Positions 1 to 64,000 of a DNA stretch of 64,000 nucleotides are shown piece after piece. Source of the DNA: Pseudomonadota bacterium (GTDB lineage Bacteria; Pseudomonadota; Alphaproteobacteria; Paracaedibacterales; CAITNM01); contig JAGOSL010000005.1 of NCBI GenBank assembly GCA_018062345.1, positions 34,192 through 98,191 on the forward strand, given 5' to 3'. Within the stretch, counting starts at the first letter, position 1, and the number at the start of each line of letters is the position of its first letter. Below the pieces are notes generated by a model. It searched no databases and was not told where the DNA came from. It was given only the letters and a program-made list of their open reading frames with translations. A program made the translations under genes and the position numbers.

Positions 1-475
1 AGTTACAGGAATTGATGCGAGTGAACAGGCCATTTTAGCAGCTCGCGCGCATGCCCATGAATATAATTTATCCATTCAGTACGAGTGTAAATCTTTAAAA
101 GATATAAAAGAATCGTATGATTTAGTTACATGTTTAGAGGTAGTTGAACATGTAGATAATTTAAGTGATTTTATTCATGAGCTAACAAAAAAAATAAAGG
201 CGGGTGGAACTCTTATTGTGTCGACTTTAAATCGCACTGTTTTTTCTTATGTTGTTGGTATTTTGGGAGCTGAGTATATTGCTAAAAAGGTACCTGTTGG
301 TACGCACGATTGGCAAAAATTCCTTGAACCCTTTGAGCTAATTTCTTTAGTAGAAAAATATGGAATGAAAGCTGTATCTTTAGAAGGGCTTAATTATTCA
401 CTTTTAAAACGCGAATGGTACTTAGGTGGGCAGTTACGCATGAATTACATTGTTGGGTTTCAAAAAAAATCTTAG
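1..475 (+). CDS. ubiG: Ubiquinone biosynthesis O-methyltransferase, 3' part only
   Basis: The gene runs in from the left edge; the reading frame is open from base 2 and gives 157 residues. UbiG/Coq3 performs both O-methylations of the ubiquinone ring using S-adenosylmethionine. The visible part starts at the acidic post-motif-I segment VTGIDAS, then shows LEVVEHV, the IKAGGTLIVST strand and the UbiG-typical NRT and GTHDWQKFLEP segments. The N-terminal GxGxG SAM loop lies outside the window. The stop overlaps the stop of the convergent divL-like gene by four bases. Coq7 and a polyprenyl diphosphate synthase elsewhere in the window belong to the same pathway. Identity is secure from family knowledge. 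Confidence 0.93.
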   Translation, partial: VTGIDASEQAILAARAHAHEYNLSIQYECKSLKDIKESYDLVTCLEVVEHVDNLSDFIHELTKKIKAGGTLIVSTLNRTVFSYVVGILGAEYIAKKVPVGTHDWQKFLEPFELISLVEKYGMKAVSLEGLNYSLLKREWYLGGQLRMNYIVGFQKKS

Positions 476-2841
476 ATTAGAGATGGCTGTTGAATTGGCA
501 AATGGAAAATCACTTGTGTTCCTTCGTTGACTTTTGACGTAATGAAAACTTGACCTTGATGCAGCTCAATCAATCGTTTTACTAGAGGCAATCCTAGGCC
601 AGCTCCTTTTTTTGCTGTATGCGTGCTCGTGCCGTTTTCGAACATATCAAAGATTTTTTGTTGGTCAGACGGGCTGATGCCCACTCCACTGTCTGAAACA
701 CACAGGCCAAACATGTCAGGTTGATCCTCAACATGGAATGCTACAATGCTGATGCGCCCTCCGGGCAAGGTGAATTTTAAAGCTTTGCTCAACAAGTTGA
801 ACATTACGTGCTTCAATCTCTTTTCATCGCCGCTAAAGACATCAATATTTGTATTATTTACAACTGATAGCTCTACCCCTTGATCATATGCGCGATTTTT
901 TATAAGAGCTGCGCATGATTCCAGAAATCGCTCTAGTTCAATCTCGTGATAATGCAGAGCAAGCTTTCCTGCTTCTATACTTGCTAAATCGATCATATCA
1001 CTTATAAGTTGCATCAGTTTTTGGCTGGATTCTGATATGCCTTGGCAGTAATCTAACTGACGCTCGTTTAAAGAGCCAAAATATTGATTGCGCAAAATAT
1101 CAATAAAACCAGCTATCGTGTTTAAGGGGGCGCGTAATTCATAAGAAACATGAGATATAAAATCTGTTTTAAATCTATCGGCCTGCTCCAATGCTTCATT
1201 ACGTTCTCTAATTGTTTGTTCAAATTTCCACCGATCAGATATATCAATAAAGCTAAATAAATGAGACCCGTCAGGCAAAGGGATGTAGGAGATTTGAATT
1301 TTTAGGCCATATGCAGAGTCAAGAAGCTCGGTGGCTGGATGTCTAGTTTCACACAATTCATAAACATGTGTCTCCCAGTAGTTAAATGATTCCTCAAATA
1401 ATAAGGATTTGGTTGCTTGCAGTATTTCCGCTACATGAATGCCAGCTTTTTGTTGCTCTTCATTAAGTTGGAGCAGCTCACGAAACGCTTTGTTGCAAAG
1501 GCGTAGGCGCAGATCTCCTCCTACAACTGCCAATCCTTCATGCAAATTATCAATGGTCTCTTTTTGAACAGCAAGCAGAGTATTATAGCCTCGCTCTAAA
1601 GCTAATTTGTCTGTAATATCCTCGAAAATCAACAAAATGCCACCCAAGGCATGTGGTGACAAGATCATCTTCAAAAAAGTGCCGTCTGGCTGATGGTGAA
1701 TTTCGTGAATTGGCTCAAAGATAGTATTGAATAGCGCATTGCGGTTTTCCTTGTGCTTGGGGAAATCATTAACTTCTTGCATTTTTCGACGCTTTCTCAA
1801 ATCGTCAAGTACTTCGCTAAATCTTGGCCTGCTATATAAAAATGTTTCCTGAAATTGAAATATTTTAAGATAGGCTGAGTTGAAGTATTGAAGGCGAGTG
1901 TCAGCTCCATATATTGCTATAGGATTAGAGAGATTCTCCAAAATCTCACGCTGTGCTTGATCATGGCGCTGACGGTCGTTTTCCCATTGTTCTAGTTCTG
2001 TAATATCTCGGGCAAAGCCAATACTACCCTTTGTGGAAACTGAAATCTCTTGTATCTCAAGTAGTCTGCGTTGCCCGTCTATCACAGCATGTTGTTTGGT
2101 TGCTATCTGCTTTTTCTGAGGATCTTGAGTATGCTCGAAAGGTTTTTTTACTAGCTCAAGACTTTCCGCAATAACCCTCGAGGGGGATGTTTCAAGAGCT
2201 TTTGCATAAAAATTATTACAATGGCGAATACGGCCTTGCAGATCTCTAAACCAAATAGCAATTGGAATGTGCTCAACATACTGTCGAAGCATGTCTAACT
2301 CCTGCTCAAATTCCAAAAATTGCTTGTGTTGGCGTCTTAAATCATTTGAAACGGCCGTAACATCTTGCAAACTTAGAAGGATCATTTGTTTTATCGCAGT
2401 ATTCTTAATTGGAAGAACGTGCTTATAGTGTTCAAATCCAATTAATGATCCGCTTACAATTAATTCTCTTTCATGAGGGTGTTCAATAGTAAGTTGTAAG
2501 CTAAATTCGCCTCCATATGCGTACAAGTGTTGCAAGGCGCGCTGAAATTGACTTAAAGATGATTGGCCAAAAAGCCGGAAAATATCTTGTAACCCAAATG
2601 ATTGGCTGCTACCAATCCCCAGCAATTGTAAAAAATGCTGAGAGGTAATAACGTTATCTTCTCCTACGTACCAGCTGCACCATGAGAAGGGAAGATGATG
2701 TATAAGTATTCTGTGTGCTGCTAATTTAGCTTCGATTGCTTGCTTTTGAAATAGGGCGCGTTTGTAAACAACACCCAAGGCAACTAGGGCTATACAAAGA
2801 ATAAAAATGACAAGTATTGCTAGTTCAGTCAAGATTACCAA
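472..2841 (-). CDS. divL: DivL-like PAS histidine-kinase homologue with tyrosine in the H-box
   Basis: A 789-residue protein with one N-terminal membrane segment (about residues 5-27), several PAS-type regions (about 40-550), a HisKA-like dimerisation region and a C-terminal ATPase domain. The H-box reads FISHVSYELRAPLNTI, so the usual phospho-acceptor histidine is tyrosine (about Tyr567). This is the hallmark of Caulobacter DivL, which has similar length and layout and acts with CckA and DivK to control CtrA. The ATPase domain keeps VSDSGVGIS and GAGLGLPLV, but the second N-box Asn is Lys (NLLSKALKFT). Family knowledge suggests a signalling pseudokinase rather than a classical kinase. It stands alone, convergent with ubiG. 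The DivL assignment rests on the Tyr, the PAS/TM layout and the length. Confidence 0.8.
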   Translation of the reverse strand: MVILTELAILVIFILCIALVALGVVYKRALFQKQAIEAKLAAHRILIHHLPFSWCSWYVGEDNVITSQHFLQLLGIGSSQSFGLQDIFRLFGQSSLSQFQRALQHLYAYGGEFSLQLTIEHPHERELIVSGSLIGFEHYKHVLPIKNTAIKQMILLSLQDVTAVSNDLRRQHKQFLEFEQELDMLRQYVEHIPIAIWFRDLQGRIRHCNNFYAKALETSPSRVIAESLELVKKPFEHTQDPQKKQIATKQHAVIDGQRRLLEIQEISVSTKGSIGFARDITELEQWENDRQRHDQAQREILENLSNPIAIYGADTRLQYFNSAYLKIFQFQETFLYSRPRFSEVLDDLRKRRKMQEVNDFPKHKENRNALFNTIFEPIHEIHHQPDGTFLKMILSPHALGGILLIFEDITDKLALERGYNTLLAVQKETIDNLHEGLAVVGGDLRLRLCNKAFRELLQLNEEQQKAGIHVAEILQATKSLLFEESFNYWETHVYELCETRHPATELLDSAYGLKIQISYIPLPDGSHLFSFIDISDRWKFEQTIRERNEALEQADRFKTDFISHVSYELRAPLNTIAGFIDILRNQYFGSLNERQLDYCQGISESSQKLMQLISDMIDLASIEAGKLALHYHEIELERFLESCAALIKNRAYDQGVELSVVNNTNIDVFSGDEKRLKHVMFNLLSKALKFTLPGGRISIVAFHVEDQPDMFGLCVSDSGVGISPSDQQKIFDMFENGTSTHTAKKGAGLGLPLVKRLIELHQGQVFITSKVNEGTQVIFHLPIQQPSLI

Positions 2842-3030
2842 ACCCTTTCTTAAACAATTCTAACTTGACATTTAATTCTTGAAAAGAGCAAATAATATTG
2901 TAAATACCTGATATGCTTTTTATTCCAATTATAAAGTCTAAAAAAATATTATTTACTGGAAAAAATAGTTTGCGTTTTCAATTAATAGTAACTATAAGTG
3001 TAACATGTTTAAATAATGAATAGGTTATGT

Positions 3031-3507
3031 ATGACTGAATCAACAACTCAACTAGATGTTCTTAACATCACAGCTGATATAGTGTGCGCTTACGTCAGCA
3101 ATCATTCTGTAGAAGTTACTGACATTCAAAGTATCATGCAGAAAGTACATAGCGCCGTACAGGATTTGATGCGTCATGGCCAAGGATTTCGTAAATCTGG
3201 ACCGCTTGTTCCAGCTGTGCCGATTGAGGAATCAATAAAGGATGATTACATTGTTTGTTTGGAAGATGGTAAAAAGCTTCAAATGTTGAAGCGTCACCTG
3301 AATACAGTTTATAAAATGAGTGTTGATGAATATAGAGAGCGCTGGGGCTTGGCACCTGATTATCCAGTGGTTGCTCCAAATTATGCGCGTCGCCGCAGTC
3401 AAATTGCTAAGAATACAGGTCTAGGTCAAACAGGACGTCGCAAGCGAGTTCAGTTTATTGACAAATCAAAAGCAGCTATTAGCCAAGTTGCTGCTGTTTC
3501 TAAATAA
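3031..3507 (+). CDS. mucR: MucR/Ros-family zinc-finger transcriptional regulator
   Basis: MucR/Ros proteins are alphaproteobacterial DNA-binding regulators that bind AT-rich promoters and control envelope, motility and cell-cycle genes. The segment IVCLEDGKKLQMLKRHLN is the family zinc-finger region, followed by the conserved YRERWGLAPDYPVVAPNYA and RRSQIAKNTGLG stretches. The second zinc cysteine of Ros is Asp here, as in many MucR proteins. I chose ATG 3031 (MTESTTQ) over ATG 3016 because AGG lies about 7 nt before it and the product then matches family length (158 residues). The upstream 175 bases are very AT-rich and probably hold its promoter. miaB starts 8 nt after the stop, so the two may be cotranscribed. 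Confidence 0.88.
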   Translation: MTESTTQLDVLNITADIVCAYVSNHSVEVTDIQSIMQKVHSAVQDLMRHGQGFRKSGPLVPAVPIEESIKDDYIVCLEDGKKLQMLKRHLNTVYKMSVDEYRERWGLAPDYPVVAPNYARRRSQIAKNTGLGQTGRRKRVQFIDKSKAAISQVAAVSK

Positions 3508-3515
3508 ATTAAGGC

Positions 3516-4871
3516 ATGACTGCAAATTCACAAAAAGTTTATGTAAAAAATTACGGCTGTCAGATGAACGTTTATGACGGGCAGAAGATGGCCGATTTGC
3601 TTAAGCCTCACGGGTATGCAATTACAGAAACTCCCGAAGATGCAGACGTTGCAATTCTAAATACTTGTCATATTCGTGAAAAAGCAGAACATAAAGTTTT
3701 TTCAGATTTAGGACGTTTATCCGTTGTAAAAAAAAATCGAAAAAAAATAGATCAGCATTCTGATATGATCATTGCTGTTGGTGGCTGCGTTGGGCAAGCT
3801 GAAGGCGAAGAAATTACCCGGCAGGCTCCCTATGTAGACATGGTGTTTGGACCACAGAGTTACCATCGTTTGCCAGAAATGCTGGCTCAGGTTGAGCATA
3901 AAGTAAAGGGTAAGCGGCGTAAGGTCATTGATACTGAATTTCCCGCAGTAACCAAATTTGATTTTTTGCCATCAACGAATGAAACTCCGGTGAGTGCTTT
4001 TGTCACTGTGCAAGAAGGGTGTGATAAATTTTGTCATTTTTGTGTTGTGCCGTATACGCGTGGCGCAGAATACTCAAGATCTGTTAAGAATATTCTGCAA
4101 GAAGCAAAACACTTGATTGATTTGGGCGCTAAAGAGATTACTTTGCTTGGGCAAAATGTGAATGGTTATCACGGAGAAGGTTTTGATGGTAAAGAATGGT
4201 CATTAGGCCGTTTGATTTATTCACTGGCTGATTTAGATGGTCTAAAACGCATCCGTTACACAACATCTCATCCACTTGATATGCATGATGAATTATACAA
4301 CGCTCATCGTGATATCAGCCAATTAATGCCCTTTTTGCACTTGCCTGTGCAATCAGGTAGTGACCGTATTCTAGCTGAGATGAACAGAAAACATAAGGCA
4401 GCAGATTATTTGCGAATTATTGAAAAACTGCGCGCTGCGCGCCCCGACATAGCGTTTTCATCAGATTTTATTGTTGGGTATCCTGGGGAAACATCTAAGG
4501 ATCACCAGGACACCCTTGCATTGATTAAAGAAGTTGGGTATGCACAAGCCTATTCCTTTAAATACAGTCCACGTCCTGGAACTCCTGCAAGTATTTTACA
4601 AGCTCAAGTGCCAGAAGAAATAAAAGTTGCACGACTTGCTGAATTGCAGAACTTATTAAATGAGCAACAAACTGCATTTAATCGATCTAAAGTAGGGGAA
4701 ACCTTAGAAGTCTTATTTGATAGGGAAGGAAAATTCCCTGGGCAAATTATTGGAAAAACTGCTTATATGCAATCAGTAACATTAGAAGGTGATTCTTCAT
4801 CATTTGGTAACTTTTTGAACGTTAGAATAAAACATGGATTTGAAAATAGCTTGAGCGGAGAACGTATTTGA
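3516..4871 (+). CDS. miaB: tRNA-2-methylthio-N6-dimethylallyladenosine synthase
   Basis: A radical-SAM methylthiotransferase that adds the 2-methylthio group to i6A37 in tRNAs reading codons that begin with U. The N-terminal MTTase domain has the three cluster cysteines in NYGCQMN, NTCHIREKAEHK and GGCVGQ. The radical-SAM cluster is GCDKFCHFCVVPYTRG (CxxxCxxC), and a TRAM domain closes the protein at about residues 380-445. The length, 451 residues, is normal. AAGG lies just before the ATG. The stop overlaps the TTG start of phoH, and the order miaB-phoH-ybeY-corC is a well-known proteobacterial cluster, so one transcript is likely. Confidence 0.96.
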   Translation: MTANSQKVYVKNYGCQMNVYDGQKMADLLKPHGYAITETPEDADVAILNTCHIREKAEHKVFSDLGRLSVVKKNRKKIDQHSDMIIAVGGCVGQAEGEEITRQAPYVDMVFGPQSYHRLPEMLAQVEHKVKGKRRKVIDTEFPAVTKFDFLPSTNETPVSAFVTVQEGCDKFCHFCVVPYTRGAEYSRSVKNILQEAKHLIDLGAKEITLLGQNVNGYHGEGFDGKEWSLGRLIYSLADLDGLKRIRYTTSHPLDMHDELYNAHRDISQLMPFLHLPVQSGSDRILAEMNRKHKAADYLRIIEKLRAARPDIAFSSDFIVGYPGETSKDHQDTLALIKEVGYAQAYSFKYSPRPGTPASILQAQVPEEIKVARLAELQNLLNEQQTAFNRSKVGETLEVLFDREGKFPGQIIGKTAYMQSVTLEGDSSSFGNFLNVRIKHGFENSLSGERI

Positions 4872-5836
4872 GCGACCATAATGGTGTACATTTAGAATTT
4901 GCAGACAACGTATTATTTTCGCAACTTGTTGGGCCAGCCGATACAAATATAGCTCATATAGAAAATCGTTTTGGTGTGGTTATCGCCGTCCGGGGTAACC
5001 ATATTTCAATAAGTGGTTCTGATGCAGATATCGATGCAGCAAAAAGTACGTTGCAGTATCTATATGCCCAGCTAACAAGAGGAAAAGCAATCGATGCATT
5101 AACTCTTGAGGAAGCGATTCGTATCGTAAGTAGCTCTGTTAGTTTCCAACAAAATGAAACAAATACTCCGAATGGAAAAATTAGCATTGCAACAAAACGA
5201 AAAATAATCTTTCCTCGGACTGTTAATCAAGGCGAATATCTTAGTGCCATGCAGGCAAAAGATATGATTTTTGGAATTGGTCCTGCCGGTACTGGAAAGA
5301 CATATCTTGCAGTAGCCGTTGGAGTGTCAATGTTGATTGCAGGGAAGGTTGACAAAATTATTCTAACGCGTCCAGCAGTTGAAGCAGGAGAAAAACTTGG
5401 TTTTTTACCTGGTGATATGCGAGAAAAAGTTGATCCATATTTGCGACCTCTTTATGATGCTATGCATGATATGCTTCCAGCAGATCAAGTTGAGCGAAGG
5501 CTTACGAATGGAGAAATTGAGATCGCTCCGCTTGCTTTTATGCGCGGTCGCACTCTCTCTAATGCTTTTGTCATATTGGACGAGGCTCAAAACACAACTC
5601 CCGTTCAAATGAAAATGTTTTTAACAAGACTTGGGCATAATGCTCGTATGGTTATTACTGGTGATCTTTCTCAGATTGATTTGCCAATTGGTATAGAGTC
5701 AGGCCTGAAGCAGGCTGTAAGAGTTTTAAAAAATATTCCAGATATTAGCTTTGTTGTTTTTGATGAGAACGACGTTGTCAGACATCCTATAGTCTCTAAA
5801 ATTGTCGCTGCTTATGATAAAGAAGTAAAAGCATAA
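4868..5836 (+). CDS. ybeZ: PhoH-like (YbeZ) P-loop ATPase
   Basis: A PhoH-family ATPase of 322 residues, thought to act with YbeY in rRNA processing and RNA quality control. It has an N-terminal KH-like segment (about 20-75), the Walker A motif GPAGTGKTYLA (about 139-149), Walker B FVILDEAQN and the sensor stretch MVITGDLSQIDLP. The start is TTG at 4868, giving a TTGA overlap with the miaB stop; CGGAG lies about 8 nt upstream, which supports that start and translational coupling. No in-frame ATG near the 5' end would give a full-length family member. ybeY follows after 2 nt. Confidence 0.94.
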   Translation: MSDHNGVHLEFADNVLFSQLVGPADTNIAHIENRFGVVIAVRGNHISISGSDADIDAAKSTLQYLYAQLTRGKAIDALTLEEAIRIVSSSVSFQQNETNTPNGKISIATKRKIIFPRTVNQGEYLSAMQAKDMIFGIGPAGTGKTYLAVAVGVSMLIAGKVDKIILTRPAVEAGEKLGFLPGDMREKVDPYLRPLYDAMHDMLPADQVERRLTNGEIEIAPLAFMRGRTLSNAFVILDEAQNTTPVQMKMFLTRLGHNARMVITGDLSQIDLPIGIESGLKQAVRVLKNIPDISFVVFDENDVVRHPIVSKIVAAYDKEVKA

Positions 5837-5838
5837 TT

Positions 5839-6348
5839 ATGTTGGACGATAGTAGTAATCTTGATGTGTTGATTGATGTTGATGACGAACGCTGGCTTGA
5901 GTGGCACACACCTGATCAGTGGCACAACTTGCTGCATAAGGTCATCTATCAGGTGCTTGATGAGCTGAAAATACAAGCAAAAGTAGAAGTTAGTGTTTTG
6001 CTCACTAATAACGCTGAAATTCATGCATTGAATCTTGAATACCGTGATAAAGACAAGTCTACGAATGTGCTGTCTTTTCCAAATTTAAGCGAAGAAGAAT
6101 TGCGTTTTTTGCATAAAGAGCAAGCATATCCCATTATGCTCGGAGATCTCGTCTTAGCTTTTGAAACTCTTCTAGAAGAAGCAAAGGAAGAAAAAAAAAC
6201 TTTTCTGGATCACTTTAACCATTTAACGGTTCATGGTATGTTGCACCTGTTGGGATACGATCATGAATCTGATGATGAAGAAGAGTGTATGCAGGAAAAA
6301 GAAGTAAAAGTCTTAAAATCTCTTAACGTTAACAACCCGTATCAGTGA
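5839..6348 (+). CDS. ybeY: Endoribonuclease YbeY (rRNA maturation factor)
   Basis: A single-strand-specific metal-dependent RNase needed for 16S 3'-end maturation and ribosome quality control. The zinc motif appears as HGMLHLLGYDH, with all three His. The upstream RDKDKSTNVLSFP segment is also diagnostic. Length (169 residues) is usual. It sits 2 nt after ybeZ, its usual partner, and its stop lies a few bases before the corC start, so the genes are probably coupled. Confidence 0.95.
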   Translation: MLDDSSNLDVLIDVDDERWLEWHTPDQWHNLLHKVIYQVLDELKIQAKVEVSVLLTNNAEIHALNLEYRDKDKSTNVLSFPNLSEEELRFLHKEQAYPIMLGDLVLAFETLLEEAKEEKKTFLDHFNHLTVHGMLHLLGYDHESDDEEECMQEKEVKVLKSLNVNNPYQ

Positions 6349-6350
6349 TT

Positions 6351-7163
6351 ATGGCACTTAAAGATCTCATAAAATTTTTTAAAAAATCTGAACCCGAAAC
6401 TCTTCGAGGTACTATAGAAGAGTTGATTGAAGAAAGTGAAGAGGAAGAGCCGTCGATTGAGTCCGGAGAGCGCGCGCTCTTAGAAAATGTGCTAAATCTA
6501 CGCGATTTAACTGCTCAAGATGTTATGATTCCTAGGGCGGATATTATTTCATCCACGATTACTGGTGATGCAGACGAAATGCTTCAGCTTATGGTTAAGC
6601 ATAATCTAAGTTTCTTGCCTATTTGCAGTGATACCTTGGATCATATAGTCGGGGTTATTCATATAAAAGACGTACTAGCTTGGATTCAAAATGGACGACA
6701 AACACCAATAAAGCATCTGGTTAAAGACGTCTTATTTATTCCTCCTTCAATGCGTACTCTTGATTTATTGGTGCAAATGCGAGAATCGGCGTCACGAATC
6801 GCATTTGTTGTGGATGAGTACGGCGGTATAGATGGGTTGGTTACTTTCTCAAATGTGATTAGTGAAGTGATTGGTGATATCCAAGATGCAAGCGAGCAAG
6901 ACTCAAAACAAATTGAAATAAAAGCAGATGGCACTGTTATAGCTGACGGTCGCGTGCCTTTAGAAGAGTTGCATGAAGTTTTGGGTAGTTTTCCTATGTT
7001 AAGCATAGAAGATAATGATATAGATACTATTGGTGGTTTAGTTGTGTGCTTAGCTGGACGTGTGCCGGTTCGGGGGGAAATCATTCGTCATCCTCAAGGT
7101 GGTGAGTTTGAGGTGCTTGAAGCCGATCCTCGCCGTATTCGCCGCCTAAAAATGCGCCCTTAA
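6351..7163 (+). CDS. corC: CorC/HlyC-family CBS-domain protein
   Basis: A soluble CBS-pair protein of the CorC (YbeX) type, linked in enterobacteria to magnesium/cobalt homeostasis; the exact role in alphaproteobacteria is unclear. The DLTAQDVMIPRADI segment opens the CBS pair (about residues 60-185), and DEYGGIDGLVTFSNVISEVIGDI follows in shortened form. The C-terminal CorC_HlyC domain (about 195-270) includes the IGGLVVCLAGRVPVRGE region. No DUF21 membrane domain is present. I use ATG 6351; an in-frame GTG lies at 6345. Elsewhere corC is commonly followed by lnt, which is absent here; instead the gene abuts a convergent broken gene. Confidence 0.9.
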   Translation: MALKDLIKFFKKSEPETLRGTIEELIEESEEEEPSIESGERALLENVLNLRDLTAQDVMIPRADIISSTITGDADEMLQLMVKHNLSFLPICSDTLDHIVGVIHIKDVLAWIQNGRQTPIKHLVKDVLFIPPSMRTLDLLVQMRESASRIAFVVDEYGGIDGLVTFSNVISEVIGDIQDASEQDSKQIEIKADGTVIADGRVPLEELHEVLGSFPMLSIEDNDIDTIGGLVVCLAGRVPVRGEIIRHPQGGEFEVLEADPRRIRRLKMRP

Positions 7164-7513
7164 CTACTTTGACTGAGCCTTTTTAAGATTTGTTATAAGT
7201 GTCTTTAATAAAGTTGTAATAATAGGAGGGGATTGCCTTAAAGCTTCTAGAAGCTTATCCCCGTCAATGTTAATGATTGTTGTTATTCAGTAGCGGTGAC
7301 TGTTGCTGCTCGCGCTGATTTATCAATAATAGACATCTCACCAAATATTTGGCCTGCTGATAAAGAACCCAGTACGATTTTTTTGCCCGAAGAATCATTT
7401 TTCCAGACCTCAACTTTTCCCTTTTCAATAATGCAAATATGACTGCCTGGGCGGCCTTCTTCTACAATGATATCTCCAACATCATACAAACAGCGACTTT
7501 GAATTTCACTCAT
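7164..7513 (-). pseudogene. Cyclic-nucleotide-binding domain protein, frameshifted
   Basis: The N-terminal 76 residues form a cNMP-binding (Crp-like) domain: DVGDIIVEEGRPGSHICII, then VLGSLSAGQIFGEMSIID and ARAATVTATE, where a TAA (7283-7285) stops it. Moving back one base after GAA, the frame stays open for about 40 codons (ITTIINIDGDKLLEAL to TNLKKAQSK) and ends at TAG 7164-7166, right beside the corC stop. This second part looks like the normal C-terminal half of the family, so one base appears lost near 7286. There is no HTH domain, so it was probably a stand-alone sensor or adaptor. It may be a real pseudogene, a slippage site, or a sequencing error. Confidence 0.75.
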
Positions 7514-7564
7514 GGGTATTATCTTTGGTATTTTGGACTATCTTACCTTCAATAAGTTAATTTT

Positions 7565-8521
7565 TTATAAACCCCATTTTTCCGAGTAATTTATCTTCAA
7601 GCTTTTAACCCATACAACGATAGCCCAGCCTTGATGGCACAAAGAAATTGCTATAGGAATATAAAATAGTAAAGTCATAATGCCTAATGCTAACTGAGCA
7701 GCAATGATAATTACTAAATTTCTATATAATGATCCATATTTTATCCATAAAAATGTTACGTAGCTCAATGTTGTTAGGGCAAGTAAGCGATGTAGCCACT
7801 GCACCGTTACTTGATTATTAATAAAATTTTTCCAAAAAGGATTGTAAAAATTCCATTCTGCCGGTATCCACTGACCCTCCATAAGAGGGAAAGTGTTATA
7901 AATCAATCCTGCTTTCAATCCCGCAACAAAGGTCCCATAAACAATTGTGAGTGCAATTAATACTAACAACGTAATATTCCTTGGATGAATCTTTTTAAAT
8001 ATTTTTCCTTCCATCTTCCACAGAGACATCAGCAATGCTGATAGTATGAAAAAAGCCATAATAAAATGTGCACATAAACGAATGTGACTAACTGCGGGGG
8101 TTGCTTTTAATCCGCTTTTTACCATCCACCAGCCAATGATTCCTTGAAGTCCGCCTAGTGTAAAAATAAGAATCAAACGCTTCTTAAGCCAGGTAGGAAT
8201 GTTTTTAAATAAAAAAAATAAAGGCAGAATAACAAGAAGTCCGACAAATTTACCTAGTAAACGGTGTCCATATTCCCACCAATAAATTTCCTTAAATTTA
8301 CCTAATGACATGCCTTTATTAACTTGTTTATATTCAGGAGTCTTCTTGTATAAATCAAATTCTTTCTCCCATGTTTGTTGAGACAAAGGAGGCAATACAC
8401 TCAAAGGCTTCCACTCAGCCATAGAAAGTCCAGAGTGAGTAAGGCGTGTTGCGCCTCCTATAGTGATCATCATCACAACTGCGGCTATTAAAGTTTTTAG
8501 CCAAATCTTAATATCAACCAC
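7565..8521 (-). CDS. ctaA: Heme A synthase (COX15/CtaA family)
   Basis: A membrane enzyme that oxidises the C8 methyl of heme O to give heme A for cytochrome aa3-type oxidases. The alphaproteobacterial/mitochondrial form (type 2) is recognised by GGATRLTHSGLSMAEWKP near the N-terminus. The heme-ligand histidines are visible in YWWEYGHRLLGK, VSHIRLCAHFI, QWLHRLLAL and SLCHQGWAIVV. About eight transmembrane helices fit the hydrophobic pattern. At 318 residues it is slightly shorter than many relatives (340-360). It is not beside other cta/cox genes in this window. Confidence 0.95.
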   Translation of the reverse strand: MVDIKIWLKTLIAAVVMMITIGGATRLTHSGLSMAEWKPLSVLPPLSQQTWEKEFDLYKKTPEYKQVNKGMSLGKFKEIYWWEYGHRLLGKFVGLLVILPLFFLFKNIPTWLKKRLILIFTLGGLQGIIGWWMVKSGLKATPAVSHIRLCAHFIMAFFILSALLMSLWKMEGKIFKKIHPRNITLLVLIALTIVYGTFVAGLKAGLIYNTFPLMEGQWIPAEWNFYNPFWKNFINNQVTVQWLHRLLALTTLSYVTFLWIKYGSLYRNLVIIIAAQLALGIMTLLFYIPIAISLCHQGWAIVVWVKSLKINYSEKWGL

Positions 8522-8671
8522 AAAGAAAATCTTTTTAAATTTCTTCTAACGTACGGTGACATAGAAAATTCAACAAGCTAATTTGTGAGCTCTTGGAAAT
8601 CTTGAGGGGGATTGCTACATAAATTACTATGTATTTGGGGCAATATTTACTTTTGGGCGTTGATTAATTTT

Positions 8672-8700
8672 TTGAATCAATCTTCATTCTGGGGTACACT
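8672..8700 (+). promoter_or_regulatory. Probable sigma-70 promoter for yggT-rbfA
   Basis: TTGAAT (8672-8677) and TACACT (8695-8700) are separated by 17 bases and end 26 bases before the yggT start. They lie in the only sizeable intergenic gap between the divergent ctaA and yggT genes. This is a match by eye only. Confidence 0.5.
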
Positions 8701-8726
8701 GCAAAAAAATAACTTAGAGTTTATTT

Positions 8727-9026
8727 ATGGTAATTTTGGCACCTCTGCTCCATGTTTTGTACGATTTACTTAGTCTTTATAAGCTAGGATTGGCTATTTA
8801 CATTATTTTAGGATGGCTCGAAGCATTTGATGTGGTTAATAAATATAATTCTGTAGTTTACAGCATTCATAATTTTCTCCAAAGCATTACTGAGCCAGCT
8901 TTAGCTCCTATTCGTAGAATTATCCCACCTGTCGGAGGCTGGGATTTGTCACCTATTGCTTTGTTTTTTATTATTCATTTTTTTCAAGAAGTGCTCTTGG
9001 AAATTTTAAAAAAATTCCCATCTTAA
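8727..9026 (+). CDS. yggT: YggT-family membrane protein
   Basis: A 99-residue protein with two hydrophobic blocks (about residues 15-33 and 75-93) around the YggT hallmark region: LEAFDVVNKYN, then ITEPALAPIRRIIPP and GGWDLSPIALFFI. YggT proteins are small inner-membrane proteins linked to osmotic tolerance and envelope or division functions; the molecular role is not settled. rbfA begins 24 nt downstream, so the pair is probably cotranscribed. Confidence 0.9.
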   Translation: MVILAPLLHVLYDLLSLYKLGLAIYIILGWLEAFDVVNKYNSVVYSIHNFLQSITEPALAPIRRIIPPVGGWDLSPIALFFIIHFFQEVLLEILKKFPS

Positions 9027-9050
9027 ATATTAAATGCGAAGGGAAAATTC

Positions 9051-9464
9051 ATGTTAAAACTTTTCACACCAACAAAAGCACCTAGTCATCGTCAAGAACG
9101 TGTGGCTGAAGAGGTGCGTTTTTTATTAAGTCAGCAATTACAACGCGATTGTTTGCCAATTGAGCGCGATGAAGATGATGTTTTGCTAAAACCTCAGGCG
9201 CCAATTACAATTACCGCCTTAGATATTTCACCAGATCTTCGTCATGCACAAGTTGGAGTAATGCCTCTGGGAGGTGTGGGGCAAGAAACTGCGGTTAAAT
9301 TCATGCGAGCTAATGCTTGGTTTTTACGTAAATCCTTAGCTAAGCAACTCAAAACCAGAGTTGCTCCTGAGTTACACTTTTATCTAGACAGCCATTTTGA
9401 CCAAGCTGCGAAAATAGATGCTTTGATTGTGCAATCAAAAAATGCCAGCAGCTTAGCTAGCTGA
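9051..9464 (+). CDS. rbfA: Ribosome-binding factor A
   Basis: RbfA binds the 30S subunit and helps 16S 5'-end and pre-30S maturation. The sequence starts with the typical RQERVAEEVRFLLSQQL helix; ITITALDISPDLRHAQVGV is the KH-like strand and the C-terminal LHFYLDSHFDQAAKIDALI segment is characteristic. A GAAGGG box sits about 8 nt before ATG 9051. Length is 137 residues. The 3' end overlaps the convergent symporter gene by 12 bases. The usual neighbours infB and truB are not adjacent. Confidence 0.92.
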   Translation: MLKLFTPTKAPSHRQERVAEEVRFLLSQQLQRDCLPIERDEDDVLLKPQAPITITALDISPDLRHAQVGVMPLGGVGQETAVKFMRANAWFLRKSLAKQLKTRVAPELHFYLDSHFDQAAKIDALIVQSKNASSLAS

Positions 9465-10652
9465 GCTTGACTTTTTTAATACAGAGAGTTTTTTCGCAAA
9501 TAATTTATTGCAAATTAATGCAAAAGCACCATTTCCAGCGACATTACTAGCTGTCATTAGTGAATCTTGCAGAATGTATAGGGTTGCTACAAGGCTGCAT
9601 AAATCAGCTGAAAGCCCAAGATGTTCTTGAACAACCGGCAGTAGGATAATCATGCCTCCACTTGGTATACCACTACCAGAAAACTTGGTGATAACATAGG
9701 CTCCAACATACATTAAAAACGCTGTAAAACTAGGCATAGATCCCCCAGACATCACAAGTAAGGCAAGTGATGTCAGAGTAATATTAATACCATCGCCAAC
9801 CATGTGCACGTTAGCAGTTGCGGGTACAACAAAGTTTGTTAACTGGGAATTTTGCGTATTAATTTCAACACATTTTAACGTTATTGGTAATGTTGCAGCG
9901 CTCGACATTGTGCTAAATCCAGTAAGCCAAGCGGGCACCATATTACGTATGGATTTAATGGTCTCGCTAAAATTTCCACTGCAGCCTACTGCATACCAAA
10001 AAAACAGATAGCTATGAATAATAATAAGGCTTAAAAAAAATACAGGCGCGTATGCTGTTGCAAGTGTGCCTAATTCTCCTTCAAAGCCGATTTTTAAGAC
10101 AAATCCGAACACGTAAACAGGCAAAAAGGGAATGAAGGCTATGTTTAAAACTTTGGTTGTCAAGATTTTGAGCTTTGAAACTATTTTTGTAATAAATTGT
10201 GTGGCGGCTGAATTTTTAAAAAATCCAAATAGTAATCCGGTAATCCCTACAAAAAATCCTAATAATAATGCTTCACCAGAAGTTAAAATCGCTCCAAAGG
10301 GGACTCTCCATATAGCTTCAACTATATTTTGATTTTGAATAGTCTCAAAATTAATTGGTTTTAAAAAATCAACCAGACAGAATGCGGCTCCGTAAGCTGT
10401 GAGCACATTAATAATATTAGCTAGAATTACAAAGCCAAAAACAGCAAAAATTAAAAAAACAGCTTGGCCTTGTAGATTTAATATTGCTGAACATAAATAG
10501 CTAAATACAACGAAGGGTATAAGTAAAAGTAAAATATCTTTAAGGAATGTGCTTATTGTGTAAAAAATGTTTACAGCATGTACATCAAGATGGCTAGATA
10601 AAACGAAAGCCAAGGTTACTGAAATGACAAGCCGTACAGGTAAACTAAACAC
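9453..10652 (-). CDS. Dicarboxylate/amino-acid:cation symporter (DAACS family), divergent
   Basis: A 399-residue integral membrane transporter of the DAACS fold with eight or more hydrophobic segments. The HP1 serine-rich motif appears as STMSSAATLPITLKC, and the TM7 motif (usually NMDG) reads VHMVGDGINITL, so one key residue differs. GSGIPSGGMIILLPVV matches the HP2 loop. Members import glutamate, aspartate or C4-dicarboxylates with Na+ or H+; the substrate cannot be read here, and the changed NMDG motif may mean different ion coupling. It is monocistronic and convergent with rbfA. A second, more canonical family member lies at 54503-55720. Confidence 0.85.
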   Translation of the reverse strand: MFSLPVRLVISVTLAFVLSSHLDVHAVNIFYTISTFLKDILLLLIPFVVFSYLCSAILNLQGQAVFLIFAVFGFVILANIINVLTAYGAAFCLVDFLKPINFETIQNQNIVEAIWRVPFGAILTSGEALLLGFFVGITGLLFGFFKNSAATQFITKIVSKLKILTTKVLNIAFIPFLPVYVFGFVLKIGFEGELGTLATAYAPVFFLSLIIIHSYLFFWYAVGCSGNFSETIKSIRNMVPAWLTGFSTMSSAATLPITLKCVEINTQNSQLTNFVVPATANVHMVGDGINITLTSLALLVMSGGSMPSFTAFLMYVGAYVITKFSGSGIPSGGMIILLPVVQEHLGLSADLCSLVATLYILQDSLMTASNVAGNGAFALICNKLFAKKLSVLKKSSSAS

Positions 10653-10697
10653 TCAAGCCCCTTTCGACAATTTAAAAGCCAATGCTAACATAGCAAA

Positions 10698-11681
10698 CTA
10701 AATAATTCCAGCACGCAGGCAATCGTGAATGTGTAAAATCCCGATAGGCTTATCGTCTGTGCCTATGAATAAACTTGTAATAGATTTTTCTTGCATAATC
10801 GCTAACGCTTCAGCCATGAGAATATCAGCCGATATCAGGATCGGAGTTGGATTCATCACTGTTTCTACCTTATCATTTAGTAATCCTTCATGCATATGTC
10901 TGCGTAAGTCACCATCTGTTATAACACCAGACATCAATCCTTCCTTATCAATAATTGCTACGCACCCAAAGCCAAAATAACTCATTTTAATTAAGCATTC
11001 GTGCATCAAAGTTCCTGCTGGAACGATTGGAAGGCGATCTTCCGTGTGCATGAAATCACGGACTCTAGAAAGTTGTTTGCCTAAATTTCCTCCGGGATGA
11101 AAGGTTCTGAAATCAGTTGAGTTAAAGTTGCGTGTATGAAGGGTTGCAATCGCAAGAGCATCTCCTAGAGCTAACATCATTGTTGTTGATGTCGTTGGAG
11201 CTAGGCCCATTGGGCAAGCTTCTGCTACTGTTGGATAGCACAAGGTAATGTCGGCAACATCAGCTAAATTACTATTTTCTTTTGCTGTAATTGCCACGAG
11301 CGGAATGTGAAATCGACGGCTATAGTCAAGCATTGGTTTTAACTCAGCAGTTTCTCCGCTGTGAGATAATAGTAAAAGTCTGTCTTGAGGGGTGATCATT
11401 CCTAGATCGCCATGACTAGCTTCAGCCGGGTGCACAAAGAATGCCGGCTGCCCAACACTTGCAAAAGTCGAAGCAATTTTGCGTGCTATATGACCACTTT
11501 TCCCAATCCCACTTATAATAACGCGGCTATTTTTTTCAGACAAAAGTTCTACTGCTGAAATGAATTTTTCATTAAGACTTTTTGCTAAACTTGATAGTGC
11601 TTCTGATTCAGCAGTAATCGCTTTTCTGCCTGCTTCAAGGATTTTATGTGCAATAATTGTAGTTGATGCGGTCATAGTCAT
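10698..11681 (-). CDS. kdsD: Arabinose-5-phosphate isomerase (KdsD/KpsF)
   Basis: Converts ribulose-5-phosphate to arabinose-5-phosphate, the first step to Kdo for lipopolysaccharide. An N-terminal SIS domain (about 35-185) carries SGIGKSGHIARKIASTFAS and the catalytic-region segment HPAEASHGDLGMI. Two CBS domains follow (about 205-325; GVITDGDLRRHM). At 327 residues the length is standard. The ATG overlaps the end of the upstream rnd gene, so the two are translationally coupled. rnd-kdsD is a common alphaproteobacterial pair ahead of lptC/lptA, but those do not follow here. lpxK elsewhere in the window supports LPS synthesis. Confidence 0.95.
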   Translation of the reverse strand: MTMTASTTIIAHKILEAGRKAITAESEALSSLAKSLNEKFISAVELLSEKNSRVIISGIGKSGHIARKIASTFASVGQPAFFVHPAEASHGDLGMITPQDRLLLLSHSGETAELKPMLDYSRRFHIPLVAITAKENSNLADVADITLCYPTVAEACPMGLAPTTSTTMMLALGDALAIATLHTRNFNSTDFRTFHPGGNLGKQLSRVRDFMHTEDRLPIVPAGTLMHECLIKMSYFGFGCVAIIDKEGLMSGVITDGDLRRHMHEGLLNDKVETVMNPTPILISADILMAEALAIMQEKSITSLFIGTDDKPIGILHIHDCLRAGII

Positions 11682-12310
11682 TAGCCTTGCCCCTCAATTT
11701 TGTAGGCCATAATGTCACCCTTTTGCCCGTACAGCAGGTCTAATTCCGCCCTGAAAGGAAGGTATTCGAAAGTTGCATTCGCCAAATGATGGCGATTCTC
11801 ACGCGTTAGCATTGCATCAAGTTTTAATTTTAAGCTATGCAAATGCACCACATCTGTTGCGGCATAACGAATCTGATCTTTATTCAGGGTTTTCACACCC
11901 CAATCGCTCGTTTGTTCCTGTTTTGAGACCTCAATACCAAGTAATTCTTTGCACAAGTCTTTTAGCCCATGCTTGCTTGTGAATGTGCGCACTAAATGAG
12001 AAGCAATCTTTGTGCAGTAAATATTTTTAGCTCTGCAATTTAATGAATATTGTAAAATTGCTACATCAAATCGCGCAAAATGAAAAATCTTTTGTGTTTC
12101 GCTAGTTAATAAGCGCTTTAAATTTGGAGATTTTGAAAAGTTTGCTTCAGGAAAATGAATTAGATGTACATTGATACCATCAAAGGTTAATTGCACCAAA
12201 CATAAGCGATCACGATGTTGATTTAGACCCATAGCCTCTGTGTCTATAGCTACAGTTTTTCCAAATGTTATGTCTTCTGGTAAATCGTATTCGTGAAGGA
12301 AAGTTTTCAT
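11681..12310 (-). CDS. rnd: Ribonuclease D, short exonuclease-only form
   Basis: A 209-residue 3'-5' exoribonuclease of the DEDD family. Exo I is IDTEAMGL, Exo II region HFARFDVAILQYSL, and Exo III YAATDVVHLHSLK with the DEDDy tyrosine. The HRDC domains of full-length RNase D are missing, as in many alphaproteobacterial short forms, so this is not a truncation. The gene leads into kdsD with a one-base overlap. Confidence 0.88.
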   Translation of the reverse strand: MKTFLHEYDLPEDITFGKTVAIDTEAMGLNQHRDRLCLVQLTFDGINVHLIHFPEANFSKSPNLKRLLTSETQKIFHFARFDVAILQYSLNCRAKNIYCTKIASHLVRTFTSKHGLKDLCKELLGIEVSKQEQTSDWGVKTLNKDQIRYAATDVVHLHSLKLKLDAMLTRENRHHLANATFEYLPFRAELDLLYGQKGDIMAYKIEGQG

Positions 12311-12407
12311 TTTATTCTTGCGTATAAATCGACAGCTTATAATAGCGAGTTTTGAGGTGATATTTCAAACTATATTTGGTTGAAAAACGCAATTAAATTC
12401 CAGATTT

Positions 12408-12920
12408 TTAAACTTTTGTGGAAAGCTTAATCGCTGTTTTTGTTATACCCTTTACCACCTTCTCTAAAATGTCATAACCAGCAGCATCTTTGCCGCCACA
12501 GTGCTCCGCAATTTCTTTATGGTGGCTCTCTTCGTCTTTAAATTTTTCAATAATGTCTATCAATGGTTGATATTCTGGAGAAGCTGATAATATGTCAATT
12601 TGCTGCTGATAATGGTCAATAATCACTTCTTCAACAGCAATAGTGCAAGCGTGTGCAGCTTTCTTACTCATCATTGCAGTAGCAGCGCCCATACTGTAAC
12701 TTAAGATATGCCACAGAGGTTGAAAAATTGTTGGTTTGACTTTGTGTTCAATCATAAGTTTGGTGAATGTTTTAAGGTGCTCTTCTTCTTGATTAGCCAT
12801 CAACACAAGATCTATGTCTTCTCCTAAAATTTTTCGCATGCCCCTATAGATTTGTCGGGCCCCAAGCTCGCCAGCATGATTAACACGAAGTATGGCATCT
12901 ATCTTTTTAGAGTTTTCCAT
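12408..12920 (-). CDS. coq7: Demethoxyubiquinone hydroxylase Coq7
   Basis: A di-iron monooxygenase adding the last ring hydroxyl in ubiquinone synthesis. Carboxylate/His ligands appear as VNHAGELGARQIY, ANQEEEHLKTF, VEEVIIDHY and DEESHHKEIAEH, the standard ferritin-like set. The frame is open further upstream to 12974, but the extra 18 residues do not look like the family and would overlap dsbB more; ATG 12920 (MENSKK) has GAGAG just ahead and gives 170 residues. It still overlaps the dsbB 3' end by about 22 bases, so yqaA-dsbB-coq7 read as one leftward operon. Confidence 0.93.
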   Translation of the reverse strand: MENSKKIDAILRVNHAGELGARQIYRGMRKILGEDIDLVLMANQEEEHLKTFTKLMIEHKVKPTIFQPLWHILSYSMGAATAMMSKKAAHACTIAVEEVIIDHYQQQIDILSASPEYQPLIDIIEKFKDEESHHKEIAEHCGGKDAAGYDILEKVVKGITKTAIKLSTKV

Positions 12921-13414
12921 TCTCTCAACACTATAATAACTGTAGCAAATGCAAAGGCTAAATAAGTCCACCAACTAGCTGGAAAACCAAATAAATACCA
13001 ATTAATTCTATCGCAGCGTGCAATTTTTTGATTTTTCATTTGTTCGTTAAGCGATTTTAGCATTTCTGTAGGGTCAGTTGTGGTAAGTTCAACGTTCGAA
13101 AGGCAAGACTTTGGCATCGCCCACCATTTTTGCTCCACACCGATATGAAATCCGCTTAGAACAGCTCCGCTAAGGACAATAAGGCAGAGAAGGCTTGTAA
13201 CCCCTTTTTTGTCGTAACCTGAAATTACAATTCCAAGTGATAATATCACAACGGCCATCATGATATATCTTTGGTAGTAGCAGAGACTACATGGAGAAAT
13301 ATCAAATACATACTGTGCCATAAAGCCCACGCTTAAAAGGCTAAAAAAATAAATAGCAACGAACCAGTAAAAATATCTGGAATTTCCAAAAATTTCTTGT
13401 ATCAACCTAAACAC
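12899..13414 (-). CDS. dsbB: Disulfide bond formation protein B
   Basis: An inner-membrane quinone-linked oxidoreductase that reoxidises DsbA. Four transmembrane helices are visible, with the first periplasmic redox pair in SPCSLCYYQRY and the second pair in PKSCLSN and ARCDRINW. Length is 171 residues. It overlaps yqaA upstream by 13 bases and coq7 downstream, a tight operon; the quinone link may explain the company of coq7, though that is inference. Confidence 0.92.
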   Translation of the reverse strand: MFRLIQEIFGNSRYFYWFVAIYFFSLLSVGFMAQYVFDISPCSLCYYQRYIMMAVVILSLGIVISGYDKKGVTSLLCLIVLSGAVLSGFHIGVEQKWWAMPKSCLSNVELTTTDPTEMLKSLNEQMKNQKIARCDRINWYLFGFPASWWTYLAFAFATVIIVLREWKTLKR

Positions 13415-14013
13415 TTCAAAATTATAAAGCCAGCTATTATTATACCTAGGCTAGCAATAAGTGCTATAGATAAATATTTTTCAATGTATTGCTTAGCAAT
13501 TGCGCCAAAAAAATAAAGAATTGCAGAAAGTAAATAGAACCGAAATGCTCTGGCTATTGTCGAAGCAATAATAAACTGGGGAATACTGAAATGGGCTGCT
13601 CCACTTGCAATGGTCACAAGTTTAAAAGGAATTGGTGTTAACCCCTTTAAGGCAATAATCCAAAAACCATAAGTTTGAAACTCTGTCTGGAACCTTTCAA
13701 AAGCATGGTGTAAATTATAAGTTTCAATAATCCAGTGTCCAATTGTTGCAAATAAATAATAACCAATTGCATATCCCAGAATTCCTCCGATAACAGAAGA
13801 AATAGTTGCCCCTAGTGCAAGTCTCCATGCAAGAGCGCGATTTGCCAAAATCATGGGAATAAGCATCAAATCTGGAGGTAACGGAAAAAAGGAACTTTCT
13901 GCAAAGGAAACAGCATACATTACATACTGGGCGCGTTTTGTTTCTGCTGCCTCAAGACACCAATCGTACATGCGCCTTAGAAAATTTGGTTCTTTTGTTG
14001 CAACGTTGCTCAT
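13402..14013 (-). CDS. yqaA: YqaA-type DedA/SNARE-associated membrane protein
   Basis: A 203-residue multi-span inner-membrane protein of the DedA/VTT superfamily, YqaA subgroup. The family region runs from FAESSFFPLPPDLMLIP to the glycine-rich GGILGYAIGYYLF stretch, then KGLTPIPFKLVTIASG, the re-entrant loop typical of the superfamily, and STIARAFRFYLL. DedA relatives are linked to undecaprenyl-phosphate or lipid recycling; the role of YqaA is not established. The dsbB start lies inside its 3' end. Divergent from glmS across an 80-bp gap that must hold both promoters. Confidence 0.9.
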   Translation of the reverse strand: MSNVATKEPNFLRRMYDWCLEAAETKRAQYVMYAVSFAESSFFPLPPDLMLIPMILANRALAWRLALGATISSVIGGILGYAIGYYLFATIGHWIIETYNLHHAFERFQTEFQTYGFWIIALKGLTPIPFKLVTIASGAAHFSIPQFIIASTIARAFRFYLLSAILYFFGAIAKQYIEKYLSIALIASLGIIIAGFIILKCLG

Positions 14014-14092
14014 TACTTTTTACAAAAAATTTCAACTATAGACTTTTATACCACAACAAACCAAACTTGCACGTGTTAATTAGGAGAGATTT

Positions 14093-15919
14093 ATGTGCGG
14101 AATTATAGGTATTTTATCATCCAACCCCGTTTCAGAACGCATAATAGACGGATTATCTAGGCTAGAATATCGTGGCTATGATTCCGCTGGTATAGCAACT
14201 ATTCAAGGAAAAGCTATTTACAAAAAACGTTCCGAAGGAAAGTTACAATCTCTAAAAGATCTCTTAAAAGAAAATCCGATTCAAGGCACAATTGGTATTG
14301 GGCACACTCGGTGGGCAACGCATGGATCACCAACTCGTCGTAATGCCCACCCTCATGCAACAGACCGAGTTGCTGTTGTTCATAACGGTATAATTGAAAA
14401 TTATCAACTTTTAAAAGATGATTTAATTAAGCAAGGTGTCATTTTTCGTAGCGAAACTGATACAGAAGTCGTTGTTCATCTAATCGATCAAGCGTTACAG
14501 GCTGGTAAGGCTCCCGAGATTGCAGTGCAAGAAACTCTTGCTAAGCTTCATGGTGCGTTTGCTTTGGCAATTATTTTTTCGGACAGCCCTGATATATTAA
14601 TAGGAGCTCGTCGTGGAAGTCCATTGGTGCTTGGTATTGGTAATGATGAGTTGTTTCTAGGATCAGATGCATGGGCATTAGCTCCTTGGACTCAAGAAGT
14701 GTGCTACTTGGAAGAAGGGGATGTCGTTGTGATGAAGCGTAACAATTTCAGCTATTCCATTTTTAATGAATCGGCAGATCAAGTAACTCGTCCCATCAAA
14801 CACCTCAATTTAGCAACAGGAGCTGCTACTAAAGGTGGTTATAGTCACTTCATGTTGAAAGAAATTTTTGAACAGTCTCAAACTCTTAGTGACACATTTC
14901 TTTCCTTGATTGATGAAGAGCTTTTTGAAGCGCGTATTGATTTGCCTATTGATTTTTCTAATCCCCGCACCCGTATAATGCTGATAGCTTGTGGATCTTC
15001 TTACTACGCATCATTAACAGCTAAATATTGGTTTGAAAAATATGCGAAAATTTCTTGTGAAGTAGATCTTGCCTCTGAGTTTCGTTATCGAAATTCAGTT
15101 TTGGGTAAGGACGATATATGCATATTTGTTTCTCAATCTGGAGAGACTAGTGATACTTTGGCGGCGCTTAACCTCGCCAAAAGTAAGGCCTGTAAAACTC
15201 TAGCTATTGTTAACGTTCCCGAAAGCTCGATGGTTAGAGCAGCTGATCATCATGTGCTAACTTTAGCGGGACCGGAAATAGGTGTAGCATCTACAAAAGC
15301 TTTCACGGCTCAACTAGCCGTTTTGTGTGTGCTCGCTTTGAAGGTTGCTGAACAGAGAAAATCAATTGATACGAAAGATACATCAAATTATTTTCGAGAA
15401 TTACTACATGTGCCAAAACTTGTAACGCAAGTCCTACAAGATGTTTCCCTTTTTGATAAGTGGGGATTAAGACTTTCGCAAACGCGAGATATTTTATTTA
15501 TTGGTCGCGGAACAAATTATCCTATCGCTTTAGAAGGCGCGCTAAAATTAAAAGAAATATCTTACATTCATGCAGAAGCCTATGCAGCAGGGGAATTAAA
15601 GCATGGTCCCATCGCTTTAGTTGATAAAATGACGCCACTAATAGCGCTTGTTCCAAACGATGATTGGTTTGAAAAAACAGTATCTAATATTCAAGAGGTT
15701 GCTTCTCGCGGAGCACCAATTATGGTTTTGACTGATGACCCTGTGCTGAAAGTTAATAGCACTGAATTTCACAAAATTTTATTGCCAAGCACAACCTCAA
15801 TGGGCGCCTGCTTTATATACACAGTGGCAGTGCAGTGTATTGCGTATTACACTGCTTTGCATAAAGGAACAGATGTAGATCAGCCTAGAAATCTTGCTAA
15901 ATCAGTGACGGTTGAATAA
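14093..15919 (+). CDS. glmS: Glutamine-fructose-6-phosphate aminotransferase (isomerising)
   Basis: Makes glucosamine-6-phosphate for peptidoglycan and LPS. The protein begins MCGIIGI, with the Cys2 nucleophile of the class II glutamine amidotransferase domain (1 to about 235; GHTRWATHG, SETDTEVV). Two SIS domains follow (CGSSYYASL, SQSGETSDTL, STKAFTAQ), ending in the conserved PRNLAKSVTVE. At 608 residues it is full length. AGGAGA sits 6 nt before the ATG. The short leader has no sign of a glmS ribozyme. Confidence 0.97.
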   Translation: MCGIIGILSSNPVSERIIDGLSRLEYRGYDSAGIATIQGKAIYKKRSEGKLQSLKDLLKENPIQGTIGIGHTRWATHGSPTRRNAHPHATDRVAVVHNGIIENYQLLKDDLIKQGVIFRSETDTEVVVHLIDQALQAGKAPEIAVQETLAKLHGAFALAIIFSDSPDILIGARRGSPLVLGIGNDELFLGSDAWALAPWTQEVCYLEEGDVVVMKRNNFSYSIFNESADQVTRPIKHLNLATGAATKGGYSHFMLKEIFEQSQTLSDTFLSLIDEELFEARIDLPIDFSNPRTRIMLIACGSSYYASLTAKYWFEKYAKISCEVDLASEFRYRNSVLGKDDICIFVSQSGETSDTLAALNLAKSKACKTLAIVNVPESSMVRAADHHVLTLAGPEIGVASTKAFTAQLAVLCVLALKVAEQRKSIDTKDTSNYFRELLHVPKLVTQVLQDVSLFDKWGLRLSQTRDILFIGRGTNYPIALEGALKLKEISYIHAEAYAAGELKHGPIALVDKMTPLIALVPNDDWFEKTVSNIQEVASRGAPIMVLTDDPVLKVNSTEFHKILLPSTTSMGACFIYTVAVQCIAYYTALHKGTDVDQPRNLAKSVTVE

Positions 15920-16039
15920 GTTTAGCTAAGTGCCTTTTTTGCGCTGGTCAAATAGTTATCAGATTTCTTTTTGTTATGCTTTCTGACTAGGTGGCTGCTC
16001 TTGAATGTAGTCGGCCATGCTAAAGCTACTGTATAATTA

Positions 16040-17035
16040 TCAGTATTGGCACGTTACTTTTTTAAAAAACGACTCAATAAATGAGTCAAGCAATTTAGCT
16101 GTTTCAGAATTAAAAGCATGCAGAGATGCTTTTGCTTTTTGTGCATATTGTTTTGCAAAAGTGATGGATTGATTGAAAGCATCAAAAGCTTGAAGGCGAT
16201 TTCTAACATTCTCAAATGCGACCTCTTCTGTTTTGCTATCTTTGAAACATTGGTGCCAGAAAAATTTATTTGTATCTTTCTGATAAGCTAAGAGCACGGG
16301 GAAAGTTACTTTCCGTTCATAAAAGTCGTCACCTATCGTTTTGCCTCTAGTGTCGTCTGTGTAATCAAGCACGTCATCAATTATTTGGTACATTAAGCCA
16401 AAATTTTTACCAAATTCATATAATTGACCTGCAACATTTTCATTTGCTCCGCCTGAAAAAGCTCCTGTTTGACATGAGGCTGCGAAAAGTGTTGCTGTCT
16501 TATATTCTATAATTTTTAAATAGTCTTGAATGCCAAGATCTAAAGACTTAACATAACGTAGTTGCGCTATTTCTCCTTTACTGATTTGTGAAGAGGCTTT
16601 TGCTAAAATGCCTAAGAATCTGATATTACCTGTTTTTACCATCAGCTCAAAAGCACGAGCAAAAAGAAAATCTCCTACAAGAATGCTTGGTTTATTACCC
16701 CAAATAGTATTGGATGTTTGTTTGCCTCGCCGTAAAATCGATTCATCTATAACATCGTCGTGCAAAAGTGTTGCAACATGAATTAGTTCAATTGCGGCAG
16801 AAAGATAATAAGTATTTTCTGTTATTTTATTGGCTATATGGCTAGAGGCCAAGCACAAAAGAGGGCGTAGGCGTTTTCCACCTGCGGATATAAGAGTTGT
16901 TGCAACTTTTTCAATTAAAGGCTCATCTGTTGAAACGCTTTCGAAAATCATTTTATCTACTCGTTGTAATTCACCGTGAAAGCTATTTTTCAAGTAAGAT
17001 AAAGGATCTAATGCAGTTTGATGTTCTTGTAGCAA
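16040..17035 (-). CDS. ispB: Polyprenyl (octaprenyl-type) diphosphate synthase
   Basis: A trans-isoprenyl diphosphate synthase making the ubiquinone side chain. GGKRLRPLLCL, the first Asp-rich motif HDDVIDES, the RRGKQTSNTIWGN segment and the second motif IIDDVLDYTDD are all present. Length is 331 residues. It lies convergent to glmS with a 120-bp gap in which I see no clear terminator, and divergent from trmN6. Chain length (C40-C50) cannot be read from sequence alone. It belongs to the same pathway as ubiG and coq7. Confidence 0.92.
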   Translation of the reverse strand: MLQEHQTALDPLSYLKNSFHGELQRVDKMIFESVSTDEPLIEKVATTLISAGGKRLRPLLCLASSHIANKITENTYYLSAAIELIHVATLLHDDVIDESILRRGKQTSNTIWGNKPSILVGDFLFARAFELMVKTGNIRFLGILAKASSQISKGEIAQLRYVKSLDLGIQDYLKIIEYKTATLFAASCQTGAFSGGANENVAGQLYEFGKNFGLMYQIIDDVLDYTDDTRGKTIGDDFYERKVTFPVLLAYQKDTNKFFWHQCFKDSKTEEVAFENVRNRLQAFDAFNQSITFAKQYAQKAKASLHAFNSETAKLLDSFIESFFKKVTCQY

Positions 17036-17105
17036 ATCAGCCTGTTCAACTTACAACATTTTCCAGTATAATCTAGCCTGTTTAACATGTCTGGGATAGC
17101 TTTTT

Positions 17106-17891
17106 GTGCAAATGGTTGTAGAAGAATCCGAAAATAATGGCTCTTACACAGAGGATGCGCTTTTGGGTGGGCGTATCATTGTGCGTCAGCCGACGCAAGG
17201 ATATAGAGTAGCTATTGATCCTTTGTTATTGGCAGCTTCCGTTTCTGTGGATTCGGGTGAAACTATTCTTGATGTTGGTGCTGGTGTTGGTGCTGTGGGG
17301 TTATGCATTGCTGCGCGTGTGCCTTATTGTCGAGTAATGGGGATTGAAAGTCAGAAAGAACTAGTTCGTTTGGGAGCAGAAAATATTCTTTTGAACAATC
17401 TGCGGGATCGTGTTGAGCTTTTGTGTGGAGATTTGCAAAGTCCGCCTCCGCGGTTGGCGGCGGGAAGTTATAGTCAAGTCATATCAAATCCTCCTTATTT
17501 TGAATCAGGCCAAGGTCGTTTATCTCCATTTTCTTCAAAATCACTTAGTAATCACGAACAGCAATTAGATATGGAAAAGTGGGTTAGATTCTGCCTCTTA
17601 ATGTTAAAGCCAATGGGAACAATTACATTCATTTATCGCGCAGATGCCATTGATCGGCTGCTGAATTTATTTTATGAGAAAGTTGGTAACATCAATATTT
17701 TTCCCCTGTGGCCATCCAAAGAACAACCTGCTAAAAGAGTAATTATTCAAGGAATAAAAGGTATAAAAGGAGGGGTAAATCTTTTGAATGGAATGTATTT
17801 GCATAATGAAGATGGATCATTTTCGAAAGAGGCAGATGCCATACTCCGTGATGGTAAGCCGATACATTTAAGCACGTTGAATAAACTATGA
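17106..17891 (+). CDS. trmN6: tRNA1(Val) A37 N6-methyltransferase-like protein
   Basis: A class I SAM methyltransferase of the YfiC/TrmN6 group, 261 residues. Motif I is ILDVGAGVGAVGLCIAARV, the acidic strand is VMGIESQ, and the adenine-N6 signature NPPYFESG follows. In alphaproteobacteria these often precede a WecA/MraY-type transferase or other envelope genes. The stop overlaps the next ATG (ATGA), so the pair is coupled. Substrate is assigned by family only. Confidence 0.85.
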   Translation: MQMVVEESENNGSYTEDALLGGRIIVRQPTQGYRVAIDPLLLAASVSVDSGETILDVGAGVGAVGLCIAARVPYCRVMGIESQKELVRLGAENILLNNLRDRVELLCGDLQSPPPRLAAGSYSQVISNPPYFESGQGRLSPFSSKSLSNHEQQLDMEKWVRFCLLMLKPMGTITFIYRADAIDRLLNLFYEKVGNINIFPLWPSKEQPAKRVIIQGIKGIKGGVNLLNGMYLHNEDGSFSKEADAILRDGKPIHLSTLNKL

Positions 17892-18871
17892 TTACAACCA
17901 TGTATGCATGGCTTATTTCTGCAATGCTATCTGTGGGACTTTTAATGTTGTGGAAAAAAATCGGGATAAGAGACTTGCCTAATCAGAGATCCGCGCATGT
18001 TATGGTAACGCCAACAGCAGCTGGTATTTGTGTTAGTTTTATTTTTATAATGTTCTCCTTTTTTTCAAAGATAGGTGTAGTCTCTCTTGACGGACTTCCG
18101 TTGCCATCTATTTTTGGTTTTATAATTCTTACCCTTGTAGGATTTATGGATGATTGGAAAGAATTGAATTATAAAGCAAGGCTTCTTAGCCATACGCTTG
18201 CTGTGGGATTAGTGCTGGCGCAACAAACATTAAGCTTTCCTGAATATTTCTTGTGGCTTTTGATTGGTGTGGGCTTAATAAATGCGTGTAATTTTCTAGA
18301 TGGTTTGAATGGTTTGTTAGCAAGTCAGTGGCTACTAACTATGGGATTTTTATTAAGCGCTTTCGCTCCTTGTAATAGTGTTTTTTGGGTATTATGGGGG
18401 GCAATCTTAGTTTACTTGTTTTTTAATTTTCCTAAGGCGCATATTTTTATAGGAGACACAGGTAGTACAATTTTAGGTTTTGCTTATTTTTTTATTATTT
18501 TTTCGTTAGCGCCATCTCAGTATGGATTCCCTACAATTATTTTTCCTCACGATACTTTTGTGGCATTTTGCTTGTTCCCATTAGGAGTTGCCTGGTGCGA
18601 CGTGGCTTTTACTCTTGTAAAAAGATTTATTGATAAGCGCTCAATCATTGCATCATTTGGTGATTATGGTTTTCACCATAAAGCTAAATTTTTTAATAGC
18701 CATGCGATTGTTACGCTCACATATTTAAGTATTAATTGCCTACTGACTCTTTTAGCAACATTATTGCTTTTTGATCGCGGGTATATATCATTTGTGTGTT
18801 GTTTGTACGCGGTTATACAATTATTGCATTGGAAAATTATTCATTGGTTGAATAAAAAATATATTGCCTAA
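17888..18871 (+). CDS. MraY/WecA-family polyprenyl-phosphate sugar-phosphate transferase
   Basis: An integral membrane enzyme of glycosyltransferase family 4 that transfers a sugar-1-phosphate (GlcNAc-1-P in WecA) onto undecaprenyl phosphate. Family motifs: GFMDDWKEL (Mg-binding Asp pair), NACNFLDGLNGLLA (nucleophile region) and IFIGDTGSTILGF. The C-terminal YGFHHKAKFF fits the sugar-recognition loop. Around ten membrane spans over 327 residues. It is shorter than MraY and lacks MraY-specific loops, so a WecA-like O-antigen or capsule initiating role is more likely. It overlaps trmN6. Confidence 0.85.
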   Translation: MITTMYAWLISAMLSVGLLMLWKKIGIRDLPNQRSAHVMVTPTAAGICVSFIFIMFSFFSKIGVVSLDGLPLPSIFGFIILTLVGFMDDWKELNYKARLLSHTLAVGLVLAQQTLSFPEYFLWLLIGVGLINACNFLDGLNGLLASQWLLTMGFLLSAFAPCNSVFWVLWGAILVYLFFNFPKAHIFIGDTGSTILGFAYFFIIFSLAPSQYGFPTIIFPHDTFVAFCLFPLGVAWCDVAFTLVKRFIDKRSIIASFGDYGFHHKAKFFNSHAIVTLTYLSINCLLTLLATLLLFDRGYISFVCCLYAVIQLLHWKIIHWLNKKYIA

Positions 18872-18949
18872 TTTTGATTTTTGAAAGCTTTTCTCCAACT
18901 AGTATTCGGAAGAAATTAAGCATAAGATTAAAATGTACAATTAAGTGTA

Positions 18950-20902
18950 TTGAAAATGAATTCTTTTCAGCTAGGGTGTTTGTGTTTAGGCTCTCCCTTT
19001 ATTGGGGCCATTTTTGGATACATAAGGGTAGCTAATAATAAAAAATCTGGATATTGGGTTTGTGTAAGCTCAGTTTTTATTAGTTTTTTAGCAAGTATCT
19101 GTCTTTTTTATCATATTGCAAACACTCAATTTCCAGAAGTTATTCACCTTTTTACATGGATAAAATCAGAAACTATTCGAGTGGATTGGGGATTCCTTTT
19201 TGATCCATTGAGTACATTAATGATGTTAATTGTTACATTTATTTCCTTGCTCGTTCACATATACTCGGTTGAGTATATGCGAGATGATCTCAATAAAATG
19301 AGTTTTTTCGGACACTTGAATTTCTTTACTTTTATGATGATATTTCTTGTGTCTGCGCCTAACATGTTGCAATTGTTTTGTGGATGGGAAGGTGTGGGGC
19401 TGGCTTCTTATTTGCTGATTGGGTATTGGCATGAAAAAACCTCCGCGGCGACAGCCTCAGTTAAATCCTTTGTAATGAATAGGATTGGTGATGTTGGTAT
19501 AGTATTATCCTTAGGGACAATTTTTACTTTTTTTCATACTCTCAACTTCGAACAGTTTTTTGCACTTTTACAGGATCCAGAATCTTTGCCCAGCACTCAG
19601 TGGCTAAATGCTATTGGTTTGTTTTTACTGCTTGGTGCGATTGGTAAATCTGGTCAGTTTGGTCTGCATACATGGTTACCGGATGCAATGGAGGCACCGA
19701 CTCCCGTGTCTGCGTTGCTACATGCTGCAACAATGGTTACAGCGGGAGTCTTCCTTATTATAAGGTTTAGCCCATTATTTGAGTTGGCGCTTTTCGCAAA
19801 ACAAGCGATGATGCTTGTTGGTGTGGTGACTGGATTATTTGCAGCTGCTATTGCTTTAACGCAAAACGATATAAAAAAAGTCATAGCTTACTCAACATGC
19901 AGTCAGCTAGGTATGATGTTTATAGCGTGTGCTGTGGGCGCATATTCGGTTGCTTTTTTTCATTTGTTTACTCACGCTTTTTTTAAGGCTCTAATGTTTC
20001 TTTGCGCTGGAAATGTTATCCATGCTATGTCGCAGGAGCAAAATATTACAAAGATGGGTGGATTAAAATCTTACTTGCCTTCTAGTTATTACGCGATGAT
20101 GATTGGAGTACTGGCATTAACAGGGTTCCCATTTTTTGCTGGCTATTATTCAAAAGATTTGATATTCGAATCAGTGTTTGTGTCAGGAATTTCCTTTGCG
20201 TACGAATATTACGGATTGTGCTTGTTGTTATCGTTTCTGACGGGTTTATATGCATGGCGTCTTTTATTTCTTATCTTTCATGGAAATGTTAATGCAGACG
20301 ATCATGTTATTGCGCACATTCATAAAACAAAAAGAATCATGAAGTATCCAGTTGCTATTTTAGCTATTGGTTCTGTGATTATGGGCTATATTGGATTTGA
20401 ATTAGTCATTAATCAATCTCTTGGATTTTCGTGGAATAATAGTATTACTGTTAAAGCCAGTAATCATGTTGCTTTATTCGTGAAGATTTTGCCACCTCTT
20501 TTTTCATGTGCGGCTCTTTTTGTTTGCTATTATTTATATATCAACAAACCACTAATTTTAGTGCTAATTGCTCAAAAATTTCCGCGAATTCGCCGGACTT
20601 TAATCCACGCATTATATATTGATGATCTCTATACCAAAAAAATTGTTATCCCTTTGACAAAATTTGGGAATTTCCTTTATAGGTCCGGGGATCATAAATT
20701 CATTGATCGCTTTGGGCCTGATGGGGCTGCTAAAATGTTCTGTAAATTAGGGGAGTATATGGAAAAACTCCAGACAGGATACTTATTCCATTATGGTCTT
20801 TTTGTTGTCTTGGGAGCGGTTTTGATATTTGGGGCGTACCTTTTAATGCAAAGTTTTCCTCAATTAGCAAGAACATTATTATTCGCGACGGGGCGTTTGT
20901 GA
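18950..20902 (+). CDS. nuoL: NADH-quinone oxidoreductase subunit L
   Basis: The largest antiporter-like membrane subunit of respiratory complex I, 650 residues. Recognised by FCGWEGVGLASYLLIGYW, KSGQFGLHTWLPDAMEAP, SALLHAATMVTAGVFL and the NDIKKVIAYSTCSQLG segment with the channel lysines. The C-terminal lateral helix and the final membrane anchor are present. It overlaps nuoM by four bases (GTGA), and nuoN follows, so nuoLMN form one operon. The usual upstream nuoHIJK genes are not here; the transferase gene precedes it instead. Confidence 0.96.
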   Translation: MKMNSFQLGCLCLGSPFIGAIFGYIRVANNKKSGYWVCVSSVFISFLASICLFYHIANTQFPEVIHLFTWIKSETIRVDWGFLFDPLSTLMMLIVTFISLLVHIYSVEYMRDDLNKMSFFGHLNFFTFMMIFLVSAPNMLQLFCGWEGVGLASYLLIGYWHEKTSAATASVKSFVMNRIGDVGIVLSLGTIFTFFHTLNFEQFFALLQDPESLPSTQWLNAIGLFLLLGAIGKSGQFGLHTWLPDAMEAPTPVSALLHAATMVTAGVFLIIRFSPLFELALFAKQAMMLVGVVTGLFAAAIALTQNDIKKVIAYSTCSQLGMMFIACAVGAYSVAFFHLFTHAFFKALMFLCAGNVIHAMSQEQNITKMGGLKSYLPSSYYAMMIGVLALTGFPFFAGYYSKDLIFESVFVSGISFAYEYYGLCLLLSFLTGLYAWRLLFLIFHGNVNADDHVIAHIHKTKRIMKYPVAILAIGSVIMGYIGFELVINQSLGFSWNNSITVKASNHVALFVKILPPLFSCAALFVCYYLYINKPLILVLIAQKFPRIRRTLIHALYIDDLYTKKIVIPLTKFGNFLYRSGDHKFIDRFGPDGAAKMFCKLGEYMEKLQTGYLFHYGLFVVLGAVLIFGAYLLMQSFPQLARTLLFATGRL

Positions 20903-22440
20903 AAATACCAATTTTATCACTAATGATATTGTTGCCACTTTTGGCTGGATTTATTTGTGCCTTGGTTCGCAAAGAAAACAGCGAAAATGCTAAAAGGATA
21001 GCTGCCTTTTCTAGTAGTATAAATTCAGTTTTAGCAGTTGGGTTGTGGTTATATTTTGATGTTTATAATCCTGGATTTCAATTTAGTGAAAAATATCTTT
21101 GGATAAAAAGCGCCGGTATAGATTTTGAATTAGGTATAGATGGCATTTCTCTATTTTTTGTTATTTTATCAATTTGGCTTTCAACGCTTATGATTTTTGG
21201 CACGTGGTATTCTATAAAAGAGCGACTGCGTGAATACGCAATATCTTGTTTGGTACTGCAAGCGTTTATGATTGGTAGTTTTGCAGCGACCAATTTATTT
21301 GTCTTCTATATTTTTTTTGAGGGCGTCCTTATCCCTATGTTTTTGATCATAGGTGTTTGGGGTGGTGAGAATAGAGTTTATGCGACGCTAAAATTTTTCC
21401 TCTATACGTTATTTGGTTCTGTATTTATGCTTTTAGCTATCCTGAAACTTTATACGGAAGCTCAGACATTAAGCTTCATAAATTTGCAAGACTTTTACAT
21501 AAGTAGGCATTTGCAGATACTACTATTTTTGGGTTTTTCTATTTCCTTTGCAATTAAAATTCCGATGTGGCCTTTTCATACGTGGCTGCCAGATGCACAT
21601 GTGGAAGCGCCAGCAGGCGGGTCAGTAATTCTTGCTGGTATCCTATTGAAAATGGGAGGTTATGGTTTTATACGTTTTTGCCCGATGCTTTTCCCTGATG
21701 CAAGCCATTTGTTTGCGCCATACATTTCTGTATTAAGTGTTGTAGCTATATTATGGGCTTCATTAATCGCGTTTTCTCAAGCAGATATTAAAAAATTGAT
21801 CGCGTATTCATCAATTGCGCATATGGGGATTGTAACGCTTGGGATTTTTTCTTTCAAAATGAATGCATTAATTGGTTCTGTTATACAGATGATCAGCCAT
21901 GGCCTCGTTTCTTCCGCCCTTTTTTTTGGGGTGGGTATGCTATATGATCGGTTTCACACGCGTGATCTAAGTCATTTTGGCGGATTATTAAAGATAATGC
22001 CTGGATTTAGTGGTATGTTTATACTTTTTTCTTTTGCGTCTATTGGGCTGCCTTTTACTTCAGGATTCGTTGGTGAAATTCTAATTCTTATTGATAGTTT
22101 TTCAGTCAGGCCTGCTATTACGGCAATTGCTTGCTTAGGGATGATTTTAAGTACTGCATATATGCTAAACCTTGTAAACAAAGTATTTTGTGGGAAACTT
22201 TCTGCTAAATTAGGCCTTGATTCTAGATTGGATAATAATGATTACGCTTTGCACTTAGGCTTAAAGCCTTTTGAAAAATATGTATTATACATTTTAGCTA
22301 TAGCTATCGTTCTGCTTGGAGTCTACACAAAACCTATCATGCAACCGATTCGCAGAACTATGCGGCAATATTACACAGATTCCTCCAAAAAAAGTCCTAT
22401 ACAAATTGATCATAAAAGCAGGTTAAAGCATGCTAAGTAA
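20899..22440 (+). CDS. nuoM: NADH-quinone oxidoreductase subunit M
   Basis: An antiporter-like proton-pumping subunit of complex I, 513 residues with about 14 membrane helices. Key segments: FYIFFEGVLIPMFLIIGVWG, containing the conserved TM5 glutamate; KIPMWPFHTWLPDAHVEAP; and QADIKKLIAYSSIAHMG with the discontinuous-helix lysine region. The start is GTG 20899, overlapping the nuoL stop. The 3' end overlaps the nuoN start by 11 bases. The last 40 residues are charged and longer than in many relatives. Confidence 0.96.
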   Translation: MKIPILSLMILLPLLAGFICALVRKENSENAKRIAAFSSSINSVLAVGLWLYFDVYNPGFQFSEKYLWIKSAGIDFELGIDGISLFFVILSIWLSTLMIFGTWYSIKERLREYAISCLVLQAFMIGSFAATNLFVFYIFFEGVLIPMFLIIGVWGGENRVYATLKFFLYTLFGSVFMLLAILKLYTEAQTLSFINLQDFYISRHLQILLFLGFSISFAIKIPMWPFHTWLPDAHVEAPAGGSVILAGILLKMGGYGFIRFCPMLFPDASHLFAPYISVLSVVAILWASLIAFSQADIKKLIAYSSIAHMGIVTLGIFSFKMNALIGSVIQMISHGLVSSALFFGVGMLYDRFHTRDLSHFGGLLKIMPGFSGMFILFSFASIGLPFTSGFVGEILILIDSFSVRPAITAIACLGMILSTAYMLNLVNKVFCGKLSAKLGLDSRLDNNDYALHLGLKPFEKYVLYILAIAIVLLGVYTKPIMQPIRRTMRQYYTDSSKKSPIQIDHKSRLKHAK

Positions 22441-23893
22441 TATTTTAAAATCCGTGCCTGCAATCCCTGAATTTATTTTATCCATAAGTGCGCTTATATC
22501 TTTGATGATTGGAACATTCAGAAGAAGGAAAATTGAACGTCTTACTATCGGTACCATTATTCTTGGTTTGATTTTTCTTTGCATATTGCTGATGCTTTCA
22601 GACAAATCTGAACAATTTTTTTGGAATAGTCTTTTTATTCATAAATCATTTTCGGTTTGTTCGAAAATTATTTTATATGGCGTGTCTGCAATTGCTCTTT
22701 TTAGCTTATTTTCATTCCTAGGTGAGTATAAGATCAAACAATTTGAATGGCTTATCATAGCAACATTCTCAGTAATAGGTGGATCTGTAGCTCTTTCTTC
22801 GAACCATTTTCTGACTTTGTTTATTGGTTTGGAGATGAGCAATTTGAGTCAATATATGCTTGTAGCTGCGGATAGAGGAAGCCCTCAAAGTAGCGAAGCA
22901 GCTGTTAAGTTTTTTACAATTGGTGCAATCGGGACCGGATTTATGCTTTTTGGAATGAGCATGATTTATGGTTTTACTGGCACTAATTTCTTTAACGCGC
23001 TTTATTATTTTTTCGAAACATATGTAAATAATTTTGAACATGCTGGTGCAATTGTTGGGATGTTTTTTGTGTTGATGGGGTTGTGTTTTAAACTTCCAGT
23101 AGCGCCTTTCCACACATGGATTCCAGATGTGTATCAAGTGGCGCCACTTCCCGTTGTTTTATTTATTGCTTCTGTTCCAAAAATTATAACCGTATTTAGC
23201 TTGCTCCATCTTTTAACTTATCCTTTTCATGGCATTTTTACATACTGGAGGTATTTATTTGTTGGGCTTTCAGTCTTATCAATGATTTGGGGGGCATTGG
23301 CAGCGCTTCGTCAGAAAAATTTGAGAAGAATGTTAGCTTACAGCTCGGTAGGTGATATGGGGTTTCTTTTGATGGGGCCTGCAATGGGTGGTGAGTTTGG
23401 TTTGAGTTCTGCAATTATTTATGTGATTTTTTATACATTAAATATGCTGGGAGTACTTTTATTGCTTATTGTATTTGAAAGAAATTTCAGACCTATAAAT
23501 GATATTCAAGATCTTAGCGGCATTATGCGTAATATGCCGATGTTTGGCAGCATATTTTGTCTTTTTATACTATCTTTTGCTGGTGTGCCTCCTTTGCCGG
23601 GATTTTTTGCCAAAATTTACGTATTAGAAAGCGTCATAACAAGATCAGCATATTTTGTGGGGATAATTGCTGTATTGTTAACGGTTTTAAGAGCAGCCTA
23701 TTACTTAAATGTTTTAAGATTTTTTGTATTGAACCAGTCTGTTTTAAAAATGAATACAGTCAACTCAGTTAGAAAGTACATTACAAAAATTTTAATAGTA
23801 TTAATTTTTGCTATTCTATCTGCAATGGTTATTTTTCCTTTTAAGGTTTTAGAGCTTGCGCAATCCATGGCGGCTTCTATTTTATTCCAATAG
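22430..23893 (+). CDS. nuoN: NADH-quinone oxidoreductase subunit N
   Basis: The third antiporter-like subunit of complex I, 487 residues. FIGLEMSNLSQYMLVAADR matches the conserved glutamate helix in bacterial NuoN. KLPVAPFHTWIPDVYQVAP and RQKNLRRMLAYSSVGDMGF are the lysine-bearing motifs, and GVPPLPGFFAKIYV is typical of the C-terminal half. Its end overlaps the convergent lpxK gene by 12 bases. The birA and other genes that often follow nuoN are absent. Confidence 0.95.
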   Translation: MLSNILKSVPAIPEFILSISALISLMIGTFRRRKIERLTIGTIILGLIFLCILLMLSDKSEQFFWNSLFIHKSFSVCSKIILYGVSAIALFSLFSFLGEYKIKQFEWLIIATFSVIGGSVALSSNHFLTLFIGLEMSNLSQYMLVAADRGSPQSSEAAVKFFTIGAIGTGFMLFGMSMIYGFTGTNFFNALYYFFETYVNNFEHAGAIVGMFFVLMGLCFKLPVAPFHTWIPDVYQVAPLPVVLFIASVPKIITVFSLLHLLTYPFHGIFTYWRYLFVGLSVLSMIWGALAALRQKNLRRMLAYSSVGDMGFLLMGPAMGGEFGLSSAIIYVIFYTLNMLGVLLLLIVFERNFRPINDIQDLSGIMRNMPMFGSIFCLFILSFAGVPPLPGFFAKIYVLESVITRSAYFVGIIAVLLTVLRAAYYLNVLRFFVLNQSVLKMNTVNSVRKYITKILIVLIFAILSAMVIFPFKVLELAQSMAASILFQ

Positions 23894-24853
23894 GCTTGAA
23901 GGCTTTTGTATTTTTGATGCGATTAGTGAGTGAAGTATTTCGGGTTCTTCAAATTTCAAATTAATATTAAAGACAGAAATTTTCTTCTTAAAGCGTTCTG
24001 GAATTCTTAGGAAATCTTTGGCGGTTGTTATTAATTCAATCTTTCTGCGAGCGGCCATTTTTAATAATCGTTCCATCTCAGGAATTGTGTAAGGGTGATG
24101 ATCAGGAAATGGGATGAAGCGCTTTACGTCGAATCCATAATCTTGAAGAGAACGATTAAATTTTTCAGGATATCCAAGCCCAGCAAAAGCAATCACAGCT
24201 CTTGGGTGTACTTTTTCGGTGGCCGTCATGTAAGCGCGTGTTGCATGTGGAATGCCTTTTGGAAGAGCTTCTTTACCTATGGCAATAGTTAGGTTTGTTT
24301 TTTTTACGCCTCGTGACGGGGATTCACGCAATGGTCCAGCCGGAAAAACTAGACCATTCCCAAAACCTTGCAAAGTATCCACAACTAATAAGCTTATATC
24401 TTTATGTAAGCTATAATTTTGTAAGCCGTCATCCATAATAATTATAGTTGCTCCATGGCTGATAGCTAGCTTTGCTGATAAGACGCGGTCATGCCCTGCC
24501 CAGGTGGGGGCTTTTTCTGCTAGTAATAAGGCTTCATCACCTACTTGAAGGTAATTGTGTTTTTGAGTCTCTACTCGGATAGAATCTTTAATTACGGCTC
24601 CATAGCCCCTGCTTAAAACATGGGGTACGTGGTTCATATGTTTCAATATATCAATCAAAGCTAAAACAGTAGGAGTTTTCCCCGCTCCTCCCATAACAAG
24701 GTTGCCAACACAAATCACAGGCACGGAAACCTTTTGTGTCTTTACACGCTTTTCGTGCCATAAGCCTATATATTCATATGCCCATGCAATAGGCTGAAGG
24801 GCGCGGCTTAGCAAATTTTTTTGTTGCCAAAATTTTGGAGCTAGAAAAAACAT
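23882..24853 (-). CDS. lpxK: Tetraacyldisaccharide 4'-kinase
   Basis: Phosphorylates lipid A disaccharide at the 4' position. Its P-loop is GNLVMGGAGKTPTVLAL (about residues 50-66), followed by HVLSRGYGA, GDEALLLA and the DDGLQNY segment typical of LpxK. PDHHPYTIPEM and TTAKDFLRIP are further family marks. Length is 323 residues with an N-terminal hydrophobic helix for membrane attachment. The CcmB-like gene ends 8 nt upstream, so the transcript is probably typA, ccmB-like, lpxK. Confidence 0.94.
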   Translation of the reverse strand: MFFLAPKFWQQKNLLSRALQPIAWAYEYIGLWHEKRVKTQKVSVPVICVGNLVMGGAGKTPTVLALIDILKHMNHVPHVLSRGYGAVIKDSIRVETQKHNYLQVGDEALLLAEKAPTWAGHDRVLSAKLAISHGATIIIMDDGLQNYSLHKDISLLVVDTLQGFGNGLVFPAGPLRESPSRGVKKTNLTIAIGKEALPKGIPHATRAYMTATEKVHPRAVIAFAGLGYPEKFNRSLQDYGFDVKRFIPFPDHHPYTIPEMERLLKMAARRKIELITTAKDFLRIPERFKKKISVFNINLKFEEPEILHSLIASKIQKPSSLLE

Positions 24854-24861
24854 TTTTACAC

Positions 24862-25437
24862 TTAGCTTTTTTGAAAAATTAGTAAAATATAAACGGCACT
24901 CAGTAATATTATATCACAACCTAATAAAATTAGCAGAGAATTTCCGTTCATGGTCTGCAAAAAATTTACTAAAAAAATGAAGGGGGCAATAAGCAAAGGA
25001 AGCCAACCCAATAGTAATTTAAAAGGATTTGAATTATGGGCAATAGTTATAATACAGGTAACACAAATACTAAGTGTCATCCATTGGGAAAGCACGATAA
25101 AAGCTTTGTTGGGTTCGATGCCAAGCATAATAAGCATCACGGTCATAGGTAGAAGTGTTCCAAAAAATACGCTAATAGATTTTGCAAAAGAATAAGTTGC
25201 TAAATGGAGACCGTTGTAGAGACAATGGTCAAAAAAACCATCTAATCGGTCTTCAACGTGAGAGGAAAACTGCTGATAAACCGTTATAATTGCTCCTATC
25301 AACATTATTGTTGTTAGGTTAAGCTCTATTCCTAAAATTTTGTGGACAATTATAATCCATAAAAAGAGGAGGGGCGCTTGTAAAATAAGTTGGCGATGGG
25401 CCAATATTGAAATTATACATGCGCCCCTAAATGTCAT
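24862..25437 (-). CDS. ccmB: CcmB-like heme exporter membrane subunit (divergent)
   Basis: A 191-residue hydrophobic protein with about six transmembrane segments. The CcmB signature region after TM2 is recognisable as HVEDRLDGFFDHCLYNG, followed by the SFAKSISVFFGTLLPM helix; in CcmB this reads ED..DG plus an acidic/hydrophobic run. CcmB is the membrane partner of CcmA in the heme-handling ABC transporter for cytochrome c maturation. It is shorter than typical CcmB (about 220) and no ccmA, ccmC or ccmE lies near. It overlaps typA (ATGA). Another small ABC-2-like membrane protein is possible. Confidence 0.62.
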   Translation of the reverse strand: MTFRGACIISILAHRQLILQAPLLFLWIIIVHKILGIELNLTTIMLIGAIITVYQQFSSHVEDRLDGFFDHCLYNGLHLATYSFAKSISVFFGTLLPMTVMLIMLGIEPNKAFIVLSQWMTLSICVTCIITIAHNSNPFKLLLGWLPLLIAPFIFLVNFLQTMNGNSLLILLGCDIILLSAVYILLIFQKS

Positions 25438-27257
25438 GATTTGTTAAAGGATTTTTCAAACTTTTTTCGATCATTTGGGTCCAGAATGGCTTTTCTTATG
25501 CGAATGGATTTTGGTGTTACTTCAACACGCTCATCTTCTTCAATATAGGTGATAGCCTGTTCTAGTGTCATTATCTTCGGAGGCGCCAAGCGAATAGCTT
25601 CATCTTTTCCGGAAGCGCGTACGTTGGTAAGTTGTTTTGCTCTTAGTGGATTAATTTCAAGATCGTTATCACGATTGTTTTCGCCAATGATCATGCCTTC
25701 ATAAACTTTTGTGCCATGCTCTACGAACATAGTTCCACGATCCTCAAGCTTCCATAAAGCATAGGCAACTGCTTCTCCAGTGCCGTTTGAAATAAGTACT
25801 CCATTTGTACGTCCTTCAATAACGCCTTTGAATGGAGCGTATCCATGGAACAAGCGATTCATTACGCCAGTGCCTCTGGTAATAGTCAGGAACTGTCCGT
25901 GAAAACCGATAAGGCCACGAGAAGGTCCGTGAAAGACGATTCGGGTTTTGCCTCCGCCCGATGGGAACATGTCTTGCATTTCAGACTTGCGTAAGCTTAG
26001 GGCCTCAACAACTGTGCCTACATATTCTTCATCAACGTCGATAACAATTTCCTCAATTGGTTCAAGTTTTTGTCCTGTGGTCTCGTCATTTTTGTATAAA
26101 ACTCGAGGACGGCTGATTGAAAGCTCAAAACCTTCTCGGCGCATTGTTTCGATTAGTACTCCAAGTTGAAGTTCTCCTCGCCCGGCCACTTCGTAAGCAT
26201 CTCCATCAGTTGTTTGCGTAACACGAATAGCAACATTTCCTTCAGATTCGCGCATCAAGCGTTCACGAAGAACACGAGATGTAAGCTTGGTTCCTTCTTG
26301 GCCTGCAAGAGGTGAGTCATTGATTGAAAAAGTCATTGCCAAAGTTGGCGGATCAATTGGCTGAGTTTTTATAGGTTTTGTGACCTCAAGTGCGCAAATT
26401 GTATCTGCAACAGTGCTTTTCTCGAGCCCAGCAATAGCGATGATGTCGCCTGCCTGCGCTTCATCTACAGCTATGCGCTCAAGCCCCCGAAAACTTAGTA
26501 ATTTTGCAATACGCCCTTGTTCAACTTGTTCGCCGGATTGATTAAGAACACGAATGGGAGTGTTGATTTTTATAATTCCTGTTTCGACACGTCCTGTAAG
26601 AATGCGCCCAAGATATGAATCATACTCTAATGTCGTGACAAGCATAGAAAATGGTCCCTCGGCTTTTTGGCTAGGAGCTGGCACATGCATTACGATTTTT
26701 TCAAACATAGGAATTAAATTTTCTTGTGGCTCTCCAAGCTCGTTTACAGCCCAACCATTTCTTCCTGAAGCGTAGAGTATTGGAAAATCTAGCTGTTCAT
26801 CTGATGCATCCATTGCTACAAACAAATCAAAGATCTCATTTAAAACTTCTTCAGGGCGAGCATCCTGCCTATCGATTTTGTTAATCACGACAATCGGACG
26901 TAGGCCTAACTTTAAAGCCTTTCCAAGTACGAATTTTGTTTGAGGAAGAGGTCCTTCAGCAGCGTCCACCAAAATAACAACGCCATCAACCATGCTTAAA
27001 ATGCGCTCTACTTCACCGCCAAAGTCAGCATGTCCTGGGGTATCAACAATATTAATGCGATAATCATTCCAGGTTAAAGAAGTGCATTTTGCAAGAATTG
27101 TAATCCCGCGCTCGCGCTCGAGGTCATTACTATCCATGGCACGTTCTGCAACATGCTGATTAACGCGGAAGGTGCCGCTTTGTTTTAAGAGATTATCAAC
27201 CAAGGTTGTTTTTCCGTGGTCAACGTGTGCAATGATGGCGATGTTACGAAGCTGCAT
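25434..27257 (-). CDS. typA: Ribosome-associated GTPase TypA/BipA
   Basis: A translational GTPase of the EF-G/LepA superfamily that binds 70S ribosomes and supports assembly and stress growth. G1 [12 protein letters not shown], the switch [12 protein letters not shown] segment, G3 [13 protein letters not shown]4 [10 protein letters not shown]. Domain II and the BipA-specific C-terminal part, [17 protein letters not shown] and VRASGKDEA, are clear. Length, 607 residues, is standard. It appears to lead a leftward transcript into the CcmB-like gene and lpxK. Confidence 0.97.
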
Positions 27258-27500
27258 TTCTTTATTTTTATTTGTTTCAAAGTCGAATTGTATATTCTTT
27301 AGAAAAGAAATTCAAAGAAAAATTAAAAATGCACACAAGTAATTTGGGGTTAAGCATTTTTTAATAATGAGAGAGGGTTTTAAACGGGTGTTTGGAAATT
27401 TCTTTGGTTAAATTATTTAAGGCCTCCTACACAAATCTTTTGACAAAATTTCTATTTCATGGCATTTCCAAACTAAGTGAATTTTTTTATAAGGAAGAAA

Positions 27501-27794
27501 GTGGCTGAATTATCTTGGGGAGTGAAGCGCACGTGCAACTCATGTGGTGCGCGTTTTTATGATCTTCGAAAATCTCCTATGGTTTGCCCAAAGTGTGGGG
27601 CTACATATGAAATTCATACAGCAACCCGTGGCAAGCGAGAGCGTGCTTCTGCAAAAGAGGTGGTTTTGCCGTTGGATGATTTTGATCTTGCATTGGTAGA
27701 AGGTGCTGATTCAGCAGTTGCTGACCCCGCTTTATTGGAAGAAGAGGATGCTGAATTTAGTGAGATCCCTGCTGATTTAGATGAAGATATCTAG
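27501..27794 (+). CDS. TIGR02300 (FYDLN acid) zinc-ribbon protein
   Basis: A small acidic protein typical of alphaproteobacteria, of unknown function. The zinc ribbon has two CxxC pairs (TCNSCGARFYDL and MVCPKCGATYEI), and the C-terminal third is almost all Asp/Glu and hydrophobic residues. Although the frame is open from GTG 27477, the second GTG at 27501 (VAELSWGVKRTC) has an AAGGAAG box about 5 nt upstream and matches the family start; the product is 97 residues. It is monocistronic, divergent from typA and convergent with truA. Confidence 0.88.
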   Translation: MAELSWGVKRTCNSCGARFYDLRKSPMVCPKCGATYEIHTATRGKRERASAKEVVLPLDDFDLALVEGADSAVADPALLEEEDAEFSEIPADLDEDI

Positions 27795-27811
27795 ATTTTG
27801 TAATCTCATGT

Positions 27812-28561
27812 CTAATGGCCATACTCTACGTTAGTGAGAGTAAGGCCATTGGAGGGTGCCGTTACCCCTGCTCTTGTTCTGTCTTTCGCATCACGAATTT
27901 GAAGAAAATCATCTATACTTATGGCTCCTCTGCCTACAGCTTTTATAGTGCCTACCATGATTCGAACCTGGTGATGTAAGAATGATGGGGCGCTTATATT
28001 AATAAAAATATAGTCCCCTTGTTGCTCAATGCTGAACAGAGAAATAGTTTTAATAGGGCTTTTGCTTTGGCATTTACTGTCTCGAAAAGAAGAAAAATCG
28101 AATGAACCCACAAGTTTTTGTGCTGCTTCGTTCATGAGTTTTGCGTCTAAGGGTTTTTCAATATGCCAAACTTTCGTATTGCAAGCAGCTGGAGCGACTC
28201 TATTGAGAATTCTATATTGATAAGAACGAGAAATAGCATCGTATCTTGCATGGAAATGATGATCGACTTCCTCACAAGCAACAACACTAATTCCTTTTTG
28301 AACTAAAAAGTGGTTAAGTGCCACTTGCAATCGGTAAGGGCTATGAGGATAGCTCAAATCAGCATGTGCAACCTGTCCGGTGGCATGAACTCCCGTATCA
28401 GTTCTGCCTGCGCCATACACTATAACAGAATGTTTCGCAAAAGCAGTTAGTTGCTCTTCTAGTGTTTGCTGTACAGTGGGCTGAGCTAACTGCCGTTGCC
28501 AACCGAAAAATCGGGAGCCATCATATTCGAGGATAAATTTGTATCGTTTCAAAATACTCAA
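27812..28561 (-). CDS. truA: tRNA pseudouridine(38-40) synthase
   Basis: Makes pseudouridine at tRNA positions 38-40 in the anticodon arm. The catalytic aspartate is in GAGRTDTGVHATGQVAH; the N-terminal LEYDGSRFFGWQRQ and HHQVRIMVGTIKAVGRG segments are diagnostic. Length is 249 residues. A tRNA-Lys gene lies 10 nt upstream on the same strand, so the two may be cotranscribed from the tRNA promoter. Confidence 0.96.
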   Translation of the reverse strand: MSILKRYKFILEYDGSRFFGWQRQLAQPTVQQTLEEQLTAFAKHSVIVYGAGRTDTGVHATGQVAHADLSYPHSPYRLQVALNHFLVQKGISVVACEEVDHHFHARYDAISRSYQYRILNRVAPAACNTKVWHIEKPLDAKLMNEAAQKLVGSFDFSSFRDSKCQSKSPIKTISLFSIEQQGDYIFINISAPSFLHHQVRIMVGTIKAVGRGAISIDDFLQIRDAKDRTRAGVTAPSNGLTLTNVEYGH

Positions 28562-28571
28562 AAGTCTTAAG

Positions 28572-28647
28572 TGGTGGGCCCTGAAGGATTCGAACCTTCG
28601 ACCCCCTGATTAAAAGTCAGATGCTCTACCAACTGAGCTAAGGGCCC
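28572..28647 (-). tRNA. tRNA-Lys (anticodon UUU)
   Basis: A 76-nt cloverleaf on the minus strand: acceptor GGGCCCT/AGGGCCC, D-arm GCTC...GAGC, anticodon stem TCTGA/TCAGG (last pair A-G mismatched or shifted) with loop CTTTTAA, variable GGGTC, T-stem GAAGG/CCTTC with TTCGAAT, and encoded CCA. The loop gives anticodon UUU, Lys. Confidence 0.95.
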
Positions 28648-28664
28648 GAGACTTGCTTTATATG

Positions 28665-28693
28665 TTTATAATGAATTAGCGGTTGAAGGTCAA
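28665..28693 (-). promoter_or_regulatory. Promoter of tRNA-Lys
   Basis: On the minus strand TTGACC (28688-28693) and TATAAA (28665-28670) are separated by exactly 17 bases, and the -10 box ends 17 bases before the tRNA 5' end. This is a near-consensus sigma-70-type promoter for tRNA-Lys and possibly truA. Confidence 0.65.
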
Positions 28694-28725
28694 CCTTTTT
28701 TCTGGCATGAAGGAAGTATGGTCTT

Positions 28726-28750
28726 TTAAGGAATTGTTAAACTTCCTTAA
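28726..28750. promoter_or_regulatory. Inverted repeat in the RND pump leader (candidate operator)
   Basis: TTAAGGAA (28726-28733) and TTCCTTAA (28743-28750) form a perfect 8-bp inverted repeat with a 9-base centre, 39 bases before the membrane-fusion gene start. It has the size and symmetry of a TetR- or MarR-type operator. No T-run follows, so termination is less likely. No local regulator gene is present to name the binder. Confidence 0.4.
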
Positions 28751-28789
28751 GTTACAGTTGAATGCATGACATAAGAGAAAAACATACGA

Positions 28790-29935
28790 ATGGTCAATTT
28801 TAAGTTTTTGAAAAAGTTGAATTCAAGCCAAATAGCTTTACTTACTCTGGCTATTATAATTTGTTTTTTGTCGCTTTGGTTTGTTTCCTTGAGAGTTGGT
28901 AAGCCTATTGTGCGCTCAATTTGCATTGCTGCAATGAGCACGGAACGTCCTATTGATCGTGAACAACGAGTGCGAGTGATCGAAGCGCAAACGGTAAATC
29001 TTGGAACAGTTAGCAAACGTATCAATACGGTAGGGCATTTGCATGCAAATGCTATGGTGGTTGTCAAATCAGAAATTTCAGGTCGTATTGCTGAGCTATT
29101 ATTTACAGAGGGTGGAAGTGTCAAAAAGGGTGATTTGATTATTCGTTTTGAGGATGCTGAACATAAGGCTGCTGTTCAGATTGCTGAGGGTGAATTAGAG
29201 CATGCTAAATCTAGCTTTGAGCGTATTTCCAAACTGCATGAACAAAAAGCCGCAAGTAGTAAGCAGCTTGATGAAGAAAATGCAAGGCTAAAAATGGCAG
29301 AAGGTAAGCTTTTGCAAGCAAAAGCCAATTTAGAAAAAGCCAATATAAAGGCACCATTCGATGGAAATATAGGGATTATTAATATAAGTCCTGGGGCTTT
29401 TGTGCAGGCGGCTACTGAGCTTGTCACGATTGTTGACAACAAATCTGTCAAAGTAACTTTTAAGGTTCCAGAAAAAAACATTCATGATGTGGGGGCTGGT
29501 CAAGTTGTTGAGGTCAAAGTGAGTGCGTTTAAAGAGCAGGTATTTACAGGCACAATAGAAGCTGTTGACGCTAAAGTTGAGCAGGAAAGTCATAGTATTC
29601 AGGTAAAGGGAATAATCCCAAATCCTGATAATTTATTACGTGACGGTTTATTCGCAAACGTAAGCTTAATTGTTGGCGAAAAAGGCAATTCAATGACAGT
29701 TGATGAGTCATCAGTAGATCGTATTGGAGAAATTGAGTATGTGTGGGTAGTAGAGCGAGGGCGAGCGGAAAAACGTCGTGTCTTGACTGGCGCGCGTGAA
29801 AATGGACAAGTTGAAATTGTCGCTGGTCTGCAGCCAGGCCAGATTGTTGTGACTTCCGGACAGATAAAGCTTAGTGATGGCGCAAAGGTTAAAATTTCTA
29901 ACATGCCCGATCCATCTGTAAAAGCAGTACTATAG
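28790..29935 (+). CDS. RND efflux periplasmic adaptor (membrane fusion protein)
   Basis: The periplasmic adaptor joining an RND pump to an outer-membrane channel. One N-terminal membrane segment (about 17-36) is followed by the first lipoyl half (VVVKSEISGRIAELLFTEG), a coiled-coil hairpin (about 120-185, Ala/Glu/Lys-rich), the second lipoyl half (IKAPFDGNIGIINISPG), a beta-barrel and the membrane-proximal domain. Length is 381 residues. The pump gene starts 8 nt downstream. No TolC-like outer-membrane gene follows, so the pair probably borrows a TolC encoded elsewhere. Confidence 0.92.
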   Translation: MVNFKFLKKLNSSQIALLTLAIIICFLSLWFVSLRVGKPIVRSICIAAMSTERPIDREQRVRVIEAQTVNLGTVSKRINTVGHLHANAMVVVKSEISGRIAELLFTEGGSVKKGDLIIRFEDAEHKAAVQIAEGELEHAKSSFERISKLHEQKAASSKQLDEENARLKMAEGKLLQAKANLEKANIKAPFDGNIGIINISPGAFVQAATELVTIVDNKSVKVTFKVPEKNIHDVGAGQVVEVKVSAFKEQVFTGTIEAVDAKVEQESHSIQVKGIIPNPDNLLRDGLFANVSLIVGEKGNSMTVDESSVDRIGEIEYVWVVERGRAEKRRVLTGARENGQVEIVAGLQPGQIVVTSGQIKLSDGAKVKISNMPDPSVKAVL

Positions 29936-29943
29936 CGGGGCGT

Positions 29944-32900
29944 ATGCGTATTTCCGAAGTTTGTATTGAGCGGCCAGTTTTTGCATGGGTGATGACGCTT
30001 ATTTTGGTGCTCTTGGGTGCGGTTGGGGCTTACAGGCTTCCTTTGCAAGCTTTACCGACAATTGCTAATACAACGGTGACTATTGAATCTTCTTTGCCGG
30101 GAGCAAGTCCTGAAGTCGTTGAAACAACGCTTACGCGTATTATTGAAGATGCTGTCTCAAGTGTTGAGGGCGTTGATCAGATTGAGTCAATAAGTAATTC
30201 AGAAGAATCAAAAGTTATTGTAACTTTTCGTCCTGAGCGAAGAAGTGAGGATGCTGTTAACGATATTCGTGATCGCCTTGCAAAAAACCAAGATCGAATA
30301 CCTCAAGAAGCAACCCAGCCTATTTTGACTAAGTCTCGAGCGGACGATAAAGCAATTATTACATTGGCATTAACTTCCTCTAGCCTTGACACGGGTGAAC
30401 TGCATGATTTCGCCAAGCGTGAGCTAGAAAAGGACTTGGAAGCAGTTAGTGGGGCGGCGCGTGTTGATATTTTAGGTGCAAGTGAATATGTAATGAGGAT
30501 TTATCTTAATCCCTTGAGCTTAGCTGCTTATGGAATAACTGTTTCTGAGGTTTTGCACCAGGTAAAAAAACAAAACATTGAAAAACCTGCGGGAAAGCTT
30601 GTTTCTAAAGATCGTGAATATTCTATTACAACGGTTGCTTCGTTAGAAAAACCTGAAGAGTTTGAAAATATGGTTGTTGCACCAAGAAAAGATTTCTTGG
30701 TCAGACTACGTGATATTGGGCGTGCTGAAATTGATGCAGATGATAAAAAAACTAAAACTTATTTCAACGGAAAGGCGGGCATTAGCATTGGCATTGTTAA
30801 GCAATCAAATGCTAACCCAATTGAGGTTGCTCGCGGAGTAAAGGCGGTTGTTGACAAAGTAAAAAAGAATTTACCCGAAACAATTACAATTCATGTAGCA
30901 AGTGATACTACTACCTATATTGAGCGATCTATTCATGAAGTGTACCGCACACTTTTTGAGGCAACTGTCTTGGTTATCTTAGTGGTTGTTTTTTTCTTGA
31001 GATCAGTTCGAGCATCAATTATTCCTTTAGTTACTATTCCAGTTTCCTTAATAGGTGCATTATTTTTGATGTATTTGCTTAATTTTACATTGAACTCGCT
31101 AACTTTAATGGCAATGGTTTTAGCTATTGGGTTAGTGGTGGACGATGCGATTGTGGTGCTTGAGAATGTTCATAGAAATCGAGAATTGGGTATGAAGCCT
31201 TTTGAGGCGGCATACAAAAGCATTAAAGAAATTAGTTTTGCAATTGTCGCTATGACCTTAACTCTTGTTGCCGTCTATGCGCCCGTTTCTCTAGCAACAG
31301 GGCGTATTGGAAAATTTCTGGTTGAATTTTCCATTACACTTGCAGGAGCTGTTTTATTGTCTGGATTTGCAGCGCTCACACTTTCACCAATGATGTGTGC
31401 CCGTTTATTGGGCGATGAAGAGCATGAAAAAAAGGAAACCAATACTGCAAAAAAAAATACCTATTGGAATCAATTTAAAGATTATTTTTTAACAGAAACT
31501 TGGATGGTTGATCTTGAAAATCGTTACGAGCAGATTTTAATTATCTTAATGCCAAAGCGACTAATTGTTGCCTTAGGTGCAATTGGTATTGCAATTTTGG
31601 GTTATATAACTTATCAATATCTACCTGCAGAAACGACTCCTTATGAGGATCAAGGCCTTATAAAAATTGAGGGACAAGCACCACAAAGCGCGACTATTGC
31701 ATACACTGAGCGTTATGTTCAACTGCTCGATGCTGCTATTGATAAAATCCCAGAAGTTGAAAGACGAGTGATCACGATCACTAACCCTTCTTTTGAAGGG
31801 AGCATTGTTCTCAAAAATAGCGCTGAACGCCAAAGAAATACAGAGGAAATTGCTACAGCCTTAAGAGAAGCTATAGAGCCGATTACAGGAATTCAGGTAA
31901 AAATAGACTCTGGCTCAAGTGGTGGGGGTGGTAGTGAAAGTGGGCGCGTAGTAGATTTTGTTGTGCGTGCGAACAAACCATTTCAAGAATTACAAGCGAT
32001 GTCTGGTAATCTGCAAATGGAGCTTCATGCCGCTGGGTATTTTTCAGGTATGTTTAGCGACTACCGAGGTGATGTTGCTGATTACACAGTGACTGTTTTG
32101 CGAGATAAAATTTCTTCACTGAATATAGAGCCTGATGCAATTGCAGAAACAATTTCCGCGCTGATTAAGGGGAAAAAAGCTGAAAAGTTTAAGAAAAACA
32201 ATAAAACTTACGATGTTATGGTGCAGGTAGAGAATTCAGCACGTCAAAGCCCTGAAGATATTACCAATTTATTTGTGAAAGCAGGGGACAAAGAAAATAC
32301 CCTAGTTCCTTTGTCAGAGCTTGTGGTTGTAAATTCAAGAGCTGGTCCAGTTGAGATACGCCATACTAATCGTGCACGCTCGGCAATGATTTCGGGGCTA
32401 CTAAAGCCAGAGTATAGTATGAAGGATGGTATTAGAATTGTTGAAAGTATTGCCAAAGATTTAACAACAACAGATTATCGTATTGATTTTATGAATGAAG
32501 CAAAGCGGTTTTTGACCGAAGGACCAATGATGATGTTGGTTTTTGGAATGGCAATTGCTTTTATTTACTTGATCATGGCTGCACAATTTGAAAGTTGGCG
32601 TGATCCTTTTATCATTATGCTGAGTGTGCCATTGTCACTTACAGGTGCCGTAATGACGCTTGCTTTTATGCAAGGAGGTAGCTTGAATTTATATTCCAAT
32701 ATTGGACTCATTACTCTTATTGGGTTGATTACTAAACACGGAATTTTGATGGTAACTTATGCTAATCAGATGCGTGATGAAGAAGGTGTTGGTATTGAAA
32801 AAGCAATTATCCATTCGTGTAAAATTCGTTTGCGCCCAATTTTAATGACAACTTTTGCCATGGTATTAGGTGCATTACCTCTAGCGCTTGCTGCAGGTGC

Positions 32901-33045
32901 AGGCTCTGAAAGCCGTAGGCAACTGGGATGGGTTATTGTTGGGGGTATGACAATTGGTACGGTGTTTACACTTTTTGTTGTTCCAGCATTCTATAGCTAT
33001 TTTACAAAAAAGAATCGAGAAATGTTAAAAACCAGTGTTGCCTAA
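29944..33045 (+). CDS. RND-family multidrug efflux permease (AcrB/MexB type, HAE1)
   Basis: A 1033-residue inner-membrane proton-driven exporter with 12 helices and two large periplasmic loops (about 35-335 and 560-865). The proton-relay Asp pair in TM4 is intact in AIGLVVDDAIVVLENV. The C-terminal half carries FGMAIAFIYLIMAAQFES and the GLITLIGLITKHGILMV region. The N-terminal RISEVCIERPVFAWVMTLIL is typical of HAE1. It follows its adaptor closely and overlaps the next gene by 11 bases. Substrate range is not readable from sequence. Confidence 0.95.
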   Translation: MRISEVCIERPVFAWVMTLILVLLGAVGAYRLPLQALPTIANTTVTIESSLPGASPEVVETTLTRIIEDAVSSVEGVDQIESISNSEESKVIVTFRPERRSEDAVNDIRDRLAKNQDRIPQEATQPILTKSRADDKAIITLALTSSSLDTGELHDFAKRELEKDLEAVSGAARVDILGASEYVMRIYLNPLSLAAYGITVSEVLHQVKKQNIEKPAGKLVSKDREYSITTVASLEKPEEFENMVVAPRKDFLVRLRDIGRAEIDADDKKTKTYFNGKAGISIGIVKQSNANPIEVARGVKAVVDKVKKNLPETITIHVASDTTTYIERSIHEVYRTLFEATVLVILVVVFFLRSVRASIIPLVTIPVSLIGALFLMYLLNFTLNSLTLMAMVLAIGLVVDDAIVVLENVHRNRELGMKPFEAAYKSIKEISFAIVAMTLTLVAVYAPVSLATGRIGKFLVEFSITLAGAVLLSGFAALTLSPMMCARLLGDEEHEKKETNTAKKNTYWNQFKDYFLTETWMVDLENRYEQILIILMPKRLIVALGAIGIAILGYITYQYLPAETTPYEDQGLIKIEGQAPQSATIAYTERYVQLLDAAIDKIPEVERRVITITNPSFEGSIVLKNSAERQRNTEEIATALREAIEPITGIQVKIDSGSSGGGGSESGRVVDFVVRANKPFQELQAMSGNLQMELHAAGYFSGMFSDYRGDVADYTVTVLRDKISSLNIEPDAIAETISALIKGKKAEKFKKNNKTYDVMVQVENSARQSPEDITNLFVKAGDKENTLVPLSELVVVNSRAGPVEIRHTNRARSAMISGLLKPEYSMKDGIRIVESIAKDLTTTDYRIDFMNEAKRFLTEGPMMMLVFGMAIAFIYLIMAAQFESWRDPFIIMLSVPLSLTGAVMTLAFMQGGSLNLYSNIGLITLIGLITKHGILMVTYANQMRDEEGVGIEKAIIHSCKIRLRPILMTTFAMVLGALPLALAAGAGSESRRQLGWVIVGGMTIGTVFTLFVVPAFYSYFTKKNREMLKTSVA

Positions 33046-33766
33046 CATTTTTGACAATAAATTTTTAAAAAAGAAAATCAAACAGGATCATCAGGTTGTT
33101 ATTGAACTTCAAGGTCTATTCAATCAAATTTTACAAAGCCGATTAAGTTTATTTTCAAGAAGTTTTTCATCGAAAGTGATACATGGACTAACGAATTGTC
33201 GAGCTGCTGGTAATTTTATAGAAATCGACCCAGAAGCTCTACCTTTCAAACGACACTCCTTTGATCTTGCTTTTAGTTCAGGGCCTCTGATGTACACAAA
33301 TGATATTCCTGGTGTCTTAAAGCAATGGTATCTAGCTTTGCGACCTGGAGGGGTTTTTATGGCTGCTTTTTTGGGTGAAGACAGTCTTAAAGAATTAAAG
33401 AACTGTTTTTTAATTGTAGAAGAAATGCATCAGCTTCCCCATTATTTGCGATTTTTCCCAACAGTTACTACCAAAGATGCAGGTATGCTTATGCAGCGAG
33501 CAGGATTTTATTTGCCAACATCAGATCAAACACGACATATTTTTACGGTAAGCTCCCTGCAAGAGCTCTTTACTTCTCTAAAGGTTATGGGTGGTAATAT
33601 GCTGCAGAATAAATCGAAGGTAATGATTACCAGAGAATTTCTAAAAGCAGTTGAAGTTGAGTACTTCAAGCGTTATTCTCACAAGGGTCAACTAATTGTG
33701 ACAGCTAACATTGTTTGCATGACAGGTTGGGCAGTTGAACGCTATGCAGAAGAACGAATACAGTAA
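33035..33766 (+). CDS. NDUFAF5/BioC-like methyltransferase-fold protein lacking a clear SAM loop
   Basis: A 243-residue protein related to NDUFAF5 (a complex I assembly hydroxylase with a methyltransferase fold) and to BioC. The conserved core appears as EALPFKRHSFDLAFSSGPL, ALRPGGVFMAAFLGE and DAGMLMQRAGFYLPTSD. The region where motif I (ExGxGxG) should lie, about residues 35-60, reads SSKVIHGLTNCRAAGNF and shows no glycine-rich loop, so SAM binding may be altered or lost. The start overlaps the end of the pump gene. Complex I genes in the window make an assembly role plausible, but this is inference. Confidence 0.68.
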   Translation: MLPNIFDNKFLKKKIKQDHQVVIELQGLFNQILQSRLSLFSRSFSSKVIHGLTNCRAAGNFIEIDPEALPFKRHSFDLAFSSGPLMYTNDIPGVLKQWYLALRPGGVFMAAFLGEDSLKELKNCFLIVEEMHQLPHYLRFFPTVTTKDAGMLMQRAGFYLPTSDQTRHIFTVSSLQELFTSLKVMGGNMLQNKSKVMITREFLKAVEVEYFKRYSHKGQLIVTANIVCMTGWAVERYAEERIQ

Positions 33767-33793
33767 CCACCAATAAAGGGTAATAGGATATTT

Positions 33794-35050
33794 ATGATAA
33801 AAACAACAACACTTGCAAGCGGTCTTAGAGTTGCTAGTGATACCATTAATCATGTTGAGACTGTAGCTCTTGGTGTGTGGTTAAATATCGGTACCCGCCA
33901 TGAAAAAAAATCAGAAAATGGTATTGCTCATATGCTTGAGCACATGGCATTTAAAGGCACAACGAACCGCACGGCATTGGATATATCGCAGGCAATTGAA
34001 GATGTAGGCGGTTATATGAATGCTTATACATCTCGCGAAATGACAGCGTACTACGTTAGAGTTCTGCGCAAAGATGTCGAATTGGCAGTGGATATTTTGT
34101 CTGACATTTTACAAAATTCTATATTTGATGCTATTGAGTTTGCGCGAGAGCAAGGTGTTGTTTTGCAAGAAATTGGCAGATCAAATGATACCCCAGACGA
34201 TGTTGTTTTTGATTATTTTCAAGAAACATGTTTTGGTGACCATCCGATGGGCTGGGCAACTTTAGGCACAGAAGAGATTATTAAATCTCTTACGCCTGAA
34301 GCAGTAAAAGCATATATGAATCGTCACTACGGGGTCAAAAATATGGTGTTTTCTGCGGCTGGGCGTATTGAGCATGATCAATTGTGTGGTCTTGTTGACA
34401 AGTACTTCATAAAACTCAATGACAAAGGCGATCAAACGCCACTGCCAGCTAATTACGTTGGGGGAGATTTTAGGAAAAAGAAAGATTTAGAGCAAGTGCA
34501 TGTAGTTCTAGGATTGCCGACTGTTAATATGTTTGATCCTGCTTATTATGATTATATGATTTTATCCTCAGTTTTAGGTGGTGGGATGGCATCGCGGTTG
34601 TTTCATGAGATTCGTGAAAAACGAGGCCTTGTTTACACAATTTCAGCGGATCAGTATAGCTATACTGATGTTGGTATGATGACAATTTATGCAGGTACCA
34701 GCCCTAAAGAGGTTGGGCAATTGTTACCTGTAATATGTGAAGAACTTAAGAAAGCTATGGGCACAATTACAGATGAAGAAGTGCAGCGTTCGAAAAATCA
34801 AATGCAGGCAGGACTTTTGATGGGGCTCGAAAGCACTTCTCACCGTTGCGAACGTTTAGCAAAACAAATGCACTTATTTAATCGACCAATTCCAATGGAA
34901 GAAATACTTAAGAAGTTGGATCACGTAAGTGTGCAAAGTGTGCAAGCTGCTTGTAAAAACTTATTATCTTGCAAGCCAACACTCACAACACTTGGATTGG
35001 TTGATCAAGTTATGAGCTATGATGAGCTAATCAAAAATTTGGCTGCATAA
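33794..35050 (+). CDS. M16 zinc peptidase, mitochondrial-processing-peptidase-like
   Basis: An inverzincin of 418 residues, close in type to the mitochondrial processing peptidase beta subunit. The inverted zinc motif HMLEHMAFKGT (HxxEH) is intact, with the downstream glutamate in QGVVLQEIGRS. The second half has the GGGMASRLFHEIREKRGL segment typical of the family's glycine-rich loop. It is a single full-length copy with no tandem inactive partner, as in Rickettsia-type putative processing peptidases. Substrate unknown. It is convergent with the type VI cluster across only 16 bases. Confidence 0.93.
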   Translation: MIKTTTLASGLRVASDTINHVETVALGVWLNIGTRHEKKSENGIAHMLEHMAFKGTTNRTALDISQAIEDVGGYMNAYTSREMTAYYVRVLRKDVELAVDILSDILQNSIFDAIEFAREQGVVLQEIGRSNDTPDDVVFDYFQETCFGDHPMGWATLGTEEIIKSLTPEAVKAYMNRHYGVKNMVFSAAGRIEHDQLCGLVDKYFIKLNDKGDQTPLPANYVGGDFRKKKDLEQVHVVLGLPTVNMFDPAYYDYMILSSVLGGGMASRLFHEIREKRGLVYTISADQYSYTDVGMMTIYAGTSPKEVGQLLPVICEELKKAMGTITDEEVQRSKNQMQAGLLMGLESTSHRCERLAKQMHLFNRPIPMEEILKKLDHVSVQSVQAACKNLLSCKPTLTTLGLVDQVMSYDELIKNLAA

Positions 35051-35066
35051 TAAAAGCAGAGAAATA

Positions 35067-35408
35067 TTATGGTGCTTTTGTGTAGGCTTTGATAGCTTTA
35101 AAATGGTGTCTTCCTTGGTTCATCTGACCTTTTAATTCAATGAGCTCTTTCTCTGCTTGAATGAATTTATGCTGAACGAAATTTTTAAGCTCTTTTAACG
35201 AAGAAGTTACCGTATTTTGCTCGGTCACGGGCAACATTCTGCACTGCTCTATAAGTTTTTGTAAGTCGGTTTCTATTGCATTAAAGTGATCATCAGTTAA
35301 GGCAAGAATTTCATTTTTGCTGTCCATAAGCTTAATGCTTTCATTTGGCCAACTATCTATTTTTTGCTGTAGTACTTTAATTTGTTGTTGAATATTATCG
35401 ATAGCCAT
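35067..35408 (-). CDS. Small helical protein at the end of the type VI cluster, unknown
   Basis: I do not recognise this 113-residue protein. It is predicted to be nearly all alpha-helical with heptad-like spacing (DNIQQQIKVLQQKIDSW; AEKELIELKGQM), is Gln/Lys/Glu-rich, and ends in HHFKAIKAYTKAP. No signal peptide or membrane segment is seen. It starts 13 nt after the tssE stop on the same strand, so it is probably cotranscribed with tssBC-hcp-tssE. A chaperone or adaptor role (FlgN/FliT-like size and shape) is only a guess. Confidence 0.6.
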   Translation of the reverse strand: MAIDNIQQQIKVLQQKIDSWPNESIKLMDSKNEILALTDDHFNAIETDLQKLIEQCRMLPVTEQNTVTSSLKELKNFVQHKFIQAEKELIELKGQMNQGRHHFKAIKAYTKAP

Positions 35409-35421
35409 ATTTTTCCTTTAG

Positions 35422-35946
35422 TTAGTTGATATTATTAATTTCTACACCGAAAGCTACGGGTTGCTGAAAATCCTGCATAACAACTTGGCCGCGAATGCTT
35501 ACATATAATCGTTGGCTTTGACCATCAAAAAGGTCAAGAGAAACTTTAACTTTTTGAAGGCGTGGTTCGAAATAATTGATAGCATTCTCGAAAAGCTCAC
35601 TAATTCGTACCCATTGAGTTTTGTTAGCTGGGTCCATAGATGTAAAATCAGGTACACCATACATCCAAGGCAAGCCTAGCCCATAGTCTTGATTGCGATA
35701 AAAACTATAAATTTTTGCTGTGGCACTAAGACGTGTATTTAGTAGGCGTGAGACTTCATTAACTATAGATTCTAGGACTTGCGCGCGGTTGAGTAGAATT
35801 TTTTTGGGATGTTCTGTGGGGGTGTTTGGTGAATCATCAATCAGTCGATCAAAAAAAGGAAGCTTGTGTCCCTTTTTGGGTTTTGGTTCGGGCTTATTTA
35901 GAAAAGCGCTAAGGCTTTTCTCTTGTAACTTACCAGAAGTGCTCAT
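35422..35946 (-). CDS. tssE: Type VI secretion baseplate protein TssE (gp25-like)
   Basis: TssE is the gp25/lysozyme-like wedge protein of the T6SS baseplate that starts sheath assembly. The gp25 core starts at about residue 50 (LNRAQVLESIVNEVSRLLNTR) and includes YGLGLPWMYGVPDFTS and INYFEPRLQKVKVSL. In the TssE literature an EPR-type motif is important, and EPRL is present here. The first 45 residues are a Lys/Pro-rich extension. Length is 174 residues. It lies between hcp and the small helical gene, all leftward. Confidence 0.85.
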   Translation of the reverse strand: MSTSGKLQEKSLSAFLNKPEPKPKKGHKLPFFDRLIDDSPNTPTEHPKKILLNRAQVLESIVNEVSRLLNTRLSATAKIYSFYRNQDYGLGLPWMYGVPDFTSMDPANKTQWVRISELFENAINYFEPRLQKVKVSLDLFDGQSQRLYVSIRGQVVMQDFQQPVAFGVEINNIN

Positions 35947-36026
35947 TTATTAAACGAATGAAACTTATACAGATATTATGTGGCTTTATTTACAATAAAA
36001 TCAATTCCCTAAAATTTGCATTTAGT

Positions 36027-36596
36027 TTATTTGCTTGTGTTTTTTACAAAGTCAATAAGGAAAACTTTTTGTCCAGCAGCTTGACCGTTGGTGTATGCAA
36101 ATCGAGTGATTTCCATTTGTTTTGCCTTGAATCGGATGGTAACAGAAGGCGTTACGGCTGTCTGAATGAAAAAGAAAGTACTTACAATTTGAGCCTTTTC
36201 AAATACGAATTGTTCAATAGAAACACTATGAGAATTTATATTTCCTGTTTTCATGATTGTTATGTCTACTGTTTGTCCTTTAGCAATGGTTTCAATGGCT
36301 GTAATGTCCACATCGCTACATGGTAGTGTAAATTCAATTTCATCCATGCCAAGCATTGCGGAAGAATTTGTTGCAGTGTTAGATACATCACCACTTTCAT
36401 GACGCCAGACGTTCATTTTTATACCATTAATAACAGCCCACTGTTCGTAACCGGTAACGCTACTAGTGGTTATGGGATTTCCTGATAGTGCAATCTTTGC
36501 AAATAGGTCTGCAGAAGAGGACTGAGCAGCATCTCTACCTTCAGCATTGCTAATAATTGTAGCATTTTTGTCAATACTCATAATTGATACGGCCAT
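36027..36596 (-). CDS. hcp: Hcp-like type VI tube protein
   Basis: Likely the T6SS inner-tube protein. The 189-residue sequence is beta-rich and fits the Hcp pattern: an N-terminal strand and loop, IALSGNPITTSSVTGYEQW, then VEIT-like strands and the final TIRFKAKQMEITRF stretch. It is longer than classical Hcp (about 160-172) and the match is weak by eye, so context is important: it starts 11 bases after the tssBC stop and is followed by tssE. No effector fusion is obvious. Confidence 0.75.
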   Translation of the reverse strand: MAVSIMSIDKNATIISNAEGRDAAQSSSADLFAKIALSGNPITTSSVTGYEQWAVINGIKMNVWRHESGDVSNTATNSSAMLGMDEIEFTLPCSDVDITAIETIAKGQTVDITIMKTGNINSHSVSIEQFVFEKAQIVSTFFFIQTAVTPSVTIRFKAKQMEITRFAYTNGQAAGQKVFLIDFVKNTSK

Positions 36597-36607
36597 GATT
36601 TATCTCC

Positions 36608-38536
36608 TTACGCCAGTGCTTTTGGTAGTTTTGCCACCAGTCGGATTGAAACCGTTAAATCTTCAAGCTGAAAATGCGGTCTTATATAAGCAACTGCTGT
36701 ATATGAACCCGGTTGTCCAGGAATTTCGAATACATCAATTCTTGCTTCGCGCAGTGGGTATTTAGCCTTTATTTCCTGAGGGGCTCCGTCGTTTAGCAAA
36801 ACGTATTGTGCAATCCACGTATTAAGGTAGTGCGCAACATTGTCTTTTGACATAAAACTACCAATTTTATCGCGCATAATAACTTTAATATAGTGAGCAA
36901 AGCGTGACGCAGCCATTATATAAGGCAGTCTTGTTGATAAATTTGCATTTGCTGTTGCGTCATCAAGGTTGTACTTTTTTGGTTTTTGTGATGTTTGGCC
37001 GCCAAAGAATGCTGCATAATCTGTTCCTTTGCAATGACACAAAGTAATAAATCCATTTTCACTAAGTTCTTTTTCTCGGCGATCGGTAACGCTAACTTCT
37101 GTTGGGCATTTCAATGCAATATCACCGTCTGGTGTTTTAAATGTATAAGGAGGCAATCCTTCAACAATTCCGCCACCCTCAACGCCACGAATAGCTGCTG
37201 TCCAACGATACAGGCTGAATGCATTGCACATACGTTCAGCAAGTGCGAATGCAGCGTTACCCCAACAGAAGAATTTGCTATCTGCTATACCAACATCTTC
37301 TTTAAAATTTAAACCTTCAACTGGGCATGTGTCTGGCCCGTATGGGAGACGCATTAGCACTCTAGGTAAAGCCAAGCTAACATAACGTGAATCTGGAGAG
37401 TTTCTAAAACTATGCCATTTTACTAGCTCTAGACTATCCATGACTTTACTTAAATCTCTGGGAACTCCTAAGTCTTCAAAACTGTCCAAATCAAAAAGCA
37501 TGGGATGAGCTGCACTTATAAAGGGTGCATGTGCTGCTGCAGCAACCCCTGATATCTTCTCTAACAAATCCATATCCATCGGTGATCTTCCAAATTCAAA
37601 ATCACCAACTAAACAAGAATAAGGATGTCCCCCAAAAGTGCCATATTCTTCTTCGTAAATTTTCTTAAATAGCTGACTTTGATCAAATTCAACAGCTTTA
37701 TCTAGATCATTATGTAGCTCTTGGCGAGTAAGGTTTAGCAATCGTAGCTTTAAGTGTTCGCCTGTTTCAGCTTTGTATACTAAGTATGACAACCCTCTCC
37801 ATGCGCCTTCTAATTTTAAGAAATCTGGGTGATGCATGATTTCATTAAGTTGGGTTGTTAAAAGATTATCGATACGATCCATATGGTATGCCAAATAGTG
37901 ATTAGGTATTTTTGGCTCATTTTCGTCAGGGGCGGCAACCTGTTGTAAAAATTCTTTTAAAATATTTAGAACAATTGGTCTTTGAGATTCGTCTCGAATC
38001 ATTTTCCCATCTGCTAAAATCTTATTTAGGTCGTCACCAGTTCCAGCAGTAATTTGATCGGATAAAGCTTTTTGTTTTTTAGCATCAGCCATAATAGCTG
38101 ATAGCATGTCAGCTAATGCATCATTGCCATCAAGCTTATTCATGAGATCTTTTAGATGACAACGAGAATCATATAATTTGCTTAAATCATCAACTCTTTT
38201 AACAATGTTTAATGGCTCAAAATCCTCAATTGATGTAAAAAATAACTCTAATGAGGTTTCCGTCTTATCTGCGCTTAATTTATAGGGCACAGTGATTGCT
38301 AGGCGTGGCTTTATGGACTCTAGAACTTGCGGGAAATTATCGCGATCAATTTCAACAAATTTTCTTTCTTTTAAAGAAGGGAGAGGATCAACTAGATGGC
38401 CAGATAAATCTGCAAGAATTCCTACAACAAAAGGCAGTTCTTTCATCTCGATAGCATCACCAATTTCAACGTCATAAGTAATTTGAACACGCGGTGGGCG
38501 TACTCGGTCGAGCTTATGCTGAATACTTTCGACCAT
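36608..38536 (-). CDS. Fused type VI sheath protein TssB-TssC
   Basis: One 642-residue frame holds both contractile-sheath subunits. Residues 1 to about 155 are a full TssB/VipA (SIQHKLDRVRPPRVQITYD, FVVGILADLSG, RKFVEIDRDNF, SIKPRLAI, the LDGNDALADML helix). After a linker of roughly 20-50 residues, residues about 185-642 are TssC/VipB (LTTQLNEIMHHPDFLKLEGAWRGL, CLVGDFEF, HAPFISAAHPMLF, FCWGNAAFALAERM, YLNTWIAQYV). Summed family lengths (about 165 + 490) match. In most T6SS loci the two are separate genes. The gene heads the leftward cluster, divergent from mscS. No stop, slippery run or start signal at the junction suggests two proteins. Confidence 0.9.
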   Translation of the reverse strand: MVESIQHKLDRVRPPRVQITYDVEIGDAIEMKELPFVVGILADLSGHLVDPLPSLKERKFVEIDRDNFPQVLESIKPRLAITVPYKLSADKTETSLELFFTSIEDFEPLNIVKRVDDLSKLYDSRCHLKDLMNKLDGNDALADMLSAIMADAKKQKALSDQITAGTGDDLNKILADGKMIRDESQRPIVLNILKEFLQQVAAPDENEPKIPNHYLAYHMDRIDNLLTTQLNEIMHHPDFLKLEGAWRGLSYLVYKAETGEHLKLRLLNLTRQELHNDLDKAVEFDQSQLFKKIYEEEYGTFGGHPYSCLVGDFEFGRSPMDMDLLEKISGVAAAAHAPFISAAHPMLFDLDSFEDLGVPRDLSKVMDSLELVKWHSFRNSPDSRYVSLALPRVLMRLPYGPDTCPVEGLNFKEDVGIADSKFFCWGNAAFALAERMCNAFSLYRWTAAIRGVEGGGIVEGLPPYTFKTPDGDIALKCPTEVSVTDRREKELSENGFITLCHCKGTDYAAFFGGQTSQKPKKYNLDDATANANLSTRLPYIMAASRFAHYIKVIMRDKIGSFMSKDNVAHYLNTWIAQYVLLNDGAPQEIKAKYPLREARIDVFEIPGQPGSYTAVAYIRPHFQLEDLTVSIRLVAKLPKALA

Positions 38537-38745
38537 AATCTATTCCTCTTTTGTTACTTTGGGTGCTATTTGCCCAATGATCCTTGATTCTATTAAATAG
38601 AAGCTTTATTAAAATTTCGTTAAAATCCTGTTACTTTTTAAAATGAATTATTTTTATTTGCATTGAGAGGTTTTTGCCGCTACAGCATTGGTAAACTCTT
38701 GAACATAGGCTAGAATTAGGCCATTCCTAGTTTTTACTATTAATT

Positions 38746-39810
38746 ATGTTGAAATTGTTAATTTGTATCACTTTTACCTGTTTGTGCGCTTTTCAGGCTG
38801 CAGACATTTCAGTTGCGGAAAATTCCTCTCAAAAGGGTCTTGCTCAAATATCTCCTGGCATTACAGCAAATCCTGATTATGTGAAAACTAAAAGTGGGCA
38901 TAAATTAATGCCTGATATTGATATCGATAATATTATGGCTCAAAAACTTATAAATAATTACAAAATTAAAGATTTACAGAGTCTATTAAAAACAGAGAGC
39001 ATTATAAGCATAGGTTTGTTGCTTAGCCGTCTCGGGGTAATTTTACTGATATTCACGGTTATGTGGAAAACAATTAATCGCTTTACGCTTCGTTTTGTTG
39101 GCTCCATTGCAAAAAATTACAAACGACGAAAAAATTCTCAAGCTTTAGCAAAAACAGCCGGTCCTATTTTGAACTCAATACTTCATTGGGCCTTGATATG
39201 CATAACATTACTAATCATTCTTGCTGAAATTGGTGTGGATATTATGCCAATCATTTACAGCTTTAGTATTCTTGGTTTGGCTATTTCAATAGGCTCACAA
39301 ACATTGGTTAAGGACATTATATCGGGAATTTTAACCTTATTCGAAGGTATTGTATCTGTAGGCGAAGTGGTTCAAATTAATGGTAGTGTGGGTACAATTG
39401 AGGGGATGTCCCTCAGGTCTATAGAGTTTCGTCATGGTAACGGAACTATGCAAGTGATTTCATTTTCTGAAATTAGTAGCTTAATTAATTTGTCTCGTGA
39501 TTATTCCGTGTGCACAATCGTTTTGCCTGTAGGTCATGAAGCGAATGTTTACGATGTTGAAAAAACTTATAAGGATGTGTTCAATGAATTAAAAACCAGC
39601 AAAGAATGGAAAAATCAGATTATTGGTGATATTGACCTTAATGGAGTTTCTTCTATTGCCGAAACAGCTATTTATTTTAAAGCTTCTATGCGCACTAAGC
39701 CTGATCCTTATGATCTTTTTGGGCAAGAATTTCGTAAGCGACTTTTTGTTCAAATGAAAGAACGCAAGATTCCTGCGCCAAAATTTGCTAGTGTAGTGAT
39801 CGAAAATTGA
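38746..39810 (+). CDS. mscS: MscS-family mechanosensitive channel
   Basis: A 354-residue small-conductance mechanosensitive channel relieving hypo-osmotic stress. A signal peptide (MLKLLICITFTCLCAFQAAD) is followed by a polar periplasmic stretch, three membrane helices (about 80-175) and the pore-lining helix SIGSQTLVKDIISGILTLFEG (in two parts), then the beta domain with VGEVVQINGSVGTIEGMSLR and the cytoplasmic alpha/beta domain. The signal sequence plus N-terminal domain makes it longer than MscS itself. DUF3501 follows after 17 bases. Divergent from the T6SS cluster. Confidence 0.9.
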   Translation: MLKLLICITFTCLCAFQAADISVAENSSQKGLAQISPGITANPDYVKTKSGHKLMPDIDIDNIMAQKLINNYKIKDLQSLLKTESIISIGLLLSRLGVILLIFTVMWKTINRFTLRFVGSIAKNYKRRKNSQALAKTAGPILNSILHWALICITLLIILAEIGVDIMPIIYSFSILGLAISIGSQTLVKDIISGILTLFEGIVSVGEVVQINGSVGTIEGMSLRSIEFRHGNGTMQVISFSEISSLINLSRDYSVCTIVLPVGHEANVYDVEKTYKDVFNELKTSKEWKNQIIGDIDLNGVSSIAETAIYFKASMRTKPDPYDLFGQEFRKRLFVQMKERKIPAPKFASVVIEN

Positions 39811-39827
39811 ATTGAGATTTTTTTGCT

Positions 39828-40424
39828 ATGTTAACAAGCGCTGATATATTATCTGTTGAAGAATTTGAAAAAGTTAGACAACAGAAGAAAGCAGAAATTC
39901 TTCAAATAAAGGAGAATCGTCGCGTTGCTGTTGGGCCTGATATTACTTTCTACTTTGAAAACACCCAAACAATCTGGTGGCAAATTCAAGAAATGTTGCG
40001 TATTGAAAATGGTGGTGCTGAGCAGGTAGCAGATGAATTGTTAGCTTATAATCCGCTAATTCCTATAAAACATGAGAAAGCTTACGAAATATCTGCCACA
40101 ATGATGATTGAAATAGATGATTCAGTACGCCGAAAAGTGGTGCTAAATCAATTGTTTGGGATTGACCGTCATATTATGTTTGAGCTGAAAAACACAACTA
40201 TTCCAGCAATTAGCATAGATCCCAGCATTGAAAGAAATCGAGAAGAAGATCATAAGACTTCGGCAGTGCATTTTTTGAAATGGCTTGTGCCAGCAGATAG
40301 AGTTGGGATTTTTTTGAGTGAGGATGTGTATCTTACTATCAACCACCCATATTATTCGTTCAAAGTTAATCTGCCCTTATCTTTGAAGCATAGTTTAAGA
40401 ACAGATTTCGAAGTGATGAGTTAG
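39828..40424 (+). CDS. DUF3501 family protein
   Basis: A 198-residue DUF3501 protein of unknown function, recognised by the opening LTSADILSVEEFEKVR, then RRVAVGPDITFYFENTQTIWWQIQEMLR and the ELLAYNPLIP segment (given here in parts). Family members usually sit beside a rubrerythrin and an Fe-S heterodisulfide-reductase-like gene, suggesting an oxidative-stress role. Here the only rubrerythrin is 11.5 kb away, so the link has been broken. It follows mscS closely. Confidence 0.85.
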   Translation: MLTSADILSVEEFEKVRQQKKAEILQIKENRRVAVGPDITFYFENTQTIWWQIQEMLRIENGGAEQVADELLAYNPLIPIKHEKAYEISATMMIEIDDSVRRKVVLNQLFGIDRHIMFELKNTTIPAISIDPSIERNREEDHKTSAVHFLKWLVPADRVGIFLSEDVYLTINHPYYSFKVNLPLSLKHSLRTDFEVMS

Positions 40425-40472
40425 TTGACTTTATGTTTTTGAGAACGTTCAATTAACCATATTCGCCAAGTT

Positions 40473-40504
40473 AAAGCTGTAGCGCAGACAAATATGTCAG
40501 CTTT
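40473..40504. terminator. Candidate bidirectional terminator between DUF3501 and rnj
   Basis: AAAGCTG (40473-40479) and CAGCTTT (40498-40504) form a 7-bp stem with an 18-base loop in the gap between two convergent genes, with short T-runs on both sides. The loop is long, so the call is tentative. Confidence 0.35.
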
Positions 40505-40542
40505 TAGGTCATGATTTTACAGCTAATCAAGGCGATGAACTT

Positions 40543-42195
40543 CTAAACGCTTCTTACCAAATGTACGTCAACCACGGGTTTTTTACCAAAACGCTGGTTG
40601 CATTCTTGTTTTATGACACGTTGTAATGCTTCAATGTAGTTTTTTTCTTTTCCTAGATCTTGATGCATTGTGCGACGAATAATATTTTGCATACCATCTT
40701 GAAAATCCTGTGCTTCTTCGCCATCTTCCACAAGGCCATGTGCACTTATCGTTGGTGTTCCTTGGATTTGACAAATATCATCCACCGGAATGCTCACAAA
40801 AATTACACCTTGAATAGAGATTTTTTGACGTTCTTTAAGAATAGGGCTTTGCATCGAAACTAAGCATTTCCCGTCAATTCCCCAGCGTCCTGAATTAACT
40901 CTCTCAATTATTTCAGGCTTACTTCCTGCTAACTCGATGAGCGTGCCATTTGAAGGAACTAAAGCTTGCTCTATTCCGTTAGCTAAACCTAATTCAGCTT
41001 GCGCTTGCATGTGACGAGCTTCGCCATGCACAGGAATTAGCGATTTTGGTTTTACCCAGCTGTACATAGCTTTTAAATCTTCTTGGGCTGGATGCCCAGA
41101 TACATGCACGTCTTCTTCATGAGCCGTAATAATACGAACACCTTGATGCACTAAATGATTCTGCATATTTGCTATGGCACGTTCATTTCCTGGAATAACT
41201 CGTGAAGAAAATATTACAGTATCATCTTTATCTAATGATACGATGTGATGATCGCGTTGAGCTATTCTTGTTAGTGCTGAGCGACCTTCTCCTTGTGATC
41301 CAGTGCATATAAAAAGTACTTTATCCCTTGGCATGTCCATTGCCTGATCGGCACGGATAAATCCTGGTAAACCTTTCAGATATCCCGAAAGAGTTGCTGC
41401 GCGAATCATTTTTTCTAGTGATCTTCCAAGTAAAGCTACTTTTCTTCCATTTTTTTTTGCTGAATAAGCGATAGATTCAACACGTGCAACGTTTGACGAA
41501 AAACAACAAACTGCAATTCTACCATTTGGAATTTGTGCAATGACTTTTTCAAGTTCGTCTCGTACTTCTCCTTCCGATCCTGTTGAGCCTTTATCAAATA
41601 CATTGGTGGAATCGCAAATTAAAGATAAAACACCTTCTTTGCCGATTTCCTTTAATCGATTTTTATTTGTAGTTTCGCCAAGTAATGGTTGAGGGTCAAT
41701 TTTCCAGTCTCCCGTATGGAGCACACAGCCATGTTCTGTGCGGATTGCTAATGCGTTTGGTTCAGGAATTGAGTGAGTAAGAGTGATGTATTCAACATCA
41801 AATGAACCAATTTGCACGCGACCGGAAAGAGGCACTTCAATAATTTTAACTTGTTTGCCCCAAGATTTTTCTTCCAGTTTCTGGCGTAAAATTTGTGCTG
41901 TAAATGGAGTTGCATAAACCGGGCATTTTAAATATGGCCATAAGTAAGGCACTGCACCGATATGATCTTCATGTGCATGAGTTAAAACGAGAGCTTTAAT
42001 ATTCTCTGCGTGATCAAGTATTGCTGATGGATCAGGCATAATTATATCAATGCCAAGGCGGTCGCCAAAAGTAATGCCGCAATCAACGATAATCCACTCT
42101 TTATTGTGGCCAAAAAGATTTAGATTCATGCCGATTTCACCGGCGCCACCAAGTGGTAAAAACCAAAAGTTGGTTTTTTTAGGAGTATTTAACAC
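40543..42195 (-). CDS. rnj: Ribonuclease J
   Basis: A metallo-beta-lactamase/beta-CASP RNase with endo- and 5'-3' exonuclease activity that replaces RNase E functions in many alphaproteobacteria. The metal site is LTHAHEDHIGAVPYL; LHTGDWKIDP and the beta-CASP motif HVSGHPAQEDLK with IPVHGEARHM follow. Length is 550 residues. fmt lies 14 bases upstream on the same strand, so the two are probably cotranscribed. Confidence 0.95.
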   Translation of the reverse strand: MLNTPKKTNFWFLPLGGAGEIGMNLNLFGHNKEWIIVDCGITFGDRLGIDIIMPDPSAILDHAENIKALVLTHAHEDHIGAVPYLWPYLKCPVYATPFTAQILRQKLEEKSWGKQVKIIEVPLSGRVQIGSFDVEYITLTHSIPEPNALAIRTEHGCVLHTGDWKIDPQPLLGETTNKNRLKEIGKEGVLSLICDSTNVFDKGSTGSEGEVRDELEKVIAQIPNGRIAVCCFSSNVARVESIAYSAKKNGRKVALLGRSLEKMIRAATLSGYLKGLPGFIRADQAMDMPRDKVLFICTGSQGEGRSALTRIAQRDHHIVSLDKDDTVIFSSRVIPGNERAIANMQNHLVHQGVRIITAHEEDVHVSGHPAQEDLKAMYSWVKPKSLIPVHGEARHMQAQAELGLANGIEQALVPSNGTLIELAGSKPEIIERVNSGRWGIDGKCLVSMQSPILKERQKISIQGVIFVSIPVDDICQIQGTPTISAHGLVEDGEEAQDFQDGMQNIIRRTMHQDLGKEKNYIEALQRVIKQECNQRFGKKPVVDVHLVRSV

Positions 42196-42209
42196 AAAAA
42201 TTCCTTAAA

Positions 42210-43142
42210 CTATTTTTCAAAAATGATATCTTTTCCCCGATAACCATTTAAAAAGTCACTATTTGATACGTGCTTTGATCCGGGTCGTTGTAGCATTTTA
42301 GGCTGGATTGATCCTATTTTGCAAGAAATTAACAACAAATCATCCTTTGTGTACGTCCAAGTACCGGGTTCGCTAAGTTGAATATGGTTGGTAACTTCTG
42401 CTTCAAGGATTTTTATTATTTCGCCATCAAGAGAGGTTATAGAACCAGGCCAAGGGGTCATAGCACGAATTTTTTGCACAACTTCTCCTGCGCTGCAATC
42501 AAAATTCAACAAACTTTCCTCTTTTTTAAGTTTGTGTGCGTATGTAATCCCTTCAATGGGTTGGGCAGATGGCTGAAGTTTTTCTTTTAAAATATCTGGT
42601 AAGCATTCAATCAGAGCCTGTGATCCAAGGGTTACCATTTTATCGTGCAAAGTTTGACTAGTATCATTGGAATCAATGAAGATTTTTTTGATATAGAGGA
42701 TTGCTCCAGTATCTAATCCCTGATCCATTTGCATAATTGTAATACCAGTTTGCTTGTCGCCTGCCTCAATGGCACGATGAATTGGTGCGGCACCCCTCCA
42801 TCGTGGCAACAGGGATGCATGAATATTGACGCAACCAAGTCTTGGTGCTTCTAAAATTGGCTTAGGAAGTAATAATCCATATGCTGCAACAATGGCTAGA
42901 TCAGCATTTAATGCTCTAAATTTTTCTTGCTCATCCAAAGACTTTAATGTAGTTGGTGAATATACTGGGATGTTATTTTCTAAGGCAAATTCATGCACTG
43001 GTGACTTAGTTTCAGTGTGCCCCCTTCCTCTTGGGCGAGGAGGCTGGGTATAAACGGCTATGACTGTATAACCAGCATTTACGAGAGCTTGCAAAGGTGA
43101 AAGGGCAAATTCTGGCGTGCCCATAAAAATAATTTTAGTCAT
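42210..43142 (-). CDS. fmt: Methionyl-tRNA formyltransferase
   Basis: Formylates initiator Met-tRNA from 10-formyl-THF. The N-terminal FMGTPEFALSPLQAL and the catalytic segment HASLLPRWRGAAPIHRAIEAG (in parts) with QMDQGLDTG are diagnostic; the C-terminal OB-like tRNA-binding domain begins at about residue 205. Length is 310 residues. The usual partner def is not adjacent. It reads into rnj and is divergent from nuoA. Confidence 0.96.
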   Translation of the reverse strand: MTKIIFMGTPEFALSPLQALVNAGYTVIAVYTQPPRPRGRGHTETKSPVHEFALENNIPVYSPTTLKSLDEQEKFRALNADLAIVAAYGLLLPKPILEAPRLGCVNIHASLLPRWRGAAPIHRAIEAGDKQTGITIMQMDQGLDTGAILYIKKIFIDSNDTSQTLHDKMVTLGSQALIECLPDILKEKLQPSAQPIEGITYAHKLKKEESLLNFDCSAGEVVQKIRAMTPWPGSITSLDGEIIKILEAEVTNHIQLSEPGTWTYTKDDLLLISCKIGSIQPKMLQRPGSKHVSNSDFLNGYRGKDIIFEK

Positions 43143-43280
43143 TATGTTTTATTTTCTATTTTGTGTTCAGTATAGTGTGCAACGCTTTTGTCAGCAAAGT
43201 TAAAACAAAAAATCTGATTCGAACTTGGTAACTTATTGTATTTCGCGTAAGCTTAATCTAGTTGTTTTTAAGACTGCTAC

Positions 43281-43652
43281 ATGGCATTGGACGAGTATTT
43301 CTATATATTAATTTTTTTAAGTGTTGCTTTTGGTTTTGCATCACTGCTTCTTGGAATTTCTTGGTTAAGAAGCAAAAGAAACGCATATGCTCAGAAAAAC
43401 ACTTCCTATGAATGCGGGTTTGATTCGTTTGATTCTGCTAAGAAAAATGCTCGCCGACAATTTGATATACAATTTTATTTGGTTGCCATTCTTTTCATTA
43501 TTTTTGATTTGGAAATTGCATTCTTGTTTCCTTGGGCAATTTCACTAGAATATATTGGTTGGTCGGGTTTTTGGTCGATGATGATATTTTTAAGTATTTT
43601 AACAATCGGCTTTGTTTACGAGTGGAAGAAAGGTGCGCTTGATTGGCATTAG
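43281..43652 (+). CDS. nuoA: NADH-quinone oxidoreductase subunit A
   Basis: A three-helix membrane subunit of complex I, 123 residues. The loop between TM1 and TM2 has the conserved YECGFDSFD cysteine segment, and [12 protein letters not shown] is the diagnostic TM2 acidic motif. nuoB starts one base after the stop. nuoC and nuoD, which usually follow, are absent; csrA and flagellar genes come next. Confidence 0.96.
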
Positions 43653-43653
43653 T

Positions 43654-44193
43654 ATGTTAGAAAAACTCGAGGACTTAAAAGCATATCTTCCGCAATCGCT
43701 ACAAAATGAAAAGGAATTATTTCAATCGATTAATCAGGAAATTTCTAATAAAGGCTATATTTTAGCCAAGCTTGACCAGGTTGCTGCATGGGCGCAAAGC
43801 AATTCTTTATGGCCAATGACCTTCGGCTTAGCTTGTTGCGCTGTTGAGATGATGCATAGCGCAGCCAGTCGCTATGATCTTGATCGATTTGGTCTTCTTT
43901 TCAGGCCAAGTCCTAGGCAATCAGATGTTATGATAGTGGCAGGTACTTTAACTAATAAAATGGCTCCAGCATTGCGTAGAGTTTACGACCAAATGCCTGA
44001 GCCTCGTTGGGTTATTTCCATGGGTAGTTGCGCTAATGGTGGTGGTTATTATCATTACTCTTATTCAGTCACGCGTGGATGTGACCGAATTATTCCAGTG
44101 GATGTTTATGTTCCTGGGTGCCCACCAACTGCGGAAGCATTAATTTATGGAATTATGCTTTTGCAACAAAAAATTACGCAGAAAATTTTTTAA
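43654..44193 (+). CDS. nuoB: NADH-quinone oxidoreductase subunit B
   Basis: Carries the N2 [4Fe-4S] cluster that hands electrons to quinone. Cluster cysteines are in [27 protein letters not shown] and [12 protein letters not shown]. The start is ATG 43654 (MLEKLEDL, 179 residues); an upstream TTG at 43612 is in frame inside nuoA but adds residues not seen in relatives. The one-base gap from nuoA suggests coupling. Confidence 0.96.
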
Positions 44194-44339
44194 GATCAGA
44201 ATGAATATATTTGCAAGTTAAAATGAGATTATTAGAAGATTAGCGGGATTATAGGATTTTTGTGCAGTAAATTGAGAAGGGATCTCCATTATTCTAACGT
44301 TAGTGTGTATCGTTTTTGTTAGGATGAGTCGCGCTAAGG

Positions 44340-44585
44340 TTAGTTTTTTTCTCCAACACGAATTTTTTGAGGTATTTTGATCATTTCTTCAACCTCTTCG
44401 ACGTTTTCGCTAGCCATTTTATTTTCTTGTTTAATGCGCTCGTAGAGTTCTTTACGCAAAACTGAAGCAGTTTGGGGATATTCAAATCCAAGTTTCACGA
44501 TACGTCCATTAATATCTAAAACTGTGCAAATGATGTTATCATTGATAATAATAGATTCTCCAATTTTACGACTGAGACTCAACAT
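44340..44585 (-). CDS. csrA: Carbon storage regulator CsrA
   Basis: A small RNA-binding translational regulator that binds GGA-containing hairpins, known to control flagellar and metabolic mRNAs. The N-terminal MLSLSRKIGESIIIND and the VRKELYERIKQEN-like helix (LRKELYERIKQEN here) fit the family; the usual internal RGQVRLGI strand reads NGRIVKLGFEYP. Length is 81 residues with a longer acidic tail than average. Divergent from flgB, with which it shares an 80-bp gap holding a CtrA-like box. Confidence 0.93.
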   Translation of the reverse strand: MLSLSRKIGESIIINDNIICTVLDINGRIVKLGFEYPQTASVLRKELYERIKQENKMASENVEEVEEMIKIPQKIRVGEKN

Positions 44586-44605
44586 ACCTAAACACTCTTA
44601 TAAAT

Positions 44606-44620
44606 TTAATTAAATGTTAA
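44606..44620. promoter_or_regulatory. CtrA-like box TTAA-N7-TTAA between csrA and flgB
   Basis: TTAA (44606-44609) and TTAA (44617-44620) are separated by exactly 7 bases, the full alphaproteobacterial CtrA consensus, 46 bases before the flgB start. CtrA drives flagellar genes in Caulobacter relatives. In DNA this AT-rich several such matches would occur by chance in 64 kb; the position, not the match, is the argument. Confidence 0.4.
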
Positions 44621-44665
44621 ACAATTTTTTTTATTATACCTAGTAGAAAAGCAAGATTTTTTTTT

Positions 44666-45034
44666 ATGAGTCTTTTTAACGACAAAATTTCACTGTTGCT
44701 TAACCATAGAATGACGTGGCTTGGCGCACGTTCTAACCTTATGGCAGAAAATATTGCATTAGCAGATGTTAAAGGTGCCACACGCAGAGAAATGCTTCCA
44801 TTTCGTCAAGTTCTAAAGCGACATAATGCTATCCCGAGCCCAGATAATGCGCCAGTCAAATTAATAAAAATTGATAAGAATGATACAATAGGAACGAAAA
44901 CAGAAATTTCTAGAGAAATGGAAACTCTAGAAATGTCGCGAGCCGTTCTTGAGCATGATGCAATTGTAAGCACGGTTAAGGGCTTTCACCAATTAATAAA
45001 ATCAATTTTAAGTATGTCGCAAGGAGCGGGATAA
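44666..45034 (+). CDS. flgB: Flagellar basal-body rod protein FlgB
   Basis: A proximal rod subunit of the flagellum, 122 residues. The N-terminal region LNHRMTWLGARSNLMAENIALAD (in parts) has the rod-family ARxxLMAENIAnad pattern, and the C-terminal METLEMSRAVLEHDAIVS helix is typical. flgC starts 6 bases after the stop. The usual third gene fliE does not follow; icd lies convergent instead. The leader is an unusual nine-T run directly before the ATG, with no good ribosome-binding site. Confidence 0.9.
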   Translation: MSLFNDKISLLLNHRMTWLGARSNLMAENIALADVKGATRREMLPFRQVLKRHNAIPSPDNAPVKLIKIDKNDTIGTKTEISREMETLEMSRAVLEHDAIVSTVKGFHQLIKSILSMSQGAG

Positions 45035-45040
45035 TATTTT

Positions 45041-45472
45041 ATGGCTTTAGGCGCAACACAATCCACTCTATCACGGGCGCTGCACACAACCGTATCTGGC
45101 ATGATTGTGCAAAATAAGCGTATGCTTATTATTGCAGAAAACCTTGCTAACGTTGGGGTTAGGAATACTGTCGCGGGCCAAATGCCATATGGTCGTCGCG
45201 TGCCTTCTTTTGAGACGTTCTTTGATAAAAAATCCAAAGCTCAGCTTGTAGCTTTAGGGAAGATTCATAAAGACAGAACTCCTTTTCCAAAAATTTTTGC
45301 GCCAGAAGATCCTGCTGCAGATAAAGACGGTTTTGTGTATGAATCAAATGTACGCGCCGTTCTTGAGATGGCGGATATGCGTGAAGCTGTGCGCAGTCAT
45401 GAAGGTTGTCTTAAGGCTTATGAGCGCATTTTAGGAATGTTACAAAACACAATCAGTATTTTGAAAAACTAG
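45041..45472 (+). CDS. flgC: Flagellar basal-body rod protein FlgC
   Basis: A second rod subunit, 143 residues. The N-terminal ALHTTVSGMIVQNKRMLIIAENLANVGV (in parts) is the rod/hook heptad helix, and the C-terminal YESNVRAVLEMADMREAVRSHEGCLKAYE fits the FlgC end. Together with flgB it shows that a flagellum, or at least its rod genes, is retained; the remaining flagellar genes must lie elsewhere. Confidence 0.9.
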   Translation: MALGATQSTLSRALHTTVSGMIVQNKRMLIIAENLANVGVRNTVAGQMPYGRRVPSFETFFDKKSKAQLVALGKIHKDRTPFPKIFAPEDPAADKDGFVYESNVRAVLEMADMREAVRSHEGCLKAYERILGMLQNTISILKN

Positions 45473-45482
45473 TTACTAAGAT

Positions 45483-46919
45483 CTACTCTTCTCCATGAGC
45501 TTTAGTGTATGCCGCCTTGCCGTCAAACACGTGCAATTTTTCAATATGAGTCCACATAGCTTTTTGCCCGACTGACTGAATAAGTTTTTGGATAGTACCT
45601 TCATTTAAAGCCCTATCTCCTACAAATCTTGCGCATACGTGGTCTGTTAAGTCCAAATTCAGACTATTGGTGATTGGGTAAATCTTCATGCCACGACTTG
45701 TAATGATTTTTAATTTTAGAGCCGCTTCTTTGGCGGCTTCTTCCATCAACTTACCAAACTCTTTAATAGGGATGGTGTTTTCGAAAAATATATCAACCCC
45801 TTCAACAGATCGCTCTTTAGCGTGCGCGGGCTCTGTTGGGGTTGGCTGATGATTCAAGCTAATAGCTTTATGCGCACGGTCTTGAATGCTTTCGTAGCGC
45901 TTGCCTAGATTTTTGATCACCGTCTCTGTAAATATGGTTGTTGAAATGCCTTTTGCATCCCCTACTACATCACGGGTTAAAGCTTTATCGACAGCGCACG
46001 TAATATATAAAGCATGTTCAATATCGCTCGCATACTTAAATTCACCCAAATGACGCAACATCATAATTGCAGATAAAATAACAGCCATAGGATTAATAAC
46101 ATTTTTTCCGGCATATTTAGGTGCAGATCCGTGGACAGCTTCAAAAATACAGACCTTATCTCCGATATTAGCGCCTGGTGCAAATCCAAGTCCGCCTACC
46201 AATGCAGAAGACAGATCGCTTAAAATATCACCGTTCATGTTGGTTGTGACAATAACTTCGAACTGTTCGGGTTTTTTAACTAACTGATGAGCGCAGTTAT
46301 CAACGATAATATGGTGCGCTTCTATATCGGAGTATTCTTTTGCTATATCTTCAAAAGTTCGCTTTAAAAGGCCTTCACTGAATTTCATGATATTTGCCTT
46401 TGTAGCGCAATGAATAGATTTGCGATTTTCACTGCGTGCGAACTCAAATCCTAGGCGTACAATTTTTTCACAGCCTTTTTTTGAAATTAGTTTCAAGCAT
46501 TGGGCTACCTCTGGCGTTTGCATATGTTCGATGCCTGCATACAGGTCTTCGATATTTTCGCGCACTATAACTAAATCAATGCCTCGACCGCTGTAAGGAG
46601 TTTGTACACCAGGAAATTCTTTTACAGGACGAATATTTCCGTACGTTTCAAACATTTTACGAAGCGTGACATTTGCACTTTTTTCCCCATATCCTACAGG
46701 TGTTGAAAGCGGTCCTTTAAGTGCAATTTTGTTTCTGTCAATAGAATCTATCGTCTCTTGCGGAACACCAGTTGCGATGCCTTTTTTAAAAACTTCAGCG
46801 CCGGCTTCACAAATTTCCCAATCGATTTTTATACCAGAAGCATCAACGATTCGACGCGCAGCTGTTGTTACCTCACTACCGATGCCATCGCCAGGAATAA
46901 GAGTCACTTTACAAGACAT
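45483..46919 (-). CDS. icd: NADP-type isocitrate dehydrogenase (Rickettsia-like long form)
   Basis: A TCA enzyme converting isocitrate to 2-oxoglutarate. Substrate-binding segments STPVGYGEKSANVTLRK and RENIEDLYAGIEH, metal-binding region DILSDLSSALVGGLG and the cofactor loop EAVHGSAPKYAGKN are seen; the Lys-Tyr pair in the loop is the feature that gives NADP preference in E. coli Icd. At 478 residues it has a C-terminal extension (about 350-478) as in Rickettsia and Thermus-type enzymes. It is monocistronic and convergent with flgC. Confidence 0.93.
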   Translation of the reverse strand: MSCKVTLIPGDGIGSEVTTAARRIVDASGIKIDWEICEAGAEVFKKGIATGVPQETIDSIDRNKIALKGPLSTPVGYGEKSANVTLRKMFETYGNIRPVKEFPGVQTPYSGRGIDLVIVRENIEDLYAGIEHMQTPEVAQCLKLISKKGCEKIVRLGFEFARSENRKSIHCATKANIMKFSEGLLKRTFEDIAKEYSDIEAHHIIVDNCAHQLVKKPEQFEVIVTTNMNGDILSDLSSALVGGLGFAPGANIGDKVCIFEAVHGSAPKYAGKNVINPMAVILSAIMMLRHLGEFKYASDIEHALYITCAVDKALTRDVVGDAKGISTTIFTETVIKNLGKRYESIQDRAHKAISLNHQPTPTEPAHAKERSVEGVDIFFENTIPIKEFGKLMEEAAKEAALKLKIITSRGMKIYPITNSLNLDLTDHVCARFVGDRALNEGTIQKLIQSVGQKAMWTHIEKLHVFDGKAAYTKAHGEE

Positions 46920-47125
46920 TATTGAACTTAATAAAAATTAACTGAAAAAAGTCTAGCACATTCATTAAAAAGTATGAAAAGACCTTTTGCGAATCACTCT
47001 ATCTTTCGTTGCTAAAAATACTAATAAAATTTTATTGGAATAAGTTATGTTGACTTAATGTTTCTTTTTTGTCATAAAAATATTATTATTTAACCTAATA
47101 AATTAAGATTGAGATCTAAATATCC

Positions 47126-48592
47126 ATGAAAAGTGTATTTTTTGTTTTATTTGTTTGTGCGTATATTTTTCCAGTTGCAGGGATGAATGCAGAGGAGCCC
47201 CTTTTTCAAGCTGCAGCCCCAGGCACTCCTATTCGACAGGCCCCCGTTGTTGATTTGAATCCTTATGTAGCTGATCTATCTAATCTATTAGCCATTAGCA
47301 TTGAACAAATTAAAAATGTGCATAAAATTTTTTCTGGAGAAATTGCTAAGGAGAGTCAGCCAAAAATTAGAACAAAGAAAATTAAAGATTTTCTTATTAA
47401 GAGACACTTGTTAGAAAACGTTTTTATTCCACATTTTAGAGTTGCCCGAACCCAACGCTTCACGCCTGAATGCAAAAAATCATTAGGAACTCATTTAAAA
47501 GATATAGATGGTAATTCGCCAAAAAAATTCTTAAGAAAAGGAACGGCAGACTTCGTTAGGTCTGTAGATCTTGAGGATTTTTATACAATTGAGACGCATG
47601 AGAGAAATACTTTTTTTCTTCTAAAATCATTAGTAAATCCAGAGAGTGGATTTGGACTTTATAGAAGTCGTCAAAATACCATAAGCTTTGAGGGTGTGCC
47701 CGGCAGTCCTACGTATGGCATATATAATATCTTAAAACTTTTAGAAGCGGAAAATCCTGAAACTCATAGTGGTGTAGTGGAGTTTCATCATGTGTATCAA
47801 AACCCAGAAGTAATCACTATTGTTCCTTATGGTGAGCATAAGGGGAGCACAGTTTTATATCATAAATCGAAGAAAGACAGTCGAATTGATAGAGCGAGTA
47901 GTAATTCCGAATTTTATTACCTTAAAAAATTAATAGGGCTGATCCAAGTAGCCAAGATGTGTTCATACGTGCTACGTGATTGCAATGATCTGGGGACAGA
48001 AGTGCTTAATGAAATGTCATATATCGATTCTTATGCTGGAAACTTGCGCATAATACCTAATCCAGGTGCTGAGAAAAAGCAAAAACAGAAATACACAGTA
48101 GAAATGGCTTTTTCTACGCATCTAGCTTTGGCGCCACACGGCCATGATGAAGAAGATGACAGGGAAGAAGTTGTTGGTGATCAATTAATTATGTCTGGTT
48201 TCGGTTTAAATGATAGTGATTTGGACTCTGCTCAAACTGATCTTAGTGGATCCGGAACTGAAGGGCACACGTCTCATTCAGAGTTAGATAGTGATGATAG
48301 TAATACCAGCTTTGTGCCTAAAAGAGCATTAGATGTAGATTTTAGAAGCGAGGATTCTAACGTCTCACCAAGCTCACTTTCTCCAATTACGCCGCTTTCT
48401 CCAGTCCGAAGTGCTAAAAAAATGGATAAAAAACCTACTCCTTCGCGAATAGGTAAAGAAAATATTGACTCTCATAATACCAGTGAATTCGTGCACTCAA
48501 CTGCAGACGAGCAAGAAGATTTTCCTAGTGCGCTTTTAGGAAAAAATAGCTATAGCCTTTTTGCAGAGGAAGGCAATATTCCTACTTACTAG
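47126..48592 (+). CDS. Secreted protein of unknown function, candidate effector
   Basis: I do not recognise this 488-residue protein. It has a clear signal peptide (MKSVFFVLFVCAYIFPVAG), a central mixed region (about 60-320) with no motif I know, and a long low-complexity tail (about 340-488) rich in Ser, Asp, Glu and Pro (DSDDSNTS; SPSSLSPITPLSPV) that looks disordered. No membrane anchor after the signal peptide. It is flanked by a 200-bp AT-rich gap and ends convergent, by four bases, with the ExbB-like gene. Composition and position resemble lineage-specific exported proteins of intracellular bacteria, but function is unknown. Confidence 0.8.
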   Translation: MKSVFFVLFVCAYIFPVAGMNAEEPLFQAAAPGTPIRQAPVVDLNPYVADLSNLLAISIEQIKNVHKIFSGEIAKESQPKIRTKKIKDFLIKRHLLENVFIPHFRVARTQRFTPECKKSLGTHLKDIDGNSPKKFLRKGTADFVRSVDLEDFYTIETHERNTFFLLKSLVNPESGFGLYRSRQNTISFEGVPGSPTYGIYNILKLLEAENPETHSGVVEFHHVYQNPEVITIVPYGEHKGSTVLYHKSKKDSRIDRASSNSEFYYLKKLIGLIQVAKMCSYVLRDCNDLGTEVLNEMSYIDSYAGNLRIIPNPGAEKKQKQKYTVEMAFSTHLALAPHGHDEEDDREEVVGDQLIMSGFGLNDSDLDSAQTDLSGSGTEGHTSHSELDSDDSNTSFVPKRALDVDFRSEDSNVSPSSLSPITPLSPVRSAKKMDKKPTPSRIGKENIDSHNTSEFVHSTADEQEDFPSALLGKNSYSLFAEEGNIPTY

Positions 48593-49689
48593 GTGGCATC
48601 ATGCCCTTCACCAAGGGCAGCCAATATGCGAGCTACTGTGCGAATTTCTTCGCACACCTCGCGGCTAAGTTGTTGACGCCCCGCTGTTACCTCATCTTGA
48701 ATTTTTGCTAGCTGCGTATCTAAGCTTCTCCAATATTTTGTTGTTTCTGCTGATATTTCAGACTGACGATTCAATAATTGCTGCATATTAAATTGACTTT
48801 GTGCAACATTCTGTAAGGCGGCTAATTGCTGATTTTGCTGATCTGTAAGCATATTTAGTTTTTCGGCAAGTTCTGAAAGACTGCGCATATATTGCTGGCG
48901 ACTTTCTTCGCCACGTTGTAGTTGCTGTGCAAGTAATTGCATGCTTTCAGCTGCTTGTTCAAAAACACTTTGAGAGTATGTTTGTCCTCCACTTTGCACT
49001 TCATTCCCACCAGCACTAAGTTTTCTAAGACTAATCTTTTCTTCAATGAAATAAAAAAATCCTTGAATTCCTTTATTGTATTGCACGTCAATAAAACCAA
49101 TAATGAGTGATCCAAGTAAACCAAATAGAGATGAACTAAACGCTGTTCCCATGCCAGCCAAAGGTGCGTGTAGCCCATCTTTTAAAGTTTTAAATGCATC
49201 TTGAATGTCACCAGCTTGTAAGTCGATATTTGAAATGACAGAAGAAATAGCTGTAACTGTGTGAGACAGTCCCCAGAAAGTTCCGACAAGACCTAGAAAC
49301 ACTAATAATCCTGTTACATAACGATTAAAATCTCTACTTTCTTCAAAGCGATTTTGGATACTTCCAAATGTTGCTTGCAGCATAAAAGTTGTTGGGCGAT
49401 TTTGCTGAAAAAGTTGCTGCAAGGGTTTTAGGATTTTTGGTTTTGGAGCGTTACTTTCATGATCACGCGATTTTTCAAAAAAAGAAAACCAGATGGCTTC
49501 AAGACGCAATGAGAAAAACAAGTGCACATTGTAAGCAATGCCAAACAAAAATAAAGCTAAAATAGTTCCGTTTAAAAAAACATTTGTTAGGAAGGCTGAC
49601 TTAGCTTGAGAGAAAAAAGCAACAAGCAAGCCCAATATAATACAAATAAACCAAAGGGAAATAAACGCACTACGACGAATTGCAGACAT
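48589..49689 (-). CDS. MotA/TolQ/ExbB-type proton channel protein
   Basis: A 366-residue protein of the MotA/TolQ/ExbB superfamily. Two N-terminal helices (about 10-28 and 35-52), then the conserved pair around VTGLLVFLGLVGTFWGLS and SSSLFGLLGSLIIGFID, which form the proton path. The last 130 residues are a Gln-rich coiled coil (RQQYMRSLSELAEKLNML). In alphaproteobacteria this type usually precedes an OmpA/MotB-like gene, but here the next gene is convergent, so the partner is elsewhere or missing. Likely energises an envelope process; which one is not known. Confidence 0.82.
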   Translation of the reverse strand: MSAIRRSAFISLWFICIILGLLVAFFSQAKSAFLTNVFLNGTILALFLFGIAYNVHLFFSLRLEAIWFSFFEKSRDHESNAPKPKILKPLQQLFQQNRPTTFMLQATFGSIQNRFEESRDFNRYVTGLLVFLGLVGTFWGLSHTVTAISSVISNIDLQAGDIQDAFKTLKDGLHAPLAGMGTAFSSSLFGLLGSLIIGFIDVQYNKGIQGFFYFIEEKISLRKLSAGGNEVQSGGQTYSQSVFEQAAESMQLLAQQLQRGEESRQQYMRSLSELAEKLNMLTDQQNQQLAALQNVAQSQFNMQQLLNRQSEISAETTKYWRSLDTQLAKIQDEVTAGRQQLSREVCEEIRTVARILAALGEGHDAT

Positions 49690-49767
49690 ACAACCAAAAA
49701 TTTTAAAATAGTATGCCTATTAGACTAAATGATAAATTTTTAACAATAAAGGGGGTAAGTGAGCTGC

Positions 49768-50580
49768 CTAAACTGGCAAGACCATCCAGCTTGGCTTCAC
49801 AACTTTTATTGGTTGCTCATTTATAAAAATATCGCTTTGTAATGCTTCAAGCTTTAATAAGGCAATTCCAAGATTGCCGTTGGTTGCACGCAATTCTCCA
49901 ACTTCTTGATTGTTTGCTTGAAGCTTAGCACCAACTTCGTATTCCCCATGCGTTTGAAGGATAATGGGAAAGGTACGTTTGCGAATTTGCCCTACATAGC
50001 GGGAGCGGGCAGTTAGCTCTTGTCCCATGTAGCAACCTTTATCCCAAGAAATTGCCTGTAGTTCACTCATGCCCCACTCTAGCGGAATTGATTTATCAAC
50101 AATCATATTCTTGGCGCCGTCGGGTACCCCAAGTTTTAGGAGTAGGGTCTCATAAATTTCACCTGATTGAGTAGCATTTACTTTTTTATCGTAAATTCTA
50201 TAGCCCAAATCTTTTAGGCGTGGGTCAAGAAAGCAATTTTTTGCATCAATCCGAGTTGAGCTTACGCCAACTTGCCAATCGGTGTTTTCATTAATAGCTA
50301 CATCAGAACGTAATTTGTATAACTGTATTTTTTGTAAAAATGCTCGTGCTCGTTCAGTATCTATATCAATAAGCCATTTGTTATCTTCGTTAATGATAAA
50401 AAAATCAAACTGAAATTTCCCTTGAGCTGACAACATTAAGCTATAAAGAATATGCTTGTTTTTTAGAAGCCTTACATCCTGAGTAATGAGCCCCTGCAAG
50501 AAATCTTCACGGTCACTGCCATGTATTTCAATGATAGTTCTGTTTTTTAGATGACAATAAAAGTCAGTGTGCATCGTCAT
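49768..50580 (-). CDS. ygfZ: YgfZ/CAF17-like folate-binding protein (Fe-S maturation)
   Basis: A GcvT-like tetrahydrofolate-binding protein that assists Fe-S cluster enzymes such as MiaB, present in this window. The signature KGCYMGQELTARSRYVGQIRKR is seen (here in two parts: KGCYMGQELTAR and VGQIRKR). Length is 270 residues. It overlaps the zf-CHCC gene by 17 bases and ends the leftward rubrerythrin-hisS-zf-ygfZ run. An alternative ATG lies two codons in. Confidence 0.9.
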   Translation of the reverse strand: MTMHTDFYCHLKNRTIIEIHGSDREDFLQGLITQDVRLLKNKHILYSLMLSAQGKFQFDFFIINEDNKWLIDIDTERARAFLQKIQLYKLRSDVAINENTDWQVGVSSTRIDAKNCFLDPRLKDLGYRIYDKKVNATQSGEIYETLLLKLGVPDGAKNMIVDKSIPLEWGMSELQAISWDKGCYMGQELTARSRYVGQIRKRTFPIILQTHGEYEVGAKLQANNQEVGELRATNGNLGIALLKLEALQSDIFINEQPIKVVKPSWMVLPV

Positions 50581-50725
50581 AAATGAATATCTTTCGACAA
50601 TACGGGCATTCTATTCGATTATCATCTTGAACATGCAAGTAAACGCGGGGATGGCTAGGTGGCTGGTTGTTTGTGGTGCCATCGCACATAACCTCTTTTT
50701 CATGAACAGTTATTGATTCAGCCAT
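50564..50725 (-). CDS. zf-CHCC zinc-finger protein (NDUFS6 tail-like)
   Basis: A 53-residue protein with the zf-CHCC pattern: VMCDG, then HPRVYLHVQDD and ECPYCRKIF, the Cys-His-Cys-Cys ligands. The same domain forms the C-terminus of complex I subunit NDUFS6, and free-standing copies are standard in alphaproteobacteria. I take ATG 50725 (MAESITVHEK) as start, overlapping the hisS stop by eight bases (ATGGCTGA); a longer frame to 50755 lies inside hisS and is unlike the family. It overlaps ygfZ downstream. Confidence 0.88.
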   Translation of the reverse strand: MAESITVHEKEVMCDGTTNNQPPSHPRVYLHVQDDNRIECPYCRKIFIYDDAH

Positions 50726-51974
50726 TTTCGCCACACAATATCCCAAGAATTTCACTGTCTTTTAGTGTGCGTTCTTTTTGTGGGTGCTCAACAGGTAACG
50801 TTAAATCCTTAAGTTTAACTGTATTGGTTTTTACCTCTTCTTCGCCAATAATTACAGCAAAGCGAGCGCCCAATTTGTCAGCTTCTTTAAATGCTTTGCC
50901 TGGATTTGTTTTATAGATAATCTCGCAGGTTTTACCTTGCTCTCGAAAAGCCTTGGCGATCTGTATTGCTTTGGAAAAACACTCACCAATTACAATAAAA
51001 ACAATCGGAGCTGGCTTTGAAAATGCTCTGTTTTCGAGAAGAAGAGCAATTCTATCAATGCCCATGCCCCAACCAACTGCGGGAATTGAGGGGCCTCCCA
51101 TATGTTGAACTAAACCATCATATCTTCCACCGCCTAGAATAGCATTTTGAGCCCCTAGGTCGTTACTTTTAAATTCAAATGCCGTATGGGTGTAATAGTC
51201 AAGACCACGCACTAGAGTAGGATCTAGAGTGTATTTAATGTCAAGTGCTTCAAGCCCCTGACAGACTTTCTCAAAAAAATGTGCTGCTGCACTGGTTAAA
51301 TGCGCTGAAATTTTTGGAGCATTTTGAGAAATACGCTGATCATTGTCATCCTTAGAATCCAAAATGCGCATTGGATTTTTTTCTAAGCGCAGCTGACTAT
51401 CTTCTGATAATTCGCCTTTATATTTTGAAAAATACTCAACTAGAGCAATACGATAAGCGTTTCTGCTTTCAGTGTCGCCGATTGTGTTTAAATGCAAACT
51501 AGCTTCAATTTTTAGGTGGTTGAGAATTTGTTGCGCCAGATCAAGAACTTCTACATCTGCATATGGATTTTCTACACCAAAGAATTCGACACCAAATTGA
51601 TGTAATTGTCTGTACCGTCCTCTTTGAGGGCGTTCATATCTAAACATTGGGCCAGAGTAGCAATATTTCAGAGGTAATTGCTGTGTCATGCTATTAGACA
51701 AAAGTGCGCGTACAACCGGTGCTGTGCCTTCAGGACGCAAGGTGATTTCTTCACCGCCGCGATCAGAAAAGGTATACATTTCTTTACCGACAATATCGCT
51801 GGTCTCACCTACAGCTCGCTTGAAAACTCCTGTGTATTCAAAGATTGGTGTATCAATACGTTCAAAACCAAACTGACGCGCAGTTGCAAAAGTTATATCT
51901 TGAATGTGCTGAATACACCTTGCCACATCTCCTAAAAAATCACGAGTGCCTCTTACGGGCTGCAGTTTAGTCAT
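50718..51974 (-). CDS. hisS: Histidyl-tRNA synthetase
   Basis: Class II synthetase, 418 residues. Motif 1 region VRGTRDFLGD, motif 2 YSGPMFRYERPQRGRYRQLHQFG (in two parts), the histidine loop RGLDYYTHTAFEF and motif 3 GMGIDRIALLL are all present; the anticodon domain begins at about 330. The rubrerythrin stop lies one base before its start and its stop overlaps the zf-CHCC start, so it is inside a tight leftward operon. Confidence 0.97.
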   Translation of the reverse strand: MTKLQPVRGTRDFLGDVARCIQHIQDITFATARQFGFERIDTPIFEYTGVFKRAVGETSDIVGKEMYTFSDRGGEEITLRPEGTAPVVRALLSNSMTQQLPLKYCYSGPMFRYERPQRGRYRQLHQFGVEFFGVENPYADVEVLDLAQQILNHLKIEASLHLNTIGDTESRNAYRIALVEYFSKYKGELSEDSQLRLEKNPMRILDSKDDNDQRISQNAPKISAHLTSAAAHFFEKVCQGLEALDIKYTLDPTLVRGLDYYTHTAFEFKSNDLGAQNAILGGGRYDGLVQHMGGPSIPAVGWGMGIDRIALLLENRAFSKPAPIVFIVIGECFSKAIQIAKAFREQGKTCEIIYKTNPGKAFKEADKLGARFAVIIGEEEVKTNTVKLKDLTLPVEHPQKERTLKDSEILGILCGENG

Positions 51975-51975
51975 A

Positions 51976-52395
51976 CTATGCCATTGTATCTAGTGCTTTT
52001 TGAAAGCGTCCTGCGTGAGATTTTTCAGCTTTCGCTAAAGTTTCAAACCATTGGGCGATTTCATCAAAGCCCTCTTCACGAGCAGATTTGGCCATACCAG
52101 GGTACATATCGGTATATTCGTGAGTTTCTCCTGCAATAGCTGCTTTAAGATTATTGGTGGTTGTGCCAATAGCGAGGCCGGTGGCAGGATCACCTACTTC
52201 TTCTAAAAACTCTAAGTGCCCGTGAGCATGGCCTGTTTCGCCTTCTGCGGTTGAGCGAAATACAGCTGCTACGTCATTATAACCTTCAATGTCTGCCTTT
52301 TGTGCGAAATACAAATAACGGCGGTTAGCTTGAGATTCCCCAGCGAACGCATCTTTAAGATTTTTTTCAGTCTTAGATCCTTTTAACTGTGTCAT
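51976..52395 (-). CDS. rbr: Rubrerythrin, ferritin-like domain only
   Basis: A 139-residue di-iron protein that reduces peroxide. Helices with [44 protein letters not shown] and [10 protein letters not shown] provide the Glu/His ligands. The C-terminal rubredoxin domain of classical rubrerythrin is missing, so another redox partner is needed. It heads the operon with hisS. DUF3501, its usual genomic partner, is at 39828-40424. Confidence 0.93.
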
Positions 52396-52488
52396 TGCAT
52401 AATACCTTGAATGAATTAAACTTCATAAAATATGAGTGGGAAGCTTGAAAAGGTCAAGCCTTAGATCCGTTACTTTGCGTGAAATTTT

Positions 52489-54402
52489 TTATTTTACCTG
52501 TAGCTCAGTTATTTCGCCAAATATGCTTAAACACTCCGGATTCAATAAAGCTTCTTTATTCTTAATTTCCCTGCCATGAACAACGTCTCTCACAGCTGTT
52601 TCAGCAAGCTTGTTGTTTTTAGTTCTGGGTAAATCAGGCACAGCAATAATTTTTGCAGGTACATGGCGTGGAGTAGTGTTTTGGCGAATGTGTTGCTTGA
52701 TTTTTTGCACTAAATCATCATCTAATCTTTTGCCCTTTTTAAGCACAATGAATAAAACGATGCGTTCATCATCTTGCCATTTTTGCCCAATTGCTAAACA
52801 CTCTGCTATTTCATCAACATTTTCAAGTTGGCGATAAATTTCTGCTGTGCCGATTCTTACACCCCCCGGGTTAAGAGTTGTATCTGACCTTCCGTGAATA
52901 ATTAAACCGTGGTGTTTTGTCCATTCGCAAAAATCCCCATGATGCCAAACATCAGGAAATTTATTGTAGTATGCGTCATGATATTTTTTTCCGTCTTTAT
53001 CTTTCCAGAATTCAATAGGTCTGCACGGAAATGGTTTAGTGCAGACAAGTTCGCCAGCACTTGTTTTAATGGGCTTGCCATTATCATCAAGTACATCAAT
53101 TGCTAGACCAAGCGCAGGCCCTTGAATTTCACCGCGATGCACCGTGCTAAGAGGATTACCCATAACAAAACATGAAATAATATCTGTGCCACCTGATAAA
53201 CTGCAAATTTGTACATCTTTTTTGATAGATTTCCATGTGTAATCAAATGTTTCTGGAGCTAGGGGAGATCCGGTTGAGCCAATAGCACGAAGCTCTTTTA
53301 AATTATGGGTTTTACTAACATCAACTTCTAATTTGTGCAGAGTGCTTAAATATTTAGCCGAAGTTCCAAAAAAATTGATTTGTAGGTCTCTTACGATATC
53401 CCATAAAAACTTAGGGGTGGGGTAGGTTGGAGAACCATCAAAAAGCACAATATGTGCTCGTGAGGCTAGACTTGAAACTAGCCAATGCCACATCATCCAG
53501 CTGCACGTTGTGAAATAAAATACTCTCTCAGTAGGTTTAATGTCACACTGTAACTGATGTTCCGCTAAATGCTTTAGTAGTGTTCCGCCAACGCCATGAA
53601 CAATACATTTTGGAATGCCTGTGGTACCTGAAGAGTATAATATATATAGGGGGTCATTAAAACTTACAGGAACAAAAGATATATCGTTAGCATTGCTTGT
53701 GGCCAATAGCTGATCCCAGCGCGCATAACTATGGTCAAGCCCCAAAAATGATACAACTACAACGCGCTCAACACTTGGTAAGTGTTTCAAGATCTCAGGC
53801 AAACGTTCAAGGCACGAAAATGTTTTCCCGTTGTAATGATAACCATCTACCACGAGTAGCACTTTTGGCTCTATTTGACTAAAACGATCGATAACTCCTT
53901 GAATGCCAAAATCAGGGGAACAGGCTGTCCAGATTGCTCCTTGAGCGCTTGTTGCCAACATAGCAGCAACTGTTTCTGGGATGTTGGGCAAATATCCTGC
54001 AACTCGGTCGCCTTTTTTGATTCCCCATTGATTGAAGTGATCTGCAATTTTTGCAACAATCCAGTAAAGCTCTTCGTAAGTGATTTGGCGTTTTTCTTGA
54101 TTTTCACCCACAAAAGTAATAGCTATATGGTCATCACGCTGTTGCAATAAATTTTGTGCAAAATTTAATTTTGCTTGCGGGAAAAATACTGCTTTCTCAA
54201 CACTTGTTGGATTTTCCAAAATTTTATTGCCTTTATCGCCAACAACTCCACAAAAATCCCAAACCATATTCCAAAATTCAGGGATATGATTGATCGACCA
54301 TTTGTGCAAATCATGATAGCTTGAGTAAGGTATATTTTTTGCAAACTTGGTGAGCAAGCTATTTTTAATACTTTCAGATGAGGGAGACCAAGAAGAATTC
54401 AA
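52489..54402 (-). CDS. acsA: Acetoacetyl-CoA synthetase
   Basis: An AMP-forming ligase (637 residues) that activates acetoacetate. The P-loop YSSGTTGIPKCIVHG, the adenine region LSGGTDIISCFV, YPTPKFLWDIV, and the C-terminal hinge GRSDTTLNPGGVRIGTAEIY are seen; the acetoacetyl-CoA group is indicated by the opening MNSSWSPSSESIKNS and the SWMMWHWLVS segment. It connects ketone-body or polyhydroxybutyrate carbon to acetyl-CoA. It is monocistronic and divergent from the DAACS gene, over a 100-bp gap. Confidence 0.92.
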   Translation of the reverse strand: MNSSWSPSSESIKNSLLTKFAKNIPYSSYHDLHKWSINHIPEFWNMVWDFCGVVGDKGNKILENPTSVEKAVFFPQAKLNFAQNLLQQRDDHIAITFVGENQEKRQITYEELYWIVAKIADHFNQWGIKKGDRVAGYLPNIPETVAAMLATSAQGAIWTACSPDFGIQGVIDRFSQIEPKVLLVVDGYHYNGKTFSCLERLPEILKHLPSVERVVVVSFLGLDHSYARWDQLLATSNANDISFVPVSFNDPLYILYSSGTTGIPKCIVHGVGGTLLKHLAEHQLQCDIKPTERVFYFTTCSWMMWHWLVSSLASRAHIVLFDGSPTYPTPKFLWDIVRDLQINFFGTSAKYLSTLHKLEVDVSKTHNLKELRAIGSTGSPLAPETFDYTWKSIKKDVQICSLSGGTDIISCFVMGNPLSTVHRGEIQGPALGLAIDVLDDNGKPIKTSAGELVCTKPFPCRPIEFWKDKDGKKYHDAYYNKFPDVWHHGDFCEWTKHHGLIIHGRSDTTLNPGGVRIGTAEIYRQLENVDEIAECLAIGQKWQDDERIVLFIVLKKGKRLDDDLVQKIKQHIRQNTTPRHVPAKIIAVPDLPRTKNNKLAETAVRDVVHGREIKNKEALLNPECLSIFGEITELQVK

Positions 54403-54502
54403 TTTCTGTAATAAAAATTTTATAAGCTCCCTATATACTACGCGTTTGATGGTTTTGATGCATGCAAAAAATTAATGAAAATTTTATGAGGTCTTATTAG
54501 CG

Positions 54503-55720
54503 ATGAAATTGTGGAAAAAAGTTTTGATTGGTTTGTTGCTTGGCGTCATTTTAGGAGTAACCTTAAAAGAGAATGTAGTTTACCTAAAACCCTTTGGGGA
54601 TCTATTTATTCGCCTTATAAAAATGATCATTGTGCCTTTAATTTTTTTTGCAATTATCAGCGGTATTTCTAGTGTGCAAGATTCCAAGGCTTTAGGTAGG
54701 GTTGGCATAAAAGCTTCTATTACATATTTGCTAACAACATTATTTGCCATCATCATCGGTTTGGGTATTGGAACTATATTTGAGCCAGGCAGTGGAATCA
54801 TTCTGGATTTTACAGGAGAGGGCACAGCTCAAATTACAGATGCCAGTATGGCGAAGATATTCGATACTATTTTAAATATAGTTCCAGAAAATGCCATTGA
54901 TGCAATGGCTCAAGGTACTATTTTGCAAGTTGTCTTTTTTGCCCTATTCACAGGCATTACGCTAAATACCATGGAAAGCGAGGCATCAAAAAGATTAAGC
55001 AGTATATTTACTTTGCTGGCTTCAATGATTTTTAAAATGGTTCATTTGATTATTCAGTTGTCACCGTTAGCTGCGTGTGCGTTAACTGCTTGGATTGTGG
55101 GAACTCAAGGAATGGTGGTTCTAGAGAAACTTCTAAAATTGGTGGGATGTGCCTACTTAGCATTTGGTATACAGTACCTTGTTTTTGGGTTGATTATTTC
55201 TTTATGGACAAAGCTCTCACCTATTCCATTCTTCAAAAAAAGCCTCGAATACCAAACGCTAGCTTTTTCTACAAGCAGCACAAAAGCAGCTTTGCCAACC
55301 ACGATTAAAGTTTGCCAAAATCGCCTTGGTATATCAAAAATTAGTTCATCGTTTGTGTTGCCTCTTGGTGCATCAATTAATATGGATGGAATTGCTATTT
55401 ACATAAGTCTTTGTGCTCTATTTTTTGCTCAAGCCACTGGAAAAGTTTTGGGGTTTGCCGATTATGGATGCATTATTTTGACAGGGACACTTGGTTCAAT
55501 TGGTGGGGCTGGAATTCCGGGAGGTACAATTGTGATGCTACCTATGGTTTTAGGATCAATAGGGCTTCCTATCGAAGGAGTTGCTTTGATCGCTGGAATT
55601 GATCGAATTGTGGATATGATGCGTTCAACTATAAGTATTACGGGTGATGCAACGGTGGCATTGTGCGTAGATCATTCAGAAGGCCTTCTTGATAGAGATA
55701 TATATTACAAAGATGTTTGA
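54503..55720 (+). CDS. Dicarboxylate/glutamate:cation symporter (DAACS, canonical)
   Basis: A 405-residue transporter with the canonical family motifs: HP1 FSTSSTKAALPTTIKV, TM7 NMDGIAIYISL, and HP2 GIPGGTIVMLPMVL. Cation-site residues around TM8 (AGIDRIVDMMRSTISITGD, in parts) are intact. It is more standard than the paralogue at 9453-10652, and likely imports glutamate, aspartate or C4 acids, useful to a host-associated bacterium with a TCA cycle. Tag follows after 39 bases. Confidence 0.93.
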   Translation: MKLWKKVLIGLLLGVILGVTLKENVVYLKPFGDLFIRLIKMIIVPLIFFAIISGISSVQDSKALGRVGIKASITYLLTTLFAIIIGLGIGTIFEPGSGIILDFTGEGTAQITDASMAKIFDTILNIVPENAIDAMAQGTILQVVFFALFTGITLNTMESEASKRLSSIFTLLASMIFKMVHLIIQLSPLAACALTAWIVGTQGMVVLEKLLKLVGCAYLAFGIQYLVFGLIISLWTKLSPIPFFKKSLEYQTLAFSTSSTKAALPTTIKVCQNRLGISKISSSFVLPLGASINMDGIAIYISLCALFFAQATGKVLGFADYGCIILTGTLGSIGGAGIPGGTIVMLPMVLGSIGLPIEGVALIAGIDRIVDMMRSTISITGDATVALCVDHSEGLLDRDIYYKDV

Positions 55721-55759
55721 AAATAAAAGACAAACAACAGGTTATAAAAGCGAAATACC

Positions 55760-56344
55760 ATGGATAACACTTTAATTCTTGCTAATAAAATGCGTTGCTT
55801 TGGTAATGGGCAAGGAAAAGAGCTTTATGCTAGTTACCATGACCATGAATGGGGCATTCCATCCCATGATGATCGGCACTTGTTTGAAATGCTTATTCTC
55901 GAGGGAGCTCAGGCGGGTCTTTCGTGGGAAACGATTCTTAAAAAACGTAATGGCTATCGCAATGCTTTTCATGACTTTGATGTGCAGCGGGTTCTTCTTA
56001 TGAAAGATGCTGAATTAGATTCCTTGCGTGATAACCCACATATTATTCGTAATCGGCTTAAAATATATAGTGTGCGCAAAAATGCTAATGTTTTTATGCA
56101 AATTCAGAAAGAATTTGGGTCTTTTGATGCATATGTTTGGAGGTTTGTGAATGGGCATCCTATCACTAATCACTGGCAACATTTCAAAGAAGTACCAGTA
56201 ACCACTCCTGAAAGCGATGCTTTATCAAAAGATCTAAAAAAACGAGGCATGACATTTGTAGGCTCAACTATTATTTATGCTTATATGCAAGCTGTTGGTA
56301 TGGTAAATGATCATCTCACTACTTGTTGGTGCTACGGAAGATAA
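55760..56344 (+). CDS. tag: DNA-3-methyladenine glycosylase I
   Basis: Excises N3-methyladenine from DNA. The family opening MRCFGNGQGKELYASYHDHEWG (in two parts) contains the first zinc Cys and His, LEGAQAGLSWETILKKR is the catalytic-region segment, and NDHLTTCWCY gives the second zinc pair. Length is 194 residues including a 10-residue lead. It follows the symporter and is probably monocistronic or cotranscribed with it. Confidence 0.95.
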   Translation: MDNTLILANKMRCFGNGQGKELYASYHDHEWGIPSHDDRHLFEMLILEGAQAGLSWETILKKRNGYRNAFHDFDVQRVLLMKDAELDSLRDNPHIIRNRLKIYSVRKNANVFMQIQKEFGSFDAYVWRFVNGHPITNHWQHFKEVPVTTPESDALSKDLKKRGMTFVGSTIIYAYMQAVGMVNDHLTTCWCYGR

Positions 56345-56461
56345 AAGAAGGTTTTTCCACGCAGTATAAATCTTAACAAGAGAAGCATAACAAGAATATC
56401 TGACTTTTCACTTTGTGCTTTTTCTCTTATGATCATGACAACATTATAAAAATAAGATTGT

Positions 56462-57616
56462 ATGCGTAAGTGGATTGATTTTCCTATTATTGAGGGTGTC
56501 TGTAGTCGTCAAGCCCATGCAGATTTTCCGGCCCAAGAAGATGGTTCAAAAACATATGAGCGCGAACTTGGCAAAGAGGGGTTTTTTGGGCCGTGCACGC
56601 ATATGATTCACCGTCATGCACCAACTGCCTGGACAAAATGGGAAGGACCACTTCGCCCTCGTGCATATGATTTGAACAAGTGGAGTCAAGAAAAAAATTG
56701 TCCATTTAAGACAGATGTATTTCTTCATAATCGCCATGCGGAATTGCGCTGGTGGCAGTTGAATCATTCCATGACCCACCTAGCGCGTAATGGTGATGGC
56801 GACTTGCTGTTATTTATCCATCGGGGAAAAGCTGATTTATTTTGTGACTATGGTCACTTGTTTGTTAAAGCTGGTGACTACATTGTGTTACCTCGATCTA
56901 CCATGTGGCGTTTGGATGTAATTGAGCCGCTGCATATATTGCTTATTGAAGCAACCGATAGTAGCTACATGCTTCCCGATAAAGGTATTGTGGGGCCTCA
57001 TGCAATTTTTGATCCTGCTATGCTTGATACGCCGAAAATTAATGACCAATTCAAAGCGCAGCAAGTTGATGCTAATCATGAATGGGAAGTCCACATTAAA
57101 AGACTTGGAAAGGGCAGTACCGTTACTTATCCGTTTAATCCTTTAGATGCAATGGGATGGCATGGTAATTTAGCGCCTGTGCGGATTAATGTGGATGATA
57201 TCCGCCCATTGATGAGTCACCGTTATCATTTACCGCCTTCTGCGCATACAACGTTTGTAGCAAATAGATTTGTTGTGTGTACGTTTGCTCCGCGCCCTAT
57301 AGAAAGTGATCCAGGAGCATTAAAGGTGCCTTTCTATCATAATAATGATGATTATGATGAATTTATTTTTTACCATCGTGGGCAATTTTTTAGTCGTGAT
57401 AATATTCATCCAGGCATGACAACCTTGCATCCTTGTGGTTTTACACATGGTCCGCATCCAGGGGCTTTTGCAACAGCGACTCAGTTTTCTAGAAAGGAAA
57501 CCGATGAAGTTGCCGTGATGGTTGATACGCGTGATTCATTAGAAGTAGGTGATAACGTTTCATCTATTGAGTGGGCTGAATATTCTAAAAGCTGGAAAGC
57601 TGTTGAGAAGCCTTAA
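56462..57616 (+). CDS. hmgA: Homogentisate 1,2-dioxygenase
   Basis: A cupin-fold non-heme Fe(II) enzyme that opens homogentisate in tyrosine breakdown. The metal-ligand block lies at about residues 290-340: FYHNNDDYDEFIFYHRG with the His and Glu ligands, and HPCGFTHGPHPG with the third His. The start MRKWIDFPIIEGV fits the short (about 384 residues) bacterial form. No maleylacetoacetate isomerase or fumarylacetoacetase is adjacent, so the pathway is either split or incomplete; pyomelanin chemistry cannot be judged here. A strong terminator follows. Confidence 0.9.
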   Translation: MRKWIDFPIIEGVCSRQAHADFPAQEDGSKTYERELGKEGFFGPCTHMIHRHAPTAWTKWEGPLRPRAYDLNKWSQEKNCPFKTDVFLHNRHAELRWWQLNHSMTHLARNGDGDLLLFIHRGKADLFCDYGHLFVKAGDYIVLPRSTMWRLDVIEPLHILLIEATDSSYMLPDKGIVGPHAIFDPAMLDTPKINDQFKAQQVDANHEWEVHIKRLGKGSTVTYPFNPLDAMGWHGNLAPVRINVDDIRPLMSHRYHLPPSAHTTFVANRFVVCTFAPRPIESDPGALKVPFYHNNDDYDEFIFYHRGQFFSRDNIHPGMTTLHPCGFTHGPHPGAFATATQFSRKETDEVAVMVDTRDSLEVGDNVSSIEWAEYSKSWKAVEKP

Positions 57617-57625
57617 AATTCACAG

Positions 57626-57656
57626 CTACCTATAACATTTTATAGGTAGTTTTTTT
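57626..57656 (+). terminator. Intrinsic terminator after hmgA
   Basis: CTACCTATAA (57626-57635) and TTATAGGTAG (57640-57649) form a perfect 10-bp stem with loop CATT, followed at once by seven T (57650-57656). It begins 10 bases after the hmgA stop and is the clearest rho-independent terminator in the window. Confidence 0.9.
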
Positions 57657-57796
57657 GTGCGTATTTTTCAATTATATCTCACTACGAGACCGCAGAGTTA
57701 AGTTGATGGTGTTTCTTGAATCTTGCTAAAAGCAGCACTGGGGTGGCGGTAGAATTTTTTGAGGAAATGTAAACTGATTTAATTTCCCGGTCTAAC

Positions 57797-57872
57797 TGGT
57801 GCCGGCTGCAGGAGTCGAACCCGCGACCTACTGATTACAAATCAGTTGCTCTACCAACTGAGCTAAGCCGGC
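57797..57872 (-). tRNA. tRNA-Thr (anticodon UGU)
   Basis: A 76-nt cloverleaf on the minus strand: acceptor GCCGGCT/AGCCGGC, D-arm GCTC/GAGC, anticodon stem ACTGA/TCAGT with loop TTTGTAA, T-arm GCGGG/CCTGC with TTCGACT, and encoded CCA. Anticodon UGU reads Thr. Confidence 0.95.
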
Positions 57873-58050
57873 ACTTAGACAAACATATCTAAAAATTCTT
57901 TTTCAGTCTAGACCCAATTTTCAAGTCTTGGCATATAAATTAAAAAAATGCAGTATCTGATTTCTAGAAGGGCGGGATTTACTTTTTACTTTTCGTTAAC
58001 AAGTTATTGTTTAAGATGTGGGCAGATAAATAAATTTTGTGCAAAATTTT

Positions 58051-58647
58051 ATGTTTAGAGCGTTAGCATTTTTAGGGTTCTTGGTAGCAGGAAATTTTCT
58101 TGCCGCCGAAACAGCTGAACAATTAAATCAACAATTAGCTCAGATTCATGACCGAACTTCTGCTGCGGGAAAATTTGCTCAGTTAGCAAAATATGTAATT
58201 GATAATGAAAGTAAGGCCTTAGAATCAAATAATTCTTTAACGCAACAATTTGAAGAGATGAGGCAAAATCAAGGAGAAAGCTCACTGATTGTGTTTCGAG
58301 CTATTGCTACAAAAGAAGAAGCAGCTGCTGCTCGAGCTTATTACTTAGGGGTTCGTGATAATTTGCTTGCAGCACAGATAGTGGTGGCATTTGAAATTAT
58401 GGCGTTGCAGGCAAGTTCAGATGAGGTAGATAATTCAACCAGAGCATCCCTAAGTGGGAATTTGGCTGCAACTTTTGATAGTGTGAAGGAAATATTGAAA
58501 GAAAGTACGCTGAAGATTCCTGACGTGCAAAAACTTAGTATTGATAGTCAAGAAAATGCTATTGCTGCACGCACTTACTATGCTGGTGTTAAAGATAATT
58601 TGATAGCAAGAGCTGAGGCAATGGGTAGAGGTGAATCTTTTGGTTAG
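58051..58647 (+). CDS. Exported helical protein with a repeated motif, unknown function
   Basis: I do not recognise this protein. From ATG 58051 (GTG 58039 is also in frame) it has 198 residues: a signal peptide MFRALAFLGFLVAGNFLAAE, then a helical Ala/Gln/Glu-rich body. Two segments repeat: AARAYYLGVRDNLLAA and AARTYYAGVKDNLIAR, about 80 residues apart, sharing AAR.YY.GV.DNL.A, which suggests an internal duplication. No later membrane segment. It ends 7 bases before the convergent receiver-like exported gene. Lineage-specific; perhaps exported to the host or the periplasm. Confidence 0.78.
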   Translation: MFRALAFLGFLVAGNFLAAETAEQLNQQLAQIHDRTSAAGKFAQLAKYVIDNESKALESNNSLTQQFEEMRQNQGESSLIVFRAIATKEEAAAARAYYLGVRDNLLAAQIVVAFEIMALQASSDEVDNSTRASLSGNLAATFDSVKEILKESTLKIPDVQKLSIDSQENAIAARTYYAGVKDNLIARAEAMGRGESFG

Positions 58648-58654
58648 AAGGGGT

Positions 58655-59998
58655 TTAAATCGATTCCGGTATATTTGCGAATCTTGAGAGTGGACCACGA
58701 AGATTCACAGGGATAAATAGCTGATCCTTTTCTTCTGTTATAGAGTTGGTTTGAGAGAGTTTTTGCAGATTGCTGACTGGTGTGTTTTCCTGAGTTTTGG
58801 GATTTCTTGGGCTGAATAGTGGAACAAAATCAACAACATGATCTGAATTGAAAGTTTGTTCAGCAGAACCTGATTGATGAATTGGCAATTTAGACTCATC
58901 ATTAGGTGTTGTGTATTTTTTAGAAATAGTAAATGCCTGTTGGTCTGATCTATGCTCTTCAGCATTATGCTCATTGTTTGCGGGATTTATTTTACGAGAA
59001 CAAAAGCAGCGTGTTAGGCAAGAAATAGCCCCTGCTATTGCTTGTGAGCGCCTTGTTGGAGAGTCATCAGTTGTTTGTTGTTCTTCGCGATGCTCTATCC
59101 AGTTATCTCTTAAAGATTCAGCGACAGGCTTGAGGATAGTTCCTACATGAGTGGCTAGCCAATGAGTCCCTAAGGTTCTTTCGCAAAATTCAAACATAAG
59201 CGGTATGTCTTCTTTTTTGATTTTATTCTGTCCGGTTATAAATCCTTCTTTTAGAGCCTTTGAGGAGGGCTTCCAATCAATGGTATTATGATAATCTGTT
59301 ACAGATGTTATTGCTGTAAAAGGAGGAAGTCTAAAATTTATAGATAGAGCTTCATTTTGAAGTCTTGCCAATGCGATATTTCCATCCTCATGTTGCATTT
59401 GAATGTCACACCATACTAAATGTACGTCTGTAAGGGCTTGTAAAGTTATCAGGTTGCCATCTTCCAAAAGAGTGAAATTAATAAGCTTTATCGGGGTTGT
59501 TGGTGCCAGATTTCGATTGCTTGAAAAGCAAAGACTACTAAATCTTCTTTGAGCTTTTTCTTGCAAGGTTAATGGTTTCAAAAGAGCAAGGTCAATAAGT
59601 CTTGCCAAAGCTATTTGATACATGGTTGATGTATCTCTTTCTTTTAGAAATTCAATAAGCCTTGATAAAAATATTTTGTTTCTTTTTTTTAAAATTTTGT
59701 GTTCGTTAAGCTTTGCCATAATTCTAGAATCAGAGTTTTCCAAAATAGCGGAATTAATGACCCCCACTATTTCGTTATTATCTGTGTAAGAGGAAAAGCT
59801 AATTAGATCTTTTAGTGTTGTTACGCCTCTGTTTTCTAGAAAAGGAAGAAGGCTGTTAAGAGCTTCAGAATTATAAGATTGCACTTGCCTTGCTGTGGTA
59901 GCGCGTAGAACTCTACTGTCATCTACATAAAGAACATTAACGATTTCACACGCTTGTAATGCAGTAAAAAATAATGAAACAAAAAATAGATACAACAT
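58655..59998 (-). CDS. Exported or anchored protein with a receiver-like (CheY) fold split by an insertion
   Basis: A 447-residue protein with an N-terminal signal or anchor (MLYLFFVSLFFTALQAC; LQAC is a weak lipobox). Right after it come the hallmarks of a response-regulator receiver domain: VLYVDDS (residues 22-28, acidic pair Asp26-27), HLVWCDIQMQHEDG with the phospho-acceptor position Asp198, FTAITS with Thr/Ser at 231-232, and ITGQNKIKKEDI with Lys259 at the conserved lysine place. About 120 mostly helical residues (45-165) are inserted between the first helix and second strand. The last 170 residues look disordered (Gln/Ser/Thr/Asp). No output domain is seen. The receiver assignment is by motif reading. 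Confidence 0.7.
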   Translation of the reverse strand: MLYLFFVSLFFTALQACEIVNVLYVDDSRVLRATTARQVQSYNSEALNSLLPFLENRGVTTLKDLISFSSYTDNNEIVGVINSAILENSDSRIMAKLNEHKILKKRNKIFLSRLIEFLKERDTSTMYQIALARLIDLALLKPLTLQEKAQRRFSSLCFSSNRNLAPTTPIKLINFTLLEDGNLITLQALTDVHLVWCDIQMQHEDGNIALARLQNEALSINFRLPPFTAITSVTDYHNTIDWKPSSKALKEGFITGQNKIKKEDIPLMFEFCERTLGTHWLATHVGTILKPVAESLRDNWIEHREEQQTTDDSPTRRSQAIAGAISCLTRCFCSRKINPANNEHNAEEHRSDQQAFTISKKYTTPNDESKLPIHQSGSAEQTFNSDHVVDFVPLFSPRNPKTQENTPVSNLQKLSQTNSITEEKDQLFIPVNLRGPLSRFANIPESI

Positions 59999-60165
59999 TA
60001 AAAATTTTCATTAAGTATACATCTTATATATATACTAATATAACGAAAAAAGCAAATTATTTAAAATTATAAACTTTAATTGCGAGAGTTTGGGTGGTTT
60101 GCAGCTGCTTTTCTTGAAACATCTTGATTTTTTGATGATTTCTGATATGTTAACCAAAGATATAT

Positions 60166-60240
60166 TGGGGTATAGCCAAGCGGTAAGGCACCGGTTTTTG
60201 GTACCGGCATTCCTAGGTTCGAATCCTAGTACCCCAGCCA
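60166..60240 (+). tRNA. tRNA-Gln (anticodon UUG)
   Basis: A 75-nt cloverleaf: acceptor TGGGGTA/TACCCCA, D-stem GCC/GGC, anticodon stem CCGGT/ACCGG with loop TTTTGGT, T-arm CTAGG/CCTAG with TTCGAAT, discriminator G and encoded CCA. Anticodon UUG reads Gln. Confidence 0.95.
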
Positions 60241-60246
60241 TCTTGT

Positions 60247-60256
60247 CCCCCCCCCC
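60247..60256 (+). repeat. Poly-C tract of 10 bases
   Basis: Ten consecutive C lie 6 bases after tRNA-Gln and 126 bases before the alaS start. Such a run is striking in AT-rich DNA and is prone to length change by slippage. It could alter spacing in the alaS leader; no reading frame crosses it. Confidence 0.85.
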
Positions 60257-60381
60257 TTAGTATCATAAGTCAGTAGAACGCATAGGGGTTTTTTAGAGAG
60301 TTTTTGTTTCGTAACTTGTCATTATTTTAATTCCTTTTTGAGTGTGGTAGCTTGAAAGAATAAGTTTGAAACGCCTGAGCT

Positions 60382-62955
60382 ATGTCTATTCAATCGCTGC
60401 AATCAATTCGTTCTACTTTTCTTGAGTATTTTAAGGCTAATGGCCATGAAATTGTGCCATCCAGCCCACTTGTGCCGCAGAATGACCCAACATTGATGTT
60501 TACCGCAGCCGGTATGGTGCAATTTAAAGATGTGTTTACAGGTAAAGAAACCAGAGATTACAAAACCGCCGCGTCTTCTCAGAAATGTTTGCGTGCGGGT
60601 GGCAAGCATAATGATCTTGATAACGTAGGCTACACTGCCCGTCATCATACATTTTTTGAAATGTTGGGAAATTTTTCCTTTGGAGATTATTTTAAAGAAC
60701 GCGCTATTGTATTGGCTTGGGAGCTGGTTACTAAACATTTTAATGTTGATCCTAAGCGATTACTTGTAACTGTATATGCTGATGATAATGAGGCTGCAAG
60801 CATTTGGAAAAAGCTTACAGGTTTTTCTGATGATAAAATTATTCGCATAGCTACCTCTGATAATTTTTGGAGTATGGGCGATACAGGGCCATGCGGCCCT
60901 TGCACTGAAATATTTTATGACTATGGAGATTCTATCCCTGGTGGTCCTCCAGGTTCTGCTAATGAAGATGGTGACCGTTTTATTGAAATCTGGAATTTGG
61001 TTTTCATGCAGTACGAACAACTTGGTGATGGCACGCGTGTAAATTTGCCAAAACCTTCTGTCGATACGGGTATGGGGCTTGAGCGGATTGCTGCGCTTTT
61101 GCAAGGTGCCCACAATAACTATGATATTGATTTGTTTAAAAGCTTAATTGATGCTTCAAAAAGTGAAACTGGAAATACAGGAATGCGTCAATCGCACAAC
61201 GTTATTGCCGATCATTTACGTGCATGTAGCTTTTTAATTGCTGATGGTGTGCTGCCTTCGAATGAAGGCCGTGGCTATGTATTGCGCCGTATTATGCGTC
61301 GTGCTATGCGCCATGCGCATATGTTAGGTGCAAAAGACCCGTTGATGCATCGCTTGGTGCCTGTATTGATTAGTTTGATGGCTGATACTTATCCGCAGCT
61401 ACTGCGTGCGCAATCATTAATCACTCAAACCTTATTTCATGAAGAGGAAAAATTCCGCCAAACATTGGGCCGTGGTCTGAAGCTTTTGAAAGAAGAAGCT
61501 GGCCATCTGAAAAGTGGGCAAGCTCTTTCTGGTGATGTTGCGTTTCGATTGTATGATACTTATGGATTTCCGCTAGATCTTACTCAAGATGTTTTGCGTG
61601 CAGAAAATCAAAGTGTTGATACTGATGGTTTTAACCAAGCCATGGAAAAACAAAAGCAATTAGCACGGGCTTCATGGGTAGGGTCAGGCGAAGCTGGCTT
61701 TGAAAAAATTTGGTTTGACCTTAAAGAAGAAAAAGGAGCCACTGAATTTCTTGGCTATAGCTCATTAACTTCAGAAGCCAAGATATTAGCCATAGTTAAA
61801 GATGGAAAATTGCTTGATGAGGCCGTGCAAGATGCTTGGATTTTATGCAATCAAACGCCCTTTTATGCAGAATCTGGTGGGCAAGTTGGAGATATTGGAA
61901 CAATCGAGACTGATTATGGCACAGTTAATGTGGTTGATTGCCAAAAGATGGTGGGCTGTCTTCATGTTCATAAAATTGGTGCACTTACTAAACCTATAAA
62001 AATTGGCGAGAATGTGCGCCTTAATGTGAATGCGCAAGCTCGTGCAAAAACAGCAGCAAATCATTCAGCAACTCATTTATTACACGCAGCGCTCCATAAA
62101 GTTTTAGGCAATCATGTTACTCAAAAAGGCTCATTAGTGGGGCCTAATCGTTTGCGTTTTGATTTTACGCATTCTATAGCTGTGACGTCTGAACAATTAC
62201 GTGAAATTGAAATGTTAGTGAATCAACAAATTCTTGAAAATCACGAAGCTTCTACAAAATTGATGACGCCTGATGATGCAATAGCAGAAGGGGCTACGGC
62301 ATTATTTGGTGAGAAATATGGTGACGTTGTGCGCGTGCTTCGCCTTGGAGATTCCTCGGTTGAGCTTTGTGGGGGGACCCATGTGCAGCGTACTGGTGAT
62401 ATTGGGCTTATAAAAATACTTAATGAATCAAGTGTTTCAGCGGGCGTTCGTCGTATTGAAGCTATTACAGGCACAAGCATTATTGATAAGCTTTATGAGC
62501 TTCAGGCAATGCTTAATTCAGAGCAAGAGAGCTCTCGAAAAACCATACAAGATTTACAAAAACAGCTTACCGAAGCTAAGCGCAATGCGGCACTAGGTGG
62601 AAAAAGTGCTGATAATATTGAATTACTAGCAGGCCACCAAGCGATCTTTAAGCACCTGGCAGATATTCCAGCAAAAGATTTAAAGGGTATTGTTGACGAC
62701 CTGAAAAAAAAATTAACTTCAGGAATTGTTGTGGTAACCAGTACTTATGACGAGAAAGTGTCATTGGTAATAGGCGTTACAGCAGACCTTACTTCAAAAA
62801 TTAGTGCGGTGGATTTGGTTAAAATTGCGGCCCAAGTTGTTGGTGGGCAAGGAGGAGGGGGGCGCCCTGACATGGCTCAAGCAGGTGGAACGAACCCAAA
62901 TGCTGTAAATCAACTTCAAGTAGCAATCGAGAAGTTTTTATCTGATTTAAAATAA
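60382..62955 (+). CDS. alaS: Alanyl-tRNA synthetase
   Basis: Class II synthetase, 857 residues. Catalytic core motifs in the first 240 residues (FTAAGMVQFKDVFTG, RHHTFFEMLGNFSFGDYF, MGDTGPCGPCTEI), the editing-domain zinc site HSATHLLHAALHK plus CGGTH, and the C-Ala tail with GGQGGGGRPDMAQAGG. It is slightly short for AlaS but all domains are present. The leader from tRNA-Gln is 140 bases with the poly-C tract; no T-box is seen. Confidence 0.97.
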   Translation: MSIQSLQSIRSTFLEYFKANGHEIVPSSPLVPQNDPTLMFTAAGMVQFKDVFTGKETRDYKTAASSQKCLRAGGKHNDLDNVGYTARHHTFFEMLGNFSFGDYFKERAIVLAWELVTKHFNVDPKRLLVTVYADDNEAASIWKKLTGFSDDKIIRIATSDNFWSMGDTGPCGPCTEIFYDYGDSIPGGPPGSANEDGDRFIEIWNLVFMQYEQLGDGTRVNLPKPSVDTGMGLERIAALLQGAHNNYDIDLFKSLIDASKSETGNTGMRQSHNVIADHLRACSFLIADGVLPSNEGRGYVLRRIMRRAMRHAHMLGAKDPLMHRLVPVLISLMADTYPQLLRAQSLITQTLFHEEEKFRQTLGRGLKLLKEEAGHLKSGQALSGDVAFRLYDTYGFPLDLTQDVLRAENQSVDTDGFNQAMEKQKQLARASWVGSGEAGFEKIWFDLKEEKGATEFLGYSSLTSEAKILAIVKDGKLLDEAVQDAWILCNQTPFYAESGGQVGDIGTIETDYGTVNVVDCQKMVGCLHVHKIGALTKPIKIGENVRLNVNAQARAKTAANHSATHLLHAALHKVLGNHVTQKGSLVGPNRLRFDFTHSIAVTSEQLREIEMLVNQQILENHEASTKLMTPDDAIAEGATALFGEKYGDVVRVLRLGDSSVELCGGTHVQRTGDIGLIKILNESSVSAGVRRIEAITGTSIIDKLYELQAMLNSEQESSRKTIQDLQKQLTEAKRNAALGGKSADNIELLAGHQAIFKHLADIPAKDLKGIVDDLKKKLTSGIVVVTSTYDEKVSLVIGVTADLTSKISAVDLVKIAAQVVGGQGGGGRPDMAQAGGTNPNAVNQLQVAIEKFLSDLK

Positions 62956-63011
62956 TGAAAGTTATATTGTTGCTATTTTTTAAATAAAATATGTATTTAT
63001 TAATACTTTGT

Positions 63012-63044
63012 TAACCAATTTTACTTAGAATCTTAAATTGGTTA
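63012..63044 (+). terminator. Inverted repeat downstream of alaS
   Basis: TAACCAATTT (63012-63021) and AAATTGGTTA (63035-63044) form a perfect 10-bp stem with a 13-base loop, 56 bases after alaS and 34 before the next gene. No T-run follows directly, so it may be a weak terminator or a binding site. Confidence 0.4.
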
Positions 63045-63078
63045 GGGATTTTAGTATTTTCCGAAAGGAGAATTGAGT

Positions 63079-63270
63079 ATGCGTATACCGTTTAGAATGA
63101 TTATTTTGTCATTGGTTCTGTTTCTTTCTGAAGCTTGCGTTAATTTGGACGCTGCAAATAATCGCAATCAGTATTTAGAAAATGATGACAGTGAGGATAA
63201 TGAAATATCACAAGATCTTGCATTACACACGATTTCGTCTAAATGGCTTGAAAATCCGGAAAATACCTAA
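63079..63270 (+). CDS. Small exported protein, unknown function
   Basis: A 63-residue protein with signal peptide MRIPFRMIILSLVLFLSEAC and a short acidic mature part (LENDDSEDNEISQDL). AAAGGAG lies 9 bases before ATG 63079, a good ribosome-binding site that favours this start over TTG 63073. The Cys at the end of the hydrophobic stretch could be a poor lipobox (SEAC). It is too short to place in a family, but the signal peptide and strong RBS suggest a real gene. Confidence 0.6.
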   Translation: MRIPFRMIILSLVLFLSEACVNLDAANNRNQYLENDDSEDNEISQDLALHTISSKWLENPENT

Positions 63271-63435
63271 GGTAAAATTGTTCTTAAGTATAGACTAATA
63301 GGTAGCCAACGACGGCTGCTTATGCATGTTTAATAGCCATTTACAGCTAATTCATCTTAAAATGATTATGCTTTTTTTATTTCCTGGTTTCCGATCTTCG
63401 CAAAGACAGGTTTGTATGCGCGTATTGTCATCACA

Positions 63436-63461
63436 AAATCACCCAGATCCTGTGGTGATTT
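63436..63461. terminator. Hairpin between the small exported gene and the structured RNA
   Basis: AAATCACC (63436-63443) pairs with GGTGATTT (63454-63461), with an inner CAG/CTG extension and one bulged T, loop ATC. Short T-runs follow on either strand, so it may end transcripts from both sides. Confidence 0.45.
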
Positions 63462-63531
63462 AGTTTTATAAAATCATGAAACTATCCACTACACTGCCAC
63501 AGCCCTTACGGGGCTTGGCAAAGACGCAGTA

Positions 63532-63578
63532 TCCTTTTTTCCTTTTCTTTCGTTCTTCTTTTTTCTTTCTTTTTCTTC
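63532..63578. repeat. 47-base polypyrimidine/polypurine tract
   Basis: 46 of 47 bases are pyrimidine on the plus strand (one G at 63552); on the minus strand it is an A/G-only tract directly 3' of the structured RNA's terminal stem. It is bordered on the other side by a GC-rich hairpin (63496-63519; AGCCC/GGGCT plus GCCA/TGGC). Confidence 0.8.
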
Positions 63579-63990
63579 ACACTCGCTTTAGTAGTACCGT
63601 ATCTAACCTCTAGCCCGTTACGACCGGACCTGCGTCCATTACCACTGGACACTACGTCGGTTTGCTAAACCTGACGTGCCCTCGTTACTACCAAGGGAAC
63701 GTGTTAGAAGCTTTCCTTTTACAGAATCTTCAACCGCTAGCTCGTTACTACCAAGCCGGACTACTCACTTGTTTGTCAGGGATTATGCCACTGACCAAGT
63801 CGTGTCTACCTACTGTTAGGGGATTTATTGGATGGTTGCCAGCCATTCCCCTACTGGGTCGCTGAGTTTCCAGTTCAACAAACTTCGGATCCGCAACATC
63901 TAACGGCATTGTAGACTTTGTCAGTTGCTTCCCTTACCTTGTCTCTCTGCCCTCGCAAAGTATCAAATACGGTACCACTAAAGCGAATGT
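63579..63990 (-). ncRNA. Probable structured RNA closed by a 28-bp stem, with four GUNGUAA-loop hairpins
   Basis: No convincing gene covers 63271-64000 after the small exported gene. The ends 63579-63606 and 63963-63990 pair over 28 positions; the four non-Watson-Crick positions are all G-U pairs if the minus strand is transcribed, but C-A mismatches on the plus strand. Inside, four hairpins (63610-63630, 63634-63650, 63679-63697, 63734-63759) have 5-6-bp stems and a 7-nt loop GUNGUAA (N = C, G, A, A). More helices: 63654-63677, 63767-63800, 63819-63851. The stretch is visibly richer in G and C than its surroundings. I see no motifs of RNase P, tmRNA, SRP or group I/II catalytic cores. Identity unknown. 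Confidence 0.62.
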
Positions 63991-64000
63991 GGTTTTTTAT

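Follow-up and report, generated by a model that had tools for sequence, protein, structure and literature searches.

Sponge RNAs of the CsrB/RsmZ type carry one loop motif on varied stems within a few hundred nucleotides, and the element described here resembles them in this respect; however, its loops read GUNGUAA and not GGA, a long stem clamps the whole, and the element is present in multiple, near-identical copies within its genome and has no match in Rfam. Bacterial repeats of the MITE and REP types are likewise scattered as near-identical noncoding copies that bear an inverted repeat, but the present element has a covarying multi-hairpin interior and occupies a site shared across species. 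It departs further from MITEs in that, in the form which we call type 1, a leader and a tail extend outside the terminal stem P1, so that the inverted repeats are not outermost. The operator of E. coli thrS, as treated in one part of PMC9976931, has 7-base loops that resemble the anticodon loop of tRNA-Thr; here, in contrast, four or five arms stand in tandem, in several dispersed copies, and no such hairpin was found in ~500 nt upstream of thrS. As a large structured bacterial RNA the element is also comparable to GOLLD, ROOL and OLE (an excerpt of PMC12286853), from which it differs by the absence of an Rfam match and by its occurrence in one genus among the genomes searched. Within a limited collection, literature searches found no paper on GUNGUAA and none on noncoding RNA in connection with Holosporales.

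The window, by which we mean the whole stretch of 64,000 nucleotides that was analysed, belongs to a genome of the Candidatus Finniella group (G000), whose kinship label places it in the same genus as the relatives discussed below (the other G codes). To judge from this group, the host bacterium is likely a symbiont of protists.

Results and Discussion

Fold and strand of the core RNA

The features of the locus, in window coordinates and with the evidence for each in brackets, are the following.

63579..63990, minus strand: structured RNA core of type 1, 412 nt, closed by stem P1 (fold; homologues in two other species)
63962..63990, minus strand: 5' strand of P1, 29 pairs in the MFE structure (fold; pair counts over 6 distinct rows)
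63579..63607, minus strand: 3' strand of P1 (fold; pair counts; exact pattern matches)
63739..63757, minus strand: hairpin A, loop GUAGUAA (loop scan; pair count)
63679..63697, minus strand: hairpin B, loop GUAGUAA (loop scan; pair count)
63656..63675, minus strand: hairpin C, loop UUAGCAA, CUAGCAA in G006 (read by eye)
63632..63652, minus strand: hairpin D, loop GUGGUAA (loop scan; pair count)
63612..63630, minus strand: hairpin E, loop GUCGUAA (loop scan; pair count)
63487..63578, minus strand: tail, a purine-rich stretch followed by a palindrome of the GCCCCGTAAGGGC type (comparison of G000 copies)
63991..64000, minus strand: last 10 bases of the ~240-nt leader (remainder past the contig end, read from other copies)

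The initial annotation had taken this region for a structured RNA of the minus strand with four hairpins sharing a GUNGUAA loop, and the fold bears it out. The minus strand from 63990 to 63579 has an MFE of −161.9 kcal/mol (z −7.12), equalled by none of 100 dinucleotide shuffles, and the changes found in hairpins and end stem keep the pairs; the complement of the same stretch, that is the plus strand, folds to −122.1 only. The four loops, GUAGUAA, GUAGUAA, GUGGUAA and GUCGUAA, lie at the positions claimed. Across the 64-kb window GTNGTAA occurs at 32 sites (17 on the plus and 15 on the minus strand), and a stem of at least 4 bp is found at four of these, all of which are hairpins of the core. 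When other classes of 7-nt loop were scanned in the window, allowing one free position and demanding a stem of at least 5 bp, none recurred more than twice within 250 nt. The array also contains a hairpin with the loop UUAGCAA. As for the end stem, the long clamp that had been proposed was recovered with its numbers amended: P1 of the window copy comprises 29 pairs in the MFE structure instead of 28, and five of them, instead of four, are G-U on the minus strand.

The families of Rfam 15 include group II introns, CsrB, GOLLD and ROOL. Searching window positions 62000–64000 against Rfam gave 0 matches at E values up to 1, a set of 7 loci again gave 0, and 6 further loci yielded a single sub-threshold match, located outside the core and scoring 23.1 bits against a cut-off of 70. 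For want of a significant match, a group II intron or another known RNA was rejected; a tRNA or tmRNA identity was also rejected, as ARAGORN found neither in 7 of the 7 element loci given to it. Between the RNA element and a gene that we take, by eye, to be alaS, a short ORF with a signal-peptide-like start and no Pfam match was observed at window positions 63073–63270.

Compensatory changes and coding potential

Changes in the homologues from other species preserve the pairs rather than break them, as had been expected of a structured RNA. Over 16 distinct GUNGUAA hairpins from three species, excluding from the pair count one G005 hairpin with a mismatched stem, 96.9% of 96 cells are paired, where shuffles give 71.1%, and double-sided changes affect 30 cells, where shuffles give 11.7; the excess of pairing vanishes when the partner is slid. 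Two further measures are no better than in shuffles, namely the number of pairs that show a double change (6, shuffles 5.3) and that of further pair types (10, shuffles 11.4). Because the hairpins were gathered by their loop, the invariance of the loop in this set is by construction, and the informative point is that the stems differ yet are still predicted to pair. The free loop base N is never U in the 16 hairpins; 7 have A, 6 have C and 3 have G. The loop is kept across the three species while the stems and the number of arms vary (GUNGUAA hairpins per core being four in G000, five in G006 and five in G005), and one loop on changing stems in changing number is what a multivalent binding RNA would need.

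For P1, 98.3% of 120 cells over 6 distinct rows are paired and 6 of the 20 pairs show double changes, a value as high being reached in 0 of 500 shuffles. The imperfections of this stem amount to 11 G-U cells, against one A-C and one U-C, where 5 of the 11 G-U cells form a single column and may be shared by descent.

A protein-coding reading was considered and rejected. The minus strand holds an open stretch of 61 aa, whose alignment with G006 shows 58% over 38 aa; the substitutions between G000 and G006 are, however, evenly distributed over the codon positions of this stretch (15/60, 18/59 and 15/59), from which we conclude that the stretch is not coding. In agreement with this, the protein database search brought near-identical proteins alone, two for the 61-aa stretch and one for a 67-aa ORF of the plus strand.

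Copies, relatives and concerted evolution

The locus is not a single gene: the window copy belongs to a multi-copy family that appears to evolve in concert, and the repeat extends past the window. Comparison of the copies defines a repeat unit of ~740 bp, in which a ~240-nt leader precedes the core and a purine-rich tail with a palindrome at its end follows it; in the window copy this unit is truncated by the end of the contig, which is also the right edge of the window. The core matches nine places in G000, two at full length and seven at contig ends. Six core 3' ends could be read in this genome, one of which (contig C6) departs from the repeat just past P1; the tail is common to five of the six, and two of these five are alike for ~20 nt further. 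Eight leader 5' ends were read, one of them (contig C20) followed by a different RNA and three reaching a contig end within the leader, and one more leader fragment is fused to a tail, with the core absent. Given the six core 3' ends and the comparison of copies, G000 carries at least six copies of the repeat. A plasmid search with the element at blastn sensitivity gave no match, and scans of viral contigs with three exact motif patterns gave 0 matches.

Among the relatives, G006 was found both by blastn with the core (2 of 58 genomes, own included) and by the covariance model R1 (2 of 42 genomes of the order, own included, under the stricter filters used for the order-wide searches with R1 and R2). 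G005 was found via its leader and P1, the middle of its core not being found, and was missed by R1 despite having a type 1 core; this core is shown in 3 of the 11 genomes of the genus. The exact pattern of the P1 3' strand occurs in 17 stretches of the genome contig collection, 16 of them in G003, G005, G006 and G009, and all 16 coincide by coordinates with RNA elements found in these four related MAGs. The 17th is a lone match in a Bdellovibrionales MAG, with the partner strand absent from its 8 kb. Among the searched genomes, the element so far appears in one genus only.

The copies are alike within a species and divergent between species. Over 105 nt (78 nt for two G005 copies), core 3' ends agree at 97.1–100% within G000, 95.2–99.0% within G006 and 98.7–100% within G005, as compared with 75.2–78.1% between G000 and G006, 49.1–53.2% between G000 and G005, and 51.9–58.2% between G005 and G006. 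For the leaders (114 nt) the values within species are 96.5–100% in G000, 80.7–100% in G006, a range that includes one coreless copy, and 71.9–95.6% in G005.

The flanks of the element are collinear over many ORFs on each side in G000, G005 and G006, and in G009 the two flank genes, presumably ABC-F-like and CpoB-like as named by eye, are neighbours with no element between them, which we read as the element-free version of the site. Since the flanks are collinear and the flank genes adjacent in G009, the two sides are considered one shared site, pieced together in the sense that no single contig spans both. Each flank gene is present in 10 of the 11 genomes of the genus; the pair is adjacent in G009 only, ~31 kb apart in G004, and on different contigs in five other genomes. 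Core pairs from this same site in different species agree at 76.2, 51.3 and 55.7%, no closer than cores from different sites. The corresponding leader pairs agree at 58.8, 51.8 and 67.5%, and those involving G005 lie near the tops of their ranges (51.8 of 43.0–52.6; 67.5 of 50.0–69.3), so that the leaders seem less fully homogenised. As cores are alike within species and divergent between them, even at one shared site, the core copies are, by this comparison, evolving in concert. The simplest cause would be gene conversion keeping the copies alike, with re-insertion as the alternative cause. A second shared site, beside a gene that we take by eye to be flagellar P-ring-like, holds a type 3 element in G000 and a decayed leader without core in G006.

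One clamp stem, three interiors

The genomes G009 and G003 carry P1 around another interior (type 2), at two sites each (loci L124, L125, L126 and L144), and the model R2 of this interior found 4 places in 2 of the 42 genomes; R2 had no match in type 1 genomes, and R1 had none in G003 or G009. In type 3, found on G000 contig C20, a third interior comes after the usual leader, and its ends form a P1 that contains three G-U pairs; this RNA lies at 565–961 of locus L033 (minus strand), is followed by an 82-aa ORF and has no Rfam match. Against mononucleotide shuffles (60 for each type), types 2 and 3 have z values of −7.4 and −9.0. Type 1 and type 3 cores fold more stably than their complements, in line with an RNA of the minus strand, whereas the two strands of type 2 fold about equally (−100.8 and −99.3). 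Comparing type 2 with type 3 by blastn gave P1 and short matches alone. GUNGUAA hairpins are absent from both of these interiors, type 3 being judged by eye, and these loops cannot therefore serve the whole clamp family.

The leader and its motif

The motif ATGGGCTAWWWTAWTTTTTG is present in 9 of 9 aligned rows, which were picked for carrying it and include three RNA leaders, in three species. It also stands ahead of the gene for a small protein in both G000 and G006, ahead of a phage-like cluster and of neighbouring ORFs that look secreted, and ahead of a 268-aa ORF in G009; because of the latter, the motif is not confined to RNA, phage-like and small-protein genes. In the window, which holds the last 10 leader bases only, no match to the G000 form of the motif was found at up to 4 substitutions. 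After the motif, the phage-like genes have TTGACA and then TATCAT or TATTAT, and the RNA leaders have TTGCCA and then CATGAGATC (TGTGAGACG in G005), with no consensus −10. A sigma-70 scan of the unit found 2 sites, against 2.0 expected, and none in the leader, a scan of the unit for promoters and terminators gave no excess over chance, and the leader alone folds no better than chance (z −0.90). From the shared motif we infer that the leader may act as a promoter, and that the RNA would be made and co-regulated with the phage-like and small-protein genes.

The phage-like cluster (G000 contig C25; loci L089 and L226) encodes portal, prohead protease, capsid, connector and cell-wall hydrolase proteins. 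Secreted-looking ORFs lie between the genes of the C25 cluster, where two near-identical promoter-like motifs were also seen. The small proteins have 85 and 93 aa (L227, ~1107–1450; L228, ~1377–1750) and match the ORF that follows the type 3 RNA at 34% and, weakly, an ORF that precedes a type 2 RNA at 21%. A search with their alignment returned 7 proteins, none with a Pfam domain, and searches of Pfam and PHROGs with the small proteins gave no usable match. Palindromes around GAGCTC and GTCGAC were observed in a leader (L042, minus strand); judged by eye, the symmetry of the one centred on GTCGAC is kept through changes in three species.

Weighing the explanations

We give an even chance to the reading that these loci are a new family of structured noncoding RNA genes, with loops that give one partner several places to dock. 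Leftward transcription of one gene copy would yield a noncoding RNA whose ~410-nt core is held shut by the long end stem, and its four hairpins with RGUNGUAAY loops (five in two related species) would offer repeated docking sites to one RNA-binding partner, probably a protein, the RNA serving as a multivalent scaffold or sponge. The first candidates for this partner would be readers of the tRNA-Thr anticodon loop, since position 32 and the free position 34 are the only places where the loop departs from that of tRNA-Thr, together with the small protein whose gene has the same motif ahead of it. As the copies are nearly identical within a species and change in a compensatory way between species, selection seems to act on the RNA itself. 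That several near-identical copies have sharp outer ends, that P1 is preserved around three different interiors and that truncated and coreless copies occur would also suit a non-autonomous mobile element, in which P1 serves as inverted repeats for a transposase and the fold of the RNA is of secondary importance; indeed, compensation within P1 would be expected of mobile inverted repeats as well. We nevertheless regard this as unlikely: the type 1 repeat runs on past P1 by ~240 nt on one side and ~90 nt on the other, covariation is seen in the hairpin array, the imperfections of P1 are mostly G-U on one strand, the exact matches to P1 in the four related MAGs (16 of 16) fall in RNA elements, and one site is common to three species.

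Mimicry of the tRNA-Thr anticodon arm by the hairpins, which would then bind ThrRS, as the E. coli thrS operator does, or an A37-modifying enzyme or an anticodon nuclease, appears decidedly unlikely, even though GUNGUAA offers a 7-base loop with U33, N34, G35, U36, A37 and A38 and equals the loop of the tRNA-Thr in the window (UUUGUAA) save for position 32 and the free position 34. According to the portion of PMC9976931 that deals with the subject, bacterial threonine identity includes G34, G35 and U36, and the operator of E. coli thrS imitates the arm of tRNA-Thr that bears the anticodon; a yeast case of ThrRS with mRNA is reported in a passage of PMC9956033. However, position 32 is here a G, position 34 is A, C or G (7/6/3) and never U (n=16), as compared with G34 in the identity table, the stems have 5–7 bp, ARAGORN sees no tRNA in any of the seven loci, and ~500 nt upstream of G000 thrS hold no NUNGUAA hairpin, which also argues against ThrRS autoregulation through a thrS leader. 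The size and fold of the core, and the presence of the leader motif upstream of the portal, prohead-protease and capsid cluster, would be in keeping with an ornate RNA forming an assembly, of RNA alone or of RNA with protein, alongside a phage-like particle, with a role like that of GOLLD or ROOL. We hold this to be very unlikely, as there is no Rfam match, scans for three exact motifs hit 0 viral contigs, and the GUNGUAA loops are hardly self-complementary. The assembly through loop-loop contacts suggested by the initial annotation accordingly finds little support, the loops pairing mutually by at most two contiguous pairs with one exception, GUGGUAA with GUCGUAA, where there are five contiguous pairs, mostly wobble as judged by hand. 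A broader proposal is a long shot: a modular class of ornate RNAs in protist symbionts, consisting of a clamp with exchangeable interiors, one of them an array of tRNA-Thr-arm mimics, co-expressed with a phage-like particle and a possible small-protein partner.

Conclusions

Under the preferred reading, that of RNA genes with repeated docking sites, the repeated loop would be a single bait for finding the partner, and the presence of one clamp on three interiors would provide a natural test of the purpose of the clamp stem. The element would add to the biology of protist symbionts a large structured RNA family that has no relative in Rfam and whose copies are held nearly identical within each genome, in the manner of rRNA genes.
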